The notes below the pieces were generated by a model. That model was not told the origin of the DNA, did not search any database, and saw only the letters and a list, made by a program, of their open reading frames with translations. Positions 1 through 64,000 of a stretch of DNA of 64,000 bases are shown here, in pieces (within the stretch, counting starts at the first letter, position 1; each line of letters opens with the position of its first letter). The stretch comes from Nakamurella sp. A5-74 (GTDB lineage: Bacteria; Actinomycetota; Actinomycetes; Mycobacteriales; Nakamurellaceae). Position numbers and translations under genes: made by a program. The stretch lies in contig NZ_CP159218.1 in NCBI RefSeq assembly GCF_040438885.1, positions 744,001 through 808,000 on the forward strand, written 5' to 3'.

Positions 1-1270
1 CGGCCTTGCGGTTCTCCGGCTTGCCGGCCGACAGGTACGGGGTCAGCGCGCTGTCGTCCGCGGTGGGCGGCAGTTCCCAGCTGCTCGCCAACCGGGCCTT
101 CACCATCGTCTCGGACGAGGTCAGGAACTCGATCCACTTCTGGGCAGCAGCGGCGTTCTTGCTCTTTGCGTTGACGACGGCGGCGTTGGTGAACATCGCG
201 GAAGCCTTGGTGGTGTCGCCCGGTTCCACGACGATGTCCCAGTCGAAGGGCACGTCCTTCATGGCGGAGAACATCCAGATGCCGGTGTGCCACATCGCCA
301 GCTTGCCCGACTTGAACAGGTTGGAATCGAAGTCGGGAGTACCGGCTCCGTCCGCCTCGGTCGGCATCGTCTTGCCGGACTTGCCGATCAGCCAGTTGGC
401 AGCCTTGACACCCTCGGCGGAGGCGAACGTCGCTTCGGTCTTGTCGTCGTTGAAGAACGTGCCGCCGGTCTGCGCCAGTGCCTTGTAGAACTCGTTGTAG
501 GAGATGGGCTGGTAGTCGCCCCAGACCCCGGTTGCCTTGTCGGTCAACTTCTCGGCAGCCGTCTGCTCGTCAGCCCAGGTCCACGCATCCGTCGGCACCG
601 CGATCTTGGCCTTGTCGAACAGGGTCTTGTTGTAGAACAGCACAACGTCGGAGAACGACTCGGGCAGGCCGTACTGTTTGCCATCGGCGGCGAACGCGTC
701 CACCAGGCTGGTCCGGTACTGCGACTTGTCGACATCCGAGAGCTCGGCGAGCGCGCCGCTCTCCGAATAGGTCACGAAGTTCTCGTAGTTCAACTCGAAC
801 GTGTCGGTCGCGGTCCCGCCGGCGACCGCGGTTTGCAGCTTGGTGAAGTAGTCGTCGTACGGGACGGTCTCGAGCGACACCTTGACGTTCGGGTACTGCT
901 TCATGAACGCATCGGCGATCGCCTTGATGTCGGCCTCGTGCCCACCGTTGGCGGAGAAGTTCATATAGCTGACCGTGCCGGTGACCGACGTGTCCGTCGA
1001 ACCCCCGGTGGCGGAGGAGGACGCGGACGTCGAAGCCGCGCTCGATGGCGCGGACGACGGGTCCTCGGAGGCCGTCGCGGGTGCGGAGCTGGACTCCGGT
1101 GACGACGCCGGGGTGCTGGCGGCGGGCGGAGCGGTGGTCGCCGCGGTGGTCTGCGGTGCGGTGGCAGAGCCCTGACCGCAGGCGGTCAGGACCAACGCGC
1201 CGGCGATGCCGATCGCGCCGGCAGCTAGTCGGCGTCGACGTGCGACGGAGGAGAGGGAGGAAGACATCAT
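1..1270 (-). CDS. ABC transporter sugar-binding lipoprotein (C-terminus cut by left window edge)
   Basis: Extracellular solute-binding protein of a carbohydrate (CUT1-type) ABC importer. About 423 residues are visible before the edge. The N-terminus has an Arg-rich start, a hydrophobic stretch and a lipobox LTAC near residue 31, so it is a lipid-anchored protein. A Ser/Thr/Ala/Pro linker of about 45 residues separates the anchor from the binding domain, which begins near GTVSYMNFSANGGHEADI and shows family-1 features (FELNYENFVTY, LFDKAKIAVP, AMWHTGIWMF). The start at 1270 follows an AAAGGA ribosome site; an in-frame ATG lies one codon later. It is the last visible gene of the leftward ROK-permease-permease-binding protein set. 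The ligand cannot be read from the sequence; the adjacent GH31 enzymes suggest an alpha-gluco-oligosaccharide. Confidence 0.9.
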   Translation of the reverse strand, partial: MMSSSLSSVARRRRLAAGAIGIAGALVLTACGQGSATAPQTTAATTAPPAASTPASSPESSSAPATASEDPSSAPSSAASTSASSSATGGSTDTSVTGTVSYMNFSANGGHEADIKAIADAFMKQYPNVKVSLETVPYDDYFTKLQTAVAGGTATDTFELNYENFVTYSESGALAELSDVDKSQYRTSLVDAFAADGKQYGLPESFSDVVLFYNKTLFDKAKIAVPTDAWTWADEQTAAEKLTDKATGVWGDYQPISYNEFYKALAQTGGTFFNDDKTEATFASAEGVKAANWLIGKSGKTMPTEADGAGTPDFDSNLFKSGKLAMWHTGIWMFSAMKDVPFDWDIVVEPGDTTKASAMFTNAAVVNAKSKNAAAAQKWIEFLTSSETMVKARLASSWELPPTADDSALTPYLSAGKPENRKA

Positions 1271-1367
1271 TGTCCTTTCGAGGATGGATCGGGGTGACAG
1301 GCGGGACGGTGCGCAGTGCGGGACGTGCTGGTGCCAGGACGTGCTGGGTGCCGAAAAGCGTGGTCGC

Positions 1368-2273
1368 TCATTTGATTCCGGTGTGGGCGATGCCGTCGAC
1401 GATGTGTCTCTGGGCGAGCAGGTAGATGATCGCGATGGGGATGATCGAGACCACCGAGCCGGCCATCACGACGTTCCATTCGGTGGTGAACTGCCCGTGC
1501 AGGGTCGAAAGACCCAGCGGCAGCGTCATCAGCTCCGGCGACCGGATCACCACCAGCGGCCAGAGGAAGGAGTTCCAACTGGCCATGAAGGCGAAGACGG
1601 CCAGGGTCGCCAGCGCCGGGCGGACGAGCGGGATGATGATGGTGGCGAAGATCCGGAAGTGACCGGCCCCGTCGATGGTCGCGGCCTCGTCCAGCTCCCG
1701 CGGCACGCTCTCGATGGCCTGCTTCACCAGGAAGATCCCGAAGACCGACGCGAACGACGGCGCCAGCAGGGCGAAGTAGGTGTCCTGCAGCTTGAACTCC
1801 CGCATCTCGATGAACAACGGGACGACGAGCACCTGCAAGGGGACCATCAGGGTGGCGAGGTACAGCGCGAACACGACTGACTTGCCGCGGAAGTCGAGCC
1901 GGGCGAAGGCGTAGGCGGCCATCGAGCCGGTCACCAGCTGCACCAGGGTGGTGATCACCGCGATCCACAGCGAGTTGAGGATGATGCGCAGCATTGGCAG
2001 CGCTTCGAACAGGGTGCGGTAGGAGTCCAGCGTGGGGTTCCGGACCAGGAGCGACGGGCCCTCGGACAGGTTGCCGTCCGGGGTGATCGAGGTGACGAAA
2101 GTCCACAGGAACGGAAAAAGCATCGCGAAACAGCACGTCACCATGACGAGGTACCAGGCGACGCGCCCGACTCGACGTCCGGTCGACGGTCCCTCCGGCG
2201 CGATCGTGATCCGATCGGTACGGGGAGGGTGATCGGGACCGAGAGATGTTGGCAGCACCGCAGTGTCAGACAT
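1368..2273 (-). CDS. carbohydrate ABC transporter permease (MalG type)
   Basis: Inner-membrane permease of the CUT1 sugar importer, 301 aa, about six membrane helices. It carries the EAA loop that contacts the ATPase: LDEAATIDGAGHFRIFATII, about 90 residues from the C-terminus. The N-terminus is short and cytoplasmic before a helix near residues 36-56. The start overlaps the end of the upstream permease gene by 8 bp, which indicates co-translation. No ATPase gene is visible. Actinobacterial CUT1 importers often share one distant MsiK-type ATPase, so this absence is not surprising. Confidence 0.92.
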   Translation of the reverse strand: MSDTAVLPTSLGPDHPPRTDRITIAPEGPSTGRRVGRVAWYLVMVTCCFAMLFPFLWTFVTSITPDGNLSEGPSLLVRNPTLDSYRTLFEALPMLRIILNSLWIAVITTLVQLVTGSMAAYAFARLDFRGKSVVFALYLATLMVPLQVLVVPLFIEMREFKLQDTYFALLAPSFASVFGIFLVKQAIESVPRELDEAATIDGAGHFRIFATIIIPLVRPALATLAVFAFMASWNSFLWPLVVIRSPELMTLPLGLSTLHGQFTTEWNVVMAGSVVSIIPIAIIYLLAQRHIVDGIAHTGIK

Positions 2274-3234
2274 TGTTGACCCACCGTTTCTGTCCGCGGA
2301 GTTGGACGACGGTGATCAGCAGGATGACGACGAACAGGATCCAGGACAGTGCGGAAGCCTCACCTGCTCTGCCGTAGCGGAACGTCAGGTTGTAGATCTG
2401 GCCGACGACCACCTGACTGGAGCCCTGGGGCCCGCCACCCGTCATGACGAAGACCTGGTCGAACACCTGGAACCCGTTGATCAGCGAGATCACGACGACG
2501 AAGAAGGTGGACGGCGACAGCAGCGGCAGGGTGATCCGTCGGAACCGCTGCCACCCGGTGGCGCCGTCGACGGTGGCCGCCTCGTACAGATCGCCAGGGA
2601 TGGCCTGCAGGCCGGCCAGCAGGATCACCATCACGAAGCCGAGGTCCTTCCAGGCGGACGCCAGGATGACCGAGGGCAGTGCCCAGTCGGGATCGGTCCA
2701 CCAGCCGGGCTGGCCGAGGCCGAGGCCACCGAGGATCTTGTTGACCAGACCGTTCGCCGGGTTGAGCAGCCACTGCCAGACCAGCGCGACCACCACCCAG
2801 CTGGTCACCACCGGGAGGAACACCGCCGCCCGGAAGAAGGAGCGTCCGGCGAGTTTGGTGTTGAGTGCCAGAGCTAGGGCCAGGCCGCCGACGTAGACCA
2901 GCGGCAGGTACCCGAGGATGTAGACGGCGGTGTGCAGGAAGACCTCGCCGGTATTCGGATCGCCCAGCAGCTTTGCATAGTTGTCGAACCCGACCCACTT
3001 CATGTCGGAGATCAGGTTCCATTTGTGGAAGCTGATCCATAGTGAGCCGAGCATCGGCACGAACGTGAAGACGATCAGTGGGATCGCGCTGGGCAGCAGG
3101 AACAACAGCACCCAGCGCAGCGGGGTGCGCCGGCGCGCGGTCGTCCCGGAGCCGGCGGTGCGCATCGGTACTCCGGCGATCGGGCTCGGTCCGGTGGCCG
3201 GTGTGGTGGCCGCGGCGGACACGGTGGCACTCAT
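2266..3234 (-). CDS. carbohydrate ABC transporter permease (MalF type)
   Basis: Partner permease of the CUT1 importer, 322 aa. An Ala/Thr/Pro-rich tail of about 35 residues precedes the first membrane helix (WVLLFLLPSAIPLIVFTF). The EAA loop is LYEAATVDGATGWQRFRRI, with helices on both sides. Its ATG overlaps the TGA of the ROK repressor gene (ATGA), and its own end overlaps the next permease, so the three genes are one translationally coupled unit. This is the usual MalF-then-MalG gene order. Confidence 0.92.
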   Translation of the reverse strand: MSATVSAAATTPATGPSPIAGVPMRTAGSGTTARRRTPLRWVLLFLLPSAIPLIVFTFVPMLGSLWISFHKWNLISDMKWVGFDNYAKLLGDPNTGEVFLHTAVYILGYLPLVYVGGLALALALNTKLAGRSFFRAAVFLPVVTSWVVVALVWQWLLNPANGLVNKILGGLGLGQPGWWTDPDWALPSVILASAWKDLGFVMVILLAGLQAIPGDLYEAATVDGATGWQRFRRITLPLLSPSTFFVVVISLINGFQVFDQVFVMTGGGPQGSSQVVVGQIYNLTFRYGRAGEASALSWILFVVILLITVVQLRGQKRWVNNV

Positions 3235-4445
3235 CCGGAGCTCCGAGATGCGTGGGCGTGCAGCCGCTCCCGCACGAGTTTGCCCTGGGTTCCGGCGACA
3301 CCGTGTGCGTCGAAAGGTGACGCGAGGATGAGTGACGCTGCCCCGAGGGCCCAGGTGTCCTCGTCCCAGACGACGGTCTGGAATCCGACGTGCCGACGCG
3401 CGGGGATGAGGTGTCGGCGGAAGGAGTCGGCGAAACCGTCCGACCAGTGCGCCCAGCCGGCAACTCCCTCACCGAGGATGACCACCACCTCGGGGTTGAC
3501 CAGATGCACGATCCCCGCGAGGGTCCTGCCGAGCACATCGCCGGCGCCGGAGTAAATTTGTTGGGCCGCAGTCGATCCCTCGTCGGCGGCGCGCAGCAGC
3601 GCGGCCGGTTCGGAGCCCACGGGGAGGATTCCCTCTGCCACACCGGCATCGATCAAGGCCTGGTCGCCAATGACGGCTTCCAAGCAGCCGCGCAGACCGC
3701 AGCTGCACACGGGTCCGTCCGGGATCACACAGATGTGGCCGATCTCGCCCACCCCGCCCGACGAACCGCGATACACGTTGCCGTCCACGATCATCGCCAG
3801 GCCGATCCCCCTGCCGATGGTCACGATCAGGTAGTCGCGGTGGTTGCGTCCGACGCCGAACAACCGATCGGCGACCGCGAGCGTGTTGACGTCGTTCTCC
3901 ACCAGAACTGGGACCTGCAACCGGGAGCGCAGCTGTGCTCCCAGGGTTGCTCCGCTCCATCCCAGGGTGTGCGCGTCGACGATGCCGGAGTCCTGGGCGT
4001 CGACGGAACCGGGCACGCCGACGCCGACCCCCAACAGGTGCTCGACGCCGGCCACCTCGCCCTCGACGAGCCGGACGAGCTGGTCGACAGCATCCGCGCG
4101 CATCGGGTCGAACGGCAGTCGGGTGCTGCGCTCGATGGCGAGGTCTGCGTTCACCTCGACCAACGCCACATGGTCTGCGGTGACCTTCACCCCGATGGCG
4201 TTCCCGGGGGAGTGTGCGAGACCGAGCAGCCGGGCGGGTCGCCCCCCGTCCGAGGGGACGGTGGCCAGCTCCTTGATGATGCCCGCCCGCAAGAGGTCTT
4301 TCGTCAGCTGGGTGACGGTGGCCGAGCTGACGTCCAGCGTCCGCGCGAGCTCGGCCCGGGACGCGGGACCCCGGCTGGCCAGCACGCCGAGCAACGCGGA
4401 TGGGGTCGAACCACCCTTGTCCACCGACCTCGTCGTCGTCGCCAC
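3231..4445 (-). CDS. ROK-family transcriptional repressor
   Basis: Sugar-responsive repressor with an N-terminal winged helix (SRAELARTLDVSSATVTQLT) and a ROK sugar-kinase-like domain: GVGVPGSVD, VENDVNTLAVAD, and the zinc cluster CSCGLRGCLEA. I place the start at GTG 4445 because GGAAGAGG lies five bases upstream. A GTG at 4469 would add eight residues but has no ribosome site. The predicted length of 404 aa is normal for a ROK repressor. It heads the importer operon through an ATGA overlap, and a long palindrome upstream (4589-4614) is a plausible operator for both this operon and the facing GH31 genes. The inducer is probably the imported sugar; its identity is inference. Confidence 0.9.
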   Translation of the reverse strand: MATTTRSVDKGGSTPSALLGVLASRGPASRAELARTLDVSSATVTQLTKDLLRAGIIKELATVPSDGGRPARLLGLAHSPGNAIGVKVTADHVALVEVNADLAIERSTRLPFDPMRADAVDQLVRLVEGEVAGVEHLLGVGVGVPGSVDAQDSGIVDAHTLGWSGATLGAQLRSRLQVPVLVENDVNTLAVADRLFGVGRNHRDYLIVTIGRGIGLAMIVDGNVYRGSSGGVGEIGHICVIPDGPVCSCGLRGCLEAVIGDQALIDAGVAEGILPVGSEPAALLRAADEGSTAAQQIYSGAGDVLGRTLAGIVHLVNPEVVVILGEGVAGWAHWSDGFADSFRRHLIPARRHVGFQTVVWDEDTWALGAASLILASPFDAHGVAGTQGKLVRERLHAHASRSSG

Positions 4446-5161
4446 CGTGACCTCTTCCCTTTCGTGCACTTAATTTAGTGGTGAGCTAAGCAGTGAACCA
4501 AGTACCTGTCAACCTCTCGAGGAGTTGCAGATCGGCGAGCGCAATCTGTTGCAGGACAGGCGTTTGTGGTCATAGGATCGGAGGGTCACACTTTGTTTAG
4601 TACTGAAGAAAGTGTCGACGTCAGTTCGCAACGAAGCGGAAGGAGGTGCGGATCGTGAAGCGTGCCCGAAACGGCAATCGGCACTCCGCGTACGCGCACA
4701 CTCGACCTCCGCCGTCGGCTGTCGCTACCGCGCTCGCGGGAGTCCGGAGTCGCAGCCCGGGCAGCCGATTCTGCCGCGCTCGATGCGGGACACCTCGGAC
4801 GAGGCCCTGACCGCGACGCTGTCGTGGTTCCGTTCCGCAGCTTTTCCACCGCAGACCGCCTGCGAGGCCACCGCGGCCACCCGTCGCAGTGCCGGCGCGG
4901 CCACGCAGCGAAGCGCTCTCGGGGCGGACATCGTCCTCGACCTGATCGTGATCTGCGTCGACGACCACTCGGGGGCGCATGCGGCTGAACCCCAACGCAT
5001 CCCACGGAATGTCACTCCGCCGCATTAACGACACCCGAAGTCCCGATCCGATCAGCGCACACGGTGCGCAGCCTTCGAATTCCTTCGTGCGCCACCGCGG
5101 TATCCGGATCGCCAACAATCCTCCCGTCCCTCATCTGCGAGCTCATCGCGAATGGAGCACC
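4446..5161. other. 716-bp divergent control region with no well-supported gene
   Basis: This stretch lies between the leftward ROK operon and the rightward GH31 pair. Several frames stay open because of high GC, but none shows a recognisable domain. The GH31 frame itself stays open back to 4979 without a plausible start. The two items that stand out are the 26-bp imperfect palindrome at 4589-4614 and a strong AAGGAGG at 4640-4646 followed by a 51-codon Arg-rich frame from GTG 4655 to 4810. The latter may be a leader peptide or chance. A TTAGT...GCTAA pair also lies at 4475-4489, just upstream of the ROK gene. Confidence 0.5.
4589..4614. promoter_or_regulatory. candidate ROK operator (26-bp imperfect palindrome)
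   Basis: Arms CACTTT (4589-4594) and AAAGTG (4609-4614) flank a centre TTTAGTACTGAA around AGTACT. Only two of the thirteen symmetric base pairs mismatch. It is AT-rich against a GC-rich background and sits between the ROK gene and the GH31 genes. A related TTAGT...GCTAA pair lies at 4475-4489. Binding by the neighbouring ROK protein is inference. Confidence 0.5.
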
Positions 5162-8100
5162 ATGACCAAGTCAACGCCAAGTCCTCCTGCGAACCCATCC
5201 GTGCAGTTCTCCCGCCGCACCTTGGTGCTCGGGGTATTGGGTGCCGTTCCGCTGTCTCTGCTCGGGCAGGGGGTGGCGCAGGCAGGCACCCTCACGGGCG
5301 TGTTCCACGGGCCGACCGGCAACGACGAGCTCTACGCCACGACGCCGACAGAGCGCGCTCCGCGCGATCCGATGGTCAGCCAGACGGTGCAGATGCACGC
5401 GACCACGTGGCCGATCTCCACAGGTCAGACCGTATGGATCACCTGGACCAAGAACGGGATCGCGCAGACCCCGGTCGGTGCGGGTTTCGACTACAACTCC
5501 GGCGGCAATTCCTATTGGACGGTCAGCCTCGGCAGCTTTGCCAAGGGTGATGCGATCAGCTACTCCGTCAATGCCGACGTCGACGGCGGCGGCACCAAGA
5601 CCACGGGGCCCTACAGCTTCAAGGTGACCGACTGGTCCCAGGCGGCGGTCGTGTCCTCCTACGTCGACAACGGCTCGTCAGTGGACGTCGCTGTCACGGA
5701 CAGCGCCGGTGCGCTCAGCCCGAAGATCCGCTTTACCTTCACCTCTGCAGGCACGTTCCGGACGCAGATCGCCCCCGCTGGAACGGGTCTCAGCATTTCG
5801 GGGTCAACTCCGTACTCCGTTACCAATTCGGCGTCCACCCTCCAACTGACCACCAGCGCCATTCAGGTCCGGATCCAGAAGAGCCCGTATCGGGTGTCGG
5901 TGTTCCAGGCCGACGGCACGACGTTGATCGCACGGCAGTACGACCCTTCGGTGTTCCGCAACACCGGGTGGGCCACCGACGCCGGGACCACCATCCGCAA
6001 GATCGAAGACCACTGGCAGATCCCCGTCGGCCAGCGGCTGGAGGGTTTGGGGGAGCGGTACGACTCGCTCGACCAGCGCGGGAAGGACGTCGACCACTAC
6101 AGCTACAACCAGTACCAGGACCAGGGCACTACCCACCGGACCTACCTGTCCGTCCCGTTCATGACGAACTCCGCCGGCTACGCGATCTACGTCCCCAGCA
6201 ACCGGTACTCGGTGTTCAACCTCGGAACGCACCTGTCGGACATGGCGGGCTTCACCGTCGACGCCTCTGGCGCAGCGAACGCCACCGTCGACTACTACTT
6301 CATCACCGGTACCCGCAGCCAGATCCTCGACACCTACACCTCACTCACCGCCCGGCCGAAGCTGCCGCCGAAGTGGGCGTTCGGACTCTGGATGTCGGCC
6401 AACGAGTGGAACACCCAGTCCGAGGTGCAGGCCCAACTGGCCAACGTCACCAGCTACGACATCCCGCACAGCGTGCTGGTGCTGGAGCAGTGGAGCGACG
6501 AGGCAACCTTCTACCTGTGGCACGGCGCCACCTACACCCCCAAGGCCGGCAGCGCCGCCCTGACCTACGCAGACCTGACGTTCCCCGCCGGCGGCGAGTG
6601 GTCGGACCCCAAGGCCATGGTGACCGCTGCCCACAACCAGAACGTCAAGGTGGTGCTGTGGCAGATCCCTGTGCTGAAGACGAACTTCGACACCAACCCG
6701 GCGACCGCCCCGCAGCAGCACCTCAACGACCGCTCCTACGCGGCCGCCCAGGGCTACCTGATCGGCGACGGTGCCGGCGGTCAGTACAAGATCCCCAGTG
6801 GGCAGTGGTTCGGCGACAGCCTGATGCCCGATTTCACCAGCACCGCTGCAACGGCGTGGTGGATGTCCAAGCGGCAGTACCTGTTCAGTGATGTCGGGAT
6901 CGACGGGATGAAGACCGACGGCAGCGAGGCGGTGATGGGACGCGGGCTCACCTTCGCCGACGGACGCAAGGGCGACGAGATGCACAACGCGTATCCGAAC
7001 GAATACACCCGGGTCTATGCCGCTGCCGTCGCGAGCGGCACCTCCAGCCAGGGCGTGCTGTTCTCCCGTGCCGGTACCGCCGGCTGCCAGGCGAACTCGA
7101 TCTTCTGGGCCGGCGACCAGGCGTCGACCTTCGCCGCCTTCCAGGACGCGATCAGGGCCGGCTTGTCGGCGGGCGCTTCCGGGGTGCCGTTCTGGACCTG
7201 GGACATGGCCGGCTTCACCGGCAGCTTCCCGAGCAGCGAGCTATACCTGCGGTCAGCTTCGGCCTCCACGTTCATGCCGATCATGCAGTACCACTCCGAG
7301 AAGTCGAACCCGTCGCCGTCCGAGGCGCGGACCCCGTGGAACGTACAGTCCCGCTCGGGCGACACCACGGTCGTGCCGACCTTCCGCAAGTTCGCCAACG
7401 TGCGGATGAACCTGATCCCGTACCTCTACACCGAGGCGAAGAAGGCTGCCGACAGCGGCCTGCCGATGATGCAAGCCATGTCGATCGCGTTCCCCGCCGA
7501 CACCACCGCAGCGGCGCTGGAGACCCAGTGGATGTGCGGCCGGCAGTTGCTCGTCTCGCCGATCGTCGCCGCCGGCGCCACCACCAAGGCCGTGCAGCTG
7601 CCGACGGGCGAGTGGTACGACTTCTTCTTCGGCGGCAAGGCATCAGGACCCGGCGTCAAGTCGTACTACGCCGGCACCGATCGGATCCCGGTGTACGCGA
7701 GCGCCGGCGCCATCATCCCGTTGAACCTAAATGCGAACTACGAACTCGGTGGTTCGATCGGCAACAGCGTCACCTCGTACACCAACCTGGTGTTCCGGAT
7801 CTATCCGTCGGGGACGTCCAGCTATGCCTACTTCGACGACGCACCAGCTCTCTCGCGGACGATCACCGTCACCGAGAACTGGGCCGGCCACCAGGTGACG
7901 GTCTCGCTGCCGGCGCTGACCACGACCAGCACGCTGCAGGTGACGACCACCCAGCCCAGCGGGGTGACCAGGGGTGGCACGGCGCTGACCGCCCGCAGTT
8001 CGCTCGCCGCCCTCATCTCGAACGCCGAGGGTTGGTACTGGGATTCGGTGGGGCAGTTCACGTTCGTCAAGGTGGCCTCGGCGGCCGCCACCCGTTCGAT

Positions 8101-8506
8101 CGTGCTGTCGGGGGTCGACAAGTCGGCGTACGAAGCCGAGTTCTCCATCCAGACCGGGGTCTCGACGAACACCAACCACCCCGGGTACACCGGGACCGGG
8201 TTCGTCGACGGCTTCGACGCGGTCGGCGATCAGCTCGACTTCGACGTCAACGTCGCCGCGACCGGCTCGCACGTACTGAAGTTCAGGTACGCCAACGGAT
8301 CAGGATCGACGGCCACCCGCACCGTGCGGGTCGACGGAACCAGTGTCGGCACGGTGTCGTTGCCGGCCCTGGCGAACTGGGACACCTGGGGGACGGCCAC
8401 CCTGACCGCCTCGCTGACCGCCGGTCGTCGCACCGTGCGGCTGGCCTACGAGTCGGCGAACGCCGGCGCGATCAACCTCGACTCGATGGTGGTGGCACGT
8501 CCATGA
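5162..8506 (+). CDS. secreted GH31 enzyme, 3-alpha-isomaltosyltransferase/cycloalternan-forming type
   Basis: Large glycoside hydrolase family 31 protein, 1114 aa from the ATG at 5162, which follows GGAG-cacc. The N-terminus carries a twin-arginine signal (SRRTLVLGVLG). Next comes a beta domain with NDELYATTPTERAPRDP and TTWPISTGQTVWITWTKNG, which I recognise from 3-alpha-isomaltosyltransferases (CtsY type) that make cyclic tetrasaccharide. The catalytic domain has the nucleophile Asp586 in MKTDGSE and a likely acid/base Asp652 in FWAGDQ. A CBM35/CBM6-like domain (YEAEFSIQTG onward, about residues 990-1114) ends the protein. Its stop overlaps the start of the second GH31 gene (ATGA). A plain alpha-glucosidase or alpha-xylosidase remains possible; the transferase call rests on remembered similarity. 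Confidence 0.8.
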   Translation: MTKSTPSPPANPSVQFSRRTLVLGVLGAVPLSLLGQGVAQAGTLTGVFHGPTGNDELYATTPTERAPRDPMVSQTVQMHATTWPISTGQTVWITWTKNGIAQTPVGAGFDYNSGGNSYWTVSLGSFAKGDAISYSVNADVDGGGTKTTGPYSFKVTDWSQAAVVSSYVDNGSSVDVAVTDSAGALSPKIRFTFTSAGTFRTQIAPAGTGLSISGSTPYSVTNSASTLQLTTSAIQVRIQKSPYRVSVFQADGTTLIARQYDPSVFRNTGWATDAGTTIRKIEDHWQIPVGQRLEGLGERYDSLDQRGKDVDHYSYNQYQDQGTTHRTYLSVPFMTNSAGYAIYVPSNRYSVFNLGTHLSDMAGFTVDASGAANATVDYYFITGTRSQILDTYTSLTARPKLPPKWAFGLWMSANEWNTQSEVQAQLANVTSYDIPHSVLVLEQWSDEATFYLWHGATYTPKAGSAALTYADLTFPAGGEWSDPKAMVTAAHNQNVKVVLWQIPVLKTNFDTNPATAPQQHLNDRSYAAAQGYLIGDGAGGQYKIPSGQWFGDSLMPDFTSTAATAWWMSKRQYLFSDVGIDGMKTDGSEAVMGRGLTFADGRKGDEMHNAYPNEYTRVYAAAVASGTSSQGVLFSRAGTAGCQANSIFWAGDQASTFAAFQDAIRAGLSAGASGVPFWTWDMAGFTGSFPSSELYLRSASASTFMPIMQYHSEKSNPSPSEARTPWNVQSRSGDTTVVPTFRKFANVRMNLIPYLYTEAKKAADSGLPMMQAMSIAFPADTTAAALETQWMCGRQLLVSPIVAAGATTKAVQLPTGEWYDFFFGGKASGPGVKSYYAGTDRIPVYASAGAIIPLNLNANYELGGSIGNSVTSYTNLVFRIYPSGTSSYAYFDDAPALSRTITVTENWAGHQVTVSLPALTTTSTLQVTTTQPSGVTRGGTALTARSSLAALISNAEGWYWDSVGQFTFVKVASAAATRSIVLSGVDKSAYEAEFSIQTGVSTNTNHPGYTGTGFVDGFDAVGDQLDFDVNVAATGSHVLKFRYANGSGSTATRTVRVDGTSVGTVSLPALANWDTWGTATLTASLTAGRRTVRLAYESANAGAINLDSMVVARP

Positions 8507-11448
8507 ACCGGAGCAGCAGAACTGATCTCCACACTTCGGCGCTGCGGATACCCGCCGCGCCGCTGACCCGCCGCCGGCGGCAACTCGCCCGGGCGCTGAG
8601 CCGCGTCGCCGTGCCCGTCCTGGCCGCCACCGCGCTGACCGTGGTCGTGGCCCCGGCCGCCCACGCTGCCGTCCAGCGCGTGCAGTTCACCGGCGCGCCC
8701 GGCTATCTGGTGGTCGAGTTCCTCGACGACGACCTGGTGCACTTCGAGATGGGAGCGGGCACCCCACCCGGCGCCGGGACCGCGATCCCGGTCACCGACC
8801 AGATCGCGAAGACCAACTACAGCGGGCCCAGCACGTTCTCCCAGTCCGGCAACACTGTGAGCTCCGCAGGACTGCGGGTAGCGGTCGACACCTCGACGCT
8901 CTGCGCAACCGTCTCGGACCTGACCAGGAACCCGGTGCTGGTGCTGCAGACGGTCTGTCCCCGCAATCTCGGTGCTGCCTGGAAGGGCTTGTCGTTCACC
9001 AAGAGCTCGATGCAGAACGCCTACGGACTCGGTGAGCAGTTCTTCACCGGAGGCAGCGCCGACGGCGACTGGGACGGCCGAACCCGCTCGTCCGCCGGGA
9101 GCTTCGGCAACGCGATGCTCTACGACGCCGACAACGGGCCGGTGGCCAACACCCAGATCCCAGTGCTCTACGCCGTGGGTGCGAACAGCGCCAACTATGC
9201 GATGTTCGTCGACCAAGTCTACAAGCAGAGCTGGAATCTCACCGGGGATCCATGGACCATGGACACCTACGGGGACCAACTCCGGTGGTACGTGATGGGT
9301 GGTCCGGACCTACCGGATCTGCGCCGTGACTACCTCGAACTGAGTGGTCGGCCGCCGGTTCCACCGAAGAAGGCCTTCGGTCTGTGGGACTCGGAGTTCG
9401 GATACGACAACTGGGCTGAGATCGACACTTTGCTCGCGAGCATGCGGACTGACGGCTTCCCGATCGACGGGTTCATGTTGGACGTCAACTGGTTCGGCGG
9501 TGTCACTGCCGGGTCCGACTCGACCAGGATGGGCACCCTGCAGTTCGACACCACGAACTTCCCCAACCCGAATACGAAGATCGCCGACTATCGCGACACC
9601 AAGGGCATCGGCCTCATGACCATCGAGGAGTCCTACGTCGGCAAGGCGCTCGCCGAACACACCACCCTGGCCAACCAGGGATACCTGGTACGTGCCGGCT
9701 GCTCGACCTGCGCCCCGGTGTACCTCACCAGCAACGACTGGTGGGGTCGAGGCGGGATGATCGATTGGACCGACTCCGCCGCTGGTGCCTACTGGGCCCA
9801 GAACAAGCGGGTTCCGCTGGTGAACAGCGGAATCATCGGCCACTGGCTGGATCTCGGCGAACCCGAGATGTACGACGCCAACGACTGGACCCAGGGCATC
9901 CTCACCGGGAAGCACGCGCACGCGGATTATCACAACCTGTACGGCCTGGAGTGGGCCAAGAGCGTCGCAGCCGGATACACCGCGGCCGGTTCGACGCAGC
10001 GACCGTTCGTCCTCGCGCGGGCGGGAGCCGGCGGTATCCAGCGATTCGGCACCGCCATGTGGTCCGGTGACATCGGCTCGAAGCTGACCGCGTTGGCTTC
10101 CCAGCAGAACGTGCAGATGCAGATTTCGATGTCCGGCATCGACTACTTCGGGTCCGACGTCGGAGGGTTCCGGCGCGAGATGCTGAACTCGGACTTGAAC
10201 GAGCTGTACACCCAGTGGTTCGCCAACTCCGCCTGGTTCGACATCCCACTGCGGCCGCACACGGAGAACCTGTGTAACTGCTACCAGACATCGCCGAACA
10301 AGATCGGTGACACCGCGAGCAACCTGGCGAACCTGCGGCAGCGGTACGAGTTGACGCCGTACTACTACTCGTTGGCGCAGCAGGCTGCCGTCACCGGCGA
10401 TCCCGTCGTGCCGCCGTTGGTCTGGGCCTACCAGAACGATCCGAACGTGCGGGAGATGGGCAACGAGAAGCTGATCGGGAAGGACCTACTGGTGGCGGTC
10501 GTCGCCGGGGCGAACGAGCGGCAGCGCAACGTGTACTTGCCGACCGGGACCTGGTTCGACTACCGGACGAATGCCAAGTATGTCTCGACCGGACAGTGGT
10601 TCAACAATGTGCCCGCCTACGTGAACGGCAAGTTCCAGCTGCCGGTGTTCGCGAGGGCCGGCGCGGTGCTGCCGACCATGTTCGTCGACGACAAGACGAT
10701 GAACGTCTTCGGCAAGCGGACGGACGGCACCACCCGGAATGAGTTGCGCGCGAAGATCTATCCGTCCGCGACGTCGTCGTCCTTCCCGTTGGTCGAGGAT
10801 GACGGGGTCACGACCGCGTACCAGGGCGGCGCCAAACGCACCACGACCATCGGGCAGACGGTCAGCGGCTCCACCCGGACCGTGACCATCGGCGCCGCGT
10901 CCGGAACCTACTCCGGAGCTCCGACGACACGGGACAACGTGGTGGAGCTGATCACGGACGGCAGCCAGGCGTCCGCGGTGACGCTCGGCGGAGTTGCCCT
11001 GACCCAGCGCGCCAACAAGGCGGCATTCGACGCGGCGACCAGCGGTTGGTACAACGCCGGCGGCAACCTTGTCGTGGCCAAGACCGGAGCGCTTGCCGTC
11101 AGCAGCGCGAAGACGCTGGTCTTCACCACCGGTCAGGCCACCGTCAGCGCGTCGATCACGTGCCAGAACGGCACGACGACGTCCGGACAGTCGGTCTATG
11201 CGCTGGGCAGTGCCACCTCGATGGGGGCTTGGTCCGCGACCGACGCGGTCAAGCTCAGCCCGACGAGCTACCCGACCTGGTCCGGCACCGTCAGCAACCT
11301 CCCGCCGAACTCCACGGTCGAGTGGAAGTGCATCAAACGGCAGGAAGCAGGCGTGCCGAACACGGTCGATGCCTATCAACCTGGGGCGAACAATGTATTT
11401 TCAACCCCGGCCTCTGGCAGTGCCGGATCGTCTACAGCATCGTTCTAG
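8503..11448 (+). CDS. secreted GH31 alpha-glucosidase/6-alpha-glucosyltransferase with CBM20
   Basis: Second GH31 enzyme, 981 aa, starting at the ATG that overlaps the previous stop. A long Sec-type signal peptide (RRRRQLARALSRVAVPVLAA ... APAAHAA) is followed by the GH31 N-terminal beta domain. The (beta/alpha)8 barrel has the nucleophile Asp450 in HWLDLGEPEMYD and a likely acid/base Asp523 in MWSGDIGS. Residues about 880-970 form a CBM20 starch-binding domain (GQSVYALGSATSMGAWSATD). The frame is open far upstream of 8503, but that part only shadows the first gene. The pairing matches the known two-enzyme scheme in which a 6-alpha-glucosyltransferase supplies panose-like ends that an isomaltosyltransferase cyclises. 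A hydrolase role is the alternative. Confidence 0.8.
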   Translation: MNRSSRTDLHTSALRIPAAPLTRRRRQLARALSRVAVPVLAATALTVVVAPAAHAAVQRVQFTGAPGYLVVEFLDDDLVHFEMGAGTPPGAGTAIPVTDQIAKTNYSGPSTFSQSGNTVSSAGLRVAVDTSTLCATVSDLTRNPVLVLQTVCPRNLGAAWKGLSFTKSSMQNAYGLGEQFFTGGSADGDWDGRTRSSAGSFGNAMLYDADNGPVANTQIPVLYAVGANSANYAMFVDQVYKQSWNLTGDPWTMDTYGDQLRWYVMGGPDLPDLRRDYLELSGRPPVPPKKAFGLWDSEFGYDNWAEIDTLLASMRTDGFPIDGFMLDVNWFGGVTAGSDSTRMGTLQFDTTNFPNPNTKIADYRDTKGIGLMTIEESYVGKALAEHTTLANQGYLVRAGCSTCAPVYLTSNDWWGRGGMIDWTDSAAGAYWAQNKRVPLVNSGIIGHWLDLGEPEMYDANDWTQGILTGKHAHADYHNLYGLEWAKSVAAGYTAAGSTQRPFVLARAGAGGIQRFGTAMWSGDIGSKLTALASQQNVQMQISMSGIDYFGSDVGGFRREMLNSDLNELYTQWFANSAWFDIPLRPHTENLCNCYQTSPNKIGDTASNLANLRQRYELTPYYYSLAQQAAVTGDPVVPPLVWAYQNDPNVREMGNEKLIGKDLLVAVVAGANERQRNVYLPTGTWFDYRTNAKYVSTGQWFNNVPAYVNGKFQLPVFARAGAVLPTMFVDDKTMNVFGKRTDGTTRNELRAKIYPSATSSSFPLVEDDGVTTAYQGGAKRTTTIGQTVSGSTRTVTIGAASGTYSGAPTTRDNVVELITDGSQASAVTLGGVALTQRANKAAFDAATSGWYNAGGNLVVAKTGALAVSSAKTLVFTTGQATVSASITCQNGTTTSGQSVYALGSATSMGAWSATDAVKLSPTSYPTWSGTVSNLPPNSTVEWKCIKRQEAGVPNTVDAYQPGANNVFSTPASGSAGSSTASF

Positions 11449-11458
11449 CAGTCCTTCC

Positions 11459-11508
11459 GAGCCCAGCGGTGAGTCATGCGTGATAGCGCACGACTCGCCG
11501 CTGGGCTC
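11459..11508 (+). terminator. stem-loop after the GH31 pair
   Basis: Arms 11459-11480 and 11487-11508 form a 22-bp stem (GAGCCCAGCGG outermost) with one wobble pair and one mismatch around the loop TGATAG. It lies 10 bp after the stop of the second GH31 gene. There is no T-tract, so it may act as a terminator or as an mRNA 3' end stabiliser. Confidence 0.65.
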
Positions 11509-11763
11509 GAACAACCGCATCGACCTACGAGTCGGCCGTGGCTGATCGTGACGGTCTATGCCTGGCGCAACTATTGGCGCGGCGCGGCGCGGTGATCCAC
11601 AGGGCTTGCCTTGACCACAAAGTGGTCACGTTGACATCACCGATAACAGATAGTATGTCAGGGGAGGCCCAATGTGTTGTTCTGCAACATGTTCGAGATG
11701 CCGTCCCCGCTGCCAGACCTAAGACAGTGACCCCGGTTCGACCTGGACGACGTTTTCGTTCAA
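11509..11763. other. convergent spacer between GH31 gene and PfkB kinase
   Basis: Gene-poor 255 bp of lower GC than its surroundings. It contains TTGACA at about 11630 and a TATG-rich segment downstream that looks like a rightward promoter, and a GTTG...CAAC inverted pair near 11684. An open frame of 91 codons crosses it but has no ribosome site or recognisable domain, so I do not call a gene. Confidence 0.35.
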
Positions 11764-12714
11764 TCAGAGCTCATGGGCCCAGGGCGGATCCGCGCCGGGC
11801 CTCGAGACGGTGATCGCCGCGACGCGCGAGGCGAACTCGAGCGCCTCTCGCAGGTTGTCGACGCCGAGCGTCTCGAGTCGACCGCCGAGGAAGCCGTGCT
11901 CGGCCAGGTGGTGCAGCAGCCCGCCGTGGAAGGAATCACCCGCGCCCACGGTGTCGACCAGGGTCGTCGGGGCGATCGGCACCCGCACCTGCTCCCCGCG
12001 CAACGAGGCGAAGGCACCGTCCTCGCCGAGCGACACGACGACCAGCCGGACGCCCAGGGCGTGCAACCGCTCAGCGGCCTGCTCGGGGCTGGAATCGGGC
12101 CACAGTTCGACGAGGTCGTCCCAGCTCAGTCGCACGATGTCGGCGAGCGACGCCCAGCGGTCGATCACCTCGCGGTAGTACGTGTCCGGGATCAGCAGGG
12201 TCCGCAGGTTCGGGTCGATGGACACCGTCATCGATGCCCTGGCCCGCTGCAGCAGTCGCTCGATCACCAGGCCGGACGGTTGCAGGGCCAATGCCAGCGT
12301 GCCGGTGTGGACGGCCACCGGTGCGACGTCGTCGGTGAAGGGACCGTCGATCAGCGGGGCGAGACCCTCGTCGGTCCAGCCGAAGTCGGCGGTGCCGGCC
12401 GTGTAGAACTCATAGGTCGCCGACCCGGACGCGGAGAGCTTCGCGATCGCCAGGGTCTGCGGCTCATGGGTGTCCTGCGAGGCGGACAGGTCGACCCCGG
12501 ACGCCTCGAGTTTCTCCCGGGCCAGTTGACCCAACGACCCCGTCGAGATCCGTCCCGCGAAGCGTGCTGTCGTCCCGAGCCGGGCGAGTGCGACAGCACT
12601 GTTGGCCGGGCCGCCGCCGGGGTGGACGGTCAGCGAAGCTGCTCCATCCCTGATCCCGTCGACGGGCAGGACGGCGTCGGCGACGATCTCACCGACGACA
12701 GCGATGGTGGCCAT
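11764..12714 (-). CDS. PfkB-family carbohydrate kinase
   Basis: Cytoplasmic ribokinase-fold sugar kinase, about 316 aa. The N-terminal motif is HPGGGPANSAVALARLG, the lid and core follow, and the C-terminal anion hole and catalytic base lie in DTVGAGDSFHGGLL. These are the two PfkB signatures. Fructokinase or 2-keto-3-deoxygluconate kinase are the usual activities for this subfamily, but the substrate cannot be fixed from sequence alone. I chose the ATG at 12714 (MATIAVVGEIV) because the family usually starts just before the first beta strand; an in-frame start at 12738 would add eight residues. It is convergent with the GH31 pair. Confidence 0.85.
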   Translation of the reverse strand: MATIAVVGEIVADAVLPVDGIRDGAASLTVHPGGGPANSAVALARLGTTARFAGRISTGSLGQLAREKLEASGVDLSASQDTHEPQTLAIAKLSASGSATYEFYTAGTADFGWTDEGLAPLIDGPFTDDVAPVAVHTGTLALALQPSGLVIERLLQRARASMTVSIDPNLRTLLIPDTYYREVIDRWASLADIVRLSWDDLVELWPDSSPEQAAERLHALGVRLVVVSLGEDGAFASLRGEQVRVPIAPTTLVDTVGAGDSFHGGLLHHLAEHGFLGGRLETLGVDNLREALEFASRVAAITVSRPGADPPWAHEL

Positions 12715-12751
12715 GGGCACACCGTAATGGTCGGCCACCCGGGGTCGCGGT

Positions 12752-13099
12752 TCAGGCCCAGCCGAGCTCGTCCAGTCGATCGTCGTCGATCCCGAAGTGG
12801 TGGGCGACCTCGTGGATCACGGTTTTCGCGACCTGCTCCATGGCCTCCTGCTCGGAGTGCGCGTGCCACAGGATCGGTTCGCGATAGATGTGGATGGTGT
12901 CCGGGACGATACCGGCGTAGTTCGAGGTCCGGGCGGTCAGCGCGACACCGTGGTAGAGCCCGTAGAGGCTGCGGGTGGGGTGGCGGTCCTCCACCAGCAC
13001 CACCACGTTGTCCATCGCCTTCGTGAACTCGGCGGGGATCAGATCCAGTGCATCGCTCACCAGTTCGTCGAAGTCGCGTCGTGACATCTCGATGGGCAT
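12752..13099 (-). CDS. small zincin-like metallopeptidase family protein
   Basis: Single-domain protein of about 115 aa from the actinobacterial zincin family PF06262 (formerly DUF1025). The zinc site is visible as HEVAHHFGIDDDRLDELG near the C-terminus, an HExxH motif with a downstream Asp/Glu cluster, as is the family block AMDNVVVLVEDRHP. No signal peptide is present, so it is cytoplasmic. The function of the family is not established. The start may be 13099 (MPIEM) or 13108 (MDVMPIEM). It is transcribed away from serS. Confidence 0.85.
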   Translation of the reverse strand: MPIEMSRRDFDELVSDALDLIPAEFTKAMDNVVVLVEDRHPTRSLYGLYHGVALTARTSNYAGIVPDTIHIYREPILWHAHSEQEAMEQVAKTVIHEVAHHFGIDDDRLDELGWA

Positions 13100-13255
13100 G
13101 ACGTCCATGATGCCGACGGAACCGGGCGGAGCGATCCGATGTTCGCCGACCGCGTACCCGTCCGGTTCCTGGCGGAACGTCCAGAACCCTCGACCGTTGT
13201 GTGTCGGCCGAGCGGCGGCGGCGGATTCCGGGCGCGAGGCTCGCCGGTCGCTCGC

Positions 13256-13261
13256 TAGGCT
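13256..13261 (+). promoter_or_regulatory. -10 box of a likely leaderless serS promoter
   Basis: TAGGCT ends six bases before the GTG start of serS. This places transcription initiation at or next to the start codon. No ribosome binding site is present. Confidence 0.55.
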
Positions 13262-13267
13262 GCAGCG

Positions 13268-14530
13268 GTGATCGATCTGCGACTGCTCCGTGATGACCCT
13301 GACGCCGTCCGCGCCTCGCAGCGCGCCCGCGGTGCCGACCCCTCGGTCGTCGACACGTTGCTGTCCGCCGACGTCGACCGACGCGCGGCCGTCGCGAGGG
13401 CCGACGAGTTGCGCGCGGAGCAGAATGCGTTCGGTCGCACGGTCGGCAGGGCGCCCAAGGAGGACCGACCCGCACTGCTGGAGCGCGGCAAGGAGCTCTC
13501 GGTGGGCGTCAAGGCCGCCGAAGCGCAGGAGAGCGCCGCCAACCAGGCGTTGCAGGCTGCGCACAAGGCGATCCCGAACGTCATCATCGACGGTGTTCCC
13601 GCCGGTGGTGAACAGGACTTCGTGGTGCTCGAGACACGGGGTGAGCCAAGGACTTTCGACGCTCCGCCGCTGGATCACCTGGAGCTGGGCGAGAAACTCG
13701 GCGCGATCGACATGGAGCGCGGCGCGAAGGTTTCCGGCGCTCGGTTCTATTTCCTCCGCGGGGTGGGCGCCCAGCTGCAGTGGGCGATGCTGCAGCTCGG
13801 GATGAGCCGCGCGATCGCGAACGGTTTCATCCCGATGGTCCCGCCGGTACTCGTCAAGCCGGAGTCCATGGAGGGCACCGGTTTCCTCGGCGAACACGCC
13901 GCTGAGATCTACCACCTGCAGGACGACGATCTGTACCTCGTCGGCACCTCGGAGGTGCCGATGGCTGCCTACCATTCGGGCGAGATCATCGACCTGAGCA
14001 ACGGCCCGGTCCGCTACGCCGGGCAGTCCTCGTGCTTCCGCCGGGAGGCCGGCAGCTACGGCAAGGACACCCGCGGCATCATCCGGGTGCACCAGTTCGA
14101 GAAGGTCGAGATGTTCGTCTACTGCAAGCCGGAGGACGCCGAAGATCAGCATCGGCGGCTGCTCGACTTCGAGAAGGAGATGCTCGACGACATGGAGCTC
14201 CCGTACCGGGTGATCGACGTCGCCGCCGGCGACCTGGGTACATCGGCCGCTCGCAAGTTCGACTGCGAGGCCTGGGTTCCGACCCAGCAGGCGTACCGGG
14301 AGCTCACGTCCACCTCCAACTGCACCACCTTCCAGGCCCGCCGGCTGGCCGTTCGCTACCGCGACGAGGACGGCAAGCCGCAGATCGCTGCGACCCTGAA
14401 CGGCACCCTGGCGACCACCCGCTGGATGGTCGCCATCCTGGAGAACCACCAGCAGAGCGACGGCAGTGTCGTCGTCCCGGCGGCGCTGCGGCCGTTCCTC
14501 GGCATGGACGTTCTCGAACCCGTCGCGTGA
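13268..14530 (+). CDS. serS: seryl-tRNA synthetase
   Basis: Charges tRNA-Ser with serine, 420 aa, the usual bacterial length. The N-terminal [17 protein letters not shown] and the following residues up to about 110 form the long antiparallel coiled-coil arm that grips the tRNA-Ser variable arm. The class II core follows: motif 2 is [20 protein letters not shown] and motif 3 is [18 protein letters not shown]. The GTG start at 13268 has no ribosome site but has a -10 box six bases upstream. The gene is followed 52 bp later by a HAD phosphatase in the same direction, an arrangement common near actinobacterial serS. Confidence 0.98.
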
Positions 14531-14582
14531 CGCTCATCCCGGGTCGCCCCTGCCGACCCGGTGGCTCTGGGACACTGGGGGA

Positions 14583-15395
14583 GTGAATTCTGCTCCGAAG
14601 TTGGTCGTCCCCCCGAAGTTGGTCGTCACCGACATGGACGGCACCCTGCTCGGCCGCGACGGTCTGGTCTCCGCGCGCAACGCCGCTGCGTTGCGACGTG
14701 CCCAGGAGGCAGGCGCGAAGGTGTTGATCGCCACCGGTCGTCCTGTCTGGTGGTTGGATCCGGTGCGGCAGGCCGGTTTTGCCGGAACGGCGGTCTGCAT
14801 GAACGGGGCGATGGTCTACCACGTCGGCGACGGCGAGGTGCTGGCCGCGAGCCCGCTGTCTGCGGAGACGCTGAATGCCTTCACCGAGGCGTTCACGGCC
14901 GAGGTGCCCGGCGCTGCGATCGCGGTGGAGCGGCTCGGTACGGAGCAGATCGACAGTTGGTCGGAGGCGCACTACGACCATCCGTGGGACGAAGGGTCCT
15001 TCGAGGTGCAGGCCCGCAGCGAGCTGCTCGCCCAGCCGGCGATCAAGATGCTGGTCCGGTACGGGAACGACTCGTCGGCACTCGCCGCGGTCGCGGCCGG
15101 GCTGGGCGTACCCGGCGTCTCCATCACCTACTCGACCGACGCCGGCCTCATCGAGGTGATGGCCGGCGGCGTCAACAAGGGCGTCACGGTGGCCCGGTTG
15201 GCGCAGGAGTGGGGGATCGATCCTGCCGATGCCGTCGCGTTCGGCGACATGCCCAACGACATCGAGATGCTGCAGTGGGCCGGGCGGTCGTACGCGATGG
15301 AGGGTGCGCACACCCAGGCCCTCGCCGCGGCGACCGATCAGGCCGGCCGCCACGACGAGGACGGCGTCGCCCAGGTGCTCGAACGTTGGTTCTGA
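14583..15395 (+). CDS. HAD-superfamily (Cof-like, IIB) phosphatase
   Basis: Cytoplasmic phosphatase of about 270 aa. Motif I is VTDMDGTLLGRDG with nucleophile and acid/base Asp, motif II is ATGRP, and motifs III/IV are KGVTVARL and AFGDMPNDIEML. The cap between motifs II and III is of the Cof/IIB type, which usually acts on sugar phosphates, phosphoglycolate-like compounds or pyridoxal phosphate. I take GTG 14583 as the start, just before the first strand; a GACACT box six to seven bases upstream would fit a leaderless transcript. The frame is open upstream into serS, but that part is a shadow. Confidence 0.87.
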   Translation: MNSAPKLVVPPKLVVTDMDGTLLGRDGLVSARNAAALRRAQEAGAKVLIATGRPVWWLDPVRQAGFAGTAVCMNGAMVYHVGDGEVLAASPLSAETLNAFTEAFTAEVPGAAIAVERLGTEQIDSWSEAHYDHPWDEGSFEVQARSELLAQPAIKMLVRYGNDSSALAAVAAGLGVPGVSITYSTDAGLIEVMAGGVNKGVTVARLAQEWGIDPADAVAFGDMPNDIEMLQWAGRSYAMEGAHTQALAAATDQAGRHDEDGVAQVLERWF

Positions 15396-15510
15396 GCTGC
15401 TCGGCACCTCGGGCCCCTGAACCGCGCATGCCGGCTCGTCGTTCCCCGGAGAACAGAGCCCCGATGATGAGGCCGCGCAAGGGAGTTCCTCGAGTGTGAG
15501 TGGGCAGGGG

Positions 15511-16344
15511 TCAGTTGAGGGTGTTGGTGGCGGCGAAGCGGTCGATGCGGCGATGGAACCGCATACCCATCAGTCCGCCGAGGACTGCGCCGAGCAGGGT
15601 GACCAGCAGGACAGCGACGAGGGCGAGGATGGCCTGCCAGGTGAATCCGCTCGAGGTGAAGGGAATCTGCGGCAGATTGGCCTGCACGAGGATGGTGCTC
15701 TGGCTGCCGACGATGGCAGCGGTGATGCTCAGCGCGATGGCGATGACGACGCCCCACAGCCAGACGGCGAGACCCTGGCGTACGCCATGGAAGCGGGCCA
15801 TCCGGCCGGCGACGTAACCGCCCGCGAGATATCCGAGGAAGAGCACCACCAGCAACGCGATCGCGGCGCCCAGACCGACGCCTCGCAGATCTGAGCTGGA
15901 GGTGTTGCTGTCCAGGTTCATGCCGGAGGCGATCGCGGCGAGGACTGCGGCCAACACGACGATGGTGCCGACGGTGGTGAGCCAGCCCAGGAGGGCGGAT
16001 CCGAATTTGATACCGCCGAACTCGGCCTTCTCCTGGGTGAGCAGGTCGGTCGGTTCGGCTTCCCGGACGATGACGGTTTCAGCGGGCACAACACGCTGTG
16101 GTGCGGGAATGGGGGTGGTTGCGATGTGTTGCGGTGCAACCCTTTCCGTCGGTGCCGAAGAGTTCCGATCAGTGGACGAGCTGTGGGTGCCCAGCGGTGT
16201 GGACGAGGCCGATGTGCGCTCGTCGGACCAGTCGGTGTGGTCGCGAGCCGGGGCGGGCGGGTCCAGACGATTGTGGTCGTCGTGGTCGTCGTCGCGACGG
16301 TCGGGACCGGAGTCGCTGCTGCTGGGGGTGACGGGGTGGGACAT
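15511..16344 (-). CDS. four-helix membrane protein with long charged N-terminus
   Basis: Protein of 277 aa, function unknown. The first ~130 residues are hydrophilic, rich in Ser, Asp, Arg and Pro. Four predicted membrane helices follow: one starting near LLGWLTTVGTIVVLAAVLA, then AAIALLVVLFLGYLAGGYVA, GLAVWLWGVVIAIALSITAA and ILALVAVLLVTLLGAVLGGL. The glycine-rich helix pair with GYLAGGYVAGRMAR resembles the TIGR04086/YrzE group of small integral membrane proteins. It lies 29 bp downstream of another membrane protein gene and is probably co-transcribed with it. Confidence 0.7.
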   Translation of the reverse strand: MSHPVTPSSSDSGPDRRDDDHDDHNRLDPPAPARDHTDWSDERTSASSTPLGTHSSSTDRNSSAPTERVAPQHIATTPIPAPQRVVPAETVIVREAEPTDLLTQEKAEFGGIKFGSALLGWLTTVGTIVVLAAVLAAIASGMNLDSNTSSSDLRGVGLGAAIALLVVLFLGYLAGGYVAGRMARFHGVRQGLAVWLWGVVIAIALSITAAIVGSQSTILVQANLPQIPFTSSGFTWQAILALVAVLLVTLLGAVLGGLMGMRFHRRIDRFAATNTLN

Positions 16345-16373
16345 GAGGGAGCCTCTCTGAGGGTGCAGCGGGA

Positions 16374-16949
16374 TCAGTTGCGGACGGTGTCCAAGACCTT
16401 GTCGGCGACCTTCTTGACCGCACCGCGGGCCACCTGCGCGGGGCGTTGTTGCTCACCCATCAGGGAGCCGATGCCGATCACCACGGCGGTGAGGACGGGG
16501 GTGACCCACTGCAGGACCCGGAGCTGCTGCTGGATGGCGGCAACGTCATCGGGTGTCTTGCTGCTGGGTTCGGTGGCGCTGTCGGTGTGGGCTGCGTTCG
16601 CGGTGGCCAGCCGGGCACCCAGGACACCGCTGTAGGCGGTGGTTCCCATGGCAGCGACGGTGACGGCGGACTTGACGATGGTGCCTGCGGTGACGCCGTG
16701 TTGGCCCTGGATGCGGCCGCGGTTGTCCAGGATGATGCCGAGGCCGCCGAGCAGGTGCGCTCCGATCGCGGCCGCAGACACCGGGGCCCAGCGAGCCCAG
16801 CCATTGACCGCGACCTGGGTGCGCTCCGCCGGGTTCTTCACGTCGCCGGCGGCGCCGTTGAGGGCGACCGCTCCGGCGAGGCTGCCGCCGAACCATGCTG
16901 CGGCACCAACATCGTGCAGCAACCGGGAAATGGTGTTGGTACGAGTCAT
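16374..16949 (-). CDS. hypothetical membrane protein
   Basis: Membrane protein of 191 aa with no domain I can name. It shows small-residue-rich hydrophobic segments (HDVGAAAWFGGSLAGAVALN, VSAAAIGAHLLGGLGIILDN, a segment around AVTVAAMGTTAYSGVLGA, and VLQWVTPVLTAVVIGIGSLM) and a basic tail (ARGAVKKVADKVLDTVRN). Related proteins occur in stress or envelope clusters of actinobacteria; this is inference from context. The start ATG at 16949 is preceded by GAGGTCACCTG. Confidence 0.65.
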   Translation of the reverse strand: MTRTNTISRLLHDVGAAAWFGGSLAGAVALNGAAGDVKNPAERTQVAVNGWARWAPVSAAAIGAHLLGGLGIILDNRGRIQGQHGVTAGTIVKSAVTVAAMGTTAYSGVLGARLATANAAHTDSATEPSSKTPDDVAAIQQQLRVLQWVTPVLTAVVIGIGSLMGEQQRPAQVARGAVKKVADKVLDTVRN

Positions 16950-16989
16950 CAGGTGACCTCAGATCGGGTGGGTGGGAAACAAAGGGGGA

Positions 16990-17034
16990 CGCGCCGCACC
17001 ACGGTTCCATTGCGCGGGTGCGTGGTGCGGCGCG
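16990..17034 (-). terminator. hairpin downstream of the 61-aa protein gene
   Basis: Perfect 14-bp stem: CGCGCCGCACCACG at 16990-17003 and its complement at 17021-17034, with a 17-nt loop. In the leftward direction it is followed by CCCCCTTTGTTT, a weak T-tract. It lies 33 bp after the stop of the small upstream gene. Confidence 0.7.
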
Positions 17035-17066
17035 CGACTACGGGGCCCAGCTGACAGACGGGTGAC

Positions 17067-17252
17067 TCAGAAGCCGAGCTTGTTGCCCAGTCCGCCGAGC
17101 AGGTCGCCCGGGTTGATGCCGAACTTCTCCAGCAGGTTCTGGTGCTGGTCGGTGTCGACCTGGTCGGGTAGTTCGGTGTTGGCCTGGTCGGCCTGGGTGG
17201 TGTCGCCGCGTGACTTGATCATCTCGATGATCTTGTCCTTCGGGATCTGCAT
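17067..17252 (-). CDS. small hydrophilic protein, unknown function
   Basis: Protein of 61 aa starting MQIPKDKIIEMIKSRGD. ATG 17252 has GAGGAAGG nine bases upstream; the longer in-frame start at 17291 has no such site. The sequence is a short amphipathic N-terminal helix, an acidic Gln/Asp-rich middle and a Gly/Leu-rich tail (INPGDLLGGLGNKLGF). There is no signal peptide. It sits between a PRC-barrel protein and a membrane protein in what looks like a stress-response cluster and has its own terminator. I cannot assign a function. Confidence 0.65.
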   Translation of the reverse strand: MQIPKDKIIEMIKSRGDTTQADQANTELPDQVDTDQHQNLLEKFGINPGDLLGGLGNKLGF

Positions 17253-17321
17253 GGCGGTTCCTTCCTCGATGCGGAATCGGTTGTGTGTCAACCGGTGTGG
17301 AGCGTGTGCCGAGAGTTGCTG

Positions 17322-18116
17322 TTACTGCTGCGCCGGTCGCTGGGTGCGGTCGTCGCCGTCGGTGACGGTCTCGATTTCTTCCTTGCGGACCTCGGCGTTG
17401 ACTTCCTGCTCGCCGGTGACGGTTTCGGTGCCGAGGCGGACCCGTTCGACCGGGACGGTCTCCTTCTGGACGACGGCCTGCTCGGCGGTCAGGACGACCT
17501 CGTGCTCCTCTTCGGTGAGTTCGCCGCCGGACATGGCGTCGCCTCGGTTGGCGTCGGTGATCGGCTCCCGCTCCACGACGATCTCGTCGTGTGAGACGGG
17601 GACGGTCTGGGTGACGTTCTCGGTGACGATGTACTTGCGCAGCCGGGCCCGGCCGGCCTCGACCTGCTCGGTGCCGACGTTCAGTCGCTCCTCGGAGCGG
17701 GTCATCGCGTTGTCGGTGTTGGGACCGGAGGTGTCCTGGCCCTCGACACCGGTCTGCGCGTCCATGTCGACGTCGGTCTGTCCGCCGGCGTACTGCTGGC
17801 CGCCGTCGATCTGGTAGTGCCGGTACAGCTCGTCCTCGTCGGACTCGGACAGGGGCTGGTCGGCGTCGTGGTTCGGCGCGTCCTTGATCTGGTCCTTGCT
17901 GTACGGCACGTGAAGATCACCCTCGCTGAAGGTTGCGTCGTTGAGGGGAACGAGGGACACGTTCATGCCGAACATGCCCGTCTTGACTGCTGCCCAGGCG
18001 ACCTGGCCGGTCTGGTTGTCCAGGAAGACGGTGTCGACGGTGCCGATCTTGTCGTTGTCCGGGCCGTAGACGGTGGCGCCGATGATCTCGCTCGGGTCCT
18101 GCACGTTGATGCTCAT
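17322..18116 (-). CDS. PRC-barrel / DUF2382 (YsnF-like) stress protein
   Basis: Protein of 264 aa with an N-terminal PRC-barrel (IIGATVYGPDNDKIGTVDTV, residues about 8-80), an acidic linker, and a C-terminal DUF2382 domain (MTRSEERLNVGTEQVEAGRA, VPVSHDEIVVEREPITDAN). The family is linked to general stress responses, but no biochemical role is known. ATG 18116 has AAGGAG eight bases upstream. A second in-frame ATG at 18242 has an even better AGGAGG five bases upstream and would add 42 Pro/Thr-rich residues, so two forms may exist. A second DUF2382 gene lies at 20168. Confidence 0.82.
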   Translation of the reverse strand: MSINVQDPSEIIGATVYGPDNDKIGTVDTVFLDNQTGQVAWAAVKTGMFGMNVSLVPLNDATFSEGDLHVPYSKDQIKDAPNHDADQPLSESDEDELYRHYQIDGGQQYAGGQTDVDMDAQTGVEGQDTSGPNTDNAMTRSEERLNVGTEQVEAGRARLRKYIVTENVTQTVPVSHDEIVVEREPITDANRGDAMSGGELTEEEHEVVLTAEQAVVQKETVPVERVRLGTETVTGEQEVNAEVRKEEIETVTDGDDRTQRPAQQ

Positions 18117-18263
18117 GCTGTGACTCCTTGATGTGGTGGGTGTCCCGGTGGCGGATTCCGCCGGGACGGCCTGCGGAACTGCGGACTGCAGGGAGGGACC
18201 CGGCCGCGGTCGGGTCGGGGTGATGCGTTCACCGAAAACCATCGGTCCTCCTGTAGGGGCTGA

Positions 18264-18292
18264 TACCCGTATCGACTGCAGCGATGCGGGTA
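18264..18292 (-). terminator. stem-loop between channel-like gene and PRC-barrel gene
   Basis: TACCCGTATCG and CGATGCGGGTA pair as an 11-bp stem with one wobble or mismatch around the loop ACTGCAG. It lies 9 bp after the stop of the upstream gene and just before the longer start of the PRC-barrel gene. It may end the first transcript or attenuate read-through. Confidence 0.5.
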
Positions 18293-18301
18293 CCGACGGG
18301 G

Positions 18302-19081
18302 TCAGTGACGGCGCGGGGATGCGCCCTGGGTGTTGCCGCCCATCTGCTTCGCCTGGGCGGCGGCCTGCTGGGTCTGCGCCTGCACGGAGGGGGCGTTGCG
18401 GGCGGCCTCGGCCATCTTCGGCTTCTCCTCGTCGTACTTGGCGAGGGTCTTCTCCCAGCGCTGCTGCATCGGCTTGATGAGCCCGCCGCCGGCGCCGACG
18501 ACGATGACGCCGACCAGCGCGGCCAGGATCGCGATCAGTACCGGGGTGGTGACGGTGGTGGCGATGCCGACCTGGTTCAGGGCGGCGACCACACCGAGGA
18601 ACAGGATGAAGATGCTGGCCACGTTGGCCAGGACCTTCCCGTAGGACAGACCACCCAGGGTGTTCTGGATCAGGCCCTTCACCGCGGCGGCGATCGCGGC
18701 GGCGATGATCACGATCAGGATGGCCACGATCAGGGCCGGGATGAAGGTGATCAGCCGGGTCAACAGGTCACTGATCGGGTTCGGCCCGAAGACGCCGAAC
18801 GCGAGCTGCAGCACGAACAGCATCAATGCGTAGTAGACGATCTTCGCGACGATGTCCGAGGCGTCGAACGAGCTCTTCTCGAGGGCCTTCTTGATGCCGC
18901 CGCGCTCCACCGCACGGTCGAAACCCGCCTTCTCCAGGAGCTTGGAGATGGCCTTGGCGATCATCTTCGCGATGAACCAGCCGATCAACAGGATCAGCAG
19001 GAACGCCAGCAACTTCGGCAGGAACGTGACGATGTTGCTCAACGCATTCGTCAGGGACTGTTTCAAGGGGGACTCCTCCAT
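18302..19081 (-). CDS. conserved TM-helix (mechanosensitive-channel-like) membrane protein
   Basis: Membrane protein of up to 259 aa with the conserved TM-helix repeat (PF05552) also found near MscS-like channels: LPKLLAFLLILLIGWFIAKM followed by the amphipathic ISKLLEKAGFDRAVERGG. Further helices are near IVYYALMLFVLQLAFGVFG, FIPALIVAILIVIIAAAIAA, ANVASIFILFLGVVAALNQV and PVLIAILAALVGVIVVGAGG. The C-terminal 60 residues are charged and Gln/Ala-rich. The ATG at 19081 overlaps its own GGAGGAG; a TTG at 19066 placed six bases after that site may be the real start. A SigF-type promoter lies upstream at 19128-19152. Confidence 0.8.
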   Translation of the reverse strand: MEESPLKQSLTNALSNIVTFLPKLLAFLLILLIGWFIAKMIAKAISKLLEKAGFDRAVERGGIKKALEKSSFDASDIVAKIVYYALMLFVLQLAFGVFGPNPISDLLTRLITFIPALIVAILIVIIAAAIAAAVKGLIQNTLGGLSYGKVLANVASIFILFLGVVAALNQVGIATTVTTPVLIAILAALVGVIVVGAGGGLIKPMQQRWEKTLAKYDEEKPKMAEAARNAPSVQAQTQQAAAQAKQMGGNTQGASPRRH

Positions 19082-19127
19082 CGGGGGCTGGACATGCGCA
19101 GCCTCGACGAGCCTGCGCAGGAGGAAA

Positions 19128-19152
19128 GTACCCCTGATTTTATCTTGTAAAC
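19128..19152 (-). promoter_or_regulatory. SigF/SigB-type stress promoter
   Basis: Reading leftward: GTTT (19152-19149), a 15-base spacer, then GGGTAC (19133-19128). This matches the actinobacterial SigF-group consensus GTTT-N15-GGGTA. It lies 47 bp upstream of the channel-like gene and fits the stress-related neighbours. Confidence 0.65.
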
Positions 19153-19233
19153 AGCCTACTGGCTGGGCTTATTACGCTGTACGGTGCGGCTGGCGGCGCC
19201 CAGAGTGAGCAGAGAGCTCCTCGCCGTCGCGCG

Positions 19234-20013
19234 TCAGGAGGCCGGTCCGCCTGCGGTCGACGGGGGATGGCGCTCCAGATGATCCAGCCGGTCGAGCAGG
19301 CTCTCCAGGGACTCCTCGAACTCCTCGGCAGAATGGTCCTGCGACAGCTCCGACTCGAGGGACTTCAGCTGCGGGTATTCGCTCAGATCGGTGCGAGGTA
19401 CTTCATCGGGGTCGGCCTGTTCGATGGGACCGATGTCGTCGCCCTGTGCGGAGACCTCCAGCAGCAGATGCCCGAGCAGGAAACTCGAGAAGGCTCGGTA
19501 GGCCGCGACGCAGGAGGCGTCGGTGAACCGGCACCGTTTCATCGTGTCCAGGAACGACTCCATCCATCGCAGGCTCCGCAACGGCGGACGCACCCACGGC
19601 GCCGCCGGTGGTCGGGTCGCGATCAGCGGGAACACCTGCGGGTGGGCAAGCGCGATCCGCCGGACCCCGTGCGCCAACCGTTGCAGGTAGTCCTGCCACT
19701 GATCGCCGGACATGTGGACGTCGGGATCGCCGTACAGATCGTCGATCACCAACTCGACCACACCGTCCAGCAGGTCCTCCCGGCTGTGGACGTAGTGGTA
19801 CAGCGCCATTGCTTCGACTCCGAGCGAAGCCCCGAGGCGGCGCATCGTCAGATGGCGTAGATCGTTCTCATCGATCATCACCACTGCGGCGCGCAGGATC
19901 TTCTGACGGTCCAAGGGCGCCCGGCCGGTCGGAGACTCGACGGTCAAGGTGGGGGCGGCTGCCGACCCCAGGCCCTCCGGGCTGTCCGGATCCACACGGT
20001 CATCGGTGCTCAC
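19234..20013 (-). CDS. TetR-family transcriptional regulator (TetR_C type)
   Basis: Repressor of 259 aa. After a ~30-residue hydrophilic lead-in, the helix-turn-helix is DRQKILRAAVVMIDENDLRH followed by TMRRLGASLGVEAMALYHYV. The C-terminal ligand domain resembles TetR_C (WMESFLDTMKRCRFTDASCV) and ends in a long acidic helix. I chose GTG 20013 because GAGGAG lies six bases upstream; the frame stays open much further upstream without coding signals. It is divergent from a DUF2382 gene, with the palindrome CTTACGGCGTAAG between them, so it probably regulates itself and that gene. Confidence 0.88.
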   Translation of the reverse strand: MSTDDRVDPDSPEGLGSAAAPTLTVESPTGRAPLDRQKILRAAVVMIDENDLRHLTMRRLGASLGVEAMALYHYVHSREDLLDGVVELVIDDLYGDPDVHMSGDQWQDYLQRLAHGVRRIALAHPQVFPLIATRPPAAPWVRPPLRSLRWMESFLDTMKRCRFTDASCVAAYRAFSSFLLGHLLLEVSAQGDDIGPIEQADPDEVPRTDLSEYPQLKSLESELSQDHSAEEFEESLESLLDRLDHLERHPPSTAGGPAS

Positions 20014-20100
20014 ACTGGTCTCCTCGACACTCAGGTCACCCACGGTGCTGAAGGTGTAGGTGCAACGTACGTGAACTGTCCCCACCTCACGACTCAATCT

Positions 20101-20113
20101 CTTACGGCGTAAG
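20101..20113. promoter_or_regulatory. candidate TetR operator
   Basis: CTTACGGCGTAAG is a perfect 13-bp palindrome (odd centre) in the 154-bp divergent space between the TetR gene and the DUF2382 gene. Binding by the adjacent TetR protein is inference from position and symmetry. Confidence 0.5.
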
Positions 20114-20167
20114 GTCTGCGGGCAGTGGGTCGGCCAGCGCCCATTCCTTGTTCCAGGGAGGCAATAG

Positions 20168-20644
20168 ATGACTGCAGCTCCGACCCCCGAAGAGTTCGCT
20201 CCGCACCAGGGAGCCGACGACCGCGGGGCGACCGATGACCGCGCTGTCCCAGACGATGCGTGGATGACTCGATCCGAGGAGCACCTGCGCGTCACAACCC
20301 AACGGGTGGCCACCACCAGGGTCCGGCTGCGGAAACAGATCGTCACCGAGATGCAGACCATCACCGTCCCTGTATCCCGGGAAGAGATCGTCATCGACCG
20401 AGAACCCATCACCGACGCCGACGCAGCCGACGAATTACTCCCGACGGCCGACGAACAGCAGGACTTCGAGATCATCCTGTACGCGGAACGCCCCGTCGTG
20501 ACGATGGAAAACATTGCCATCGAACGGATCCGAGTCAGCACGAGAACCGTGACCGAGGACCGGACCGTCACCGAACCCGTCGGTAAGGAGCAGATCGAAC
20601 TGCACGAAGACCCCCTGGGGGATACCCACCGGTCGACGACATGA
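20168..20644 (+). CDS. DUF2382 (YsnF-like) protein
   Basis: Protein of 158 aa made mostly of one DUF2382 domain: MTRSEEHLRVTTQRVATTR, then VPVSREEIVIDREPITDADA, and a C-terminal repeat of the same fold (ERIRVSTRTVTEDRTVTEP). It lacks the PRC-barrel of its relative at 17322. The ATG at 20168 follows GGGAGG by six bases. There is no signal peptide. It is divergent from the TetR gene and probably under its control. The family is associated with stress; no mechanism is established. Confidence 0.8.
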   Translation: MTAAPTPEEFAPHQGADDRGATDDRAVPDDAWMTRSEEHLRVTTQRVATTRVRLRKQIVTEMQTITVPVSREEIVIDREPITDADAADELLPTADEQQDFEIILYAERPVVTMENIAIERIRVSTRTVTEDRTVTEPVGKEQIELHEDPLGDTHRSTT

Positions 20645-20892
20645 CACCAACCGCAGCTACAGCCCAGCCGTGCCTGAACCGGACCGATGAGGGCAAGGGT
20701 TGACAGCCGGGCTCGTCCCAGGTCCTGCCGCGCGGTCGCCACGTGCCTGTCGCTCGCACCCGAGCCCAGCCCGTGCGGCCCGACGGGCATGTCGCTCCGA
20801 ACGGTGTCTCCGGAGGTGGGGAACTGGTCGTCGCCGGGGATCCTGATCCCGTGATCGGATGGCACGTCCGGTGGGATGCCAGTGTCCGGGTG
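20645..20892. other. convergent spacer with no gene
   Basis: This 248-bp stretch separates the DUF2382 gene and the anti-sigma gene, which point at each other. Open frames here lack ribosome sites and domains. A GCCCGT...ACGGGC inverted pair near 20770 could help end transcription, but I see no clear terminator. Confidence 0.4.
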
Positions 20893-21561
20893 TCAGCGGT
20901 TCGACAGCACGGTGATTCCGGTGTCTGTGACGATCTCCACGCGGTCGATGTCGTCGATCCTGGACGGGGTGGCGCCGGTCAGTTCTGCTTGGCCGTTCTG
21001 GGTTGCCTGCCAGGTCGCGGCTGTGCTCTGCCGACCCTCGTCGTCGATCGTGCGCACCGAGAACGCTCCGGTGCGGGGCAGATCCGAGAGCACCAGGTGC
21101 ACCTGCGTGCCCCACGGTTTGCTGAGCAACGACAACGAGCCGCGGGAGCTGACACCGGTGGCGGCGGTCAGGTCCCGGCGAACTGTCGCAGCATCGACCA
21201 CCGCGGGACCGCTGCTCGTCAGTACGAGGATCAGTGCCACGCAGGCGGCGACAGCGGCGGCCAGGCCGCCGCCGGCGACCACCCGCCATCGTCGCACCGT
21301 GCGACGAAAGCTGTCCTGCTCCGACCGGATGGCCGCGAGGGTCGACACCTGCAGCGCGGCGGACGGGGTCGGCTCCTGCTGCTGCACCTCGGTGAGCGAC
21401 AACCGGCCCATCAGACCGGGGAGGCCGGCGAAGGACACCAGCTCACGTCGACAGTCCGCGCACCCCGCGAGATGCTCCTCGAGCTCGCTGCGATCGCCCG
21501 CGTCCAGTGCGCCGAGCACGTACGCGCCCAACGACAGCTGCGCCTGCGTGTGATCGATCAT
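20893..21561 (-). CDS. anti-sigma factor with zinc-finger (zf-HC2/RskA-like)
   Basis: Membrane-anchored anti-sigma factor of 222 aa. The N-terminal cytoplasmic domain has the HxxxCxxC zinc motif HLAGCADC within LSLGAYVLGALDAGDRSELE. One membrane helix (VVAGGGLAAAVAACVALILV) precedes an extracytoplasmic domain that resembles the RskA sensor domain. The ATG at 21561 overlaps the stop of the sigma gene (ATGA), the usual coupling of such pairs. The frame is open upstream to 21888, but that part is actually the middle of the sigma gene (see that entry). It should hold its partner sigma factor inactive until released; the signal is unknown. Confidence 0.85.
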   Translation of the reverse strand: MIDHTQAQLSLGAYVLGALDAGDRSELEEHLAGCADCRRELVSFAGLPGLMGRLSLTEVQQQEPTPSAALQVSTLAAIRSEQDSFRRTVRRWRVVAGGGLAAAVAACVALILVLTSSGPAVVDAATVRRDLTAATGVSSRGSLSLLSKPWGTQVHLVLSDLPRTGAFSVRTIDDEGRQSTAATWQATQNGQAELTGATPSRIDDIDRVEIVTDTGITVLSNR

Positions 21562-22079
21562 CGCCCGACCCCCATCTCTGTCAACGCCGACCGGAGCGCC
21601 CGCATCGCGTAGTAGGTGCGCGATTTCACCGTTCCGACAGGAACACCCAACACCTGGGCAGCTTCGCTGACCGAGCGGCCCATCCAGAAACACTCCACCA
21701 GGACCTGGCGATGCTCGTCGGAGAGCCGCTGCAACGCCTCGGCCATCGTCCGACTCCACGGCTCGATCGATGGCGTTCTCGGTGTTTCCGGCGGCGGCCA
21801 TGGCATCGTCGTCATGGACCAGCACGGGTCGCGATGACGACGCCCGGTGCGCATCCGTCAGGAGATTTCTGGCGCACGTAACAGCCACGGTCGCAGCGAC
21901 CGCTCGCCGAGTTCGAGGCTGTCGACCTGGCGCCAGGCCCGCACCAGGACCTCCTGGACCGCGTCCTCGGCCCGCTGCCGATCGCCGGTGAAGCGCAGAC
22001 AGAACGCGAACAGGATGCTGCCGTGTTCGCGGAGCACTCCTTCCACGAACGCAGCGTCAGCCGTCAATTCCGCAGCCAT
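21558..22079 (-). pseudogene. ECF sigma factor gene with two apparent frameshifts
   Basis: Region 2 reads from ATG 22079 (LFAFCLRFTGDRQRAEDAVQ ... LRPWLLRA) and then hits a stop at 21858. The expected continuation (ARNLLTDAHRAS ... AIDRAVES) is present but in the next frame, from about 21873 to 21750. Region 4 (MAEALQRLSDEHRQVLVECF, then GVPVGTVKSRTYYAMRALRS) returns to the first frame from about 21749 and ends at 21558. One missing base near 21875 and a compensating change near 21750 would give a normal ECF factor of about 173 aa. Either the gene is inactivated or the sequence has two errors. The downstream anti-sigma gene is intact. GGAGAGGG precedes the start. Confidence 0.75.
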
Positions 22080-22159
22080 GTGCGCCCTCTCCGTCCCTTA
22101 CACCCTCTGCTCACCGATTCCGGTTCCGAGTCGGTGGTCTCGCCGGTCTCGTGGACGGG

Positions 22160-22720
22160 TCAGCTACTGCTGGATGTCATCGGGGCGCCGCTGGTGGTGA
22201 TCTTGACCCCGTCGGTCCCGACGACCCACCAGGTACCCATCACGCCCTGTCCTGCGACGTCACCGGCAGCAGCGTCCTTGGCAAAGTAGTACAGGGGGCG
22301 TCCATCCAGGGTGACCTGCTGGCTGCCGTCGACGCCGGTGATGGTGCCGACCTTGCCGGTGACCCCGTCGACGGTGGTGGCGTCCGTGCCGGCAACGAGT
22401 GCCGGCCACACTGTGGCGCACTTGTCGACGCAGGCGCTGGAACCGGAGTTCGCGGTGTCCTTGTCGAACACGTAGAGGGTTTTGCCGGCACTGTCGACGA
22501 GGATCTTGCCCAGGGACAAGGACGCGGTCTTCAGCGTGACAGGACCCGTCGCGGTGCCGGCCGATGAGGCAGGGGGGCCGGTCATCGATGCTCCCGCAGC
22601 GGTCGTGGATGCGACTGCCGGGGTCGAACTGGCTGCCGGGGTGTCCGCGCCGCAACCGGTGAGGGCCAGTGCGGCGGCGGCGGCCAGACCGAGGGTGCCG
22701 AGAAGGATGCGTGAGGTCAT
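22160..22720 (-). CDS. lipoprotein with secreted repeats (Lipoprotein_15, PF03640)
   Basis: Secreted lipoprotein of 186 aa. ATG 22720 has AGGAG eight bases upstream. The signal ends in the lipobox ALTGCG, then comes a ~40-residue Ser/Thr/Ala/Pro linker. Two repeats of the PF03640 type follow: GKILVDSAGKTLYVFDKDTA with SACVDKCATVWPAL, and VTLDGRPLYYFAKDAAAGDV with MGTWWVVGTDG. The function of this repeat is unknown; related genes are often next to extracytoplasmic sigma/anti-sigma pairs, as here (80 bp upstream of the sigma gene in the same direction). It may be a sensor or a target of that system. Confidence 0.85.
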   Translation of the reverse strand: MTSRILLGTLGLAAAAALALTGCGADTPAASSTPAVASTTAAGASMTGPPASSAGTATGPVTLKTASLSLGKILVDSAGKTLYVFDKDTANSGSSACVDKCATVWPALVAGTDATTVDGVTGKVGTITGVDGSQQVTLDGRPLYYFAKDAAAGDVAGQGVMGTWWVVGTDGVKITTSGAPMTSSSS

Positions 22721-22814
22721 GGTGGATTCTCCTGAGCTGGTGTGGTGGTTGTACCGGCTGACACGGCGCGGCGGTCGAGATGGTTCACCGCGGGGGAACT
22801 CAGATCTCGACCCG

Positions 22815-23402
22815 TCAGATCTGCATCGCCCGGGACAACGCCGCCACGATGCGGACGTGCTGTTCGGCACGGTGGCGTCCGTTGGCCGGCGAAGGATGGG
22901 GGGCCGCGAGAACTGTTCGGATGACGGGGGTGTCGTGGAGGGTGAAGTAGCGCATGACGCCGTCGAGGGCCGGCTGCCCGAGGGTGACGATGCTGCGCAG
23001 CAGCGGCAGCGCTGTCATCAGTTCGTGAAGTGCGTCGCGGGCACTGTCGAGCTCGGCCGACCTGATCACGGCCGGCGGGCCGGGGTCTGCCCACGGAATC
23101 ATGTTCCAGCGCAGGTAGTCGCGCCTGGTGATGCCGGACGCGATGCGGGCGTCGCGAAAAGCGCGGGACGACCGGTTCGGGTTGTCCTCGCTGCTCACTG
23201 CCTCGTCACCCCTGGCCACCGTGTCGGCGGCAGGGCGCTCCAGCAACACCAGCACCCGTGCCCGTGTACGTCCACTGTCGGGGTCGAAGGCCGGCACGAA
23301 TCGTCCGGGAGCAGCCGCACGCCAACGGCTCACGAGGTCGTCCAGCGCATCGGGGGCCGGGGGTGTCACCCGGGTCCCGACCGGAGGGGGTGCGTCGGGC
23401 AT
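22815..23402 (-). CDS. uracil-DNA glycosylase superfamily protein
   Basis: Protein of 195 aa. The C-terminal PHPSPANGRHR matches the DNA-intercalation motif of the UDG superfamily, and WNMIPWADPG lies where the uracil-pocket segment is expected. The catalytic motif I (usually GxDPG) is not clear; RVLVLLERP stands in that place, so activity on uracil is uncertain. The ATG overlaps the stop of a 25-codon ORF by one base (TGATG), and that ORF in turn overlaps the transporter gene, so all three are translated together. Some UDG-fold proteins of this type have no known substrate. Confidence 0.6.
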   Translation of the reverse strand: MPDAPPPVGTRVTPPAPDALDDLVSRWRAAAPGRFVPAFDPDSGRTRARVLVLLERPAADTVARGDEAVSSEDNPNRSSRAFRDARIASGITRRDYLRWNMIPWADPGPPAVIRSAELDSARDALHELMTALPLLRSIVTLGQPALDGVMRYFTLHDTPVIRTVLAAPHPSPANGRHRAEQHVRIVAALSRAMQI

Positions 23403-23479
23403 CACGATGTCAGCGCGGCGAGGTCGAGAGTGCTGCCCGCGGACCGGGTGGGTGCCAGCAGGATCAGGTCAGTGGTCAT
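23402..23479 (-). CDS. 25-codon micro-ORF coupled to both neighbours
   Basis: Starts MTTDLILLAPTRS and ends LDLAALTS. Its ATG overlaps the TGA of the transporter gene (ATGA) and its TGA overlaps the ATG of the UDG-like gene (TGATG). Such double coupling suggests it is translated, if only to carry ribosomes from one gene to the next. The peptide has no recognisable motif. Chance is the alternative. Confidence 0.4.
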   Translation of the reverse strand: MTTDLILLAPTRSAGSTLDLAALTS

Positions 23480-24654
23480 GGTTGTCCGTCCGGTCGTGGG
23501 GTCGCGCCGGGGGGAATCAGCAGCGTTCCCCGGATGACACTTCCGTGAAAGGTACGCACCGCGACCAGCGTCCAGGCGGCGACGAGGAATGCGTAGTAGC
23601 CGGCGGCCAGCACCCGCAGCACCACAGAACCGGTGTGCAGGGTCAGACCACTCAGACCGGTGACGCAGGTGCCGACGGGGAAAGTGAAGGACCACCACGT
23701 GAGCGAGAACGGCAGCCCCTGCCGTGCCGTGCGCACGGTGATGGCGGCGGCGACGGCGGTCCACAGCAGCAGGAATCCCAGCATCGGCAGGCCGTAGATC
23801 ACACCGAACACCTCGAGCCCGGTCGACCACGGAGCGGGAACAGCCAGATGCGCGTTGCCGCCGAGCAGGTTCGCGGCCGTGATGGACTGCCCGATCGGCC
23901 CGAGCACGATCCACAGGGTCGGGACCATTCCGGCGGGTCCGACCCGGTGCCGGGCGAGCCGGGCCCAGATCAGGGTGATGATGATCAGCGACGAGATCAG
24001 GCTCAGCCCGAACATTGCGTAGCAGGCCAGCAACAGGTTCAGGCGCAGCTGACCGGGCGGGACGTGCGGCAACAACAAAGCCCCCGTAGCTGCGGACACC
24101 ATGGGCGGCACCACGGGCATCAACCAGCCACCGAACGCACTGTCGTCCGCGACGTCGTGGCGGGTGAACGTGAGATACGGGACCGCGACCGCCGTGACGA
24201 GACCCAGCACGGTGCCTGCGGTCCACAGGACCATGTCGATGGCCACTGCGGCGGTACTGCCGATCACGTCGGTCCCGAGCAGCAGGGTGCCGGCACCGAC
24301 AGTCATCAGGGCCATCGGCGGGGCGCCGTAGAAGGGCGCCATCACCGGGTGCAGATGGTGGGCGACGGCTGCCGCGCGGTGACGTCGCCAGTGCACTGCG
24401 GTGGCGACGGTGAGCCAGATGAGCAGCAGCGCAGCCAGGGCCCACACCACGGTCGCCGCCCCGCGCAGACCCGGGAACTGCACCGGCAAGGTCGCCGCCG
24501 CGGTGGCCACGATGCCGGTACCCATCACCGAGGCGAACCAGTTCGGCGTGATGTGCGCGAAGGCCTGACCCGGAGCCTGCAGATCACGCAACACCAGTCG
24601 ACCGGCGGGACGCGGGAGTTGTGGTGAGTCGGGTTGCTCGACGGTCATGCTCAT
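23476..24654 (-). CDS. TehA/SLAC1-family (tellurite-resistance/dicarboxylate) transporter
   Basis: Integral membrane protein of about 392 aa with ten predicted helices in the TDT/SLAC1 fold. The N-terminal HITPNWFASVMGTGIVATA is the typical family start, and GGWLMPVVPPMVSAATGALL and WWSFTFPVGTC are further family blocks. Members export sulfite or move C4-dicarboxylates or anions; the substrate is not readable here. The start may be 24654 or 24648. It is divergent from a LysR regulator with inverted repeats in the shared 84-bp space, which suggests direct control. Confidence 0.85.
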   Translation of the reverse strand: MSMTVEQPDSPQLPRPAGRLVLRDLQAPGQAFAHITPNWFASVMGTGIVATAAATLPVQFPGLRGAATVVWALAALLLIWLTVATAVHWRRHRAAAVAHHLHPVMAPFYGAPPMALMTVGAGTLLLGTDVIGSTAAVAIDMVLWTAGTVLGLVTAVAVPYLTFTRHDVADDSAFGGWLMPVVPPMVSAATGALLLPHVPPGQLRLNLLLACYAMFGLSLISSLIIITLIWARLARHRVGPAGMVPTLWIVLGPIGQSITAANLLGGNAHLAVPAPWSTGLEVFGVIYGLPMLGFLLLWTAVAAAITVRTARQGLPFSLTWWSFTFPVGTCVTGLSGLTLHTGSVVLRVLAAGYYAFLVAAWTLVAVRTFHGSVIRGTLLIPPGATPRPDGQP

Positions 24655-24695
24655 ACCGACCACGCTGCCTGCTGCGGGTGGGGTGGCGGTAGAGG

Positions 24696-24728
24696 CAAGG
24701 ACTTGTACGGTCACAAGGAGCGCTTGTG
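24696..24728. promoter_or_regulatory. candidate LysR operator
   Basis: Two inverted repeats: CAAGGACTTG (24696-24705) and CACAAG-gagcg-CTTGTG (24712-24728). Both use CAAG/CTTG half sites. They lie in the short divergent region between the TehA-type transporter and the LysR gene, the usual position for LysR control. Confidence 0.5.
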
Positions 24729-24738
24729 GAGGTGATCG

Positions 24739-25698
24739 ATGGTGGCCAGGACACGACCGGCCCAACTGACGGGTCTGGATCTGCTGGCGTCCGTGGCTGT
24801 CACCGGCAGCCTGTCCGCCGCAGCTCGCATCCTCGGCATCACCCAGCAGGCAGCGTCCCTGCAGATGCGCGCGCTCGAGCGGGATCTGGGACTGACACTG
24901 TTGGTGCGGTCCTCTCGCGGGTCACGACCCACCGACGCCGGGTTGCTCGTCGCGTCGTGGGCAACCCCCGTCCTGCAGGCTGCTCGGCTGTTCGAACGAG
25001 CGGTCGCTTCCCTGCGTGAGGGCGACGGTACGCCCGCCGATGTCGCCGCCAGTCTGACGATCGCCGAACAGCTCCTGCCCGGGTGGCTGATCGATGTGCG
25101 CGCCCTCGCACCTGACAGCAACACCATCCGCCTCACGGCGACCAACAGTGCCGGCGTCATCGAACGGGTCCGCCGGGGAACGCACGAGCTGGGATTCATC
25201 GAGACCCCGGACATTCCTGCCGACCTGTCGTCCCATCATCTGGCCACCGACACGTTGGTCGTGGTCGTCCGTCCCGGCCATCCCTGGACCAGCCGTCGAC
25301 GCTCGTTGACTGCCGCGGAACTGGCCGCCACCCCTCTGGTGGTCCGGGAGAAAGGTTCGGGAACCCGTACCGCCCTGGAGGTCGCGCTGACCGATCACGG
25401 CAAGATCATGGTCCGGCCCGCGGCGGAACTACCCACGGCCGCGGCCATCCGGGCGACCGTCATCGCCGCAGCCGACCCTGCCGTGCTCAGCAGACTCGCC
25501 GTCGCCGATGCGCTGGGGGCCGGCGCCCTCATCGAGATCCCTGTCGCCGATCTGGCCATCACCCGCCCGCTCACCGCGATCTGGTCCAACGAGCGGCCGC
25601 TCTCCGAGCCATGTCAGCGGCTACTGGCCGCAGCCGGAGCACGTCCACCACAACGTTCGACGGACACGGTGCGGACGAACCAACGGACCGGACGCTGA
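24739..25698 (+). CDS. LysR-family transcriptional regulator
   Basis: Regulator of 319 aa. The winged helix is LLASVAVTGSLSAAARILGI followed by TQQAASLQMRALERDLGL. The C-terminal substrate-binding domain starts near residue 95 and includes the VIERVRRGTHELGFIETPD block. ATG 24739 follows GGAGGT by five bases. Divergent orientation and the CAAG/CTTG repeats point to control of the TehA-type transporter. The effector is unknown; sulfite or another anion would fit the transporter family. Confidence 0.9.
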   Translation: MVARTRPAQLTGLDLLASVAVTGSLSAAARILGITQQAASLQMRALERDLGLTLLVRSSRGSRPTDAGLLVASWATPVLQAARLFERAVASLREGDGTPADVAASLTIAEQLLPGWLIDVRALAPDSNTIRLTATNSAGVIERVRRGTHELGFIETPDIPADLSSHHLATDTLVVVVRPGHPWTSRRRSLTAAELAATPLVVREKGSGTRTALEVALTDHGKIMVRPAAELPTAAAIRATVIAAADPAVLSRLAVADALGAGALIEIPVADLAITRPLTAIWSNERPLSEPCQRLLAAAGARPPQRSTDTVRTNQRTGR

Positions 25699-25771
25699 GT
25701 GAGCTGCCGCGCCCTAACAACACACACCGATCGCGCCGCGCGAACGTCATGGTCAGCCTCGAATCCGACGG

Positions 25772-25924
25772 GGTCTCGTCTCCTTCGTCGCTCGACCGAC
25801 GTCAGTCGCTCGAGTCCGCGTCAGGTCCGCTGATCGAGCAAGCGAGAGACGAGCGCGTCGAGATTTCGTTGGGACAGAACAGGTCTTGTCTCCTACGTCG
25901 CTCGCGCAACGTCAGTCGCTCGAC
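25772..25924. repeat. REP-like palindromic repeat cluster (three copies)
   Basis: Two direct copies (25772-25816 and 25882-25924) share a GTCT[C/T]GTCTCCT[T/A]CGTCGCTCG start and an ACGTCAGTCGCTCGA end. A third copy lies between them in the opposite direction (25832-25868). The cluster fills the space between the ends of the convergent LysR and Lrp genes. The same GGTCGAGCGA-type core occurs near 30916, 33301 and 49516. Confidence 0.7.
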
Positions 25925-25941
25925 ACCGTCGAAATCGGCGG

Positions 25942-26415
25942 TCACTCCGCCGGCAGGCCCCAGGCGTACGTCTGCTTCTGCAGCTTGAGGTACAGAAATG
26001 TCTCCGTGCTGGCCACGTCGTCGCGGGAGCGCAATTGGGACGAGACCAGATCGAGCAGGTGCAGGTCGCTCTCGCAGATCACCTCGATCAGCAGATCGAA
26101 CGATCCGGCGGTGATCACCACGTAGATCACCTCGGGAAGCTCGGCCAGCGCAGCTGCCAACGGCTCCAGCGGACCGGAGGCGCGGATGCCGATCATCGCC
26201 TGCCGGGCGAACCCCATCTCCATCGGATCGGTCACCGCCACCACCTGCATGACGCCGCTCTCGGTCAGCTTCTGCACCCGGCTGCGGACGGCAGCTTCCG
26301 AGAGCCCCACCGCCTTGCCGATCGAGGAGTAGGACGCGCGGCCATCCACCTGCAGGAGCGCGATGATCTGCCGCGAGAGATCGTCGAGTCGCCCGCGGTC
26401 GCCGGATGTGGTCAT
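25942..26415 (-). CDS. Lrp/AsnC-family transcriptional regulator
   Basis: Regulator of 157 aa. The N-terminal helix-turn-helix is LSRQIIALLQVDGRASYSSI followed by GKAVGLSEAAVRSRVQKLTE; the C-terminal RAM effector domain includes GIRASGPLEPLAAALAELPE and a SFDLLIEVICES block. It lies 46 bp downstream of the aminotransferase gene in the same direction and probably controls the amine or amino-acid genes around it. The ligand is likely an amino acid. Confidence 0.93.
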   Translation of the reverse strand: MTTSGDRGRLDDLSRQIIALLQVDGRASYSSIGKAVGLSEAAVRSRVQKLTESGVMQVVAVTDPMEMGFARQAMIGIRASGPLEPLAAALAELPEVIYVVITAGSFDLLIEVICESDLHLLDLVSSQLRSRDDVASTETFLYLKLQKQTYAWGLPAE

Positions 26416-26461
26416 GACCTGATCGTCCTCGTCCCGGACCTCTTGCTGCGCACCGGCCGGA

Positions 26462-27859
26462 TCAGACCAGCGTCCAGGCCTCTGTCAGCACGGAGCGCAG
26501 GATCTGCTCCATCTCGTCGAACTGTTCCTGCCCGCAGATGAGCGGCGGCGCAAGCTGGATCACCGGATCGCCGCGATCGTCTGCGCGGCAGTACAAACCG
26601 GCCTCGAACAGGGCGGAGGAGAGGAACCCGCGGAGCATTCGTTCCGATTCGTCCGCGTCGAACGTCTCCTTGGTCGCCTTGTCCTTGACAAGCTCGATGC
26701 CGTAGAAGAATCCGTCGCCGCGGACGTCGCCGACGATCGGTAGATCGAGCAGCTTCTCCAGGGTGCCGCGGAAGGCGCCCTCGCTGGCGCGGACGTGCTC
26801 GTTCAACTTCTCGCGCTCGAAGATGTCCAGGTTGGCCATCGCGACCGCGGTCGAGACCGGGTGGCCGCCGAAGGTGTAGCCGTGCGCGAAACTGGCGTCA
26901 CCGTGCTGGAACGGCTCGGCGATCCGGTCGCTGATGATCGTCGCGCCCAGCGGCGAGTAGCCGGAGGTGAGTCCCTTGGCGCAGGTGATCATGTCAGGCT
27001 GGTAGCCGTAGCGCTCGGCGCCGAACATCGCCCCGAGGCGACCGAATGCGCAGATCACCTCGTCGGAGACCAGCAGCACGTCGTACTCGTCGCAGATCTC
27101 CCGTACCCGGGCGAAGTAGCCGGGCGGCGGCGGGAAGCACCCGCCGGCGTTCTGCACCGGCTCCAGGAACACTGCGGCGACGGTGTCCGGTCCCTCGTTC
27201 TCGATGGCGACAGCAATCTGGTCGGCGGCCCAGCGCCCGAATGCCTCCGGATCGTCGCCGTGGATCGGGGCGCGGTAGAGGTTGGTGTTCGGGACCCGGA
27301 ACGTACTGGGCACCAACGGCTCGAACTGCTGCTTCAGCGGCGGCAGGCCGGTGATCGACAGCGCACCCTGGGTAGTGCCGTGATAGGCGATCGCGCGGCT
27401 GATCACCTTGTGCTTCAGCGGTTTTCCGGTGATCTTGAAGTAGTTCTTGGCCAGCTTCCACGCGGTCTCGACGGCCTCGCCACCACCACTGGAGAAGAAC
27501 ACCTTGTTCAGGTCGCCCGGTGCCATGGCAGCGATCCGAGCCGCGAGCTCGATCGCGGTGGGGTGGGCGTACGACCAGATCGGGAAGAAGGCGAGTTCCG
27601 AGGCCTGCTTCGCGGCGGCCTCGGCCAGTTCGCGGCGGCCGTGGCCGGCCTGCACGACGAACAGCCCGGCCAGACCGTCGAGGTAACGGCGGCCCTTCGA
27701 GTCCCAGATGTAGGCGCCCTCACCCTTGACGATGATCGGGACGTCGGCGTGGGAGTAGCTCGACATCCGGGTGAAGTGCATCCACAGGTGGTCACGCGCC
27801 GGCTGCTGCAGATGCGCCAGTGTGTCGGTTCCGGTGTCCGGCTCGATCTGGGTGGTCAC
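26462..27859 (-). CDS. class III (omega-type) aminotransferase
   Basis: PLP-dependent aminotransferase, 465 aa. The start is GTG 27859 with GAGGAGG nearby. Visible motifs are SGGGEAVETAWKLAKNY, the PLP-contact block DVLLVSDEVICAFGRLG, and the Schiff-base lysine segment MITCAKGLTSGYSPLGA. This subfamily acts on omega-amino groups such as polyamines, GABA or beta-alanine. The neighbours (Lrp regulator downstream, divergent APC permease and saccharopine-dehydrogenase-like enzyme) suggest uptake and breakdown of an amine or of lysine. The exact substrate is not readable. Confidence 0.92.
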   Translation of the reverse strand: MTTQIEPDTGTDTLAHLQQPARDHLWMHFTRMSSYSHADVPIIVKGEGAYIWDSKGRRYLDGLAGLFVVQAGHGRRELAEAAAKQASELAFFPIWSYAHPTAIELAARIAAMAPGDLNKVFFSSGGGEAVETAWKLAKNYFKITGKPLKHKVISRAIAYHGTTQGALSITGLPPLKQQFEPLVPSTFRVPNTNLYRAPIHGDDPEAFGRWAADQIAVAIENEGPDTVAAVFLEPVQNAGGCFPPPPGYFARVREICDEYDVLLVSDEVICAFGRLGAMFGAERYGYQPDMITCAKGLTSGYSPLGATIISDRIAEPFQHGDASFAHGYTFGGHPVSTAVAMANLDIFEREKLNEHVRASEGAFRGTLEKLLDLPIVGDVRGDGFFYGIELVKDKATKETFDADESERMLRGFLSSALFEAGLYCRADDRGDPVIQLAPPLICGQEQFDEMEQILRSVLTEAWTLV

Positions 27860-27996
27860 TTCGTCCTCCTCGTCCGCGAAGCAGTGATCGGCGGTGCGAA
27901 TGATGGGATCCCACCGCCGATGCTCCATCTGAACATGGAATCCGCAGCGAACCAAGTCCGAAGGTGAAGAAATCATGGTTGTAACCCGATGGATCT

Positions 27997-28009
27997 TGCG
28001 GAAATCGCA
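27997..28009. promoter_or_regulatory. candidate Lrp-type binding site
   Basis: TGCG-GAAAT-CGCA is a 13-bp inverted repeat with an AT-rich centre, a form typical of Lrp/AsnC sites. It lies in the 231-bp divergent region between the aminotransferase and the APC permease. Assignment to the neighbouring Lrp protein is inference. Confidence 0.35.
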
Positions 28010-28090
28010 GTCTGCGGCTGAAACTGTCTGCCAGCAGGCGGGTCGTTGACAGCAGCGACCCTGGAACCCCAGCGGTGTACAGGAGCGCAG

Positions 28091-29656
28091 ATGACGGACT
28101 CTCGCAGCACGAACCCGAGCGGGAACGGACCAGCCGGTCGAGTGGCCGCGCCGAGGCAGAGCAAGGGCCTCAAGGATTCCGCGATCGGCTTCTGGGAAGG
28201 CCTGTCGATCGGGCTGGACAGCACCGCGCCGGCCTACTCGATCGCCGCAGTGCTCGGCTCGGTGGTCGTCATCGCCGGTGTCCAGGCGCCCGCCGTGCTG
28301 TGGGTGTCGTTCGTGCCGATGTTCCTCATCGCCGGCGCCTTCCTCTACATGAACCGGGCCGACACCGACTGCGGCACCACCTTCTCCTGGGTGACGCGGG
28401 CGATGGGTCCCTGGTTCGGCTGGATGGGCGGCTGGGCGGTGTTCACCACCGGCGTGCTGGTGATCGGTTCGCTGGCGGATGTCGCGGCCAAGTATCTGTA
28501 CGTACTGGTGGGATTGGACGATTGGGCCGAGTCCCGCCCGCGAGTGATGATCCTGGCGATCATCATCGTGCTGGTGATGACGTGGTTGTGTGTGGTCGGC
28601 ACCGAGGCCTCGGCGAAGGTGCAGGTCGTGCTGGTCTTCGCGCAGGTCGCCGCGCTCGTGGTGTTCATCGTCGTCGGCGTCATCCGGTTGGCGAACGGCA
28701 GTCTGCCGGAGGGTTCGGTGGCGCCGTCCTGGGACTGGCTGAACCCGGTCGGGCTCTCCGCCACCCAGCTCACCAGTGGTCTGCTGGTCGGCGTGTTCAT
28801 CTACTGGGGCTGGGAATCGGCGGTCAACCTGTCGGAGGAGTCGCGCGACGGCGACACCGCACCAGGTCGGGCCGGGATGTGGAGCACCGTCATCCTGGTG
28901 GCCACCTACCTGGGCGTCGGCATCATCACCATCGCGGTGGCCGGCGTGGACTTCGTGACGGGGTACGAGGACGAGACTCTGTTCGGTGCGTTGGGGGATC
29001 TCGTCCTTGGTCCGCTGTCGTTCATCCTGCTGCTGTCCATCATCACCTCGGGGATCGCCTCCACCCAGACCACGATCCTGCCCGCCTCCAGGGTCTCGCT
29101 GTCGATGGCAGCGGCGGGCGCGTTTCCGAAGATCTTCGCGACCATCAACCCCAAGTACGGCACTCCGGGATTCGGGACCTGGTTCATCGGTCTCGTTGCG
29201 ATCGGTTGGTATGTCGGAGCGAGCATCATCAGCGACAACTTCCTGTTCGATTCGATCTCCGCGCTGTCACTGCTGATCGCCTTCTACTACGCGCTCACCG
29301 GGTTGGCCTGCGTCATCTACTGGCGCCACCGGTTGTTCACCTCCGTCAAGGCGTTCTTGTTCATCGGTCTCGGGCCGTTGATCGGCGCTCTCATCCTGGG
29401 ATACCTGCTGGTCGAGTCGGTGATCCAACTCGCCGACCCCGAGGAGTCCTACTCGGGTTCGGCAGTGCTCGGCCTCGGCGTGCCGCTGGCAATCGCGCTG
29501 TTCTTCGTCGTTCTCGGGGTGGTGCTCATGGTGGCCTGGCGGTTCACCCCGGCCGGCCGAGTGTTCTTCTCCCGCAGAGGGTTCGAGCGGGTGTCCGACG
29601 AGGTGGCATTGGCCGCCCTCGGACCGGTCCGGCCCGGAGCCGGAGTGCGAGGATGA
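28091..29656 (+). CDS. APC-superfamily amino acid/amine permease
   Basis: Membrane transporter of 521 aa with about twelve helices. The segment GLSIGLDSTAPAYSIAAVLG is the unwound first helix typical of the APC fold, and WGWESAVNLSEESRD matches the conserved helix-6 region. ATG 28091 follows CAGGAG by five bases; an earlier ATG at 28046 lacks a site. Its stop overlaps the start of the saccharopine-dehydrogenase-like gene (ATGA). It should import the substrate handled by the aminotransferase and dehydrogenase. Confidence 0.9.
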   Translation: MTDSRSTNPSGNGPAGRVAAPRQSKGLKDSAIGFWEGLSIGLDSTAPAYSIAAVLGSVVVIAGVQAPAVLWVSFVPMFLIAGAFLYMNRADTDCGTTFSWVTRAMGPWFGWMGGWAVFTTGVLVIGSLADVAAKYLYVLVGLDDWAESRPRVMILAIIIVLVMTWLCVVGTEASAKVQVVLVFAQVAALVVFIVVGVIRLANGSLPEGSVAPSWDWLNPVGLSATQLTSGLLVGVFIYWGWESAVNLSEESRDGDTAPGRAGMWSTVILVATYLGVGIITIAVAGVDFVTGYEDETLFGALGDLVLGPLSFILLLSIITSGIASTQTTILPASRVSLSMAAAGAFPKIFATINPKYGTPGFGTWFIGLVAIGWYVGASIISDNFLFDSISALSLLIAFYYALTGLACVIYWRHRLFTSVKAFLFIGLGPLIGALILGYLLVESVIQLADPEESYSGSAVLGLGVPLAIALFFVVLGVVLMVAWRFTPAGRVFFSRRGFERVSDEVALAALGPVRPGAGVRG

Positions 29657-30918
29657 CCGCCCCCATGCGGATCCTGCTGGTGGGTGCGGGCGGAGTCGGA
29701 TCGGCGTTCACCGCCATCGCCGCGAGGCGCCATTTCTTCGAGTTGATCGTGGTGGCTGACCGCGACGAGGCCAGGTCCGTGAAAGCCGTGGCAGCACTGC
29801 AGGATTCGCGGTTCACCGCGGCGGCGGTCGATGCGTCGGGTGCGGCGGCGGTGTCCGCGCTCTGCCGCGAGCACAGCATCACCCACGTGATGAACGCAGT
29901 CGACCCGCGGTTCGTGATGCCGATCTTCGAGGGCGCTCTCGATGCGGGCGCCGACTATCTCGACATGGCGATGTCGTTGTCGCAGCGTCATCCGACCGAG
30001 CCGCATGCCCGGGTCGGCGTCAAGCTCGGCGACGAGCAGTTCGCTCTCAGCCCGCAATGGGAGTCGGCCGGCCAGCTCGCGCTGGTCGGCATGGGGGTGG
30101 AGCCAGGGCTCTCCGACGTGTTCGCCCGCTACGCCTCCGACCACCTGTTCTCCCACATCGACGAGCTCGGCACCCGGGACGGTGCGAACCTCGCCGTCCA
30201 CGACGAGGACGGGAACGAGATCTTCGCGCCGTCGTTCTCCATCTGGACGACCATCGAGGAATGCTTGAACCCGCCGGTCATCTGGGAACGGAGTCGGACC
30301 ACCGGTGTCGGACCTGAGGGCGGCTGGTACACCACGCCCCCCTTCTCGGAGGCCGAGGTCTTCGACTTCCCGGAGGGCATCGGTGAGGTGGAGTGCGTGA
30401 ACGTCGAGCACGAGGAAGTGCTGTTGATGCCGCGCTGGGTCGATGCCGAGCGGGTGACGTTCAAGTACGGGCTGGGCGAGGAGTTCATCGGGGTGCTTCG
30501 GACGCTGCACACGCTGGGCCTGGACAGCACCGAGAAGGTGAAGGTGGGCGGCGTGGAGGTGTCGCCGCGCGACGTGGTGGCCGCCTGCCTGCCGGATCCG
30601 GCCACCATCGGACCGCGGATGACGGGCAAGACCTGCGCCGGACTATGGGTCACCGGAACGGGCAAGGATGGTGCGCCGCGGTCGACCTACCTGTACCACG
30701 TGGTCGACAACGAGTGGTCGATGCGCGAGTACGGCCACCAGTGCGTGGTGTGGCAGACCGCCATCAACCCGGTGGTGGCCCTGGAGCTGATCGCCGCCGG
30801 AACCTGGTCCGGCACCGGCGTTCGGGGCCCCGAGGCATTCGACGCCCAGCCGTTCCTCGATCTGCTCACCGCCTACGGCAGCCCCTGGGGGATCCGCGAG
30901 CATCCCATTCTTCGGTGA
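29653..30918 (+). CDS. saccharopine dehydrogenase-like NAD(P)-binding enzyme
   Basis: Protein of 421 aa. The N-terminal Rossmann fold has ILLVGAGGVGSAFTAIAARR and VVADRDEARS; the block THVMNAVDPRFVMPIFEGAL and the C-terminal catalytic domain (VEPGLSDVFARYA, STYLYHVVDNEWSMREYGHQ) place it in the saccharopine dehydrogenase / carboxynorspermidine synthase group. These enzymes form or split a secondary amine between an amino acid and a keto acid or aldehyde. Together with the permease and aminotransferase it suggests an amine or lysine pathway. The direction of the reaction is unknown. Confidence 0.85.
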   Translation: MTAPMRILLVGAGGVGSAFTAIAARRHFFELIVVADRDEARSVKAVAALQDSRFTAAAVDASGAAAVSALCREHSITHVMNAVDPRFVMPIFEGALDAGADYLDMAMSLSQRHPTEPHARVGVKLGDEQFALSPQWESAGQLALVGMGVEPGLSDVFARYASDHLFSHIDELGTRDGANLAVHDEDGNEIFAPSFSIWTTIEECLNPPVIWERSRTTGVGPEGGWYTTPPFSEAEVFDFPEGIGEVECVNVEHEEVLLMPRWVDAERVTFKYGLGEEFIGVLRTLHTLGLDSTEKVKVGGVEVSPRDVVAACLPDPATIGPRMTGKTCAGLWVTGTGKDGAPRSTYLYHVVDNEWSMREYGHQCVVWQTAINPVVALELIAAGTWSGTGVRGPEAFDAQPFLDLLTAYGSPWGIREHPILR

Positions 30919-30957
30919 TCGAGCTAGGGAGGAACGACCGGGTCGAGATCCCGATGG
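30916..30957. repeat. REP-like palindromic repeat, single copy
   Basis: Begins at the stop codon of the saccharopine-dehydrogenase-like gene and contains GATCGAGCTAGGGAGGAACG and GGGTCGAGATCCC. On the other strand it reads like the copies near 25772 and 33301. It lies between two convergent genes. Confidence 0.6.
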
Positions 30958-30973
30958 ACTTGCGACGAGTGTC

Positions 30974-31507
30974 CTACAGGTACTGGCCCGTCCCGCTGGG
31001 CTGGCCGCCCTCTTCCGCCGACGAACCGGGGGGCAGCTGACCGCGTCGCATCTGCTCCAGCTGACTGCGCGCGGCCATCTGCTGCGCAACCAGAGCTGTC
31101 TGCAGACCGTGGAACACGCCCTCCAGCCATCCGACGAGCTGGGCCTGGGCGATCCGCAGCTCCGCATCGGACGGCACCGAGTCCTCGGTGAACGGCAGGG
31201 TGATCCGCTCGAGCTCCTCCCGCAGCTCGGGAGCGAGACCCTCCTCGAGCTCGGCGATCGACCTGGCGTGGATCTCGCGAAGGCGCACCCGGCTGGCCTC
31301 GTCGAGCGGCGCTGTGCGCACCTCCTCCAGGAGCTGCTTGATCATCGTGCCGATCCGCATCACCTTTGCGGGCTCGCCGATCAGCTCAGCAGCGCCGCCG
31401 GGGGAGACCGGCTGTTCGGTCTCGGTGACCTCGGCATCCGCCGGCTGCCCGTCGGGTCCGATCACCAGAACGCGTCGCTGTTCTCCTGCTGCTTCTGCGC
31501 TGCTCAT
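30974..31507 (-). CDS. bpa: bacterial proteasome activator Bpa/PafE
   Basis: ATP-independent ring-shaped activator of the 20S proteasome, 177 aa. The core is a four-helix bundle (ELIGEPAKVMRIGTMIKQLL, then SRVRLREIHARSIAELEEGL, and AELRIAQAQLVGWLEGVFHG). The C-terminus ends in GQYL, the HbYX-like tail that docks into the proteasome and matches the mycobacterial protein (Rv3780). The N-terminal 40 residues are disordered and acidic. It opens the gate for unstructured proteins without pupylation. Its presence indicates that this organism has a proteasome. Confidence 0.95.
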   Translation of the reverse strand: MSSAEAAGEQRRVLVIGPDGQPADAEVTETEQPVSPGGAAELIGEPAKVMRIGTMIKQLLEEVRTAPLDEASRVRLREIHARSIAELEEGLAPELREELERITLPFTEDSVPSDAELRIAQAQLVGWLEGVFHGLQTALVAQQMAARSQLEQMRRGQLPPGSSAEEGGQPSGTGQYL

Positions 31508-31544
31508 CCGCTCAATCCCCTTCGTCGGTGCTTGCTGTCCATCA

Positions 31545-32516
31545 TCACGGAACCTCCAGCACGATCTTGCCGATGTGGCCGCCTGCCGCCATCCGTCGAT
31601 GCGCCTCGCCTGCTTCGGTCATCGGCAGGACGTCCTCGATGACCGGACGCACGCTACCCGCAGCGATCATCGGCCACAGCTGCTCACGCACCGCGGCGAC
31701 CACCTCGGCCTTCGAGCCGGCACCCACCGTCGGCCGACTGCGCAAGGCGGTGCAGGCGACAGTGCCGCGGATCTGCATGAGTGCGTTCAGATCCAGCTCG
31801 GCACGGCTCCCGCCGAGGAACCCGATGATCACCAACCGGCCTCCCTCACGAAGGGCGGACACATTGCGCTGCAGGTATTTCGCGCCGACCACATCGAGGA
31901 TGACGTCGGCTCCACCGGTGGCAGCGCGCATCACCACCTCGAAGTCGTCCGTCGTGTAGTTGATGGTCAGGTCGGCGCCGAGCTCGGCGCAGCGCAGCAG
32001 GGCGGCATCCCGCGAAGCCGTCACCGCCACCTCGGCCCCGAGCGCGACCCCCACCTGGACGGCCATGGTGCCGATCCCTGACCCGCCGCCGTGCACGAGC
32101 AGGCGTTCGCCGCGCTGAAGACGTGCCGTCATCACGAGGTTCGACCAGACGGTGCAGGCGACCTCGGGCAGCGCTGCGGCCGTCACCAGGTCGACCCCGT
32201 CCGGGATCGGCAGCAGCTGGACAGCGGGAACGGCCACGAATTCGGCGTAGCCACCGCCGGAGAGCAGCGCACAGCACTCGTCGCCGACCGACCAGCCGTC
32301 GACCCCGCCGCCGACAGCCTCGATGGTGCCGGAGCACTCCAGGCCGAGGATCTCCGAGGCGCCCGGCGGTACGGGGTAGTGACCGGCTGCCTGGAGCAGG
32401 TCGGCGCGGTTGACGGCGCTCGCCGCCACCCGGATCACGACCTCACCGGGACGGACCTCCGGTCGAGGGGCCTCGCCCCAGCGCAACGCGCCGTCCTCGA
32501 TCTCCACAGCCCTCAT
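31545..32516 (-). CDS. NAD(P)H quinone oxidoreductase (medium-chain, zinc-less)
   Basis: Medium-chain dehydrogenase/reductase of 323 aa, PIG3/quinone-oxidoreductase type. The N-terminal GroES-like domain has NRADLLQAAGHYPVPPGASE and LGLECSGTIEAVG; the catalytic zinc ligands are absent. The NADPH fold has LLVHGGGSGIGTMAVQVGVA. A TAAGCT box seven bases before the ATG suggests a leaderless transcript. It lies upstream of bpa in the same direction with a 37-bp gap. Confidence 0.9.
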   Translation of the reverse strand: MRAVEIEDGALRWGEAPRPEVRPGEVVIRVAASAVNRADLLQAAGHYPVPPGASEILGLECSGTIEAVGGGVDGWSVGDECCALLSGGGYAEFVAVPAVQLLPIPDGVDLVTAAALPEVACTVWSNLVMTARLQRGERLLVHGGGSGIGTMAVQVGVALGAEVAVTASRDAALLRCAELGADLTINYTTDDFEVVMRAATGGADVILDVVGAKYLQRNVSALREGGRLVIIGFLGGSRAELDLNALMQIRGTVACTALRSRPTVGAGSKAEVVAAVREQLWPMIAAGSVRPVIEDVLPMTEAGEAHRRMAAGGHIGKIVLEVP

Positions 32517-32523
32517 GAGGATC

Positions 32524-32529
32524 AGCTTA
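32524..32529 (-). promoter_or_regulatory. -10 box of a likely leaderless promoter (quinone oxidoreductase)
   Basis: Leftward TAAGCT ends seven bases before the ATG at 32516, so transcription should start at or near the A of the ATG. No ribosome site is present. Confidence 0.45.
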
Positions 32530-32570
32530 TGGGGTTGGCAGCGGGTACCTGACGCGGTGATGCTGGTCGG

Positions 32571-33251
32571 GTGACGTCACCCCAGCTCACCGACTTCTGG
32601 CCGACCGACGGGCTTCGGCTGCGGACGCCGCGGTTGACGCTGACACCGCTGCGTGAGGCGGACTTCGCCGTGCTGGTAAAGGCCGTCCTGGCCGGGATCC
32701 ACGATCCGGCCGTGATGCCGTTCGCCCAGCCGTGGACCGACCAGCCACCGCACGAGCTGGTCAGGACCAGCCTGAAGTACTGGTGGTCGGTACGGGGCAG
32801 CATCGCTCCGCAGGAGTGGAACCTGGAATGGGTCGTGCGCGCAGAGGGCGAGGTTTTGGGCTTGCAGTCGTTGCATGCCAACGACTTCGCCGTCACCCGT
32901 ACCGTCGGCACCGGATCCTGGCTGACGCAGTCGGCGCAGGGTAGGGGTCTGGGTACCGAGATGCGTGCCGCCGTCCTGCTCTTCGCCGTCGACACCCTCG
33001 GAGCACTGCGGGCGGAGACCGAGGCATTCTTCGACAACCCGGCCTCGATCAACGTGACCACCAAGCTCGGATACCGGCCCAACGGATCGAGCACCCTGGT
33101 CCGCCGGCCGGGGGAGGCGGCGGAGAACCAGCGGTTCCTGCTCACGCCGGAGGATCTGCGGCGACCCGACTGGCAGCTGCAGGTGGACGGCGTGACCGAG
33201 GAGGTCCTGACGCTGCTCGGCGCGGATCCGTCTCGTGCTCCGATGATCTGA
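32571..33251 (+). CDS. GNAT-family N-acetyltransferase
   Basis: Acetyltransferase of 226 aa, RimJ/RimL type. The N-terminal RLRTPRLTLTPLREADFAVL is the usual family opening. The acetyl-CoA loop is TQSAQGRGLGTEMRAAVLLF and a later helix is AFFDNPASINVTTKLGYRPN. The start is GTG 32571, 54 bp from the divergent oxidoreductase. The substrate is unknown; related proteins acetylate protein N-termini, amino acids or drugs. Confidence 0.9.
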   Translation: MTSPQLTDFWPTDGLRLRTPRLTLTPLREADFAVLVKAVLAGIHDPAVMPFAQPWTDQPPHELVRTSLKYWWSVRGSIAPQEWNLEWVVRAEGEVLGLQSLHANDFAVTRTVGTGSWLTQSAQGRGLGTEMRAAVLLFAVDTLGALRAETEAFFDNPASINVTTKLGYRPNGSSTLVRRPGEAAENQRFLLTPEDLRRPDWQLQVDGVTEEVLTLLGADPSRAPMI

Positions 33252-33300
33252 CAGCCTCACGTGCGGCCGGGTGCAGCGAGACCCGGTCGTGCATGCGTCA

Positions 33301-33464
33301 GGATCTCGACTCCTTCGTTCGCTCGATCCACGGAGGGCATTCGATCGATCACCGCAGAGGCGTTCGCTCGACTTCCTGCGTTCGATCGATCACCGCAGGG
33401 GCGTTCGCGCGATCGCGCGAACCACGGTGGTCGAGCGAGAGAGGAACGAACGAGTCGAGACCCC
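33301..33464. repeat. large inverted REP-like element with internal tandem repeat
   Basis: The outer arms (33301-33330, starting GGATCTCGACTCCTTCGTTC, and 33428-33464, ending GAACGAACGAGTCGAGACC) are inverted copies of the REP-like repeat. Between them a 27-bp unit containing CGATCGATCACCGCAG occurs twice (33340-33366 and 33381-33407) with one mismatch and a 41-bp period. The element fills the space between the convergent GNAT and metallopeptidase genes and could form a long cruciform or RNA hairpin. Confidence 0.75.
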
Positions 33465-33465
33465 G

Positions 33466-34422
33466 TCAGCCGAGGCTGCTGGCTCCGAAGGTGTCGCAGC
33501 TGGCGGGTTGACCGCTGGAATAGCCGGTGTTGAACCACTTCTGTCGCTGCGCCGAGGTGCCATGGGTGTAGTTGTCGGGCTGGTTGGGTCCGCCCGCGAT
33601 CTCGGTCTGGATGTAGTCGTCGCCGATCTTGGAAGCGGTGTCCAGGGCGTCCGTGATGTCCTGTTGGGTGATGTCCGAGATGAGGATCTGACCGTCCGGA
33701 CCAGGAGTGGTGGTGGCGTTCTTGGCCCAGACGCCCGCGTAACAGTCCGCCTGCAGCTCGAGGCGGACGGTGCCCGAGGTCGGGCCCTTGTCGCCGGCCT
33801 TGACGCGGTCGGACGTGCCGAGCGTGGCCTGGATGTGGTGACCGTACTCGTGGGCCAGCACGTACCCCTGCGCGAAGACCCCACCGTTGGTCTTGAACTG
33901 GGTCTTCAGGTCGTTCCAGAAGCTGAGGTCGATGTAGACCTGGGAATCGGCGGGGCAGTAGAACGGCCCCATCCCGGACTGGCCGGTACCGCATCCCGTC
34001 GACGTCGAGCCCGAGTAGAAGACGGTGGTGGCCTCCGGGTAGGTACGACCGCTCTGCTGCAGCGCGTTCGCCCAGTAGTCCTGGATCGAGTTGATGAACG
34101 CCACAGCCCGGCAGTCGTCGTCGGTGTTCGCATCGGCGCCGGTCCGACACTTCGCGGCAAGTTCTCCGCTGTCGGCGGTGCCGCCGGAGTCGACCGCCTG
34201 GTTCAGCAGCCCGCCCGTTGCGCTGCCGCCGCCCGTGCTGCCGCCTCCACCACCGAACAGCTGGATGGCCGCGAACACCAGCGCGATGATCAGGCCGAGC
34301 CCGCCGCCGGCCTTGCCCAGGGACCCCAGTCCGCCGATACCCCCGCCCCCGCCTCCGCCGCTGCCGCGACGATCCGAGACCTGGCCGGTGTTCAGGGAGG
34401 CGCCCTCGTTGAACTTCACCAT
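33466..34422 (-). CDS. neutral zinc metallopeptidase (YpfJ family, PF04228)
   Basis: Membrane-anchored protein of about 318 aa. The N-terminal KFNEGASLNTGQVSDRRG is the family signature, followed by a Gly-rich stretch and one membrane helix (LGLIIALVFAAIQLFGG). The peptidase domain has the zinc motif HEYGHHIQ in VLAHEYGHHIQATLG and the downstream ligand region RLELQADCYAGVWA. Several cysteines may form disulfides outside the membrane. I take ATG 34422 as the start; ATG 34470 or 34440 are in frame and possible. The biological substrate is unknown. Confidence 0.9.
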   Translation of the reverse strand: MVKFNEGASLNTGQVSDRRGSGGGGGGGIGGLGSLGKAGGGLGLIIALVFAAIQLFGGGGGSTGGGSATGGLLNQAVDSGGTADSGELAAKCRTGADANTDDDCRAVAFINSIQDYWANALQQSGRTYPEATTVFYSGSTSTGCGTGQSGMGPFYCPADSQVYIDLSFWNDLKTQFKTNGGVFAQGYVLAHEYGHHIQATLGTSDRVKAGDKGPTSGTVRLELQADCYAGVWAKNATTTPGPDGQILISDITQQDITDALDTASKIGDDYIQTEIAGGPNQPDNYTHGTSAQRQKWFNTGYSSGQPASCDTFGASSLG

Positions 34423-34555
34423 CGGAACAGGTCTCCTCATGTCGCCGCGCCGGTTGCCGGTCGAGCGCACCCGACGAACTGGCGGGCGCTACCTCGGAGA
34501 AGGGTAGTCGAGTACGTTCCGCAAGTGCTCCAGGTCTCATTGGCAAGCGACTTGC

Positions 34556-34570
34556 TTTCGTTTCCTTTCG
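34556..34570. promoter_or_regulatory. candidate DeoR-type operator
   Basis: TTTCGTTTCCTTTCG consists of three TTTC units with a 5-bp period. This fits the direct-repeat TTTC pattern known for DeoR-family operators such as that of AgaR. It lies directly upstream of the deoR-family promoter (TTGACC at 34576, TACCTT at 34600, 18-bp spacer). Confidence 0.55.
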
Positions 34571-34575
34571 CCCGG

Positions 34576-34605
34576 TTGACCTTTGCTGTCGAACGGCCAT
34601 ACCTT
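34576..34605 (+). promoter_or_regulatory. promoter of the rhamnose operon
   Basis: -35 TTGACC (34576-34581), an 18-bp spacer and -10 TACCTT (34600-34605), about 65 bp before the DeoR-family start codon. It is next to the TTTC-repeat operator, so autoregulation is likely. Confidence 0.5.
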
Positions 34606-34671
34606 GCAGCTCAGCGCGGCTTCGATGCTGACCACAGGAACTGCCGTGCACCCACTCGATGAGGAGGCCCG

Positions 34672-35514
34672 ATGTCGTTCGACGAGTTCGATCGCGAACG
34701 GGCCATCATCGTCGAGCTGGACAGGGTGGGTCGCGTGGTGGTGGCCGATCTGGCCCAGCGCTTCGGCGTCTCGGCGGTGACGATCCGCAAGGATCTCGAT
34801 GCGCTGGAGCGGCGCTCGATGCTGCGGCGGGTCCGCGGCGGCGCCGTCCCCACCGGTGTCTCCGACGAGGGTGCGTTCGAGATGCGCCTGCGGCACTCGG
34901 CACGGGCCAAACGGGCGATCGCCCGGGCGGTGGCCGCCGAGGTGTCCAACGGTGACGTCATCGCGATGGACTCCTCGACGACGTGCTGGTACCTCGCCCA
35001 CGAGATCCTCGACCGTCGCAACCTGATCGTCGTCACCAACGGGCTGCGGACGGCCGAGCTGCTCATGGAGCAGTCGTCTGCGATGGTGCTGATGCCCGGC
35101 GGTGTGCTGCGGCGGTCTGCGGCCTCGATGGTCGGCCCGATCGGTGACGTGCTGGCCGGTCGTGGCCGGATCGACAAGGGCTTCTTCGGTCTGATCGGCC
35201 TCTCGGTCTCGCACGGTCTGCTGGACATCGTCGTCGAGGAGGCCCAGACGAAGGCGTTCATCGCTCGTTCGTGCAACGAGGTCTACGGGCTGTTCGACTC
35301 CTCGAAGGTGGACCGCTTCGGACTGCATTCCTTTGCCGCCACCGACACCATCACCGGGTTGTTCACCGACGACGCCTTCAACGCCGAACAGACTGCGCAG
35401 TGGACCGCCGCCGGGGTGGACGTGCACCGGGTCACCGTCGATCACGACGCGGACGGCGCCGACCTCCCCGAGTACCGGCGCTCCGATGTTCATCCGACCC
35501 AGCGGGGGGCCTGA
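34672..35514 (+). CDS. DeoR-family repressor of the rhamnose operon
   Basis: Sugar-phosphate-responsive regulator of 280 aa. The N-terminal helix-turn-helix is RVVVADLAQRFGVSAVTIRK followed by DLDALERRSMLRRVRGGAV, the DeoR signature. The C-terminal DeoRC domain has AMDSSTTCWYLAHEIL and VVTNGLRTAELL. It is the first gene of the operon and its stop overlaps the start of the rhamnulokinase gene (TGATG). A TTTC-repeat operator lies upstream. In rhizobia the comparable regulator is RhaR; the name here is inference, so no symbol is given. Confidence 0.92.
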   Translation: MSFDEFDRERAIIVELDRVGRVVVADLAQRFGVSAVTIRKDLDALERRSMLRRVRGGAVPTGVSDEGAFEMRLRHSARAKRAIARAVAAEVSNGDVIAMDSSTTCWYLAHEILDRRNLIVVTNGLRTAELLMEQSSAMVLMPGGVLRRSAASMVGPIGDVLAGRGRIDKGFFGLIGLSVSHGLLDIVVEEAQTKAFIARSCNEVYGLFDSSKVDRFGLHSFAATDTITGLFTDDAFNAEQTAQWTAAGVDVHRVTVDHDADGADLPEYRRSDVHPTQRGA

Positions 35515-37052
35515 TGCGTACGCCGATCACGGTCGCTGCCGTCGATCTCGGCGCCGAGAGCGGCCGCGTCACCGCGGTGCACTACGACGGCGAGCAGCTG
35601 GAGCTCAGCATCACCGGCCGGTTCGCGAACCAGCCACGGATGTCGGACGGATTGCTGCGCTGGGACTTCGACGGGCTGTGGACCTCCATCCGGGCCGGTC
35701 TCGGGGCCCTGGCCCGGCAGTCGAGGCAGATCGCTTCCGTCGGTGTCGACACCTGGGGTGTCGACTACGGCCTGCTCGACGCTGCGGGCAGCCGGGTGGA
35801 CGATCCGGTCTGTTACCGCGACGAGCGGGGCCGTCGTTCCCTGGACCGTGCGCTGGCGCAGGTCGGCGCCGAGCGCCTGTATGACGCGACCGGAGTGCAG
35901 ATCCTGTCCATCAACGCAGTGTTCGGCCTGATGGCGGACGTGGCCGATCGACCCGAACGACTGCGCGCCGCGTCGAAGCTGCTGATGATGCCGGACCTCT
36001 TCCACCATGCCCTGTCCGGAGCGCAGGTCTCCGAGTACACCGCGGTGTCGACGTCGGGCGCCTACGACATGACCCGTAACCGTTGGGCCACCGAGCTTCT
36101 CGACGAGCTCGGTATCCCGACCGCACTGCTCCCCGAGGTGGTCGACCCCGGCACCGACGTCGGTCCGCTGCTCCCGGAGTTGGCCACCGGTGCGCTCACC
36201 GGAGCGCGGGTGATCGTGCCGCCCGGCCACGACACGGCCAGCGCGGTGGTGGCCACCCCGTTCGTCGACCCCGGCGCCGTGTTCATCTCCTCCGGTACCT
36301 GGTCGCTGGTCGGGATGGAGATCCCCCGGGCCGTCGTCAGCGAGCAGACCCGCGCCGCCAATCTCACCAACGAGGGCGGGTACGGCGACACCATCCGATT
36401 GCTGCGCAACGTGATGGGTTTGTGGATCCTGCAGCAGTGCCGCCGGCAGTGGGCCAGTGGCGGTACCGACCTCGACTACGCCCAGATCGCCGACGCCGCA
36501 GCAGCAGTGCCGGGACTCCGATCGGTCATCGATCCCGACGATCCCGTCTTCCTCGCACCGGGCGACATGCCGACCAGGGTTCGTGAGTACTGCGCGGCGA
36601 CCGGACAGCCGGTCCCGCAGTCGGTCGGCGAGATCGCGCGCTGCGTCGTCGATTCGCTGGCCCTGGGCTACCGCGCGGTCGTGGACGATCTGGCCATCGC
36701 GACCGGGAGCACGCCGCCGTCGATCTCGATCGTCGGCGGCGGCTCCAACCACCGGTTGCTGTCCCAGCTCACCGCGGACGCCACCGGGCTGCCGGTGCAC
36801 TGTGGACCGGTCGAGGGCACCGCGCTGGGCAACGCCGCCGCCCAGTTGGTGAGCCTGGGGGAGTTGGACGACGTCCGGCAGATCCGTCAGGTGATCGCCG
36901 CCGGCTCACCGATCACCACCTACCTTCCCTTCGCCGACCGCACGAACTCAGTGCAATCGAGCGACTGGGCCGATGCGCTCGGCCGGCTGCATCGCCTGCA
37001 GCGCCATGAGAATTCCGGCCGGCTGAGCCCAGCCGGTGACCGGACGCCGTGA
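35514..37052 (+). CDS. rhaB: rhamnulokinase (FGGY kinase)
   Basis: Phosphorylates L-rhamnulose with ATP to L-rhamnulose 1-phosphate, 512 aa. The N-terminal VAAVDLGAESGRVTAVHYDG is the RhaB-type phosphate loop, with the aromatic-rich DGLLRWDFDGLW and VGVDTWGVDYGLLD segments typical of rhamnulokinases. The second half has VFISSGTWSLVGME, LTNEGGYGDTIRLLRNVMGL and the adenosine motif ISIVGGGSNHRLLSQLTADA. The gene starts inside the DeoR stop codon. Its place in an operon with rhamnose isomerase and aldolase supports the call. Confidence 0.93.
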   Translation: MRTPITVAAVDLGAESGRVTAVHYDGEQLELSITGRFANQPRMSDGLLRWDFDGLWTSIRAGLGALARQSRQIASVGVDTWGVDYGLLDAAGSRVDDPVCYRDERGRRSLDRALAQVGAERLYDATGVQILSINAVFGLMADVADRPERLRAASKLLMMPDLFHHALSGAQVSEYTAVSTSGAYDMTRNRWATELLDELGIPTALLPEVVDPGTDVGPLLPELATGALTGARVIVPPGHDTASAVVATPFVDPGAVFISSGTWSLVGMEIPRAVVSEQTRAANLTNEGGYGDTIRLLRNVMGLWILQQCRRQWASGGTDLDYAQIADAAAAVPGLRSVIDPDDPVFLAPGDMPTRVREYCAATGQPVPQSVGEIARCVVDSLALGYRAVVDDLAIATGSTPPSISIVGGGSNHRLLSQLTADATGLPVHCGPVEGTALGNAAAQLVSLGELDDVRQIRQVIAAGSPITTYLPFADRTNSVQSSDWADALGRLHRLQRHENSGRLSPAGDRTP

Positions 37053-37167
37053 CCGGGATCCCCGTGCCACGGCAGCGCCACCCGCACCGCCCGCAGTCCC
37101 CGTCAGGTAGTTCCGGCAGGCAGTTTCCACCACAGAGCCGCATCGTTGCGGAAGGAGAACAAGCACC

Positions 37168-38436
37168 ATGACACGTTCCAGGAGGTTCACCGCACTGGCG
37201 GCCGCAGGTCTCGCGACCGCCCTCGTGCTCACGGCCTGCACCAAGAAGAATGACTCCACCACCAACACCTCGGCAGCCGCTCCGGCCACCACCAGTGCCG
37301 CGGCGCCGTCGTCGGAGAGCAGCTCCGCTCCGGCCGAGACCAGTGCGTCGGAGACCGGTGGTGCGAGCTCGTCGGAGACCGGTGGTGCGAGCTCGTCGGA
37401 CACCTCGGCGCCGTCCGAGTCGTCCTCCGAAGCCACCGGCAGCAGCTCCGAAGCCACCGGCAGCAGCTCCGATGCCACCGGCAGCAGCTCCGCCGGCGGC
37501 GGTGGCGCCCCGACGAAGGCGTCCAAGAACTTCAAGATCGCCTTTGTCCCGAAGCTGCAGGGCATCCCGTACTTCGAGGCGATGAACGCCGGCGGCAAGA
37601 AGGCGGCCACCGACCTCGGGGTCACCTGGCTGTACCAGGGCCCGACGACGGCCGACGCCGCGCAGCAGGCGCAGATCGCCCGCAGCTACATCCAGCAGAA
37701 GGTCGATGCGTTGTTCGTCGCGCCGAACGATCCCGATTCGATGGGACCCGTTCTCTCGCAGGCGGGAGGGGCCGGGATCAAGGTCGGAACCTCGGACACC
37801 GATGCCCCCGATTCGGCGCGTCAGGTGTTCGTCTCGCAGGCCTCGACCGAGGGCATCGGTACCGCTCTGACCGATTCGCTGCTCAAGGCGATGGGAGGCA
37901 AGGGCAAGTACGCGATCGTCTCCTGCGGCGAGACCGCACAGAACCTGAACTCGTGGATCAAGGTGCAGCAGCAGGTCACCAAGGACAAGTACCCGGACGC
38001 GGAGATCGTGGACATCGTCTATGCCGGTGAGGACCAGAGCAAGGCGGCCACACTGGCCACCGACCTGATGACCGCCCACCCGGACCTCACCGGTCTGGTC
38101 GGCGAGTGCACCAGCTCCGCCCCGGGTGTCGCGCAGGCAGTGAAGGACGCCGGCAAGATCGGCACCGTCTTCACCGTCGGTCTGGGCACCCCGCTGTCGA
38201 TGGCTCCGTACCTCAAGGACGGCTCCTCGTCCGCCTCGATCCTCTGGGACGTCGCGGGACTGGGCTACCTCACGGTGTGGGCCGGCGTGCAGCTGGCCGA
38301 GGGCAACGAGATCGACGCCAAGCCCCAGGTCTCCGCCGACCTTCCCGACGTCAGCTACGACAACGCCACCAAGGTCTTGCTGCTCGGCCCGCCGCTGGAG
38401 CTGACCAAGGACAACGTCGACCAGTACCAGTACTGA
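37168..38436 (+). CDS. rhaS: rhamnose ABC transporter substrate-binding lipoprotein
   Basis: Periplasmic-type binding protein of the CUT2 importer, 422 aa. Lipobox VLTAC lies near residue 23. A ~90-residue Ser/Thr/Ala/Glu linker follows, partly built from tandem DNA repeats. The binding fold starts at NFKIAFVPKLQGIPYFEAMN and contains ALFVAPNDPDSMGPVLSQA and VGLGTPLSMAPYLKDGSSS, typical of the RhaS rhamnose-binding group. ATG 37168 follows GGAGAACAAGCACC. A strong stem-loop lies after the gene, before the ATPase gene. Confidence 0.92.
   Translation: MTRSRRFTALAAAGLATALVLTACTKKNDSTTNTSAAAPATTSAAAPSSESSSAPAETSASETGGASSSETGGASSSDTSAPSESSSEATGSSSEATGSSSDATGSSSAGGGGAPTKASKNFKIAFVPKLQGIPYFEAMNAGGKKAATDLGVTWLYQGPTTADAAQQAQIARSYIQQKVDALFVAPNDPDSMGPVLSQAGGAGIKVGTSDTDAPDSARQVFVSQASTEGIGTALTDSLLKAMGGKGKYAIVSCGETAQNLNSWIKVQQQVTKDKYPDAEIVDIVYAGEDQSKAATLATDLMTAHPDLTGLVGECTSSAPGVAQAVKDAGKIGTVFTVGLGTPLSMAPYLKDGSSSASILWDVAGLGYLTVWAGVQLAEGNEIDAKPQVSADLPDVSYDNATKVLLLGPPLELTKDNVDQYQY
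37351..37491 (+). repeat. in-frame tandem repeats coding the lipoprotein linker
   Basis: A 24-bp unit (GAGACCGGTGGTGCGAGCTC plus GTCG) occurs twice at 37351-37398, and a 21-bp unit beginning GAAGCCACCGGCAGCAGCTC occurs three times at 37429-37491, the last with one base changed. Both periods are multiples of three, so copy changes alter linker length without breaking the frame. Confidence 0.85.
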
Positions 38437-38487
38437 TTCCTGCCGCCACCAGCGTCTCGGTGACAGCGGTGCTGTAGCAGTGCCAGG

Positions 38488-38522
38488 TCTGCCGGCCGGA
38501 GCCCATCCCTCCGGCCGGCAGA
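38488..38522 (+). terminator. intra-operon stem-loop after the binding-protein gene
   Basis: TCTGCCGGCCGGAG (38488-38501) and CTCCGGCCGGCAGA (38509-38522) form a perfect 14-bp stem around a 7-nt loop, 51 bp after the rhaS stop and 40 bp before rhaT. Such hairpins often protect the binding-protein mRNA or partly stop transcription, so that the binding protein is made in excess. Confidence 0.65.
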
Positions 38523-38562
38523 TCCTCCCTCGAACTCTTTCCCTCGCAAGGAGTCTGCACCC

Positions 38563-40131
38563 ATGTCCGCACCTCCGGATTCCGGTCTGGCGCGCCTGTC
38601 CCTGACCGGCGTCTCCAAGCGTTACGGCGGTGTCCGCGCCATCCGCAACGCCGATTTCACCGTGGGTGCCGGACGCATCCATGCGCTCGTCGGCGAGAAC
38701 GGGGCCGGCAAGTCGACGCTGATCAAGATCATCGCGGGCGCCGAGATCGCCGACACCGGAACGATCGAGTACGAGGGCGCGCCGGTGACCATCGGCAACA
38801 CCCTGGCGGCGATCGAGCTCGGGATCGCCACGGTGTACCAGGAGCCGCAGCTGTTCGCGGAACTGACGGTGGCCGAGAACATCTTCCTCGGTCGTGAGAT
38901 CCGCAAGGGGGCCCGTATCGACTGGGCCGCGCAGAACGAGAAGGTGGTCGAACTGCTCGGCCTGCTGGGCCTGCCCGCGTCGTTGTCAACGGTTCTCGCC
39001 GGCGAGTTGTCCATTGCGACCCAGCAGCAGATCTCCATCGCGAAGGCGCTCAACGGCCGCGCGAAGGTGCTGATCCTCGACGAGCCGTCAGCGATCCTCA
39101 CTGACGCGGAGATCGAGATCCTGTTCGGCGTGGTCCGGCGGTTGGCGTCCTCCGGGGTCTCGGTCATCTACATCTCGCACCGGCTCGACGAGCTCTTCCG
39201 GATCGCCAACGAGGTCACGGTGATGCGTGACGGCGAGACCATCGGCACCTACCCGATCGACGACTTGTCGGTCCGCAGGATCGCCGAGCTGATGGTCGGC
39301 GGGGTGCTCACCGAGCACGCCGGCCAGCGGACCGTTCCCGACGGTGATCCCCTGCTGCGGCTGGAGCGTCTCGGCCTGGTGGGCTCCTTCCACGAGGTGG
39401 ACGTCGACGTCCGGGCCGGCGAGATCGTCGGCCTCTACGGTCTGGTCGGCTCCGGCGTGGCGGAGATCGCCTCCACCGTTTATGGCATCGACTCTTACAC
39501 AGGTGGCCGAATGTTGTTGGACGGCAAGCAGATCAGGCCGCGCAGTCCGCGTCACGCCGGCAAGCTCGGGATCGCCCTGTTGCCGGCGAATCGCAAGCTG
39601 CAGGGCATGTTCTCCTTCCAGTCGATCGCCTTCAACATCTCCGTCGGGCACCTCCCGCTGCTGTCCAAGAGCGGCGCATTCGTCGACCGGGCGCGCGAGC
39701 GGCAGACCGCCGTCGACCTCATCGAGCAGCTGTCGGTCAAGACGCCGAGCGAACGTCAACCGGTCGGGGCCATGTCCGGCGGCAATGCCCAGAAGGTCGT
39801 GCTCGCCCGGCAGCTGGTCGAGCGTCCTCGGGTGCTGGTACTCGCCGAGCCCACTCAGGGTGTCGACGTCGGCGCCAAGGAGGAGATCTATCGGATCATC
39901 GGCGAGCTGGCCGACCAGGGCACCGCGGTGCTCGTCGCCACCTCCGACCTGTCCGAGGCGTTGCGCATCTCCGACCGGCTGCTCGTCATCAGAGCCGGCT
40001 CCGTCGTCGCGGAGTTCGGCCCGGGCGCCACCCAGGTGGACGTGCTGTCCGCTGCCGCCGGGGGCGCCGGAGAACACCCCGACATCACCGGCACCACCTC
40101 CCTCACGAAGAACGACGGGACCAGCTCATGA
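38563..40131 (+). CDS. rhaT: rhamnose ABC transporter ATPase (two-domain)
   Basis: Cytoplasmic ATPase with two fused ABC domains, 522 aa. Domain 1 has the Walker A GENGAGKST, a degenerate signature LSIATQQQISIAKAL, and Walker B VLILDEPSA. Domain 2 lacks a normal Walker A (GLYGLVGSGVAEI, no lysine) but has the signature MSGGNAQKVVLARQL. This asymmetric pattern is normal for CUT2 sugar ATPases such as RbsA. Its stop overlaps the next permease start (ATGA). Confidence 0.93.
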   Translation: MSAPPDSGLARLSLTGVSKRYGGVRAIRNADFTVGAGRIHALVGENGAGKSTLIKIIAGAEIADTGTIEYEGAPVTIGNTLAAIELGIATVYQEPQLFAELTVAENIFLGREIRKGARIDWAAQNEKVVELLGLLGLPASLSTVLAGELSIATQQQISIAKALNGRAKVLILDEPSAILTDAEIEILFGVVRRLASSGVSVIYISHRLDELFRIANEVTVMRDGETIGTYPIDDLSVRRIAELMVGGVLTEHAGQRTVPDGDPLLRLERLGLVGSFHEVDVDVRAGEIVGLYGLVGSGVAEIASTVYGIDSYTGGRMLLDGKQIRPRSPRHAGKLGIALLPANRKLQGMFSFQSIAFNISVGHLPLLSKSGAFVDRARERQTAVDLIEQLSVKTPSERQPVGAMSGGNAQKVVLARQLVERPRVLVLAEPTQGVDVGAKEEIYRIIGELADQGTAVLVATSDLSEALRISDRLLVIRAGSVVAEFGPGATQVDVLSAAAGGAGEHPDITGTTSLTKNDGTSS

Positions 40132-41165
40132 CCGTCATCGCCGACCCGGGGGCAGACCCGACCGCCCCGGACGTCAAGGCCCGTGGCCGGGTCCTCGCCT
40201 CCCCGGTCACCGGGCAGGAACTCGTGCTGCTCGGCGTCATCGCCGTGCTGTGGGTGCTACTGGGCTTCTTCACCCCTGCCTTCCTGACTGCCGGCTCGCT
40301 GCAGCCGCTGCTGGTGGAGGTAGCGCCCGTCGCGCTGATCGGTATCGGGATGACCATGGTGATCATCACCGGCGGCATCGACATCTCGGTCGGCGGTGCG
40401 ATCATGGTGTGCGCGGTCACGGTCGCCCAGACGCTGGTGACATACGAGATGTCCATCTGGGTGGCACTGCTGATCTCGGTCGCCATCGGTGCCGGGCTGG
40501 GCCTGGTCAACGGGTTCCTGATCGCCTACGGCCGGGTGCCGGCCATCATCATCACCTTCGGCACCGCGAATCTGTTCCAGTGGCTCGGGTTGCAGATCTT
40601 CGGCTCCAACACCGTCAACGGCATCCCGAGCACGCTCGACGTCGTCGGTCGCGGTGTCAACGGCAGGACGCTGGGCATTCCGCACTCGTTCTTCATCACG
40701 GTGGTGCTCGTCGCCATCGCGTGGTGGTACCTGCGGCACACCGTCGGAGGACGTCACCTCTACGCGATCGGCGGGGATCCGGTGGCCGCCCGGTTGGCCG
40801 GTGTCCGCGTCCGCCGCCGCACCCTGCTCGTCTACCTCGTCACCGGGGCGCTGGTGGGGATCGGTGCCTTGTTCTATCTCGCCAAGGGCACCTCGACCCT
40901 GGACCAGTCGATCGGCTCCGGCCGCGAACTCGCAGTCATCGCCGCCGTCGTCATCGGCGGTACCTCGATCATGGGCGGTCGGGGATCCGTGCTCGGCACG
41001 CTGCTCGGAGCTCTGCTCGTCCAGACCGTCACCTCCGGCGTCACCCAGCTCGGCTGGCCGTCCCAGCTGTCGGACCTGTTCGTCGGACTGGCGATCATCG
41101 TCGCCGTCGGCACCGACCTGCTCCGTCAGCGCGCCCGCACCTCGGCCACCAGGAGTCAGCGATGA
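40128..41165 (+). CDS. rhaP: rhamnose ABC transporter permease
   Basis: CUT2 permease of 345 aa with eight to ten membrane helices. Family blocks include GMTMVIITGGIDISVGGAIM and GLGLVNGFLIAYGRVPAII, and VIGGTSIMGGRGSVLGTLLG near the C-terminus. It overlaps both neighbours by ATGA junctions. In rhizobial rhamnose importers the equivalent pair is RhaP/RhaQ; which gene is which here is assigned by order. Confidence 0.9.
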   Translation: MTVIADPGADPTAPDVKARGRVLASPVTGQELVLLGVIAVLWVLLGFFTPAFLTAGSLQPLLVEVAPVALIGIGMTMVIITGGIDISVGGAIMVCAVTVAQTLVTYEMSIWVALLISVAIGAGLGLVNGFLIAYGRVPAIIITFGTANLFQWLGLQIFGSNTVNGIPSTLDVVGRGVNGRTLGIPHSFFITVVLVAIAWWYLRHTVGGRHLYAIGGDPVAARLAGVRVRRRTLLVYLVTGALVGIGALFYLAKGTSTLDQSIGSGRELAVIAAVVIGGTSIMGGRGSVLGTLLGALLVQTVTSGVTQLGWPSQLSDLFVGLAIIVAVGTDLLRQRARTSATRSQR

Positions 41166-42268
41166 CCACCACGGAGTCCCCCACGACCCCACCCACGAAG
41201 CCGCCCGTCACCCGGGCCGAGCAACGCTCCGCCTCGATCGGTTCCGGCCTGCTCCGCGCCGTCCTCACCCAGCGCGTCGTGCTGCTTGTCGTCCTGCTGG
41301 TCGCGGTGATCGGCGTGAACATGCTGTTGTCCGCCAACGGCTACCTGACCGCGGACTACGACTTCGACTACATGGCGTCGGCACTGATCGATGCGGTGCC
41401 CCTGGTGATGCTGGCGTTGGCCGAGCTGATCGTCATCATCTCCGGGCGCGGCGGGATCGACCTGTCGATCGGGGCGATCGTCTCGCTGTCCGGCATGGTC
41501 TTCGGCTTCGCCTACCAGCAGTGGGGATGGCCGTTCTGGGCCGGCCTGTTGCTGTCCGCGGTCACCGGAACCGTGCTGGGTCTGATCAACGGCTTCCTGG
41601 TGGCCAAGCTCGGCTTCCCGGCGCTGATCGCCACACTGGCCACCTGGTATGCCTACAAGTCGCTGGCGGTGGTGATCAACGACCAGAAGCCGATCTCCGG
41701 CAAGGCCATCCAGGGTCTGTTCAGCTCGGTCGACAACAAGAACCTGTGGCTCATCGGCGACTGGATCCCGAACATCCCGCTCGGCGTGTTCACCTACATG
41801 CTCCCCGTCGTGGTCGGTGTGTGGATCCTGTTGGCCCGCGGGACCTACGGCCGCCGGCTGTACGGGATCGGCACAAACGACACGGCAGCCACCTTCGCCG
41901 GGATCGATGTGGCCGGCACCCGGCTGCGGGCCTACGCGCTGTCGGGTCTGATCGCCGGCGTGGTCGCGGTGTACATGGTTGCCGAGTTCTCCTCGGCGCG
42001 ACCGGACACCGGCACCTCCGGCAGCGGGCTTGCGCTGCCGGCCATCACCATCGCGGTGCTGGGCGGGGTGGCGATCAGCGGCGGTATCGGCCGGGTCGCC
42101 GGTGTCGTGCTCGCCGCACTGCTGGTCACCTGGTTGAACCTCGGAATCCAGCTGTCGTTCCCGGGTAACGAAGGAATCCAGTACCAGTTGCTCGCCCTCG
42201 GTGTGCTGCTCGTGTTCGCCGCGCTGCTCAACGGAGTGGCCACCCGACGCTACGGAGGATCCACATGA
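41162..42268 (+). CDS. rhaQ: rhamnose ABC transporter permease
   Basis: Second CUT2 permease, 368 aa, with a ~35-residue Thr/Pro-rich cytoplasmic tail before the first helix (VVLLVVLLVAVIGVNMLL). Family blocks are LAELIVIISGRGGIDLSIGA and LGLINGFLVAKLGFPALIAT, and GGVAISGGIGRVAGVVLAA near the end. Together with the first permease it forms the membrane channel. Its stop overlaps the start of the aldolase gene. Confidence 0.9.
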   Translation: MTTTESPTTPPTKPPVTRAEQRSASIGSGLLRAVLTQRVVLLVVLLVAVIGVNMLLSANGYLTADYDFDYMASALIDAVPLVMLALAELIVIISGRGGIDLSIGAIVSLSGMVFGFAYQQWGWPFWAGLLLSAVTGTVLGLINGFLVAKLGFPALIATLATWYAYKSLAVVINDQKPISGKAIQGLFSSVDNKNLWLIGDWIPNIPLGVFTYMLPVVVGVWILLARGTYGRRLYGIGTNDTAATFAGIDVAGTRLRAYALSGLIAGVVAVYMVAEFSSARPDTGTSGSGLALPAITIAVLGGVAISGGIGRVAGVVLAALLVTWLNLGIQLSFPGNEGIQYQLLALGVLLVFAALLNGVATRRYGGST

Positions 42269-43062
42269 TCGCCAGCGCAGTCCGGCATGATCCGGAATCC
42301 GTCTCCGCAGATCTGCTCGCCCTGACGCTGTCGTTGGGCAGGCCAGAACGCGACCTGATCATCATCGCGGAGGGCAACACCAGCGAACGGATCGACCCGG
42401 ATCACCTGGTGGTCAAGGCCTCCGGCTCCGGGATGGCCTCGGCGACGGTCGACGATTTCGTGGTTGCCGAGATCTCTGCTCTGGCAGCGCTTCTCGACGA
42501 TCCGGCCGCCGATCAGGCCGCTGTGACGGCGGCGCTGGATGCCGGGGTGATCAACGGCAGGCAACGCCGCGGCTCGATCGAGGCCCTGGTGCACGTCTCG
42601 GTGCAAGCACTTTCGCCCGATCCGACTGCGACGCGGTTCGTCGGCCACACCCACCCGACTCAGGTGGTCGGCCTGCTGGCCTCGATCCACGCCGAACACG
42701 CCTGGGACCGGCACGTGTATTCGGACGAGGCGGTGGTGATCGGCCGTCCACTGTTCGTGCCGTACGCGATGCCCGGCATCGCGCTGGGCAAGCTCTTCCA
42801 CAGCACGCTGCGAGAGCGGGTCACCGAGACCGGGGTGATGCCGTCGCTCATCCTGCTCGGTAATCACGGCATCGTCGCCGTGGGGCCGACCGCCGATGCG
42901 GTGGACGGGATCTCGGCGATGGCCGTCAAGGGTGCGCAGGTGCGCACCATCGGCTACTCGGTCGGCGGAGTGGCACCGCTGTCGGAAGAATCGGTCGCGA
43001 AGTTCATCGCCCGCGCCGACATCGCCGAGCGGGTCGCGAACATCTCCCAGGGATCGCTGTGA
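42265..43062 (+). CDS. class II aldolase/adducin-family protein
   Basis: Predicted metal-dependent aldolase or epimerase, 265 aa. Visible motifs are IIAEGNTSERIDPDHLVVKA and SGSGMASATVDDF (phosphate loop region), the metal ligands in FVGHTHPTQVVGL, and LLGNHGIVAVGPTADAV. It is single-domain, unlike the bifunctional aldolase at 46480. With the HAD and FGGY kinase genes that follow it seems to form a second sugar module inside the rhamnose operon. The substrate could be another deoxy-sugar phosphate such as fuculose 1-phosphate; this is inference. Confidence 0.85.
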   Translation: MIASAVRHDPESVSADLLALTLSLGRPERDLIIIAEGNTSERIDPDHLVVKASGSGMASATVDDFVVAEISALAALLDDPAADQAAVTAALDAGVINGRQRRGSIEALVHVSVQALSPDPTATRFVGHTHPTQVVGLLASIHAEHAWDRHVYSDEAVVIGRPLFVPYAMPGIALGKLFHSTLRERVTETGVMPSLILLGNHGIVAVGPTADAVDGISAMAVKGAQVRTIGYSVGGVAPLSEESVAKFIARADIAERVANISQGSL

Positions 43063-43102
43063 CCTCTCCGCTCGCGGACCCGGCCGATGGCTCGGTGCGT
43101 CC

Positions 43103-43798
43103 ATGACGCTGCCTGCCGAGCTCGACGTCGTCTTCATCGATGTCGGCGGCCCGATCTACCACGACGAGACGTTCGTCGATGCGGTGACGCTGGCGCTCGA
43201 CGACATCCGTGCCGACCGAGGCGAGGGACCTGCCGAGCGGGCGCAGGTGAAAGGCGTCTACGACCGGATCAGGGTGGCGCAGAACGGGTCCTTCCGTTCC
43301 GCACTGGCCACCGAGGTGCTCGGGGACTCCTCGCTGCGCGGCGAGCTGCACGCGCGGACCGAGCGCTACTGGCACCATCCGGTCGGATCGCTGTACTCCG
43401 ATGTGCTCCCGTTCCTGCAGTCCCTGCGCGGCCGGGTACAGGTGGGCATCCTGGCCAACCAGGAAGCATCGGTGATCGATGCATTGCGCCGCGACGGTGT
43501 CGGCGAGCTCATCGACATCTGGGGTGTGTCGGCGGTCGTCGGACACGAGAAGCCCAGCCGTGAACTGTTCGACTGGTGCCTGGCGCAGGCGGGCACCACG
43601 GCCGAGCGCGCCGTGCACGTCGGCAATCGACTCGACAACGACGTCCGCCCGGCCGCCGCTCTCGGCCTGGGAACGGTGTGGGTGCTGCGCGGCGACGCCC
43701 CGGACGACCCGACGGATGAACAACGGGCGGAGCCGGATCTCACGGTCGCCGACCTCGACGGACTGGGCGACGTCCTGCTGGCGGGGCGTTCGTCGTGA
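43103..43798 (+). CDS. HAD-superfamily hydrolase with altered motif I
   Basis: HAD-fold protein of 231 aa, ATG at 43103. Motif I reads VVFIDVGGPIYHDE, so the second aspartate of the usual DxD (the general acid/base) is replaced by glycine. Motif III/IV regions are present: VVGHEKPSRELFDWCLAQAG and AVHVGNRLDNDVRPAAALGL. The missing aspartate may lower or change phosphatase activity. It is followed by an FGGY kinase gene with a GTGA overlap. The role in sugar catabolism is inferred from position only. Confidence 0.8.
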   Translation: MTLPAELDVVFIDVGGPIYHDETFVDAVTLALDDIRADRGEGPAERAQVKGVYDRIRVAQNGSFRSALATEVLGDSSLRGELHARTERYWHHPVGSLYSDVLPFLQSLRGRVQVGILANQEASVIDALRRDGVGELIDIWGVSAVVGHEKPSRELFDWCLAQAGTTAERAVHVGNRLDNDVRPAAALGLGTVWVLRGDAPDDPTDEQRAEPDLTVADLDGLGDVLLAGRSS

Positions 43799-45237
43799 CG
43801 ACCGGGCAGCGGGGTGCAGGCATCGTGCTCGGCGTCGATCTCGCGACCTCCGCTGCCCGCGTCACCGCGGTGGACGTCGCCACCGGTGCCGACCTCGGAT
43901 TCGTCGGTTCGCCGCTGGCTGCACCGACGCGAGGCGGCCGAGGTGAGTCGCGACAGCGCGCCGATCACCATCTGATCGTCCGTGAACTGCTCAGCAGGAC
44001 GGCGAAGCTGTTGGGGGACCGGGCTTCCGAGGTGATCGCCCTGAGCGTCACCGGCACGTCCGGCACGCTGATCGGGATCGACGCCGCCGGCACACCGGTC
44101 ACGGATGCGGTGCTCTACGACGACATCTCCGGTGGCTCGCTCGCCGAGCACCTCAGCGCGGTCGGCTTCCGGCACGGTGCCGGTTCGGTGCTGGTGCGGA
44201 TGGGACTGCTGGCCCGTGTGCCCGGCGTGGCCGGCGTCGTCTCGACCGCGGACCTGGTGCTCGCCGACCTCGCCGGACAGCCCGTCGCCTCCGACACCTC
44301 GCACTTCCTCAAGGTGGGGATCGATCCGGCGACACTCTCGTGGCCGCGGGAAGCGCTGGTCCGGGCCGGCGTCGACGGTGGGCTGCTGCCCGAGCTGACC
44401 GCACCGGGAACCGTCCTGGGCAACATCAGGACCGCTCTCGCCCAGCAACTGGGACTGCCGTCGGGCGTCGCCATGGTGGCGGGGATGACGGACGGCTGTA
44501 CGGCGCAGATCTCCTGCGGCGCAGTGGAGATCGGCGACACCGTCGGCGTGCTCGGGACCACCCTCGTGCTCAAGGGTGTGGCCGCGGAGCAGATCGACCT
44601 GCCCGACGGCAGCATCTACTCCCACCGGGCGCCGGACGGTTCGTGGTGGCCGGGCGCCGCCTCGAACTCCGGGGCCGGGGTGCTGGCCGCGACGACGTCC
44701 CATGCCGACCTGGCCGCGCTCGACCAGGCCGCCGCCGCGCAGGGGCCGGCCCATACCGTTCGCTATCCGCTGGCAGGGGTGGGGGAGCGGTTCCCCATCG
44801 CAGACATCGGTTTCGTCGGCTGGACGCTCTGCGAACCCAGCGGCCCGGTCGAGGCCCATCGCGCGGTGCTCGAGGGGGTCGCGTTCGTCGAGCGGCTCGG
44901 TCTGGAACGGCTGCAGTCACTGGGTGTGCGGCGGGGTACCCACCGGTTGGCCGGCGGCGGCGCCCGCAGCGACGTCTGGAACCGGATCAGGGCCACCGTC
45001 CTGGGCTGCCCCGTGCAGGTTCCACACGCCGCCGGCAGCGGTCGCGGCGCGGCGCTGCTCGCCGCAGCGGCCGTGCAACAGCGGAGCCTGGGGGACGTCT
45101 TCCGAGCCTGGGACAGCGGCAGTGTCGTGGTCGAGCCCGACGGACGCGAAACGGGCCGGTTGGAGGAGAACTACCAGCGCTTCCTCGAACACCTGCATTC
45201 CGCCGGCGAGAGGGCCGTTCCCGTGCCGGCTCCCTGA
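43795..45237 (+). CDS. FGGY-family carbohydrate kinase
   Basis: Second sugar kinase of the operon, 480 aa, GTG start overlapping the HAD stop. The N-terminal phosphate loop is LGVDLATSAARVTAVDVATG. The substrate region has ALSVTGTSGTLIGIDAAGTP, and the second domain has MVAGMTDGCTAQISCGAVEI, VLGTTLVLKG and the adenosine motif THRLAGGGARSDVWNRIRAT. It is closer to xylulokinase-type than to rhamnulokinase-type members, so it is unlikely to be a simple duplicate of rhaB. The substrate is unknown; a ketose passed on to the adjacent class II aldolase would fit. Confidence 0.85.
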   Translation: MTTGQRGAGIVLGVDLATSAARVTAVDVATGADLGFVGSPLAAPTRGGRGESRQRADHHLIVRELLSRTAKLLGDRASEVIALSVTGTSGTLIGIDAAGTPVTDAVLYDDISGGSLAEHLSAVGFRHGAGSVLVRMGLLARVPGVAGVVSTADLVLADLAGQPVASDTSHFLKVGIDPATLSWPREALVRAGVDGGLLPELTAPGTVLGNIRTALAQQLGLPSGVAMVAGMTDGCTAQISCGAVEIGDTVGVLGTTLVLKGVAAEQIDLPDGSIYSHRAPDGSWWPGAASNSGAGVLAATTSHADLAALDQAAAAQGPAHTVRYPLAGVGERFPIADIGFVGWTLCEPSGPVEAHRAVLEGVAFVERLGLERLQSLGVRRGTHRLAGGGARSDVWNRIRATVLGCPVQVPHAAGSGRGAALLAAAAVQQRSLGDVFRAWDSGSVVVEPDGRETGRLEENYQRFLEHLHSAGERAVPVPAP

Positions 45238-45305
45238 CCAGAGCCGTACATCCAGCCACTACTAGACCAGACAGCCAGACACTTCGAGATTCGAGGACGA
45301 GCACC

Positions 45306-46478
45306 ATGCACCCCGACCAGATCCGCGCCACCCTGGCGCAGCAGCACATCGAGACCCCGTCCTGGGCGTACGGCAACTCCGGCACCAGGTTCAAGGTCTT
45401 CGCGCAGGACGGCATCCCCCGCACCGCGTTCGAGAAGATCTCCGATGCGGCGCAGGTGCACCGTTTCACCGGGGTCGCTCCCACCGTGGCGATCCACATC
45501 CCCTGGGACACCCCCGATGCCGGGCGGAGCTACGCCGATCTGGCCGAGCACGCCCGCAGCGAGGGGGTGGCGATCGGGGCGGTCAACCCGAACACTTTCC
45601 AGGACGATGCCTACAAGCTGGGCAGCGTCTGCAACCCGGATCCGGCGATCCGACGACGGGCGATCGGGCACCTGCTCGAGTGCATCGACATCATGCGTGA
45701 GACCGGCAGCAAGGAACTGTCGCTCTGGTTCGCCGACGGCACCAACTATCCCGGCCAGGACTCGATCCGAGAACGTCAGGACAGGTTGGCGGCCGCCCTC
45801 GCCGAGACGTATGCCGCGCTGGACGACGACATGACGATGCTGGTCGAGTACAAGTTCTTCGAGCCGGCCTTCTATTCGACCGACCTGCCGGACTGGGGGA
45901 CCTCGCTGCTGCACTGCCTGCACCTCGGGCCGCAGGCGAAGGTGTTGGTCGACACCGGACATCACGCCCCCGGCACCAACATCGAGATGATCGTCGCGAC
46001 CTTGCTGCGCGAGGGTCGGCTCGGCGGGTTCCACTTCAACTCCCGCTTCTACGCGGATGACGACCTGATGGTCGGTTCCGCCGACCCGTTCGCACTGTTC
46101 CGCATCATGTTCGAGATCGCCCAGGCCGGCGCTGTGCTGCCGGACGCCGGGGTCGCCTTCATGCTCGACCAGTGCCACAACATCGAAGCCAAGATCCCCG
46201 GTCAGATCCGCTCCGTGATGAACGTCCAGGAGGCCACCGCCAAGGCACTGCTGGTCGACCTGGCTGCACTGGCAGGAGCGCGCAGCAGCGGAGATGTGTT
46301 GGCCGCCAACGCGATCGTGATGGACGCCTACTCCAGTGATGTACGACCGCTGCTCGCGGCGGTCCGTGAGGAGCAGGGCCTTGCGCCCGACCCGATGGCG
46401 GCCTTCGCCGCCAGCGGATACACCGAGAAGATCGTGTCGGAACGAGTCGGCGGCTCCGCCGCCGGATGGGGAGCCTGA
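45306..46478 (+). CDS. rhaI: L-rhamnose isomerase
   Basis: Converts L-rhamnose to L-rhamnulose, 390 aa. It belongs to the xylose-isomerase-like TIM-barrel group (Pseudomonas-type RhaI), not the enteric RhaA type. Metal-site segments are visible: MTMLVEYKFFEPAFYSTDLP, KVLVDTGHHAPGTNIEMIVA, GGFHFNSRFYADDDLMVGSA and FMLDQCHNIEAKIPGQIRSV. ATG 45306 follows GAGGACGAGCACC. It is followed one base after its stop by the aldolase gene. Confidence 0.93.
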   Translation: MHPDQIRATLAQQHIETPSWAYGNSGTRFKVFAQDGIPRTAFEKISDAAQVHRFTGVAPTVAIHIPWDTPDAGRSYADLAEHARSEGVAIGAVNPNTFQDDAYKLGSVCNPDPAIRRRAIGHLLECIDIMRETGSKELSLWFADGTNYPGQDSIRERQDRLAAALAETYAALDDDMTMLVEYKFFEPAFYSTDLPDWGTSLLHCLHLGPQAKVLVDTGHHAPGTNIEMIVATLLREGRLGGFHFNSRFYADDDLMVGSADPFALFRIMFEIAQAGAVLPDAGVAFMLDQCHNIEAKIPGQIRSVMNVQEATAKALLVDLAALAGARSSGDVLAANAIVMDAYSSDVRPLLAAVREEQGLAPDPMAAFAASGYTEKIVSERVGGSAAGWGA

Positions 46479-46479
46479 G

Positions 46480-48597
46480 ATGCCCGCGAAGAAGCGCACC
46501 GCTGTCAAGAAGCGACCGGCGAAGGCTGCTGCACCGACCGCGCCTTCCGCACCGGCCGTACCCGACCTACCGCAGGGAGTGCTCGACCTGATCGCCCGCT
46601 CCAACCGGCTGGGCAGTGATCCGACGATCACCAACTACGGCGGCGGCAACACCTCGGCCAAGGTCCGGCAACTCAACCCGGCAACCGGCACGGAGGTGGA
46701 GCTGTTGTACGTCAAGGGATCCGGCGGCGATCTCGGCACGCTGACGTACGCCGGACTGGCGGCGATCGAACGCGATCGACTGGTCGCGCTGGACGCGCAG
46801 TACCGCGGCGTCGACCACGAGGACGAGATGGTCGGGCTGTTCCCGTTCTGCAGCTTCGGCGCCGGCGGGGCCACCCCGTCGATCGACACCCCGATGCACG
46901 GCCTGGTCGATCTCGACCACGTCGACCACCTGCACCCGGATGCGGTGATCGCCCTCGCCTGCTCGGCTGACGGCGAGAAGCTGGTGCAGAAGATCTGGGG
47001 CGGTGCGGTCGCCTGGGTGCCGTGGAAGCGACCCGGCTGGGAACTCGGCAAGACGATGCGTGAGCTGTCCGCCAACCCGGACGTCATCGGCGCAGTGCTG
47101 GGCGGACACGGGTTGACCGCCTGGGGTCGCACGAGCGCGGAGGTGGAGCGCCGGAGCAAGAAGATCATCCGGGAGGCTCAGCAATACCTGGACTCCGCAT
47201 CGAAGCCGGATCCGTTCGGCGCGCTGGTGAAGTCCCGTACCCCGCTGCCGGAGGCGGGCCGCAGGGCAAGGGCGGCCCAGCTGTTCCCGCACCTGCGCGC
47301 GGTGGCCTCCGCCGACCGCCGGATGGTCGGGCACTTCACCGATTCCCCGGTGGTGCTGGACTTCCTGTCCCGCCGCAAGCTCGACAAGCTCGTCGCGCTG
47401 GGGACCTCCTGCCCCGATCATTTCCTGCGCACCAAGGTGCGTCCGCTGCTGCTGGACACACCGGTCGGCGCGCCCTTGGAGAAGGTGCAGGCGCGGCTCG
47501 CCGAACTGCACGCCGAGTACCGCGTCGAGTACCAGGCGTACTACGACCGGCACGCGACCGCCTCGACTCCCGCGCTGCGGGGCGCGGATCCGGCGATCAT
47601 CCTGGTGCCCGGGGTCGGCATGTTCTCCTTCGGCGCGGACAAGCAGACCGCGCGGGTGGCTGGCGAGTTCTACGTCAACGCCATCAACGTGATGCGCGGC
47701 GCCCAGGGCGTCTCGAGGTATGCGCCGGTCAGCGAGGCGGACAAGTTCTCTGTCGAGTACTGGCAGCTCGAGGAGGACAAGCTGGCTCGTCGGCCGAAGC
47801 CGAAGGCGTTGGCGGGCAAGGTTGCGCTCGTCACCGGCGGTGCGTCCGGGATCGGCTTGGCGACGGCGGAGTTGTTCGCTCAGCACGGTGCCTGTGTGGT
47901 GATTGCCGACCTGGACGCCGCCAAGGCCGCCACGGTGGCCGCCGATCTCGGCGGGCCCGACAAGGCCGTCGGCGTGGCGATGGACGTCTCCGACCCGGAC
48001 GCCGTGACGGCCGGCCTGGCCGAGGCGGTGCTGGCCTTCGGCGGTGTCGACATCGTCATCAACAACGCGGGAATCACCCGCGCCGGCTCGCTCGCGGACA
48101 CTTCTCTGCGGGACTGGGATCTGCAGTACTCGATCATGCCGCGCGGCTCGTTCCTGGTGGCCAGGGCCGCGGAACCCGTGCTGCGGGCCCAGAAGTTGGG
48201 CGGCGACATCATCAACGTCTGCTCCAAGAACGCAGTGTTCGCCGGCCCCAACAACATCGCCTACTCTTCGGCCAAGGCGGCCCAGGCGCACATGGTGCGA
48301 CTGCTCGCCGCCGAACTCGGCGACATCGGGGTACGGGTCAACGGCATCAACCCCGACGGCGTGGTCCGCGGATCCGGCATCTTCGCCGGGGGATGGGGCG
48401 CCTCGCGCGCGAAGACCTACGGCGTCGCGGAGGACGACCTCGGCAAGTACTACGCCCAGCGCACCGTCCTCAAGGAGGAGGTGTTGCCCGAGCACATCGC
48501 CAAGGCAGCACTCGCGCTGACCGACGGCTCGCTGCCGATCACCACCGGTCTGCTCATCCCGGTCGATTCCGGCGTCACCCAGGCGTTCCTGCGATGA
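46480..48597 (+). CDS. rhaD: bifunctional rhamnulose-1-phosphate aldolase / short-chain dehydrogenase
   Basis: Two fused enzymes, 705 aa. A Lys/Ala-rich lead of ~30 residues precedes the class II aldolase domain (ITNYGGGNTSAKVRQ, LYVKGSGGDLGTLT, zinc segment DHVDHLHPDAVIALA, GGHGLTAWGRTSAE). From about residue 440 a short-chain dehydrogenase follows with VALVTGGASGIGLATAELFA and the catalytic YSSAKAAQ. The aldolase splits L-rhamnulose 1-phosphate to dihydroxyacetone phosphate and L-lactaldehyde, and the dehydrogenase is thought to oxidise the lactaldehyde. The family is often called RhaE or RhaEW. Confidence 0.93.
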   Translation: MPAKKRTAVKKRPAKAAAPTAPSAPAVPDLPQGVLDLIARSNRLGSDPTITNYGGGNTSAKVRQLNPATGTEVELLYVKGSGGDLGTLTYAGLAAIERDRLVALDAQYRGVDHEDEMVGLFPFCSFGAGGATPSIDTPMHGLVDLDHVDHLHPDAVIALACSADGEKLVQKIWGGAVAWVPWKRPGWELGKTMRELSANPDVIGAVLGGHGLTAWGRTSAEVERRSKKIIREAQQYLDSASKPDPFGALVKSRTPLPEAGRRARAAQLFPHLRAVASADRRMVGHFTDSPVVLDFLSRRKLDKLVALGTSCPDHFLRTKVRPLLLDTPVGAPLEKVQARLAELHAEYRVEYQAYYDRHATASTPALRGADPAIILVPGVGMFSFGADKQTARVAGEFYVNAINVMRGAQGVSRYAPVSEADKFSVEYWQLEEDKLARRPKPKALAGKVALVTGGASGIGLATAELFAQHGACVVIADLDAAKAATVAADLGGPDKAVGVAMDVSDPDAVTAGLAEAVLAFGGVDIVINNAGITRAGSLADTSLRDWDLQYSIMPRGSFLVARAAEPVLRAQKLGGDIINVCSKNAVFAGPNNIAYSSAKAAQAHMVRLLAAELGDIGVRVNGINPDGVVRGSGIFAGGWGASRAKTYGVAEDDLGKYYAQRTVLKEEVLPEHIAKAALALTDGSLPITTGLLIPVDSGVTQAFLR

Positions 48598-49496
48598 GCG
48601 CGCCGGACACCGCGGCCGACTGGCGGCCCAGCAACAGGATCGGCGTGCACTCACTGGTGTGGGTCGGCGGCTGGAACGACGCGCAGGCCCGGCAGGCCAT
48701 CGCCTCGACCGCTGAGGCCGGCTACGACCTGATCGAGCTTTCCGTGCTGCAACCGGAGCAGGCCAGCGCCGAGGTCATCGCGAACACCCGGAAGGTGTTG
48801 GACGAGCACGGGATCGGGGCGGCGCTGTCGCTGGGTCTGGACGATGCCACGGACGTGTCCTCGGACGACGACGACGTAGTCGCCGCCGGCCGGGCGCGGC
48901 TCTCGGCCGCGCTGGACTACGTCCGCGACATCGGCGCCGACTACCTGGGTGGGGTGATCTTCTCCAAGCTCGGCCGCTACACGGCGCCGGTCACCGAGCG
49001 CGGCTACGCCAACTCCGTGGAGTCGATCGCGCAGCTCGCCGACAAAGCGGCGGCATCCGGGATCACCCTCGGCATCGAGTTCTGCAACAGGTACGAGACC
49101 AACGTCGTCAACACCTGCGCCGAGACGCTGGCCTTCATCGAGGCGACCGACCGGGACAACGTGGTGGCGCACCTGGACACGTACCACATGAACATCGAGG
49201 AGACCTCGTTCGCGGAGCCGGTCCGGCTGGCAGCGGCCGCCGGCAAGCTCGGCTACGTACACGTCGGCGAGTCGCACCGCGGGCAGCTCGGCACCGGCTC
49301 GATCCCATGGCAGCAATTCTTCGGTGCGCTCCGCGAGGTCCGCTACGACGGGGTGGTCACCTTCGAGTCGTTCTCCTCCAAGGTGGTCAACCCCACGCTG
49401 TCGTCGACGCTGGCGATCTGGCGGAACCTCTGGGACGACTCGATGGAGCTGGCCACCGGCGCACGGGAGTTCCTCCGCAGGGAGTACGGCGCCTGA
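48594..49496 (+). CDS. sugar phosphate isomerase/epimerase (xylose-isomerase-like TIM barrel)
   Basis: TIM-barrel protein of 300 aa, overlapping the aldolase stop by ATGA. Visible segments are RIGVHSLVWVGGWNDAQARQ, the metal-ligand glutamate in LGIEFCNRYETNVVN, VVAHLDTYHMNIEE and GYVHVGESHRGQLGTGSIPW. These match the D-tagatose/D-psicose 3-epimerase group of ketose epimerases. It could epimerise L-rhamnulose or supply the second kinase; the operon lacks a visible rhamnose mutarotase gene. It is the last gene of the operon. Confidence 0.85.
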   Translation: MSAPDTAADWRPSNRIGVHSLVWVGGWNDAQARQAIASTAEAGYDLIELSVLQPEQASAEVIANTRKVLDEHGIGAALSLGLDDATDVSSDDDDVVAAGRARLSAALDYVRDIGADYLGGVIFSKLGRYTAPVTERGYANSVESIAQLADKAAASGITLGIEFCNRYETNVVNTCAETLAFIEATDRDNVVAHLDTYHMNIEETSFAEPVRLAAAAGKLGYVHVGESHRGQLGTGSIPWQQFFGALREVRYDGVVTFESFSSKVVNPTLSSTLAIWRNLWDDSMELATGAREFLRREYGA

Positions 49497-49515
49497 GGTG
49501 GTGACGGTTGGACCT

Positions 49516-49569
49516 GACCGGTCGCTGGTCGAGCGACGTAGGAGTCGAGACCGGTCGCTCGATCGCCGC
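49516..49569. repeat. REP-like palindromic repeat at the end of the rhamnose operon
   Basis: Contains GACCGGTCGCTGGTCGAGCG and GTAGGAGTCGAGACCGGTCG. It lies 20 bp after the last rhamnose gene and before tRNA-Ser, and shares the core with the copies at 25772, 30916 and 33301. Confidence 0.6.
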
Positions 49570-49601
49570 GGATCTCGCCGAAGCGTTACCCTGATCGCAC
49601 T

Positions 49602-49687
49602 GGAGGCGTGCCCGAGCGGCCGAAGGGAACCGCCTTGAAAGCGGTCAGGTGTCAAAAGCCTCGGGGGTTCAAATCCCTCCGCCTCCG
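49602..49687 (+). tRNA. tRNA-Ser (anticodon TGA)
   Basis: Acceptor arms GGAGGCG (49602-49608) and CGCCTCC (49680-49686) pair fully, with G as discriminator. The anticodon loop is CTTGAAA with TGA. A long variable arm (typical of serine tRNAs) and the T arm GGGGGTTCAAATCCCTCC are present. No CCA is encoded. A TACCCT box lies about 15 bp upstream. Confidence 0.97.
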
Positions 49688-49696
49688 CAGCTCAGT

Positions 49697-49737
49697 GCCG
49701 CAGCACCCGCGTCCGACACGGACGCGGGTGCTGCGGC
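49697..49737 (+). terminator. tRNA-Ser terminator hairpin
   Basis: A perfect 19-bp stem (49697-49715 with 49719-49737, starting GCCGCAGCACCCGCG) around the loop ACA, 9 bp after the tRNA. No T-tract follows, as is common in high-GC actinobacteria. Confidence 0.8.
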
Positions 49738-49765
49738 GTTCCACGACCCCTGCGACACTCGGGGC

Positions 49766-50386
49766 ATGCACCCGTCGCAACCGATGCAGCCGCCCGGCGC
49801 CCCGCACCTGACGATCAAGCCCAGCAGTCAGGCGTTCGGCAAGGGTCTGGCCTTCCGGGCAGCGATCTTCCTGCCGCTCGTCGTCGTCGGCTTCCTCGGT
49901 CTGCAGGACAACGCCCTGCCCGGTTGGGCGATCTGGACCGTCGTCGGCGCCGGCATCGTCGTCGGGGTGACGGCGATCGCCACCATGGTCACGCAGGTCA
50001 GCATCATCGGTCCCGACGTCGTCATCCGCCGGCTGATCGGCACCGAGAAGCGGGTGCCGGTGGGCGCCGTGACCAAGACCGTGCTCGTGCAGCAGTACGA
50101 GCAGTTGGGCAACAGCATCGCGCCGACGTTCGCGGCCGTGGCCGGGGGAACGAAGCCGTTCCTGCGGCTGTCCGGCCAGGTCTACGACGCTGAGGACCTG
50201 ATGCGGATCACCCGCGCGCTGGGTCGCTCGGACGTCATCTCCGAGGCGATCACCCCGAAGCTGTTGGAACAGCGTCATCCGGGTCTGGTGCCGTTGTTCG
50301 AGCGTCGGCCGTGGTCCATCGCCTGGATCGTGGTGGGCGTCGTCGTGGTGGTCGCCGTCGTCGCGGGAGTGGCCGCCGAGAGCTGA
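49766..50386 (+). CDS. hypothetical three-helix membrane protein
   Basis: Protein of 206 aa from ATG 49766. Two membrane helices near the N-terminus (AAIFLPLVVVGFLGL and GWAIWTVVGAGIVVGVTAIA), a ~110-residue cytoplasmic middle with beta-rich character (VSIIGPDVVIRRLIGTEKRV), and one C-terminal helix (WIVVGVVVVVAVVAGVAA). The middle resembles membrane-linked PH-like domains, but I cannot confirm that. A GACACT box six bases before the ATG would allow a leaderless transcript. Confidence 0.75.
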   Translation: MHPSQPMQPPGAPHLTIKPSSQAFGKGLAFRAAIFLPLVVVGFLGLQDNALPGWAIWTVVGAGIVVGVTAIATMVTQVSIIGPDVVIRRLIGTEKRVPVGAVTKTVLVQQYEQLGNSIAPTFAAVAGGTKPFLRLSGQVYDAEDLMRITRALGRSDVISEAITPKLLEQRHPGLVPLFERRPWSIAWIVVGVVVVVAVVAGVAAES

Positions 50387-50401
50387 GACGCGGACCGGTC
50401 G

Positions 50402-50407
50402 TAGGGT
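50402..50407 (+). promoter_or_regulatory. -10 box of a likely leaderless promoter (TauE/SafE)
   Basis: TAGGGT ends seven bases before the GTG at 50415, placing the transcript start at the codon. It lies between the small membrane protein and the TauE/SafE gene, only 28 bp apart. Confidence 0.5.
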
Positions 50408-50414
50408 CTGCCGA

Positions 50415-51194
50415 GTGAGTGCTCTCGAGATCATCGTCATCTTCGTCGCCGGGATCGGCGCCGGAACGATCAACGCCGTCGTGGGTTCCGGAACGCTGAT
50501 CACCTTCCCGACCCTGGTCGCCTTCGGCTACCCCCCGGTCATCGCCACGATGTCCAATGCCGTCGGTCAGATCCCCGGCGGGATCTCGGCCAGCTTCGGG
50601 TACCGCAACGAGCTCAAGGGCCAGGGGCCGCGGATCAGGCAGTTGATGCCGGCCTCGCTGCTCGGCGCGATCACCGGAGCCTGGCTGTTGCTGCACCTGC
50701 CGCCGACGGTCTTCGAGGTGATCGTCCCGATCCTGTTGGTGTTCGCACTCGTGCTGGTCGTCACCCAGCCCTTGATCCAGAAGACGGTCCGGCGCCGCAA
50801 GGAGGCCAAGGGACTCGACCTCGCGATCATGACCCGCCGGCAGACGGTGCTGCTGATCGTCGCCACCTTCCTGATCGGTGTCTACGGGGGCTACTTCACC
50901 GCCGCCCAGGGAGTGCTGTTCGTCGGGGCGGCGGGAGCGATGCTGCCCGACTCCCTGCAGCGGGTGAACGGCCTGAAGAACGTCCTGACGCTGGCCGTCA
51001 ACGTGGTGGCCGCAGCCGCCTACGTGATCGTCGCCCACGACCGGATCCAGTGGGCCGCAGCAGGTCTCATCGCCGCCGGCACGCTGATCGGCGGGTTCCT
51101 CGGGTCGACCTTCGGTCGCAGGCTGCCGGCGCCCGCGCTGCGGGTGATCATCGTGGTACTGGGCTGCGTGGCGATCTGGCGACTGCTCGCCTGA
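50415..51194 (+). CDS. TauE/SafE-family sulfite/anion exporter
   Basis: Membrane protein of 259 aa with about eight helices. The N-terminal GIGAGTINAVVGSGTLITFP is the family signature, repeated in degenerate form in the second half (LIGVYGGYFTAAQGVLFVGA). Members move sulfite, sulfoacetate or similar organic anions; the substrate is unknown here. The GTG start at 50415 lacks a ribosome site but has a -10 box just upstream. Confidence 0.88.
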   Translation: MSALEIIVIFVAGIGAGTINAVVGSGTLITFPTLVAFGYPPVIATMSNAVGQIPGGISASFGYRNELKGQGPRIRQLMPASLLGAITGAWLLLHLPPTVFEVIVPILLVFALVLVVTQPLIQKTVRRRKEAKGLDLAIMTRRQTVLLIVATFLIGVYGGYFTAAQGVLFVGAAGAMLPDSLQRVNGLKNVLTLAVNVVAAAAYVIVAHDRIQWAAAGLIAAGTLIGGFLGSTFGRRLPAPALRVIIVVLGCVAIWRLLA

Positions 51195-51212
51195 GGCCCA
51201 ACAGACTGCAGA

Positions 51213-52298
51213 TCAGAGGTCGAAGGACAGTGCTGCGGCCAGGAACGCGTCGTTCTCGGCCGGTGCGCCGATGGTCACCCGGACCCCACCGAACTCCGGC
51301 TGGGCGAACGACCGGACGATGACCCGTTGCTGCTCGCAGTGCTCCGCGAACTCCATGGACCGTTCGCGCAGCGGCAACCAGACGAAGTTGGCCTGCGAGT
51401 CGGGTGTCTCGAAACCGCCTTTCCGCAGCGCCGCGGTGACCCGCGCGCGCTCGTCGATGACCTGCTGCCAGCGCGGTCGCAGTTGGTGGACCTGTCCCAG
51501 AGCGGCCACGGCGGCGGCCTGGGCGAGGGAGTTGAGTGCGAACGGCACCGCCACCTTCTTCAGCGCAACGATCACGTCCGGGTCGGCCACCGCGTATCCC
51601 ACGCGGGCGCCGGCCAGGCCGTACGCCTTGGACAGCGTGCGCAGGGCCAGGACGTTCGGCCGGACCAGCGCCAGGGCGATGCCGTCGGGGGAATCGGGGG
51701 CGATGTCGAACTCGAGGTACGCCTCGTCCACCACCACCAGGATGTCTTCCGGCACGGCGTCGAGGAACGCCTCCAGGTCCGCAGCCCGCACTGTGGTGCC
51801 AGTGGGATTGTTGGGGGTGCAGATGAAGATCAACCGGGTGTTCCCGGTGATCGCGGCGGCGATGGCGGCCAGATCCAGTTCGTGGGAGGCGGTGACGGGG
51901 ACCCGGACAGGGGTGGCGCCGGTGATCATGGTGACGATCGGGTAGGCCTCGAACGACCGCCAGCCGAAGATCACTTCGTCGCCCGGACCCGCGACGGCGA
52001 GCACGATCTGTTGACACAGCGCCACCGAACCGCAGCCGGCGATGATCCGGTCCGTCGACACCTGCAGCAGCTCGGACAGTGCCCCGACCACCAGCGTTGC
52101 GCCGTTGTCCGGGTAGCGGTTGATACCCGTCACCGCTGTCGCGCTGTCGTCGGTGACCGCCGTGATGATCGCGTCGACGACGGCCGGCAGTGGAGGGAAG
52201 CTCATCTCGTTGGAGGCCAGCTTGATCGCGCCGGGGACGGTGCGCCCCGGGGCGTAGGCGGGCAGAGTCTCGAGCGCCTCGCGGATGCGGACGGCCAT
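51213..52298 (-). CDS. hisC: histidinol-phosphate/aromatic aminotransferase
   Basis: Class II PLP aminotransferase of 361 aa. Motifs: KLASNEMSFPPLP, INRYPDNGATLVVGALSELL, FICTPNNPTGTTVRAADLEA, the PLP region VVDEAYLEFD, and the Schiff-base segment RTLSKAYGLAGARVGYAVAD. In actinobacteria such genes lying outside his operons are often aromatic aminotransferases (called pat or HisC2), so the exact role is open. ATG 52298 follows GAGGAG by eight bases. A 17-bp tandem repeat array lies upstream. Confidence 0.85.
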   Translation of the reverse strand: MAVRIREALETLPAYAPGRTVPGAIKLASNEMSFPPLPAVVDAIITAVTDDSATAVTGINRYPDNGATLVVGALSELLQVSTDRIIAGCGSVALCQQIVLAVAGPGDEVIFGWRSFEAYPIVTMITGATPVRVPVTASHELDLAAIAAAITGNTRLIFICTPNNPTGTTVRAADLEAFLDAVPEDILVVVDEAYLEFDIAPDSPDGIALALVRPNVLALRTLSKAYGLAGARVGYAVADPDVIVALKKVAVPFALNSLAQAAAVAALGQVHQLRPRWQQVIDERARVTAALRKGGFETPDSQANFVWLPLRERSMEFAEHCEQQRVIVRSFAQPEFGGVRVTIGAPAENDAFLAAALSFDL

Positions 52299-52342
52299 CG
52301 TCGGTACTCCTCGCGTTGCCTCGGGTTCGGTCCTGCCAGGTT

Positions 52343-52425
52343 ATCGGGCACTGCGGGTGATCGGGCACTTCGGGTGATCGGGCACTGCGGGTGATCGGGC
52401 ACTGCGGGTGATCGGGCACCGCGGG
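52343..52425. repeat. 17-bp tandem repeat array, five copies
   Basis: The unit ATCGGGCACTGCGGGTG occurs at 52343, 52360, 52377 and 52394, followed by a partial fifth copy at 52411. Copy 2 and copy 5 have one changed base each. It lies in the divergent space upstream of hisC and acetoacetyl-CoA synthetase. There are no spacers, so it is not a CRISPR array. Confidence 0.9.
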
Positions 52426-52509
52426 ACCCCCTGCTGCCCGGGCGACGGCAACCGGCCATGGCGAAGCGCGGGTGTGCATCTGCCGCGCTGACTCGTGTAT
52501 CAACATGGC

Positions 52510-54579
52510 ATGACGAATGCCGGTGCGTCACCGTCCGGAGTGGGGCGGTCCGAGGATCCAGCGCACGGTTCGCACGATGCGGGTCCCGCAGCGCTGCCCG
52601 AGCTGCTGTGGAGCCCGGATCGCGACCGGATCGAGCGGGCGGCGATCAGCGATTTCGCCACCTTCCTGGGTCATCGCGTCGGCCGACGGTTCGCGGACTA
52701 CCCGGAGCTCTGGGAGTACTCCACCACCGATCTCGAGGGCTTCTGGGCAACCTTGGCGGACTACTTCGGGGTTCGCTGGATGCAGCTGCCGACCGAGGTC
52801 CTCCGGCGCGGAGAAGGGGTCGAGGACGCGCACTGGTTCGGCGGGGGAACGCTGAACTACGCCGAGCACGCGCTCGCGGCCACGCCGGGGCGGGGTGACG
52901 ACGACGTCGCCGTCATCGTGGTGCAGGAGGACTGGCAGGACGACCCGGACGTGATCGTGCAGCTCACCCTCGGTCAGCTGCGCAGTCGGGTCGCGGGAGC
53001 CCAAGCGGGACTGCGACGGGCGGGCGTCGGGCCGGGGAGCCGGGTGGTCGCGCTGGTGCCGAACGGCATCCACGCACTGGTGGCCTTCCTGGCCACCGCC
53101 GCCTCCGGTGCCATCTGGTCGTCGTGCTCGCCGGACTTCGGTGCGTCGTCGGTGATTGACAGATTCACCCAGATCGAGCCGTCGGTGTTCATCGCCGTGG
53201 ACGGGTACACCTACGGTGGCAAGCAGTTCCCGATCCTGGAAACTGTTGTGGCAGTGCGGGAAGCACTGACAGGCGTCAAACAGACCGTGGTGATCGACGT
53301 CCTCGGTGCCGGCGTGCCGGAGGGCGCGATCGGCTGGGAGTCCTTCGCTCGCGCCGACTCGGCACAGCCCCAGGTCGAGTTCGTCCCGATGTCGTTCGCG
53401 GCGCCGCTGTGGGTGCTCTACTCCTCGGGGACGACCGGGCTGCCGAAGCCGATCGTCCAGTCGGTCGGCGGGATCCTGTTGGAGCACCTCAAGATGCTGC
53501 GACTGCATGCCGATCTGGGCCCGGGGGATCGCTTCCTGTGGTTCACCACCACTGGTTGGATGATGTGGAACTACCTGGTCGGCGGGTTGCTGGTGTCGTC
53601 GACGATCGTGCTCTACGACGGTAATCCCGGGTATCCATCGCTGGAGAACCTCTGGCGGCTGGCCGCTGAGCTGCGGATCACCTACTTCGGCACGTCAGCA
53701 CCGTTCATCCACGCCTGCCGCGCGCAGGAGCTGACCCCCGCTGCCGACCTGGATCTCTCTGCGCTGCAGACGATCGGCTCCACCGGGTCGCCACTGACGA
53801 CGGCAGGATTCCGGTGGATCGTGGATGCCGTCGGTGAACACGTCCAGATCTCCTCGGTGTCCGGTGGGACCGATCTGTGCACCGCCGTCGTCGGGTCGGC
53901 GCCGACCGTGCCGGTGCGCATCGGGGAGATCTCCTGCCGAGCGCTGGGCGCGAAGGTCGAAGCGTACGACTCCGACGGTCGAGCTCTGATCGGTGAGGTG
54001 GGCGAGCTGGTGATCACCGAGCCGATGCCGTCGATGCCGGTCCACTTCTGGGGGGACGACGAAGGCGAGAAGCTGCACGAGGCCTACTTCGATGTCTACC
54101 CGGGTGTCTGGCGGCACGGCGACTGGATCAGGATCACCGACCGCGGATCGTGCGTCATCGAGGGTCGCTCGGATGCCACCTTGAATCGTGGCGGCGTGCG
54201 GATGGGCACCGCAGACTTCTACCGGCTGGTGGAGGACCAGCAGGGCGTCGTCGATTCGCTGGTGATCGACACCTCCGACGCCAGCGGTGAGGGCGACCTG
54301 TTGCTGTTCGTGGTGCTCGACGGCAGCGAAGAGCTCTCCAGGGTCGCCAGCCGGTTGCGCTCGACCGTCCGCAAAGAGCTCTCGCCGCGGCACGTGCCGA
54401 CCGCGGTGATCGAGGTGCCGGCGATCCCGCGCACGCTCAACGGCAAGAAGTGCGAGGTGCCGGTCAAACGCATCCTGGCCGGGGCGCCGGTCGAGCAGGC
54501 GATCTCGGTCGACGCGCTCGCCGATCCGGCAGCGCTGGAGGGTTTCCTGGCCGCGGCGCGCGAGGGTCGGGTGACCTGA
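52510..54579 (+). CDS. acetoacetyl-CoA synthetase
   Basis: AMP-forming ligase of about 689 aa that activates acetoacetate for use as carbon source or in polyester metabolism. The N-terminal cap region (LWEYSTTDLEGFWATLADYF) is the acetyl/acetoacetyl-CoA synthetase type. The phosphate loop is LYSSGTTGLPKPIVQS, the adenine region is QISSVSGGTDLCTAVVG, and the C-terminal hinge and catalytic lysine segment is RTLNGKKCEVPVKRILAG. ATG 52510 is chosen over GTG 52495; neither has a clear ribosome site. It is divergent from hisC. Confidence 0.93.
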   Translation: MTNAGASPSGVGRSEDPAHGSHDAGPAALPELLWSPDRDRIERAAISDFATFLGHRVGRRFADYPELWEYSTTDLEGFWATLADYFGVRWMQLPTEVLRRGEGVEDAHWFGGGTLNYAEHALAATPGRGDDDVAVIVVQEDWQDDPDVIVQLTLGQLRSRVAGAQAGLRRAGVGPGSRVVALVPNGIHALVAFLATAASGAIWSSCSPDFGASSVIDRFTQIEPSVFIAVDGYTYGGKQFPILETVVAVREALTGVKQTVVIDVLGAGVPEGAIGWESFARADSAQPQVEFVPMSFAAPLWVLYSSGTTGLPKPIVQSVGGILLEHLKMLRLHADLGPGDRFLWFTTTGWMMWNYLVGGLLVSSTIVLYDGNPGYPSLENLWRLAAELRITYFGTSAPFIHACRAQELTPAADLDLSALQTIGSTGSPLTTAGFRWIVDAVGEHVQISSVSGGTDLCTAVVGSAPTVPVRIGEISCRALGAKVEAYDSDGRALIGEVGELVITEPMPSMPVHFWGDDEGEKLHEAYFDVYPGVWRHGDWIRITDRGSCVIEGRSDATLNRGGVRMGTADFYRLVEDQQGVVDSLVIDTSDASGEGDLLLFVVLDGSEELSRVASRLRSTVRKELSPRHVPTAVIEVPAIPRTLNGKKCEVPVKRILAGAPVEQAISVDALADPAALEGFLAAAREGRVT

Positions 54580-54725
54580 AGTCTGCCCGTTACTGCAGGT
54601 CGACCGGAGGCGTCGAGCCGCTTTGCTTCCAGGCCTGCGATCCGGGTAACCTTGCTGCTCGGTGCCCCTCGCGGTGGCTCGCTTGGGTCGCATCCCGATC
54701 CGCAGCGTCGTCGGGATGGGAACCA

Positions 54726-54814
54726 GGAAGCGTGCCAGAGCGGCCGAATGGGACACACTGCTAATGTGTTGTGCTCTTTAACGGGCACCGAGGGTTCAAA
54801 TCCCTCCGCTTCCG
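54726..54814 (+). tRNA. tRNA-Ser (anticodon GCT)
   Basis: Acceptor arms GGAAGCG (54726-54732) and CGCTTCC (54807-54813) pair fully; discriminator G. Anticodon loop CTGCTAA with GCT. A long variable arm marks it as serine. The T arm is GAGGGTTCAAATCCCTC. No CCA encoded. A TAACCT box lies at 54647-54652. Confidence 0.97.
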
Positions 54815-54873
54815 CGCAGCACACCGCAGTACGATGGAGCAGTACAACTGAACGCGGTACCCAGGTACTACCA

Positions 54874-54946
54874 GCGCCCGTGGCCCAACGGATAAGGCAT
54901 CTGACTACGGATCAGAAGACTGGGGGTTCGAATCCCTCCGGGCGCA
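54874..54946 (+). tRNA. tRNA-Arg (anticodon ACG)
   Basis: Acceptor arms GCGCCCG (54874-54880) and CGGGCGC (54939-54945) pair fully; discriminator A. Anticodon loop CTACGGA with ACG. The short variable arm and T arm GGGGGTTCGAATCCCTCC are normal. It is 59 bp after tRNA-Ser(GCT). Confidence 0.97.
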
Positions 54947-54965
54947 CTCTGTTGAGACAGGCGAG

Positions 54966-55013
54966 CAAGGCCCCCCACCCGCAGACGACGGTCTGCCGGA
55001 GTGGGGGGCCTTG
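54966..55013 (+). terminator. terminator after tRNA-Arg
   Basis: The outer stem CAAGGCCCCCCAC (54966-54978) pairs with 55001-55013; the inner stem GCAGAC (54981-54986) pairs with GTCTGC (54991-54996). It is followed by TTCGTT. It lies 20 bp after the tRNA. Confidence 0.85.
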
Positions 55014-55159
55014 TTCGTTGCTGGGGCGCGGTGGCGGTGGGTTCGGTGAGACGTCGTGGACGGCGATTTGGTGCAGTTCCCAGCAGCTGAGCGCGCGGGC
55101 TGACATTCTGACGTGGCGTCCCGCCGGGACCAGCAGGCCGACGACGAGACGGGGATGAC

Positions 55160-55504
55160 ATGACTCAGGGGACCGACCCGCGAGACCACCAGGCATTCGG
55201 AAGTGACCAGACCATGCCGCCTACTCACGTGCCCGGGCCAGATCCCGGCGCTGTGATCCTCACCCAGGCCACGCAGCGCGGCGGCCTGGTCGCAGCCTCC
55301 GTCGTGATGATCGTGATCGGTGCGCTCGGGCTGCTGATCGGCCTGTTCATGCCCGCGCTGATCGGCGGTACCGCCGTCATGATCTCCGGATCGGTCGTTC
55401 TGGTCGGCGGCGTGCTGGTCGCTGCCATCGTCGGGGTCGCCTCGTGGTGGCAGTTCGAGTCCCGACAGCAGCTGGGGCTGCTGGCACAGGGTCTGAGCGA
55501 GTAG
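55160..55504 (+). CDS. small two-helix membrane protein
   Basis: Protein of 114 aa, function unknown. A Pro/Thr/Gln-rich N-terminus of ~45 residues is followed by two membrane helices (LVAASVVMIVIGALGLLIGL and AVMISGSVVLVGGVLVAAIV). The C-terminal tail is short. ATG 55160 has GGGG seven bases upstream. It lies between the tRNA cluster and the restriction operon. I cannot assign a role. Confidence 0.7.
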   Translation: MTQGTDPRDHQAFGSDQTMPPTHVPGPDPGAVILTQATQRGGLVAASVVMIVIGALGLLIGLFMPALIGGTAVMISGSVVLVGGVLVAAIVGVASWWQFESRQQLGLLAQGLSE

Positions 55505-55646
55505 TTCGGGAGCAGCGACCAGCGCTGAGCCCGCGCGACCACCGCGCAGGCTTCCTGGGCATCAGATCCGGCTGTCCTGGTCGGGCAACGAACTGGTCAG
55601 CCGATGGCATGCTGCCGAGATGCCGCTGGGTCGAGCCGGCGCTGGA

Positions 55647-55652
55647 TAGGGT
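55647..55652 (+). promoter_or_regulatory. -10 box of a likely leaderless hsdM promoter
   Basis: TAGGGT ends six bases before the GTG at 55659, the same arrangement as serS. It should drive the whole restriction operon. Confidence 0.5.
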
Positions 55653-55658
55653 GCTCGG

Positions 55659-57128
55659 GTGATCACCGGAGAGCTCAAGGGCAAGATCGGCAGGATCTGG
55701 GATTCGTTCTGGACCGGAGGCATCTCCAACCCGCTGGAGGTGATCGAGCAGATCACCTACCTGCTGTTCCTGCGGCGGCTGGACGATCTGCAGACGCTCG
55801 CGGAGCAGAAGGCCCAGCTCACCGGTAGTGGTGTGGTGAACCCGATCTTCCTTCCCGGGCAGCAGCAGCTGCGCTGGAGCCACTTCAAGAACCTCGAGCC
55901 GGCCGTGATGCACCATCTGGTCGGCGATCAGGTTTTCCCGTTCCTCCGAGGGCTCGGCGGCGACGGCTCGACCTTCTCCGAGCACATGAAGGACGCCAGG
56001 TTCACCATCCCCACGGCTGCGCTGCTGAGCAAGGTGGTCGACCAGCTCGACGGCATCCCGATGACCGACCGCGACACCAACGGCGATCTGTACGAGTACC
56101 TGCTGTCGAAGCTGGCGAGCGCCGGCGTGAACGGGCAGTTCCGGACTCCCCGGCACATCATCGAGCTGATGGTGTCGATGACCGATCCGAAGCCCGCCGA
56201 CGAGATCTGTGACCCAGCGTGCGGTACCGCCGGTTTCCTGGTGGTCGCCTCCGAACACGTGCGCAAGCAGCATCCTGCGTTGATGACCGATGCTGCCCAG
56301 CGCAAGCACTTCCACCACAGCATGTTCCACGGGTTCGACTTCGACTCGGTGATGCTGCGCATCGGCAGCATGAACATGCTGATGCACGGCATCGAGAACC
56401 CGGACATCAGCTACCGCGACTCGCTGTCCGAGAGCGTCGCCGCGAACGCGCAGCGGTACTCGCTGATCCTCGCGAATCCGCCGTTCGCCGGCTCGCTCGA
56501 CTACGAGGCGACCAGCAAGGAGCTGCAGCAGACAGTCCGCACGAAGAAGACCGAGCTGCTGTTCATCGCGCTGTTCTTGAAGCTGCTCAAGCCCGGCGGC
56601 CGAGCAGCGGTGATCGTGCCCGACGGGGTGCTCTTCGGCTCGTCGAAGGCGCACAAGGAGCTGCGCCGCATCCTGGTCGAGGAGCAGAAGCTCGACGCCG
56701 TGGTGAAGCTGCCCTCCGGTGTTTTCCGCCCGTACGCGGGAGTGTCGACGGCGATCCTGTTCTTCACCAAGACCGACTCCGGCGGCACCGACGACGTCTG
56801 GTTCTACGACGTGCGCGCCGACGGGTTCTCGTTGGACGACAAGCGCAATCCTGTCGCCGACAACGATCTGTCGGATGTGTTGGCCCGGTGGTCGACCTTG
56901 GCCCAGCCCGACTCGCCCGAGCAGCAGAGGGCTCGCACCGAGCAGAGCTTCACCGTGCCCAAGGCCGACATCGTGGCGCAGGGCTATGACCTGTCCCTCA
57001 ACCGGTACAAGGAAGTTGTGCATGACGACACCGAGCTCCGCCCCCCGCTGGAGATCATCGCCGACATCGAGAAGCTCGAGGGCGAAATCGCCCAAGAAAC
57101 TGCCGAGCTGAAGGCGATGCTGTCGTGA
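55659..57128 (+). CDS. hsdM: type I restriction-modification DNA methyltransferase subunit
   Basis: Adenine-specific methyltransferase of 489 aa, part of the HsdM2S methylase and HsdR2M2S restriction complexes. The N-terminal helical domain (FWTGGISNPLEVIEQITYLL, residues 1-130) contacts HsdS. AdoMet motif I is DPACGTAGFLVVA near residue 185, and catalytic motif IV is NPPF near residue 273. GTG 55659 is preceded by a -10 box. Its stop overlaps the hsdS start (GTGA). It marks self DNA against the hsdR nuclease at the right edge. Confidence 0.96.
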   Translation: MITGELKGKIGRIWDSFWTGGISNPLEVIEQITYLLFLRRLDDLQTLAEQKAQLTGSGVVNPIFLPGQQQLRWSHFKNLEPAVMHHLVGDQVFPFLRGLGGDGSTFSEHMKDARFTIPTAALLSKVVDQLDGIPMTDRDTNGDLYEYLLSKLASAGVNGQFRTPRHIIELMVSMTDPKPADEICDPACGTAGFLVVASEHVRKQHPALMTDAAQRKHFHHSMFHGFDFDSVMLRIGSMNMLMHGIENPDISYRDSLSESVAANAQRYSLILANPPFAGSLDYEATSKELQQTVRTKKTELLFIALFLKLLKPGGRAAVIVPDGVLFGSSKAHKELRRILVEEQKLDAVVKLPSGVFRPYAGVSTAILFFTKTDSGGTDDVWFYDVRADGFSLDDKRNPVADNDLSDVLARWSTLAQPDSPEQQRARTEQSFTVPKADIVAQGYDLSLNRYKEVVHDDTELRPPLEIIADIEKLEGEIAQETAELKAMLS

Positions 57129-58285
57129 AGATGGTTCCGCTTGGTGAGTTGATTGCTCCCGCAAAGGTGAGACGGGCAGGAAGTGGAAATTTCCCGTTAC
57201 TCTCGATGACGATGCGCGACGGACTCGTGGATCAGAGCTCAAAGTTCAAGAAGCGCGTCGCCAGCGAAGACGTGTCGGGCTACAAAGTTGTGCAGCGCGG
57301 GCAGCTGGTTGTCGGATTCCCCATCGATGAGGGTGTCGTTGATTTCCAATCCATTTACGACCGCGGAATCGTGAGTCCTGCCTATGGCGTGTGGGATATG
57401 AGAAACCCTGAGCGCATGTCGCCGAATTATATTAAGAAGTTTTTGAGGTCAGAAGCCGCTCTGAGTTACTACAAATCGAAGCTGCGCGGAAGTACCGCCC
57501 GACGACGTTCGCTACCTACTGAGCTTTTTTTGGCGCTGAAAGTCCCTCTTCCGTCACTCGGAGAACAACGCCGGATCGCTGCGATCCTCGACAAGGCGGC
57601 GGCCATTCGAGCTCTACGGCTTCGTTCTCTCACAATGCTCGACGAGCTTCAGCAGGCGTGTTTCATAGCCGTCTTCGGAGATCCGGGCCATTGGGCTGCG
57701 CGCTGGTCAATGGCAACCATCGCGGATCTAGCAGAGTCGTTCCAGTACGGCACCTCGGAGAAATCAGGTGCCGTGGGTGAGTTCCCGATCCTTCGAATGG
57801 GAAACGTCACCAGATCGGGTAAGTTGGATCTGACAGACCTCAAATACATTGATCTGGACGCGAAGGATTTTAAGAAGTTCGGAGCTCGCCGAGGTGATTT
57901 GCTGTTCAACAGGACAAACAGTCCTGAGTTGGTAGGAAAGACCGCGGTGGTCGATGTGGACATCCCTCTGGTTCTGGCAGGCTACTTGGTTCGCGTACGA
58001 TTCGCCGCCGAGCGCCAATCCATTTTCGTCAGCTCCTACCTGAACAGTAGGTATGGTAAAGCGCTCCTGCGCGGAATGGCCAAGGGTGCCATCAATCAGG
58101 CGAACATCTCGGCCTCCGAGCTGAAAATGATTCCGATAGCATTGCCGTCAGGGAGTGCGTTGGAAACTTTCTCGTTGCGCATGACTGAGATCGCACAGCA
58201 ACGTTCAAGGATTGAACTGCAACTGTTGCAGATCAATCAGATCTTCGCCTCCCTCCAGTCCCGCGCGTTCAGGGGAGAGCTCTGA
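57125..58285 (+). CDS. hsdS: type I restriction-modification specificity subunit
   Basis: DNA-recognition subunit of 386 aa with two target-recognition domains (about 1-140 and 190-330). They are separated and followed by helical spacers (VPLPSLGEQRRIAAILDKAA, and QLLQINQIFASLQSRAFRGE at the end). The base composition is clearly richer in A/T than that of its neighbours, with codons such as TTA, ATA and AAT, most strongly in the recognition domains. This is common for hsdS and suggests that the recognition domains were exchanged by transfer. Starts at GTG overlapping hsdM; its stop overlaps the next gene (TGATG). Confidence 0.95.
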   Translation: MKMVPLGELIAPAKVRRAGSGNFPLLSMTMRDGLVDQSSKFKKRVASEDVSGYKVVQRGQLVVGFPIDEGVVDFQSIYDRGIVSPAYGVWDMRNPERMSPNYIKKFLRSEAALSYYKSKLRGSTARRRSLPTELFLALKVPLPSLGEQRRIAAILDKAAAIRALRLRSLTMLDELQQACFIAVFGDPGHWAARWSMATIADLAESFQYGTSEKSGAVGEFPILRMGNVTRSGKLDLTDLKYIDLDAKDFKKFGARRGDLLFNRTNSPELVGKTAVVDVDIPLVLAGYLVRVRFAAERQSIFVSSYLNSRYGKALLRGMAKGAINQANISASELKMIPIALPSGSALETFSLRMTEIAQQRSRIELQLLQINQIFASLQSRAFRGEL

Positions 58286-59184
58286 TGGCCCTCCCCACAT
58301 GGGATTACTTCATGGTGCCCGTCTTGCGTGCAACGCTGGACGGACAGGTCCACAGACTCCGCGCGTTGTGCGAGTTGGTCGCCGATGCCGAGTCGCTCTC
58401 GGACGACCAGCGGGCAGAGGTGCTCCCCTCGGGCGGTTTGCGTCATCAGAATCGAATTGAGTGGGCCACCACGTACCTGTTCAAGGCGGGTGCCCTGGAG
58501 CGTCCGGCACGGGGGACCTACGCGATCACCGCTGCTGGCCGTGAGCTGCTGGCGTCACACCCGGACGGCATCACCGAGCGGAACCTTCGCACCTGGACGG
58601 GCAACGGCGCCGCAGCGACCACGTGGGCGGCCGTCGAGCAGACTCCGCAGCCCGAGCCACAGACCGAGCTCGATCCGGTCGAGCAGGTCGAGACGGGTGT
58701 CGATCGCATCCATGCCGACGTCAAGCACGAGCTGCTGCTGCGGATTCATGCCCGGGAGCCGGCGTTCTTCGAGCAGGCGGTGCTCGATCTGCTGGTGGGC
58801 ATGGGCTACGGCGGCGGCGACCTCGCCGTCACCCGGACCCAGCTGTCCAACGACCACGGCATCGACGGCATCATCGACCAGGACATCCTCGGGCTCAGCC
58901 GGGTGTACGTGCAGGCGAAGCGCTATGCGCCGGACAATCCCGTCGGCCGCCCCGACATCCAGAGCTTCGTCGGTGCGCTGCACGGCCAACAGGCCAACCA
59001 GGGCGTGTTCATCACCACCGGCCGGTTCAGCAAGGGCGCCATCGACTATGCGGCCGGCGTCGCCACCCGGGTCGTGCTGATCGACGGTGCGCGGCTGGCT
59101 GAGCTGATGATCCGATACGGCATCGGCGTCCAGACCAGGCGGACTTTCACCGTCGTCGAGATTGACGAGGATTTCTTCGAATGA
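58285..59184 (+). CDS. Mrr-type restriction endonuclease
   Basis: Predicted nuclease of 299 aa with an N-terminal Mrr_N winged helix (residues about 1-95) and a C-terminal Mrr_cat PD-(D/E)xK domain. The active site is visible as Asp194 in HGIDGIIDQD and Gln210-Ala-Lys212 in VYVQAKRY; QxK in place of ExK is usual for Mrr. Mrr enzymes cut DNA with foreign methylation. It is coupled to hsdS by a TGATG overlap, so it is expressed with the modification enzymes. It may add a second kind of restriction, tuned so as not to attack the host methyl marks. Confidence 0.92.
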   Translation: MALPTWDYFMVPVLRATLDGQVHRLRALCELVADAESLSDDQRAEVLPSGGLRHQNRIEWATTYLFKAGALERPARGTYAITAAGRELLASHPDGITERNLRTWTGNGAAATTWAAVEQTPQPEPQTELDPVEQVETGVDRIHADVKHELLLRIHAREPAFFEQAVLDLLVGMGYGGGDLAVTRTQLSNDHGIDGIIDQDILGLSRVYVQAKRYAPDNPVGRPDIQSFVGALHGQQANQGVFITTGRFSKGAIDYAAGVATRVVLIDGARLAELMIRYGIGVQTRRTFTVVEIDEDFFE

Positions 59185-59291
59185 CACGTCGCCCTCGGCA
59201 TGGCTGAAGTTTTGGCTTGTCTTCCTTGCCAGGTTCGTGCTGATCACTGCCGATCGAAGGCGGCGGCGGTATCGCGAGGATCAGAACAGTC

Positions 59292-60269
59292 ATGACCGGG
59301 CCCGATGAAACTGATGCGTGGTGGGCGCTCCTGAACGTCTCGACCTGGCCGGAACGCTGGATCGAGCAAGGAGGGTCGAACTCTGTTCGCTGGCTGGATC
59401 AACCGGACACGCGCCGTGCCTGGTTGCACAAGAACACAACGATCCTGGAAGCGTCCGGTGTCGAGCAGGGAGAAGACTGGGCCGAGGTGGTCGCCTCGCA
59501 GGTCGCTGGGGCGCTCGGCGTGCCCTGCGCCGACGTCCGATTGTGTGTACGAGATGGACGTCGTGGGTCGCTGTCGCTTGATGTTGCGCCAAGGGGCTAT
59601 TCGCTCTGGCCGGCCAATGTGTGGCTCAACGAGTTGATACCTGACTACGTCCCTCACACGGAGGAAGCCCACGGAGTTGACCCGGCGCGGCCCGACGTCA
59701 AGCGACCGGGTCACACGCTCGAGAACTACCGCCAGGCTCTCGTCGATGTCGGTCCACCGCCGACTTTTCTGAACCAGTCGTTCACCGGGTTCGACGTGTT
59801 GGCGGGCTACCACGTGCTCGACGCCTTGATCGCGAACCGAGACCGGCATACCGAGAACTGGGGGGTTCTTGATCCGGGAATCAGTCCTGGCCAGGTGTTG
59901 CTGGCGCCCTCGTTCGACCACGGTGGAAGCCTCGGGTTCAACCTGTCCGACACGGACCGAGAGTCGATGCTGACGCAGGATCGTCTCGAAGAGTGGGCTC
60001 GCAGGGGCACGGCGCATCGTCTGGAACACAGGAAGGGCGAACCCCGCGCCTCCTTGGTCGATGCCGCGAGCCGGGCTCTTGATCTGGCGTCTCCAGCGGC
60101 TCGTGCATGGTGGCGTATGCACATCATGGAGCTGGATCTCTCCGAGCTGGCAGAGGTGCTCGGGGAGATCAAGGTGCCTTCGATGTCGGGGCCCGCCTGT
60201 AGGTTTACGATCGAGCTACTGAGAGTGAACCTGAGGAGGTTGCGCGATGGCATCGGCACTGCTGGCTGA
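59292..60269 (+). CDS. HipA-like kinase (toxin-type)
   Basis: Kinase-fold protein of 325 aa resembling the C-terminal part of HipA/CtkA. Lys47 (WLHKNT) and Glu65 are placed to bind ATP, the catalytic loop is ANRDRHTENW with Asp184, and the metal-binding Asp209 lies in PSFDHGGSLGF. It lacks the HipA N-terminal subdomain, which may instead be supplied by the next gene, whose start lies 23 bp inside this one. HipA kinases phosphorylate targets such as aminoacyl-tRNA synthetases and stop growth. Its position inside a restriction operon suggests a defence or operon-addiction role; this is inference. Confidence 0.75.
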   Translation: MTGPDETDAWWALLNVSTWPERWIEQGGSNSVRWLDQPDTRRAWLHKNTTILEASGVEQGEDWAEVVASQVAGALGVPCADVRLCVRDGRRGSLSLDVAPRGYSLWPANVWLNELIPDYVPHTEEAHGVDPARPDVKRPGHTLENYRQALVDVGPPPTFLNQSFTGFDVLAGYHVLDALIANRDRHTENWGVLDPGISPGQVLLAPSFDHGGSLGFNLSDTDRESMLTQDRLEEWARRGTAHRLEHRKGEPRASLVDAASRALDLASPAARAWWRMHIMELDLSELAEVLGEIKVPSMSGPACRFTIELLRVNLRRLRDGIGTAG

Positions 60270-61062
60270 TCTTCGCCCGCCGATCCGGGCCTCACATCTC
60301 AGCTCGGACCTCCTCGTGCTGTGGCAGCATCCCGAATCGCGTGAGATCGCGCCCATCGGTCGCTTGACTCACCACGGCTCAGATTTTGCGTTCAGCTACA
60401 CCCAGGCGGCAGCCCAAATTCAAGGTTTCCGAGTGCTCCCCGGCTTGCCCGACTTGCGGCGAAGCTACCGATCGGCGGAGATACCTCTGGTCTTCGGTCA
60501 GCGTGTGCTCGCTCGGTCTCGCCCCGACTACGCGAGCTACATCCGTTCACTGGGGCTCGATCCTGAGGACGCGACCCCATGGGAGCAGATCGTCAGCTCA
60601 GGCGGTCATCGAGAGGGCGACACACTCCAGTTCTTGGTCGTGCCCGAAGTACGCGGCGGCAATGCGCGCGTGACCTTCCTCGCCAATGGGGTCCGGCACA
60701 TCCCGGACGGTGAGCTTCGTTTTGATGGCAGATCTGAACGGGTGTCTCGGGACCGACAAGAACGGGAGCTTGTCGCACTCCACGAAAGCGACACGCTCCG
60801 AGTGGTCCCCGAAGATGAGAACGCGCATGACGCGAATGCGTGCCTGATTGTCGCTGGCGCCACCCCGGTTGCGTGGGTGCCGCGGTTCCTCGCGCCCAGT
60901 TTTCGTGGGCTGCTCGAGGGTGGTGACGTCTCGGTCCGCGTCGAACGCGTGGGTGCCCGAGAAGGGTCCCCGCATCTGCGGCTGACGTTGGAGCTCGATC
61001 ACCCTGCGCCCGAGGGATTCGCATTCGACCGAGACGGTCTGTGGGCTCCCCTGTCGGCCTGA
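60247..61062 (+). CDS. HipA-N-like / HIRAN-domain partner protein
   Basis: Protein of 271 aa. ATG 60247 has GAGGAGG seven bases upstream, inside the end of the kinase gene. Residues about 20-105 (IGRLTHHGSDFAFSYTQAAA, then EIPLVFGQRVLARSRPDYAS) look like the N-terminal subdomain 1 of HipA. Residues about 175-250 (LRVVPEDENAHDANACLIVA, ATPVAWVPRFLAPSF) look like a HIRAN domain, a fold that in other proteins binds DNA ends. A split kinase plus N-subdomain protein recalls the HipS/HipT pair of HipBST systems, where the small protein restrains the kinase. HIRAN makes this one different. The assignment is from motifs only. Confidence 0.65.
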   Translation: MASALLADLRPPIRASHLSSDLLVLWQHPESREIAPIGRLTHHGSDFAFSYTQAAAQIQGFRVLPGLPDLRRSYRSAEIPLVFGQRVLARSRPDYASYIRSLGLDPEDATPWEQIVSSGGHREGDTLQFLVVPEVRGGNARVTFLANGVRHIPDGELRFDGRSERVSRDRQERELVALHESDTLRVVPEDENAHDANACLIVAGATPVAWVPRFLAPSFRGLLEGGDVSVRVERVGAREGSPHLRLTLELDHPAPEGFAFDRDGLWAPLSA

Positions 61063-61271
61063 GCACTCTCAGGTGTCCAGGTCGTTCGGCCTGGTCCTGA
61101 TCGCAGTAATGCCCCGCGAGTTGCTGCTCGGCCCGGCTGTCGACGTAGCCAATCCAGCCCACGTCTGACGTGCTGCAGTTGATAAGATCAATTCGGTTGC
61201 CAGAGCCCTGATTAACTTCAGATCCGGGCTGGTGACGCTGCTGAACATCGGGCCACCGTGGGGGGAGCGAG
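61063..61271. promoter_or_regulatory. intergenic region with palindrome before the Fic gene
   Basis: 209 bp without a gene. It contains a perfect 13-bp palindrome TTGATAAGATCAA at 61179-61191, about 80 bp before the Fic start. This could be an operator or promoter element for a second transcript covering fic and hsdR. Confidence 0.35.
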
Positions 61272-62294
61272 ATGACACGAGGCAGGCCGTCGCGCGCCAC
61301 GGTGTACGCCCGTCTCGAGAGTGCCATCAACGAGCTCAACCACCGCTTCGGCGGCCTTCCGTCACCGACGGAAGCCAAGTTCGTCTGGGACGACATCTGG
61401 CATCTGGAAGCCCACCACTCGACCGCGTTGGAGGGCAACACCCTCGTCTTGCGTGAAGTGGAGGCACTGCTCGACCGTGGCCGGGCCGTCGGGTCGAAGC
61501 CGCTCAAGGAATACCTGGAGGTGCAGGGATACGCGGCTGCCGCCCACTGGGTCTACAGCCAAGCGGTCGAAGCGGATAATGACCCCGACGCCGTGCTCAT
61601 CACCGTCACCGAAATTCGGCGCATCCACGAGTTGGCACTCGGCCCCGTCTGGCAGGTCGCGCCGCATCCGGATGCCACCGAGCGGGAGGTGCCCGGTCAG
61701 TTCCGCGAACACGAGATCGCGCCGTTCGGCAGCGGGATGGTCCCGCCGACCTGGCCGTTGGTACCGGCTCAGCTGACGGGTTGGGTCGACAAGGTGAACG
61801 CGAGCCGGGAAGCGCTGGTGGACCGGCAGTCTGATGCGATCCCCGTCCCGGAACTGCTGGCCGAGCTGCATTCCGGCTTCGAGCAGATCCACCCGTTCCT
61901 CGACGGCAACGGGCGAACGGGACGTCTTGCTCTCAACCTGGTGCTCGTCCGGTCAGGATTTCCACCGGTGGTGGTGCTGAAGCAGCAGCGACCCGGCTAT
62001 CTGACTGCGCTGCAGCGCAGCGATGACGGAGACCACGGTGCCCTCGGCGAGATTCTGGCCCGGGGCATGCTCGACAACCTGAACCGATTCATCGTTCCGG
62101 CGGTTGCCGGCCCGGCCCGGCTGGTACCACTGGCTGCGCTGGCCGACGCCGAGTTCTCGGTGGCCGCCCTCCGACAAGCAGCCCAGCGAGGGCGACTCGA
62201 AGCCGTCCAGAGCGCAGATGGTGTGTGGCGCAGTACCCGAGCTGCCGTAGCCCACTACGCAGTCGTCAAAGGTCAACGCGGGGGTCCCGGATGA
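61272..62294 (+). CDS. Fic-family AMPylase (class II, self-inhibited)
   Basis: Fic enzyme of 340 aa that transfers AMP or another nucleotide part to target proteins. The catalytic motif is HPFLDGNGRTGR with His207. An N-terminal inhibitory helix carries S50-T-A-L-E54-G-N, matching the (S/T)xxxE(G/N) motif that blocks ATP binding in class II Fic proteins. So the toxin and its brake are on one chain. A winged-helix-like tail follows (ADAEFSVAALRQAAQRGRLE). Its stop overlaps the hsdR start (ATGA), so it is tied to the restriction subunit. Its target is unknown. Confidence 0.92.
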   Translation: MTRGRPSRATVYARLESAINELNHRFGGLPSPTEAKFVWDDIWHLEAHHSTALEGNTLVLREVEALLDRGRAVGSKPLKEYLEVQGYAAAAHWVYSQAVEADNDPDAVLITVTEIRRIHELALGPVWQVAPHPDATEREVPGQFREHEIAPFGSGMVPPTWPLVPAQLTGWVDKVNASREALVDRQSDAIPVPELLAELHSGFEQIHPFLDGNGRTGRLALNLVLVRSGFPPVVVLKQQRPGYLTALQRSDDGDHGALGEILARGMLDNLNRFIVPAVAGPARLVPLAALADAEFSVAALRQAAQRGRLEAVQSADGVWRSTRAAVAHYAVVKGQRGGPG

Positions 62295-64000
62295 GCAACT
62301 TCGCCTTTCTCAGGACGGCGATGCCGTCGGTATACGGCGACTGCGCCAGAGCCGAGTCGTACCTCAGCAGCGACCCGCGGTCGGTGTGTTTCTACAGTCG
62401 GCGCGCCATCGAGCTGCTGGTCGAGCGGCTGTACGACGTGCTGGATCTCCCGCAGCCGTACAAGAAGGACCTGGCTGCCCGCACGGATGCGCCGGGGTTC
62501 AAGAAGATCACCGGTCTCGGAATCACCCAGAAGCTGACGTTGATCCGGATGATGGGCAACAACGCTGTCCACAAGAGCCAGCCGATCTCGCCGCACACCG
62601 CGCTCCAGGTCGTGCAGCAGCTGTTCGATGTGATGGTCTGGGCGACCTTCCACCACTCGGCTGCTCCGCAGCTTTCGCCGACCGGGTCCCAGTTCGACCC
62701 GGCGCTGGCCGCCAAGGCCGCACCGCTCAGCCGCGACGAGATCGGCGCGCTGTTCCAGAAATTCAAGGTCCAGGACGAAGCCCACGCCCAACAGCTGGCT
62801 GCGAAGAACGATCTGCTGCTCGCCCACGAGGCCGAGATCGCGAAGCTGCGAGCGCAGATCGCGGCCGCGCAGGCGGCGAACCAGAAGGTCGACGATCACG
62901 ACTACTCCGAGGCGGAAACTCGGGATCTGTTCATCGATCTGATGCTGAACGAGGCGGGCTGGCCGCTCGTGGACAAACAGAATCGCGAGTATCCCGTCAC
63001 CGGTATGCCCAACGGGCCGGGCAAGGGATTTGTCGACTACGTGCTGTGGGGTGCTGACGGGCTGCCGCTCGCGGTGGTCGAGGCCAAGCGCACCACGAAA
63101 AGTGCCTTGCACGGTCAGCAGCAGGCGAAACTGTACGCAGACTGCCTCGAGCAGCAGTTCGGTCGACGACCGATCGTGTTTTACACCAACGGCTATCAGC
63201 ACTGGCTCTGGGACGACAAGGGCGGCTATCCGCCGCGGGAGATCCAGGGTTTCTACACGCGCGACGAACTGGATCTGCTGATCCAACGACGCACCACCAG
63301 GCTGCCGTTGAGCACGGGGATTGTCGATGCGGCCGTCGCCGGCCGGCCCTACCAGGTCCGCGCCATCAAGGCGGTGGGCGATGCCTTCGATCGCAAGCAG
63401 CGACAAGCCCTGCTGGTGATGGCGACCGGCTCCGGCAAGACCCGCACCGTCATCGCGCTCGTCGAACAGCTGATGAAGGCCAACTGGTGCAAGCGTGTGC
63501 TCTTCCTCGCCGACCGGACTGCGCTCGTCAACCAGGCGGCCAATGCCTTCAAGACCCACCTGCCCAGCGTGACGACCGTCAACCTGGTGACGGAGAAGGC
63601 CGTCGACGGCCGGGTGTATGTCTCCACATATCCGACGATGCTGAACCTGATCAACCAGCTCGACGGCACCCGGAAGTTCGGGCCCGGCTACTTCGACCTC
63701 ATCGTGATCGACGAGGCGCACCGCTCGGTGTACGCCAAGTACGGTGCGATCTTCGACTGGTTCGACTCGCTGCTCGTCGGACTCACAGCCACCCCCAAGG
63801 ACGAGGTCGACCACAACACGTACCGGCTCTTCCACCTGGAGGACGGTGTCCCGACAGATGCCTACAGTCTCGAAGAGGCCGTGTCCGAGGGGTATCTCGT
63901 ACCGCCCAAGGGTGTTGCGGTCGGGACGAAGTTCCTCCGACAGGGCATCAAGTACGACGACCTCTCCGATGAGGAGAAAGACGAATGGGACGCGATCGAC
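62291..64000 (+). CDS. hsdR: type I restriction endonuclease subunit (cut by right window edge)
   Basis: The motor and nuclease subunit of the restriction complex; 570 residues are visible and the frame is open at the edge. The N-terminal ~130 residues form a DUF4145-like helical domain (CFYSRRAIELLVERLYDVLD), then a coiled-coil stretch rich in Ala/Gln. The nuclease core is FVDYVLWGADGLPLAVVEAK with the ExK near residue 263. The helicase part shows Walker A ATGSGKT near residue 377, DEAH near residue 473, and motif III GLTATP. ATG 62291 overlaps the Fic stop. The rest of the motor and the C-terminal domain must lie beyond 64000. Confidence 0.95.
   Translation, partial: MSNFAFLRTAMPSVYGDCARAESYLSSDPRSVCFYSRRAIELLVERLYDVLDLPQPYKKDLAARTDAPGFKKITGLGITQKLTLIRMMGNNAVHKSQPISPHTALQVVQQLFDVMVWATFHHSAAPQLSPTGSQFDPALAAKAAPLSRDEIGALFQKFKVQDEAHAQQLAAKNDLLLAHEAEIAKLRAQIAAAQAANQKVDDHDYSEAETRDLFIDLMLNEAGWPLVDKQNREYPVTGMPNGPGKGFVDYVLWGADGLPLAVVEAKRTTKSALHGQQQAKLYADCLEQQFGRRPIVFYTNGYQHWLWDDKGGYPPREIQGFYTRDELDLLIQRRTTRLPLSTGIVDAAVAGRPYQVRAIKAVGDAFDRKQRQALLVMATGSGKTRTVIALVEQLMKANWCKRVLFLADRTALVNQAANAFKTHLPSVTTVNLVTEKAVDGRVYVSTYPTMLNLINQLDGTRKFGPGYFDLIVIDEAHRSVYAKYGAIFDWFDSLLVGLTATPKDEVDHNTYRLFHLEDGVPTDAYSLEEAVSEGYLVPPKGVAVGTKFLRQGIKYDDLSDEEKDEWDAID

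Follow-up and report, generated by a model that had tools for sequence, protein, structure and literature searches.

A hipIN kinase and partner gene pair within a restriction gene cluster of Nakamurella sp. A5-74

The two overlapping genes hipI and hipN of Nakamurella sp. A5-74 are supported as a member of the known hipIN family: hipI encodes a split HipA-like kinase, hipN encodes a partner that joins a HipS-like domain to a HIRAN domain, and no HipB gene is found with them. This is no new kind of system; what our analysis adds to the known hipIN is the embedding of the pair among restriction genes, the pattern of its decay, and its carriage by phages. The name hipIN has stood for a prediction since 2021; should HipN couple the sensing of DNA ends to a HipA-type kinase, the pair would be a toxin switch that is triggered by phage DNA or damage and needs no transcriptional antitoxin, and the locus, where Mrr and Fic are clustered with a type I system, offers a compact setting for asking whether restriction products trigger hipIN.

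The window, i.e. the whole stretch of 64,000 nucleotides that we have analysed, holds the genes in the order hsdM, hsdS, mrr, hipI, hipN, fic and hsdR (Table 1); hipI and hipN overlap by 23 bp on the same strand, with both frames open. The pair corresponds to the PADLOC candidate PDC-M03, with HipI matched by PDC-M03A (E 2e-99) and HipN by PDC-M03B (E 2.6e-68). The initial annotation had noted the absence of a HipB-type helix-turn-helix (HTH) gene, and this absence has been confirmed: no HTH family is above the cut-off in hsdM, hsdS, mrr, fic or hsdR (the last as far as the window end), and no HTH match occurs in ten further overlapping or antisense open reading frames; Mrr weakly resembles the AbiEi_4 regulator family (E 0.014). 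An Rfam scan and a scan for sigma-70-like promoters have returned nothing at this locus, while five terminator-like sites have been counted, against a mean of 1.3 in shuffled sequences.

Table 1. Genes, domains and motifs of the restriction cluster; coordinates are counted from the first nucleotide of the window.
Feature	Coordinates	Strand	Basis and remarks
hsdM, type I RM methyltransferase	55659..57128	+	context
hsdS, type I RM specificity subunit	57125..58285	+	context
mrr, type IV restriction endonuclease	58285..59184	+	context
hipI, short HipA-like Ser/Thr kinase, 325 aa	59292..60269	+	open frame, PDC-M03A, predicted fold
hipI motifs			Gly-rich-loop region near residues 25-32, K47, DRHxEN 184-189, D209
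hipN, HipS-like + HIRAN partner, 271 aa, putative antitoxin/sensor	60247..61062	+	PDC-M03B, predicted fold
HipS-like domain of HipN, residues 19-133	60301..60645	+	model match; R86 and R92 identical in 76/76 aligned proteins
HIRAN domain of HipN, residues 136-266	60652..61044	+	model match; R150, N192, D195 as in HLTF
fic, Fic/DOC family protein	61272..62294	+	context
hsdR, type I RM restriction subunit	62225..64000	+	context; frame continues beyond window end

Comparison with known systems

In the accessible part of Gerdes et al. 2021 (PMC8262856), hipIN is defined as a HipI kinase with a HipS-HIRAN protein, HipN, as its putative antitoxin, and it is proposed that the HIRAN domain recognises phage DNA ends and activates HipI, with the infection being aborted. 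As far as it is described there, hipIN shares with the window pair the short kinase without N-subdomain 1, the HipS-HIRAN gene located downstream and the lack of HipB, with no defining difference; HipI of the window is slightly longer, at 325 aa, than the 279-321 aa that are given for the HipG/I/J/M kinases in the same part of the paper. The words “restriction” and “Fic” are absent from its main text. No difference has been found from PADLOC's PDC-M03 either, the A and B profile matches being adjacent in the window, and no paper in the literature searched refers to PDC-M03 by name. The same search, with most subscription papers and bioRxiv preprints outside its scope, has found no experimental test of any hipIN.

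The closest further systems differ in their partner or in their arrangement. HipL has the same three domains in the same order, but in one chain, whereas the window has two genes. HipBST has a separate HipS-fold partner, HipS being the inhibitor, next to a HipT-like kinase, as in the window; in contrast to HipBST, the window is without HipB and its HipN has an added HIRAN domain. The initial annotation had cited HipS as the antitoxin to HipT, in agreement with the accessible part of PMC10627512, where HipS inhibits HipT directly, with its Trp65 inserted at the active site. We have rejected the identity of the window pair with canonical HipBST, because no HTH gene is found among the five neighbours and the ten overlapping reading frames, and with canonical hipBA, because the kinase lacks its own N-subdomain 1 and has no HipB partner. 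HipAD (DS-6, PDC-M66) is also a two-gene system of a kinase and a non-HipB partner, but its partner is a DUF3037 protein instead of a HipS-HIRAN protein; for HipA-like kinases with DUF3037, the accessible parts of PMC12548924 and PMC13092281 report that phage defence depends on the kinase and that deletion of the partner gene is toxic.

Finally, HipA-HIRAN pairs in actinobacterial defence islands have been described together with a DEDD nuclease as diDNase-HipA-HIRAN clusters, with a predicted role in phage defence (PMC11706625, accessible part). These clusters, as described there, have the HipA-HIRAN pair in common with the window, but the window contains no diDNase match better than E 1.9 (tblastn), and the idea of a diDNase remnant between hipN and fic has been dropped; the genome of the window as a whole has a single, distant match, at 3038836 (E 3.1e-6). 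Among the relatives of the pair (see below), a DEDD-type nuclease gene adjoins hipN in L016 (10756-11376), L024 (11768-12394), L026 (11726-12412) and L027 (11680-12384), and the L016 nuclease matches the solved diDNase structures 9qrf, the “ancestor of diDNase” (E 1.7e-41), and 9f7d (E 2.9e-25).

Domains of the two proteins and the mechanism that they suggest

The AlphaFold2 model of HipI, obtained with a 76-sequence alignment, has a pLDDT of 94.1; its best structural match is CtkA of H. pylori (Z 26.6), followed by HipT of 8ezr (Z 17.4) and HipA (Z 16.7). The sequence profile of HipI reaches CtkA at E 8.5e-15 and HipT merely at E 0.5, and the Pfam match to HipA_C, at E 3.2e-5, is under the Pfam cut-off. 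According to the initial annotation, the kinase keeps its ATP-binding and catalytic residues and lacks the N-terminal subdomain of HipA; both points are borne out. Residues G28, K47, E65, D184, N189 and D209 are identical in 76/76 aligned kinases (window included), with alignment columns 177-186 being partly fixed by the pattern that was used to collect the relatives, and the model matches E. coli HipA starting at HipA residue 64-65 or 122-125, so that HipI is without N-subdomain 1.

The model of HipN (76-sequence alignment, pLDDT 91.4) has two domains. Residues 19-133 match the HipS chains 7vkb_B (Z 11.8), 8ezr_A (Z 11.7) and 7ab3_E (Z 11.2), as well as the N-terminal domain of HipA (7czo, Z 9.6), while residues 136-266 match the HIRAN structures 3k2y (Z 12.9) and HLTF 4xzf (Z 10.3); the sequence profile of HipN reaches 3k2y (E 1.9e-7) and HLTF (E 0.008). 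The partner had been described as a HipA-N1-like region followed by a HIRAN-like domain, and the models of the proteins, each predicted alone, place both folds within the hipN frame. The suggested profile search for HIRAN has succeeded in part: with matches accepted up to E 0.01, 63/76 of the aligned HipN proteins contain Pfam HIRAN and 13/76 contain Couple_hipA, but the window HipN itself has no Pfam match, to these two families or to any other.

In order to compare the HIRAN domain with that of HLTF, we have used the DNA-end contacts R71, Y72, N91, Y93, D94 and H110 of HLTF. The corresponding residues of the window HipN are R150, H151, N192, H194, D195 and W210, with the Arg, Asn and Asp kept and the rest replaced by His, His and Trp; the equivalences from N91 to H110 derive from a profile alignment, and those of R71 and Y72 were placed by eye outside that alignment. 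Over 88 HipN rows, some of which are near-duplicates (e.g. L009/L079), the R71 position is Arg in 79 and the N91 position is Asn in 87; the Y72 position is His in 59 and Tyr in 23, the D94 position is Asn in 43 and Asp in 34, and the H110 position is Tyr in 41 and Trp in 37. Because R150, N192 and D195 alone are kept among these contacts, DNA-end sensing by HipN is plausible, though unproven. The accessible part of PMC8262856 names actinobacterial HipN, which is without most of the DNA-contact motifs, as an exception among the HIRAN domains that keep them.

We give roughly an even chance to a mechanism where a toxic HipI is held by HipN, DNA ends release it through the HIRAN domain, and infection aborts. 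HipI would be a toxic Ser/Thr kinase, whose target, by analogy with HipA and HipT, might be an aminoacyl-tRNA synthetase or another component of translation; HipN would bind HipI through the HipS-like domain, replacing the N-subdomain 1 that HipA has in cis, and the kinase would be kept off. The HIRAN domain would serve as the input: upon the binding of a DNA end, from phage DNA, replication intermediates or restriction products, HipN would loosen, and the freed HipI would phosphorylate its target, leading to growth arrest and an abortive infection. The role of HipN as the antitoxin is well motivated by its predicted HipS fold, its strict linkage with the kinase and the direction of decay (see below). 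HipL-like single chains in viral loci and in Escherichia phage 899, the hsdM genes near some of the related loci, the data on HipA-like kinases with DUF3037 and the inhibition of HipT by HipS also speak for the mechanism. It is weakened by the partial conservation of the HIRAN pocket; moreover, searching for HipS chains with a profile of nothing but the HipS-like domain has given no residue-level alignment, and with it no counterparts in HipN of the inhibitory HipS residues Glu63 and Trp65. The fused HipL counts against it as well, given that it cannot work by the plain loss of an antitoxin.

Linkage, decay and spread of the pair

The relatives of the window pair have been collected by scanning a 14-sequence kinase alignment over one genome per species, with the best 80 of at least 368 confirmed loci being kept; the collection is keyed on the kinase, and lone HipN genes could not appear in it. 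The kinase alignment holds 75 of the 80 loci, which together with the window make 76 (L033, L045, L049, L050 and L097, with short or split kinases, are left out), and the HipN alignment also holds 75 of the 80 (L045, L084, L094, L095 and L103 are left out for a low score or for trouble with the start or the kinase). In these best 80 of at least 368 loci, hipN is located directly 3' of the kinase gene on the same strand in every case (80/80); with the starts that were chosen here, the genes overlap in 70 and are 1 to 132 bp apart in the other 10. The distances among HipI and among HipN sequences are correlated over 72 pairs, window included (Mantel r 0.84; the best of 999 permutations reached 0.088). 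The strict linkage and the correlated distances indicate that HipI and HipN evolve as one unit.

Damage to the pair falls mostly on the kinase. The kinase frame is split in 5 of the best 80 of at least 368 loci, with HipN whole in all five, and the reverse occurs in none; these counts are small, and several of the loci come from metagenome assemblies, which may contain sequencing errors. L065, which had been flagged for HipN damage, has an intact HipN, with an extra fragment at a distance. The Oscillatoria plasmid locus L022 (7852-8735) retains only the last 35 kinase profile positions, followed by a whole HipN; in L021, on a Mycolicibacterium plasmid, three fragments of the kinase lie among IS genes, and HipN is whole; and in L010 and L012 the kinase is partial and HipN is whole. 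A search of the order has given eleven HipN loci besides that of the window (L118-L128). In three of them HipN is strongly matched, but the kinase is spread over two frames (L121), almost gone (L123) or missing (L125, genome G412); L126 has a HipN fragment and no kinase, and both genes are fragmented in L128. Two loci have no HipN match: L013, with a weak kinase match, which perhaps belongs to another HipA family, and none for HipN in 3.2 kb, and L011, which is located at a contig end. In G412, a genome of the same genus, hipN comes after a SNF2-type helicase gene, and the 17 kb examined contain no kinase match (L133, G412:C1:2556000-2573000, 7993-9366, minus strand); the end of this hipN continues, out of frame, into a GNAT gene. 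A HipN-GNAT fusion has been considered for it and dropped: as read from the translation, HipN loses its frame ahead of the GNAT start, which looks like decay.

This direction of decay, where the kinase is broken or lost and HipN stays mostly whole, is as expected if HipI is harmful without HipN. It also bears on an alternative that we regard as somewhat unlikely, where HipN is an activating or targeting subunit: HipI and HipN would rebuild a HipA-like kinase, which the HIRAN domain would bring to DNA ends, for the phosphorylation of DNA-bound phage or host proteins. HipN does supply a domain that HipA carries in cis, and HipL-like single reading frames fit the idea of a sensor-effector enzyme more readily than that of an antitoxin that can be removed; however, decayed copies retain HipN in the manner of an antitoxin, and inhibition by the HipS of HipBST has been demonstrated (PMC10627512, accessible part).

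The spread of the pair has raised a further alternative, which we consider quite unlikely: an ordinary addiction module that stabilises a mobile restriction island, plasmid or phage, with the HIRAN domain just anchoring HipN to DNA or serving autoregulation. In its favour, hipIN is sporadic in the order (10/200 genomes, the window's own included) and it occurs on mobile elements: among 72,556 plasmid records, HipN is found in 8, with the kinase in 7 of these, and among 50,697 phage records, the kinase is found in 6, with HipN in four of the 6 (tblastn). A collection of viral contigs has provided 26 kinase loci, with a HipN match in 24; of the other two, L155 stops directly behind the kinase, and the match in L159 is weak. 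Against it, no HTH regulator is seen in the five neighbours and ten other reading frames, clustering with restriction genes points to defence, and an end-binding domain is not needed for addiction. In L023 (11590-13301), one of four Vibrio cyclitrophicus phage records (order Vinavirales), the hipIN pair adjoins an integrase gene, and in a Clostridioides phage (L167, 2872-4461) genes with HipA and HIRAN domains stand in a row, also beside an integrase gene. Escherichia phage 899 (L168, 2605-4164) has the kinase and HipS-HIRAN profiles in one reading frame, similarly to HipL; the same arrangement is seen in five of the viral loci (L143, L144, L146-L148), of which L146, L147 and L148 are alike.

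The genome of the window has a second hipIN (L129, G000:C1:186000-202000, 6903-8799, minus strand), located beside SNF2/SWIM helicase, DUF3375 and DUF4194/MksE genes, a Wadjet-like neighbourhood; the SNF2-type helicase of G412 is 40% identical to the one found here. A further HipA_C match in the same genome (L001, G000:C1:859585-859818) has a stop within the matched stretch.

The restriction neighbourhood

Searching the best 80 of at least 368 loci with the window proteins has given matches to hsdM in 12, hsdS in 8, hsdR in 8, fic in 3 and mrr in 2, numbers that are undercounts, as they depend on single window queries and on loci that are cut by contig ends (more than 8 kb is available on both sides in 36/80); hsdM is not seen in the other 68, many of which are cut in this way. 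As a background, searching 149 Actinomycetota genomes (the window's own included) with this hsdM query has given 80 matches, and about 0.6 matches would be expected in the 1.26 Mb of the 80 loci if every genome had 1.2 Mb, the size of the smallest genome listed (75 are unlisted); this background is rough, as it covers Actinomycetota alone and was scored by another program than the 80 loci. With hsdM present in merely 12 of these 80 loci, restriction is no fixed partner of hipIN, and a general dependence of hipIN on type I restriction-modification has been rejected.

Placement among restriction genes nevertheless recurs. The pair is located between hsd genes in L052 (hsdS and hsdM), L075 (an hsdM-like gene and hsdS) and L093 (hsdR and hsdS/hsdM), and between hsdS and a methyltransferase gene on a Rhodococcus plasmid; in L067 (5084-15144) the order is hsdS, GmrSD, hipIN, hsdR. 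In G045, where the nearest hsdM relative has been found (65% identity), the order is hsdM-hsdS-hsdR with no insert, and the same holds for G054, where a Mrr-like frame is located beyond hsdM on the opposite strand. A Gordonia operon has mrr after hsdS, with hipIN outside the operon, and L165 (7107-14335) has a Fic gene in the presumed hsdS-hsdR gap, where hsdM and fic were matched while hsdS and hsdR were judged by size and order. On the comparison of operons with and without an insert (G045, G054), the hsdS-hsdR gap resembles a cargo site, occupied by Mrr-hipIN-Fic in the window, GmrSD-hipIN in L067 and Fic in L165. A type IV enzyme thus accompanies hipIN in the gap of two operons, those of the window and L067; the enzymes differ and the kinases are 31% identical, and the cargo has likely arrived separately in each.

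In this setting, the pair might act as a back-up alarm, a variant of the proposed mechanism that we find distinctly doubtful: HsdR or Mrr (GmrSD in an Arthrobacter relative) would cut, the infection would continue, and the HIRAN domain would bind the ends and release HipI. If true, one operon would unite first-line cutting with a growth arrest that is triggered by ends. The initial annotation had offered ends made by HsdR or Mrr as the trigger; as a general trigger they are disfavoured by the counts of hsdM (12), hsdR (8) and mrr (2) in the 80 loci.

It is highly improbable that the window pair is inactive on account of V32 beside the Gly-rich loop of HipI, a position that is Lys in 70/76 aligned kinases and Val in 3/76 alone (window included), as HipI retains the remaining invariant catalytic positions and neither frame is interrupted.

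The nearest gene could be called upstream of hipIN for 77/80 loci and downstream for 75/80; a glutamyl-tRNA-synthetase gene has been dropped as a candidate neighbour, as it occurs upstream in a single locus of the 77, L091, at the edge of a contig. In the window, a tRNA-Ser and a tRNA-Arg gene are located at 54726-54947, just 5' of the restriction genes.
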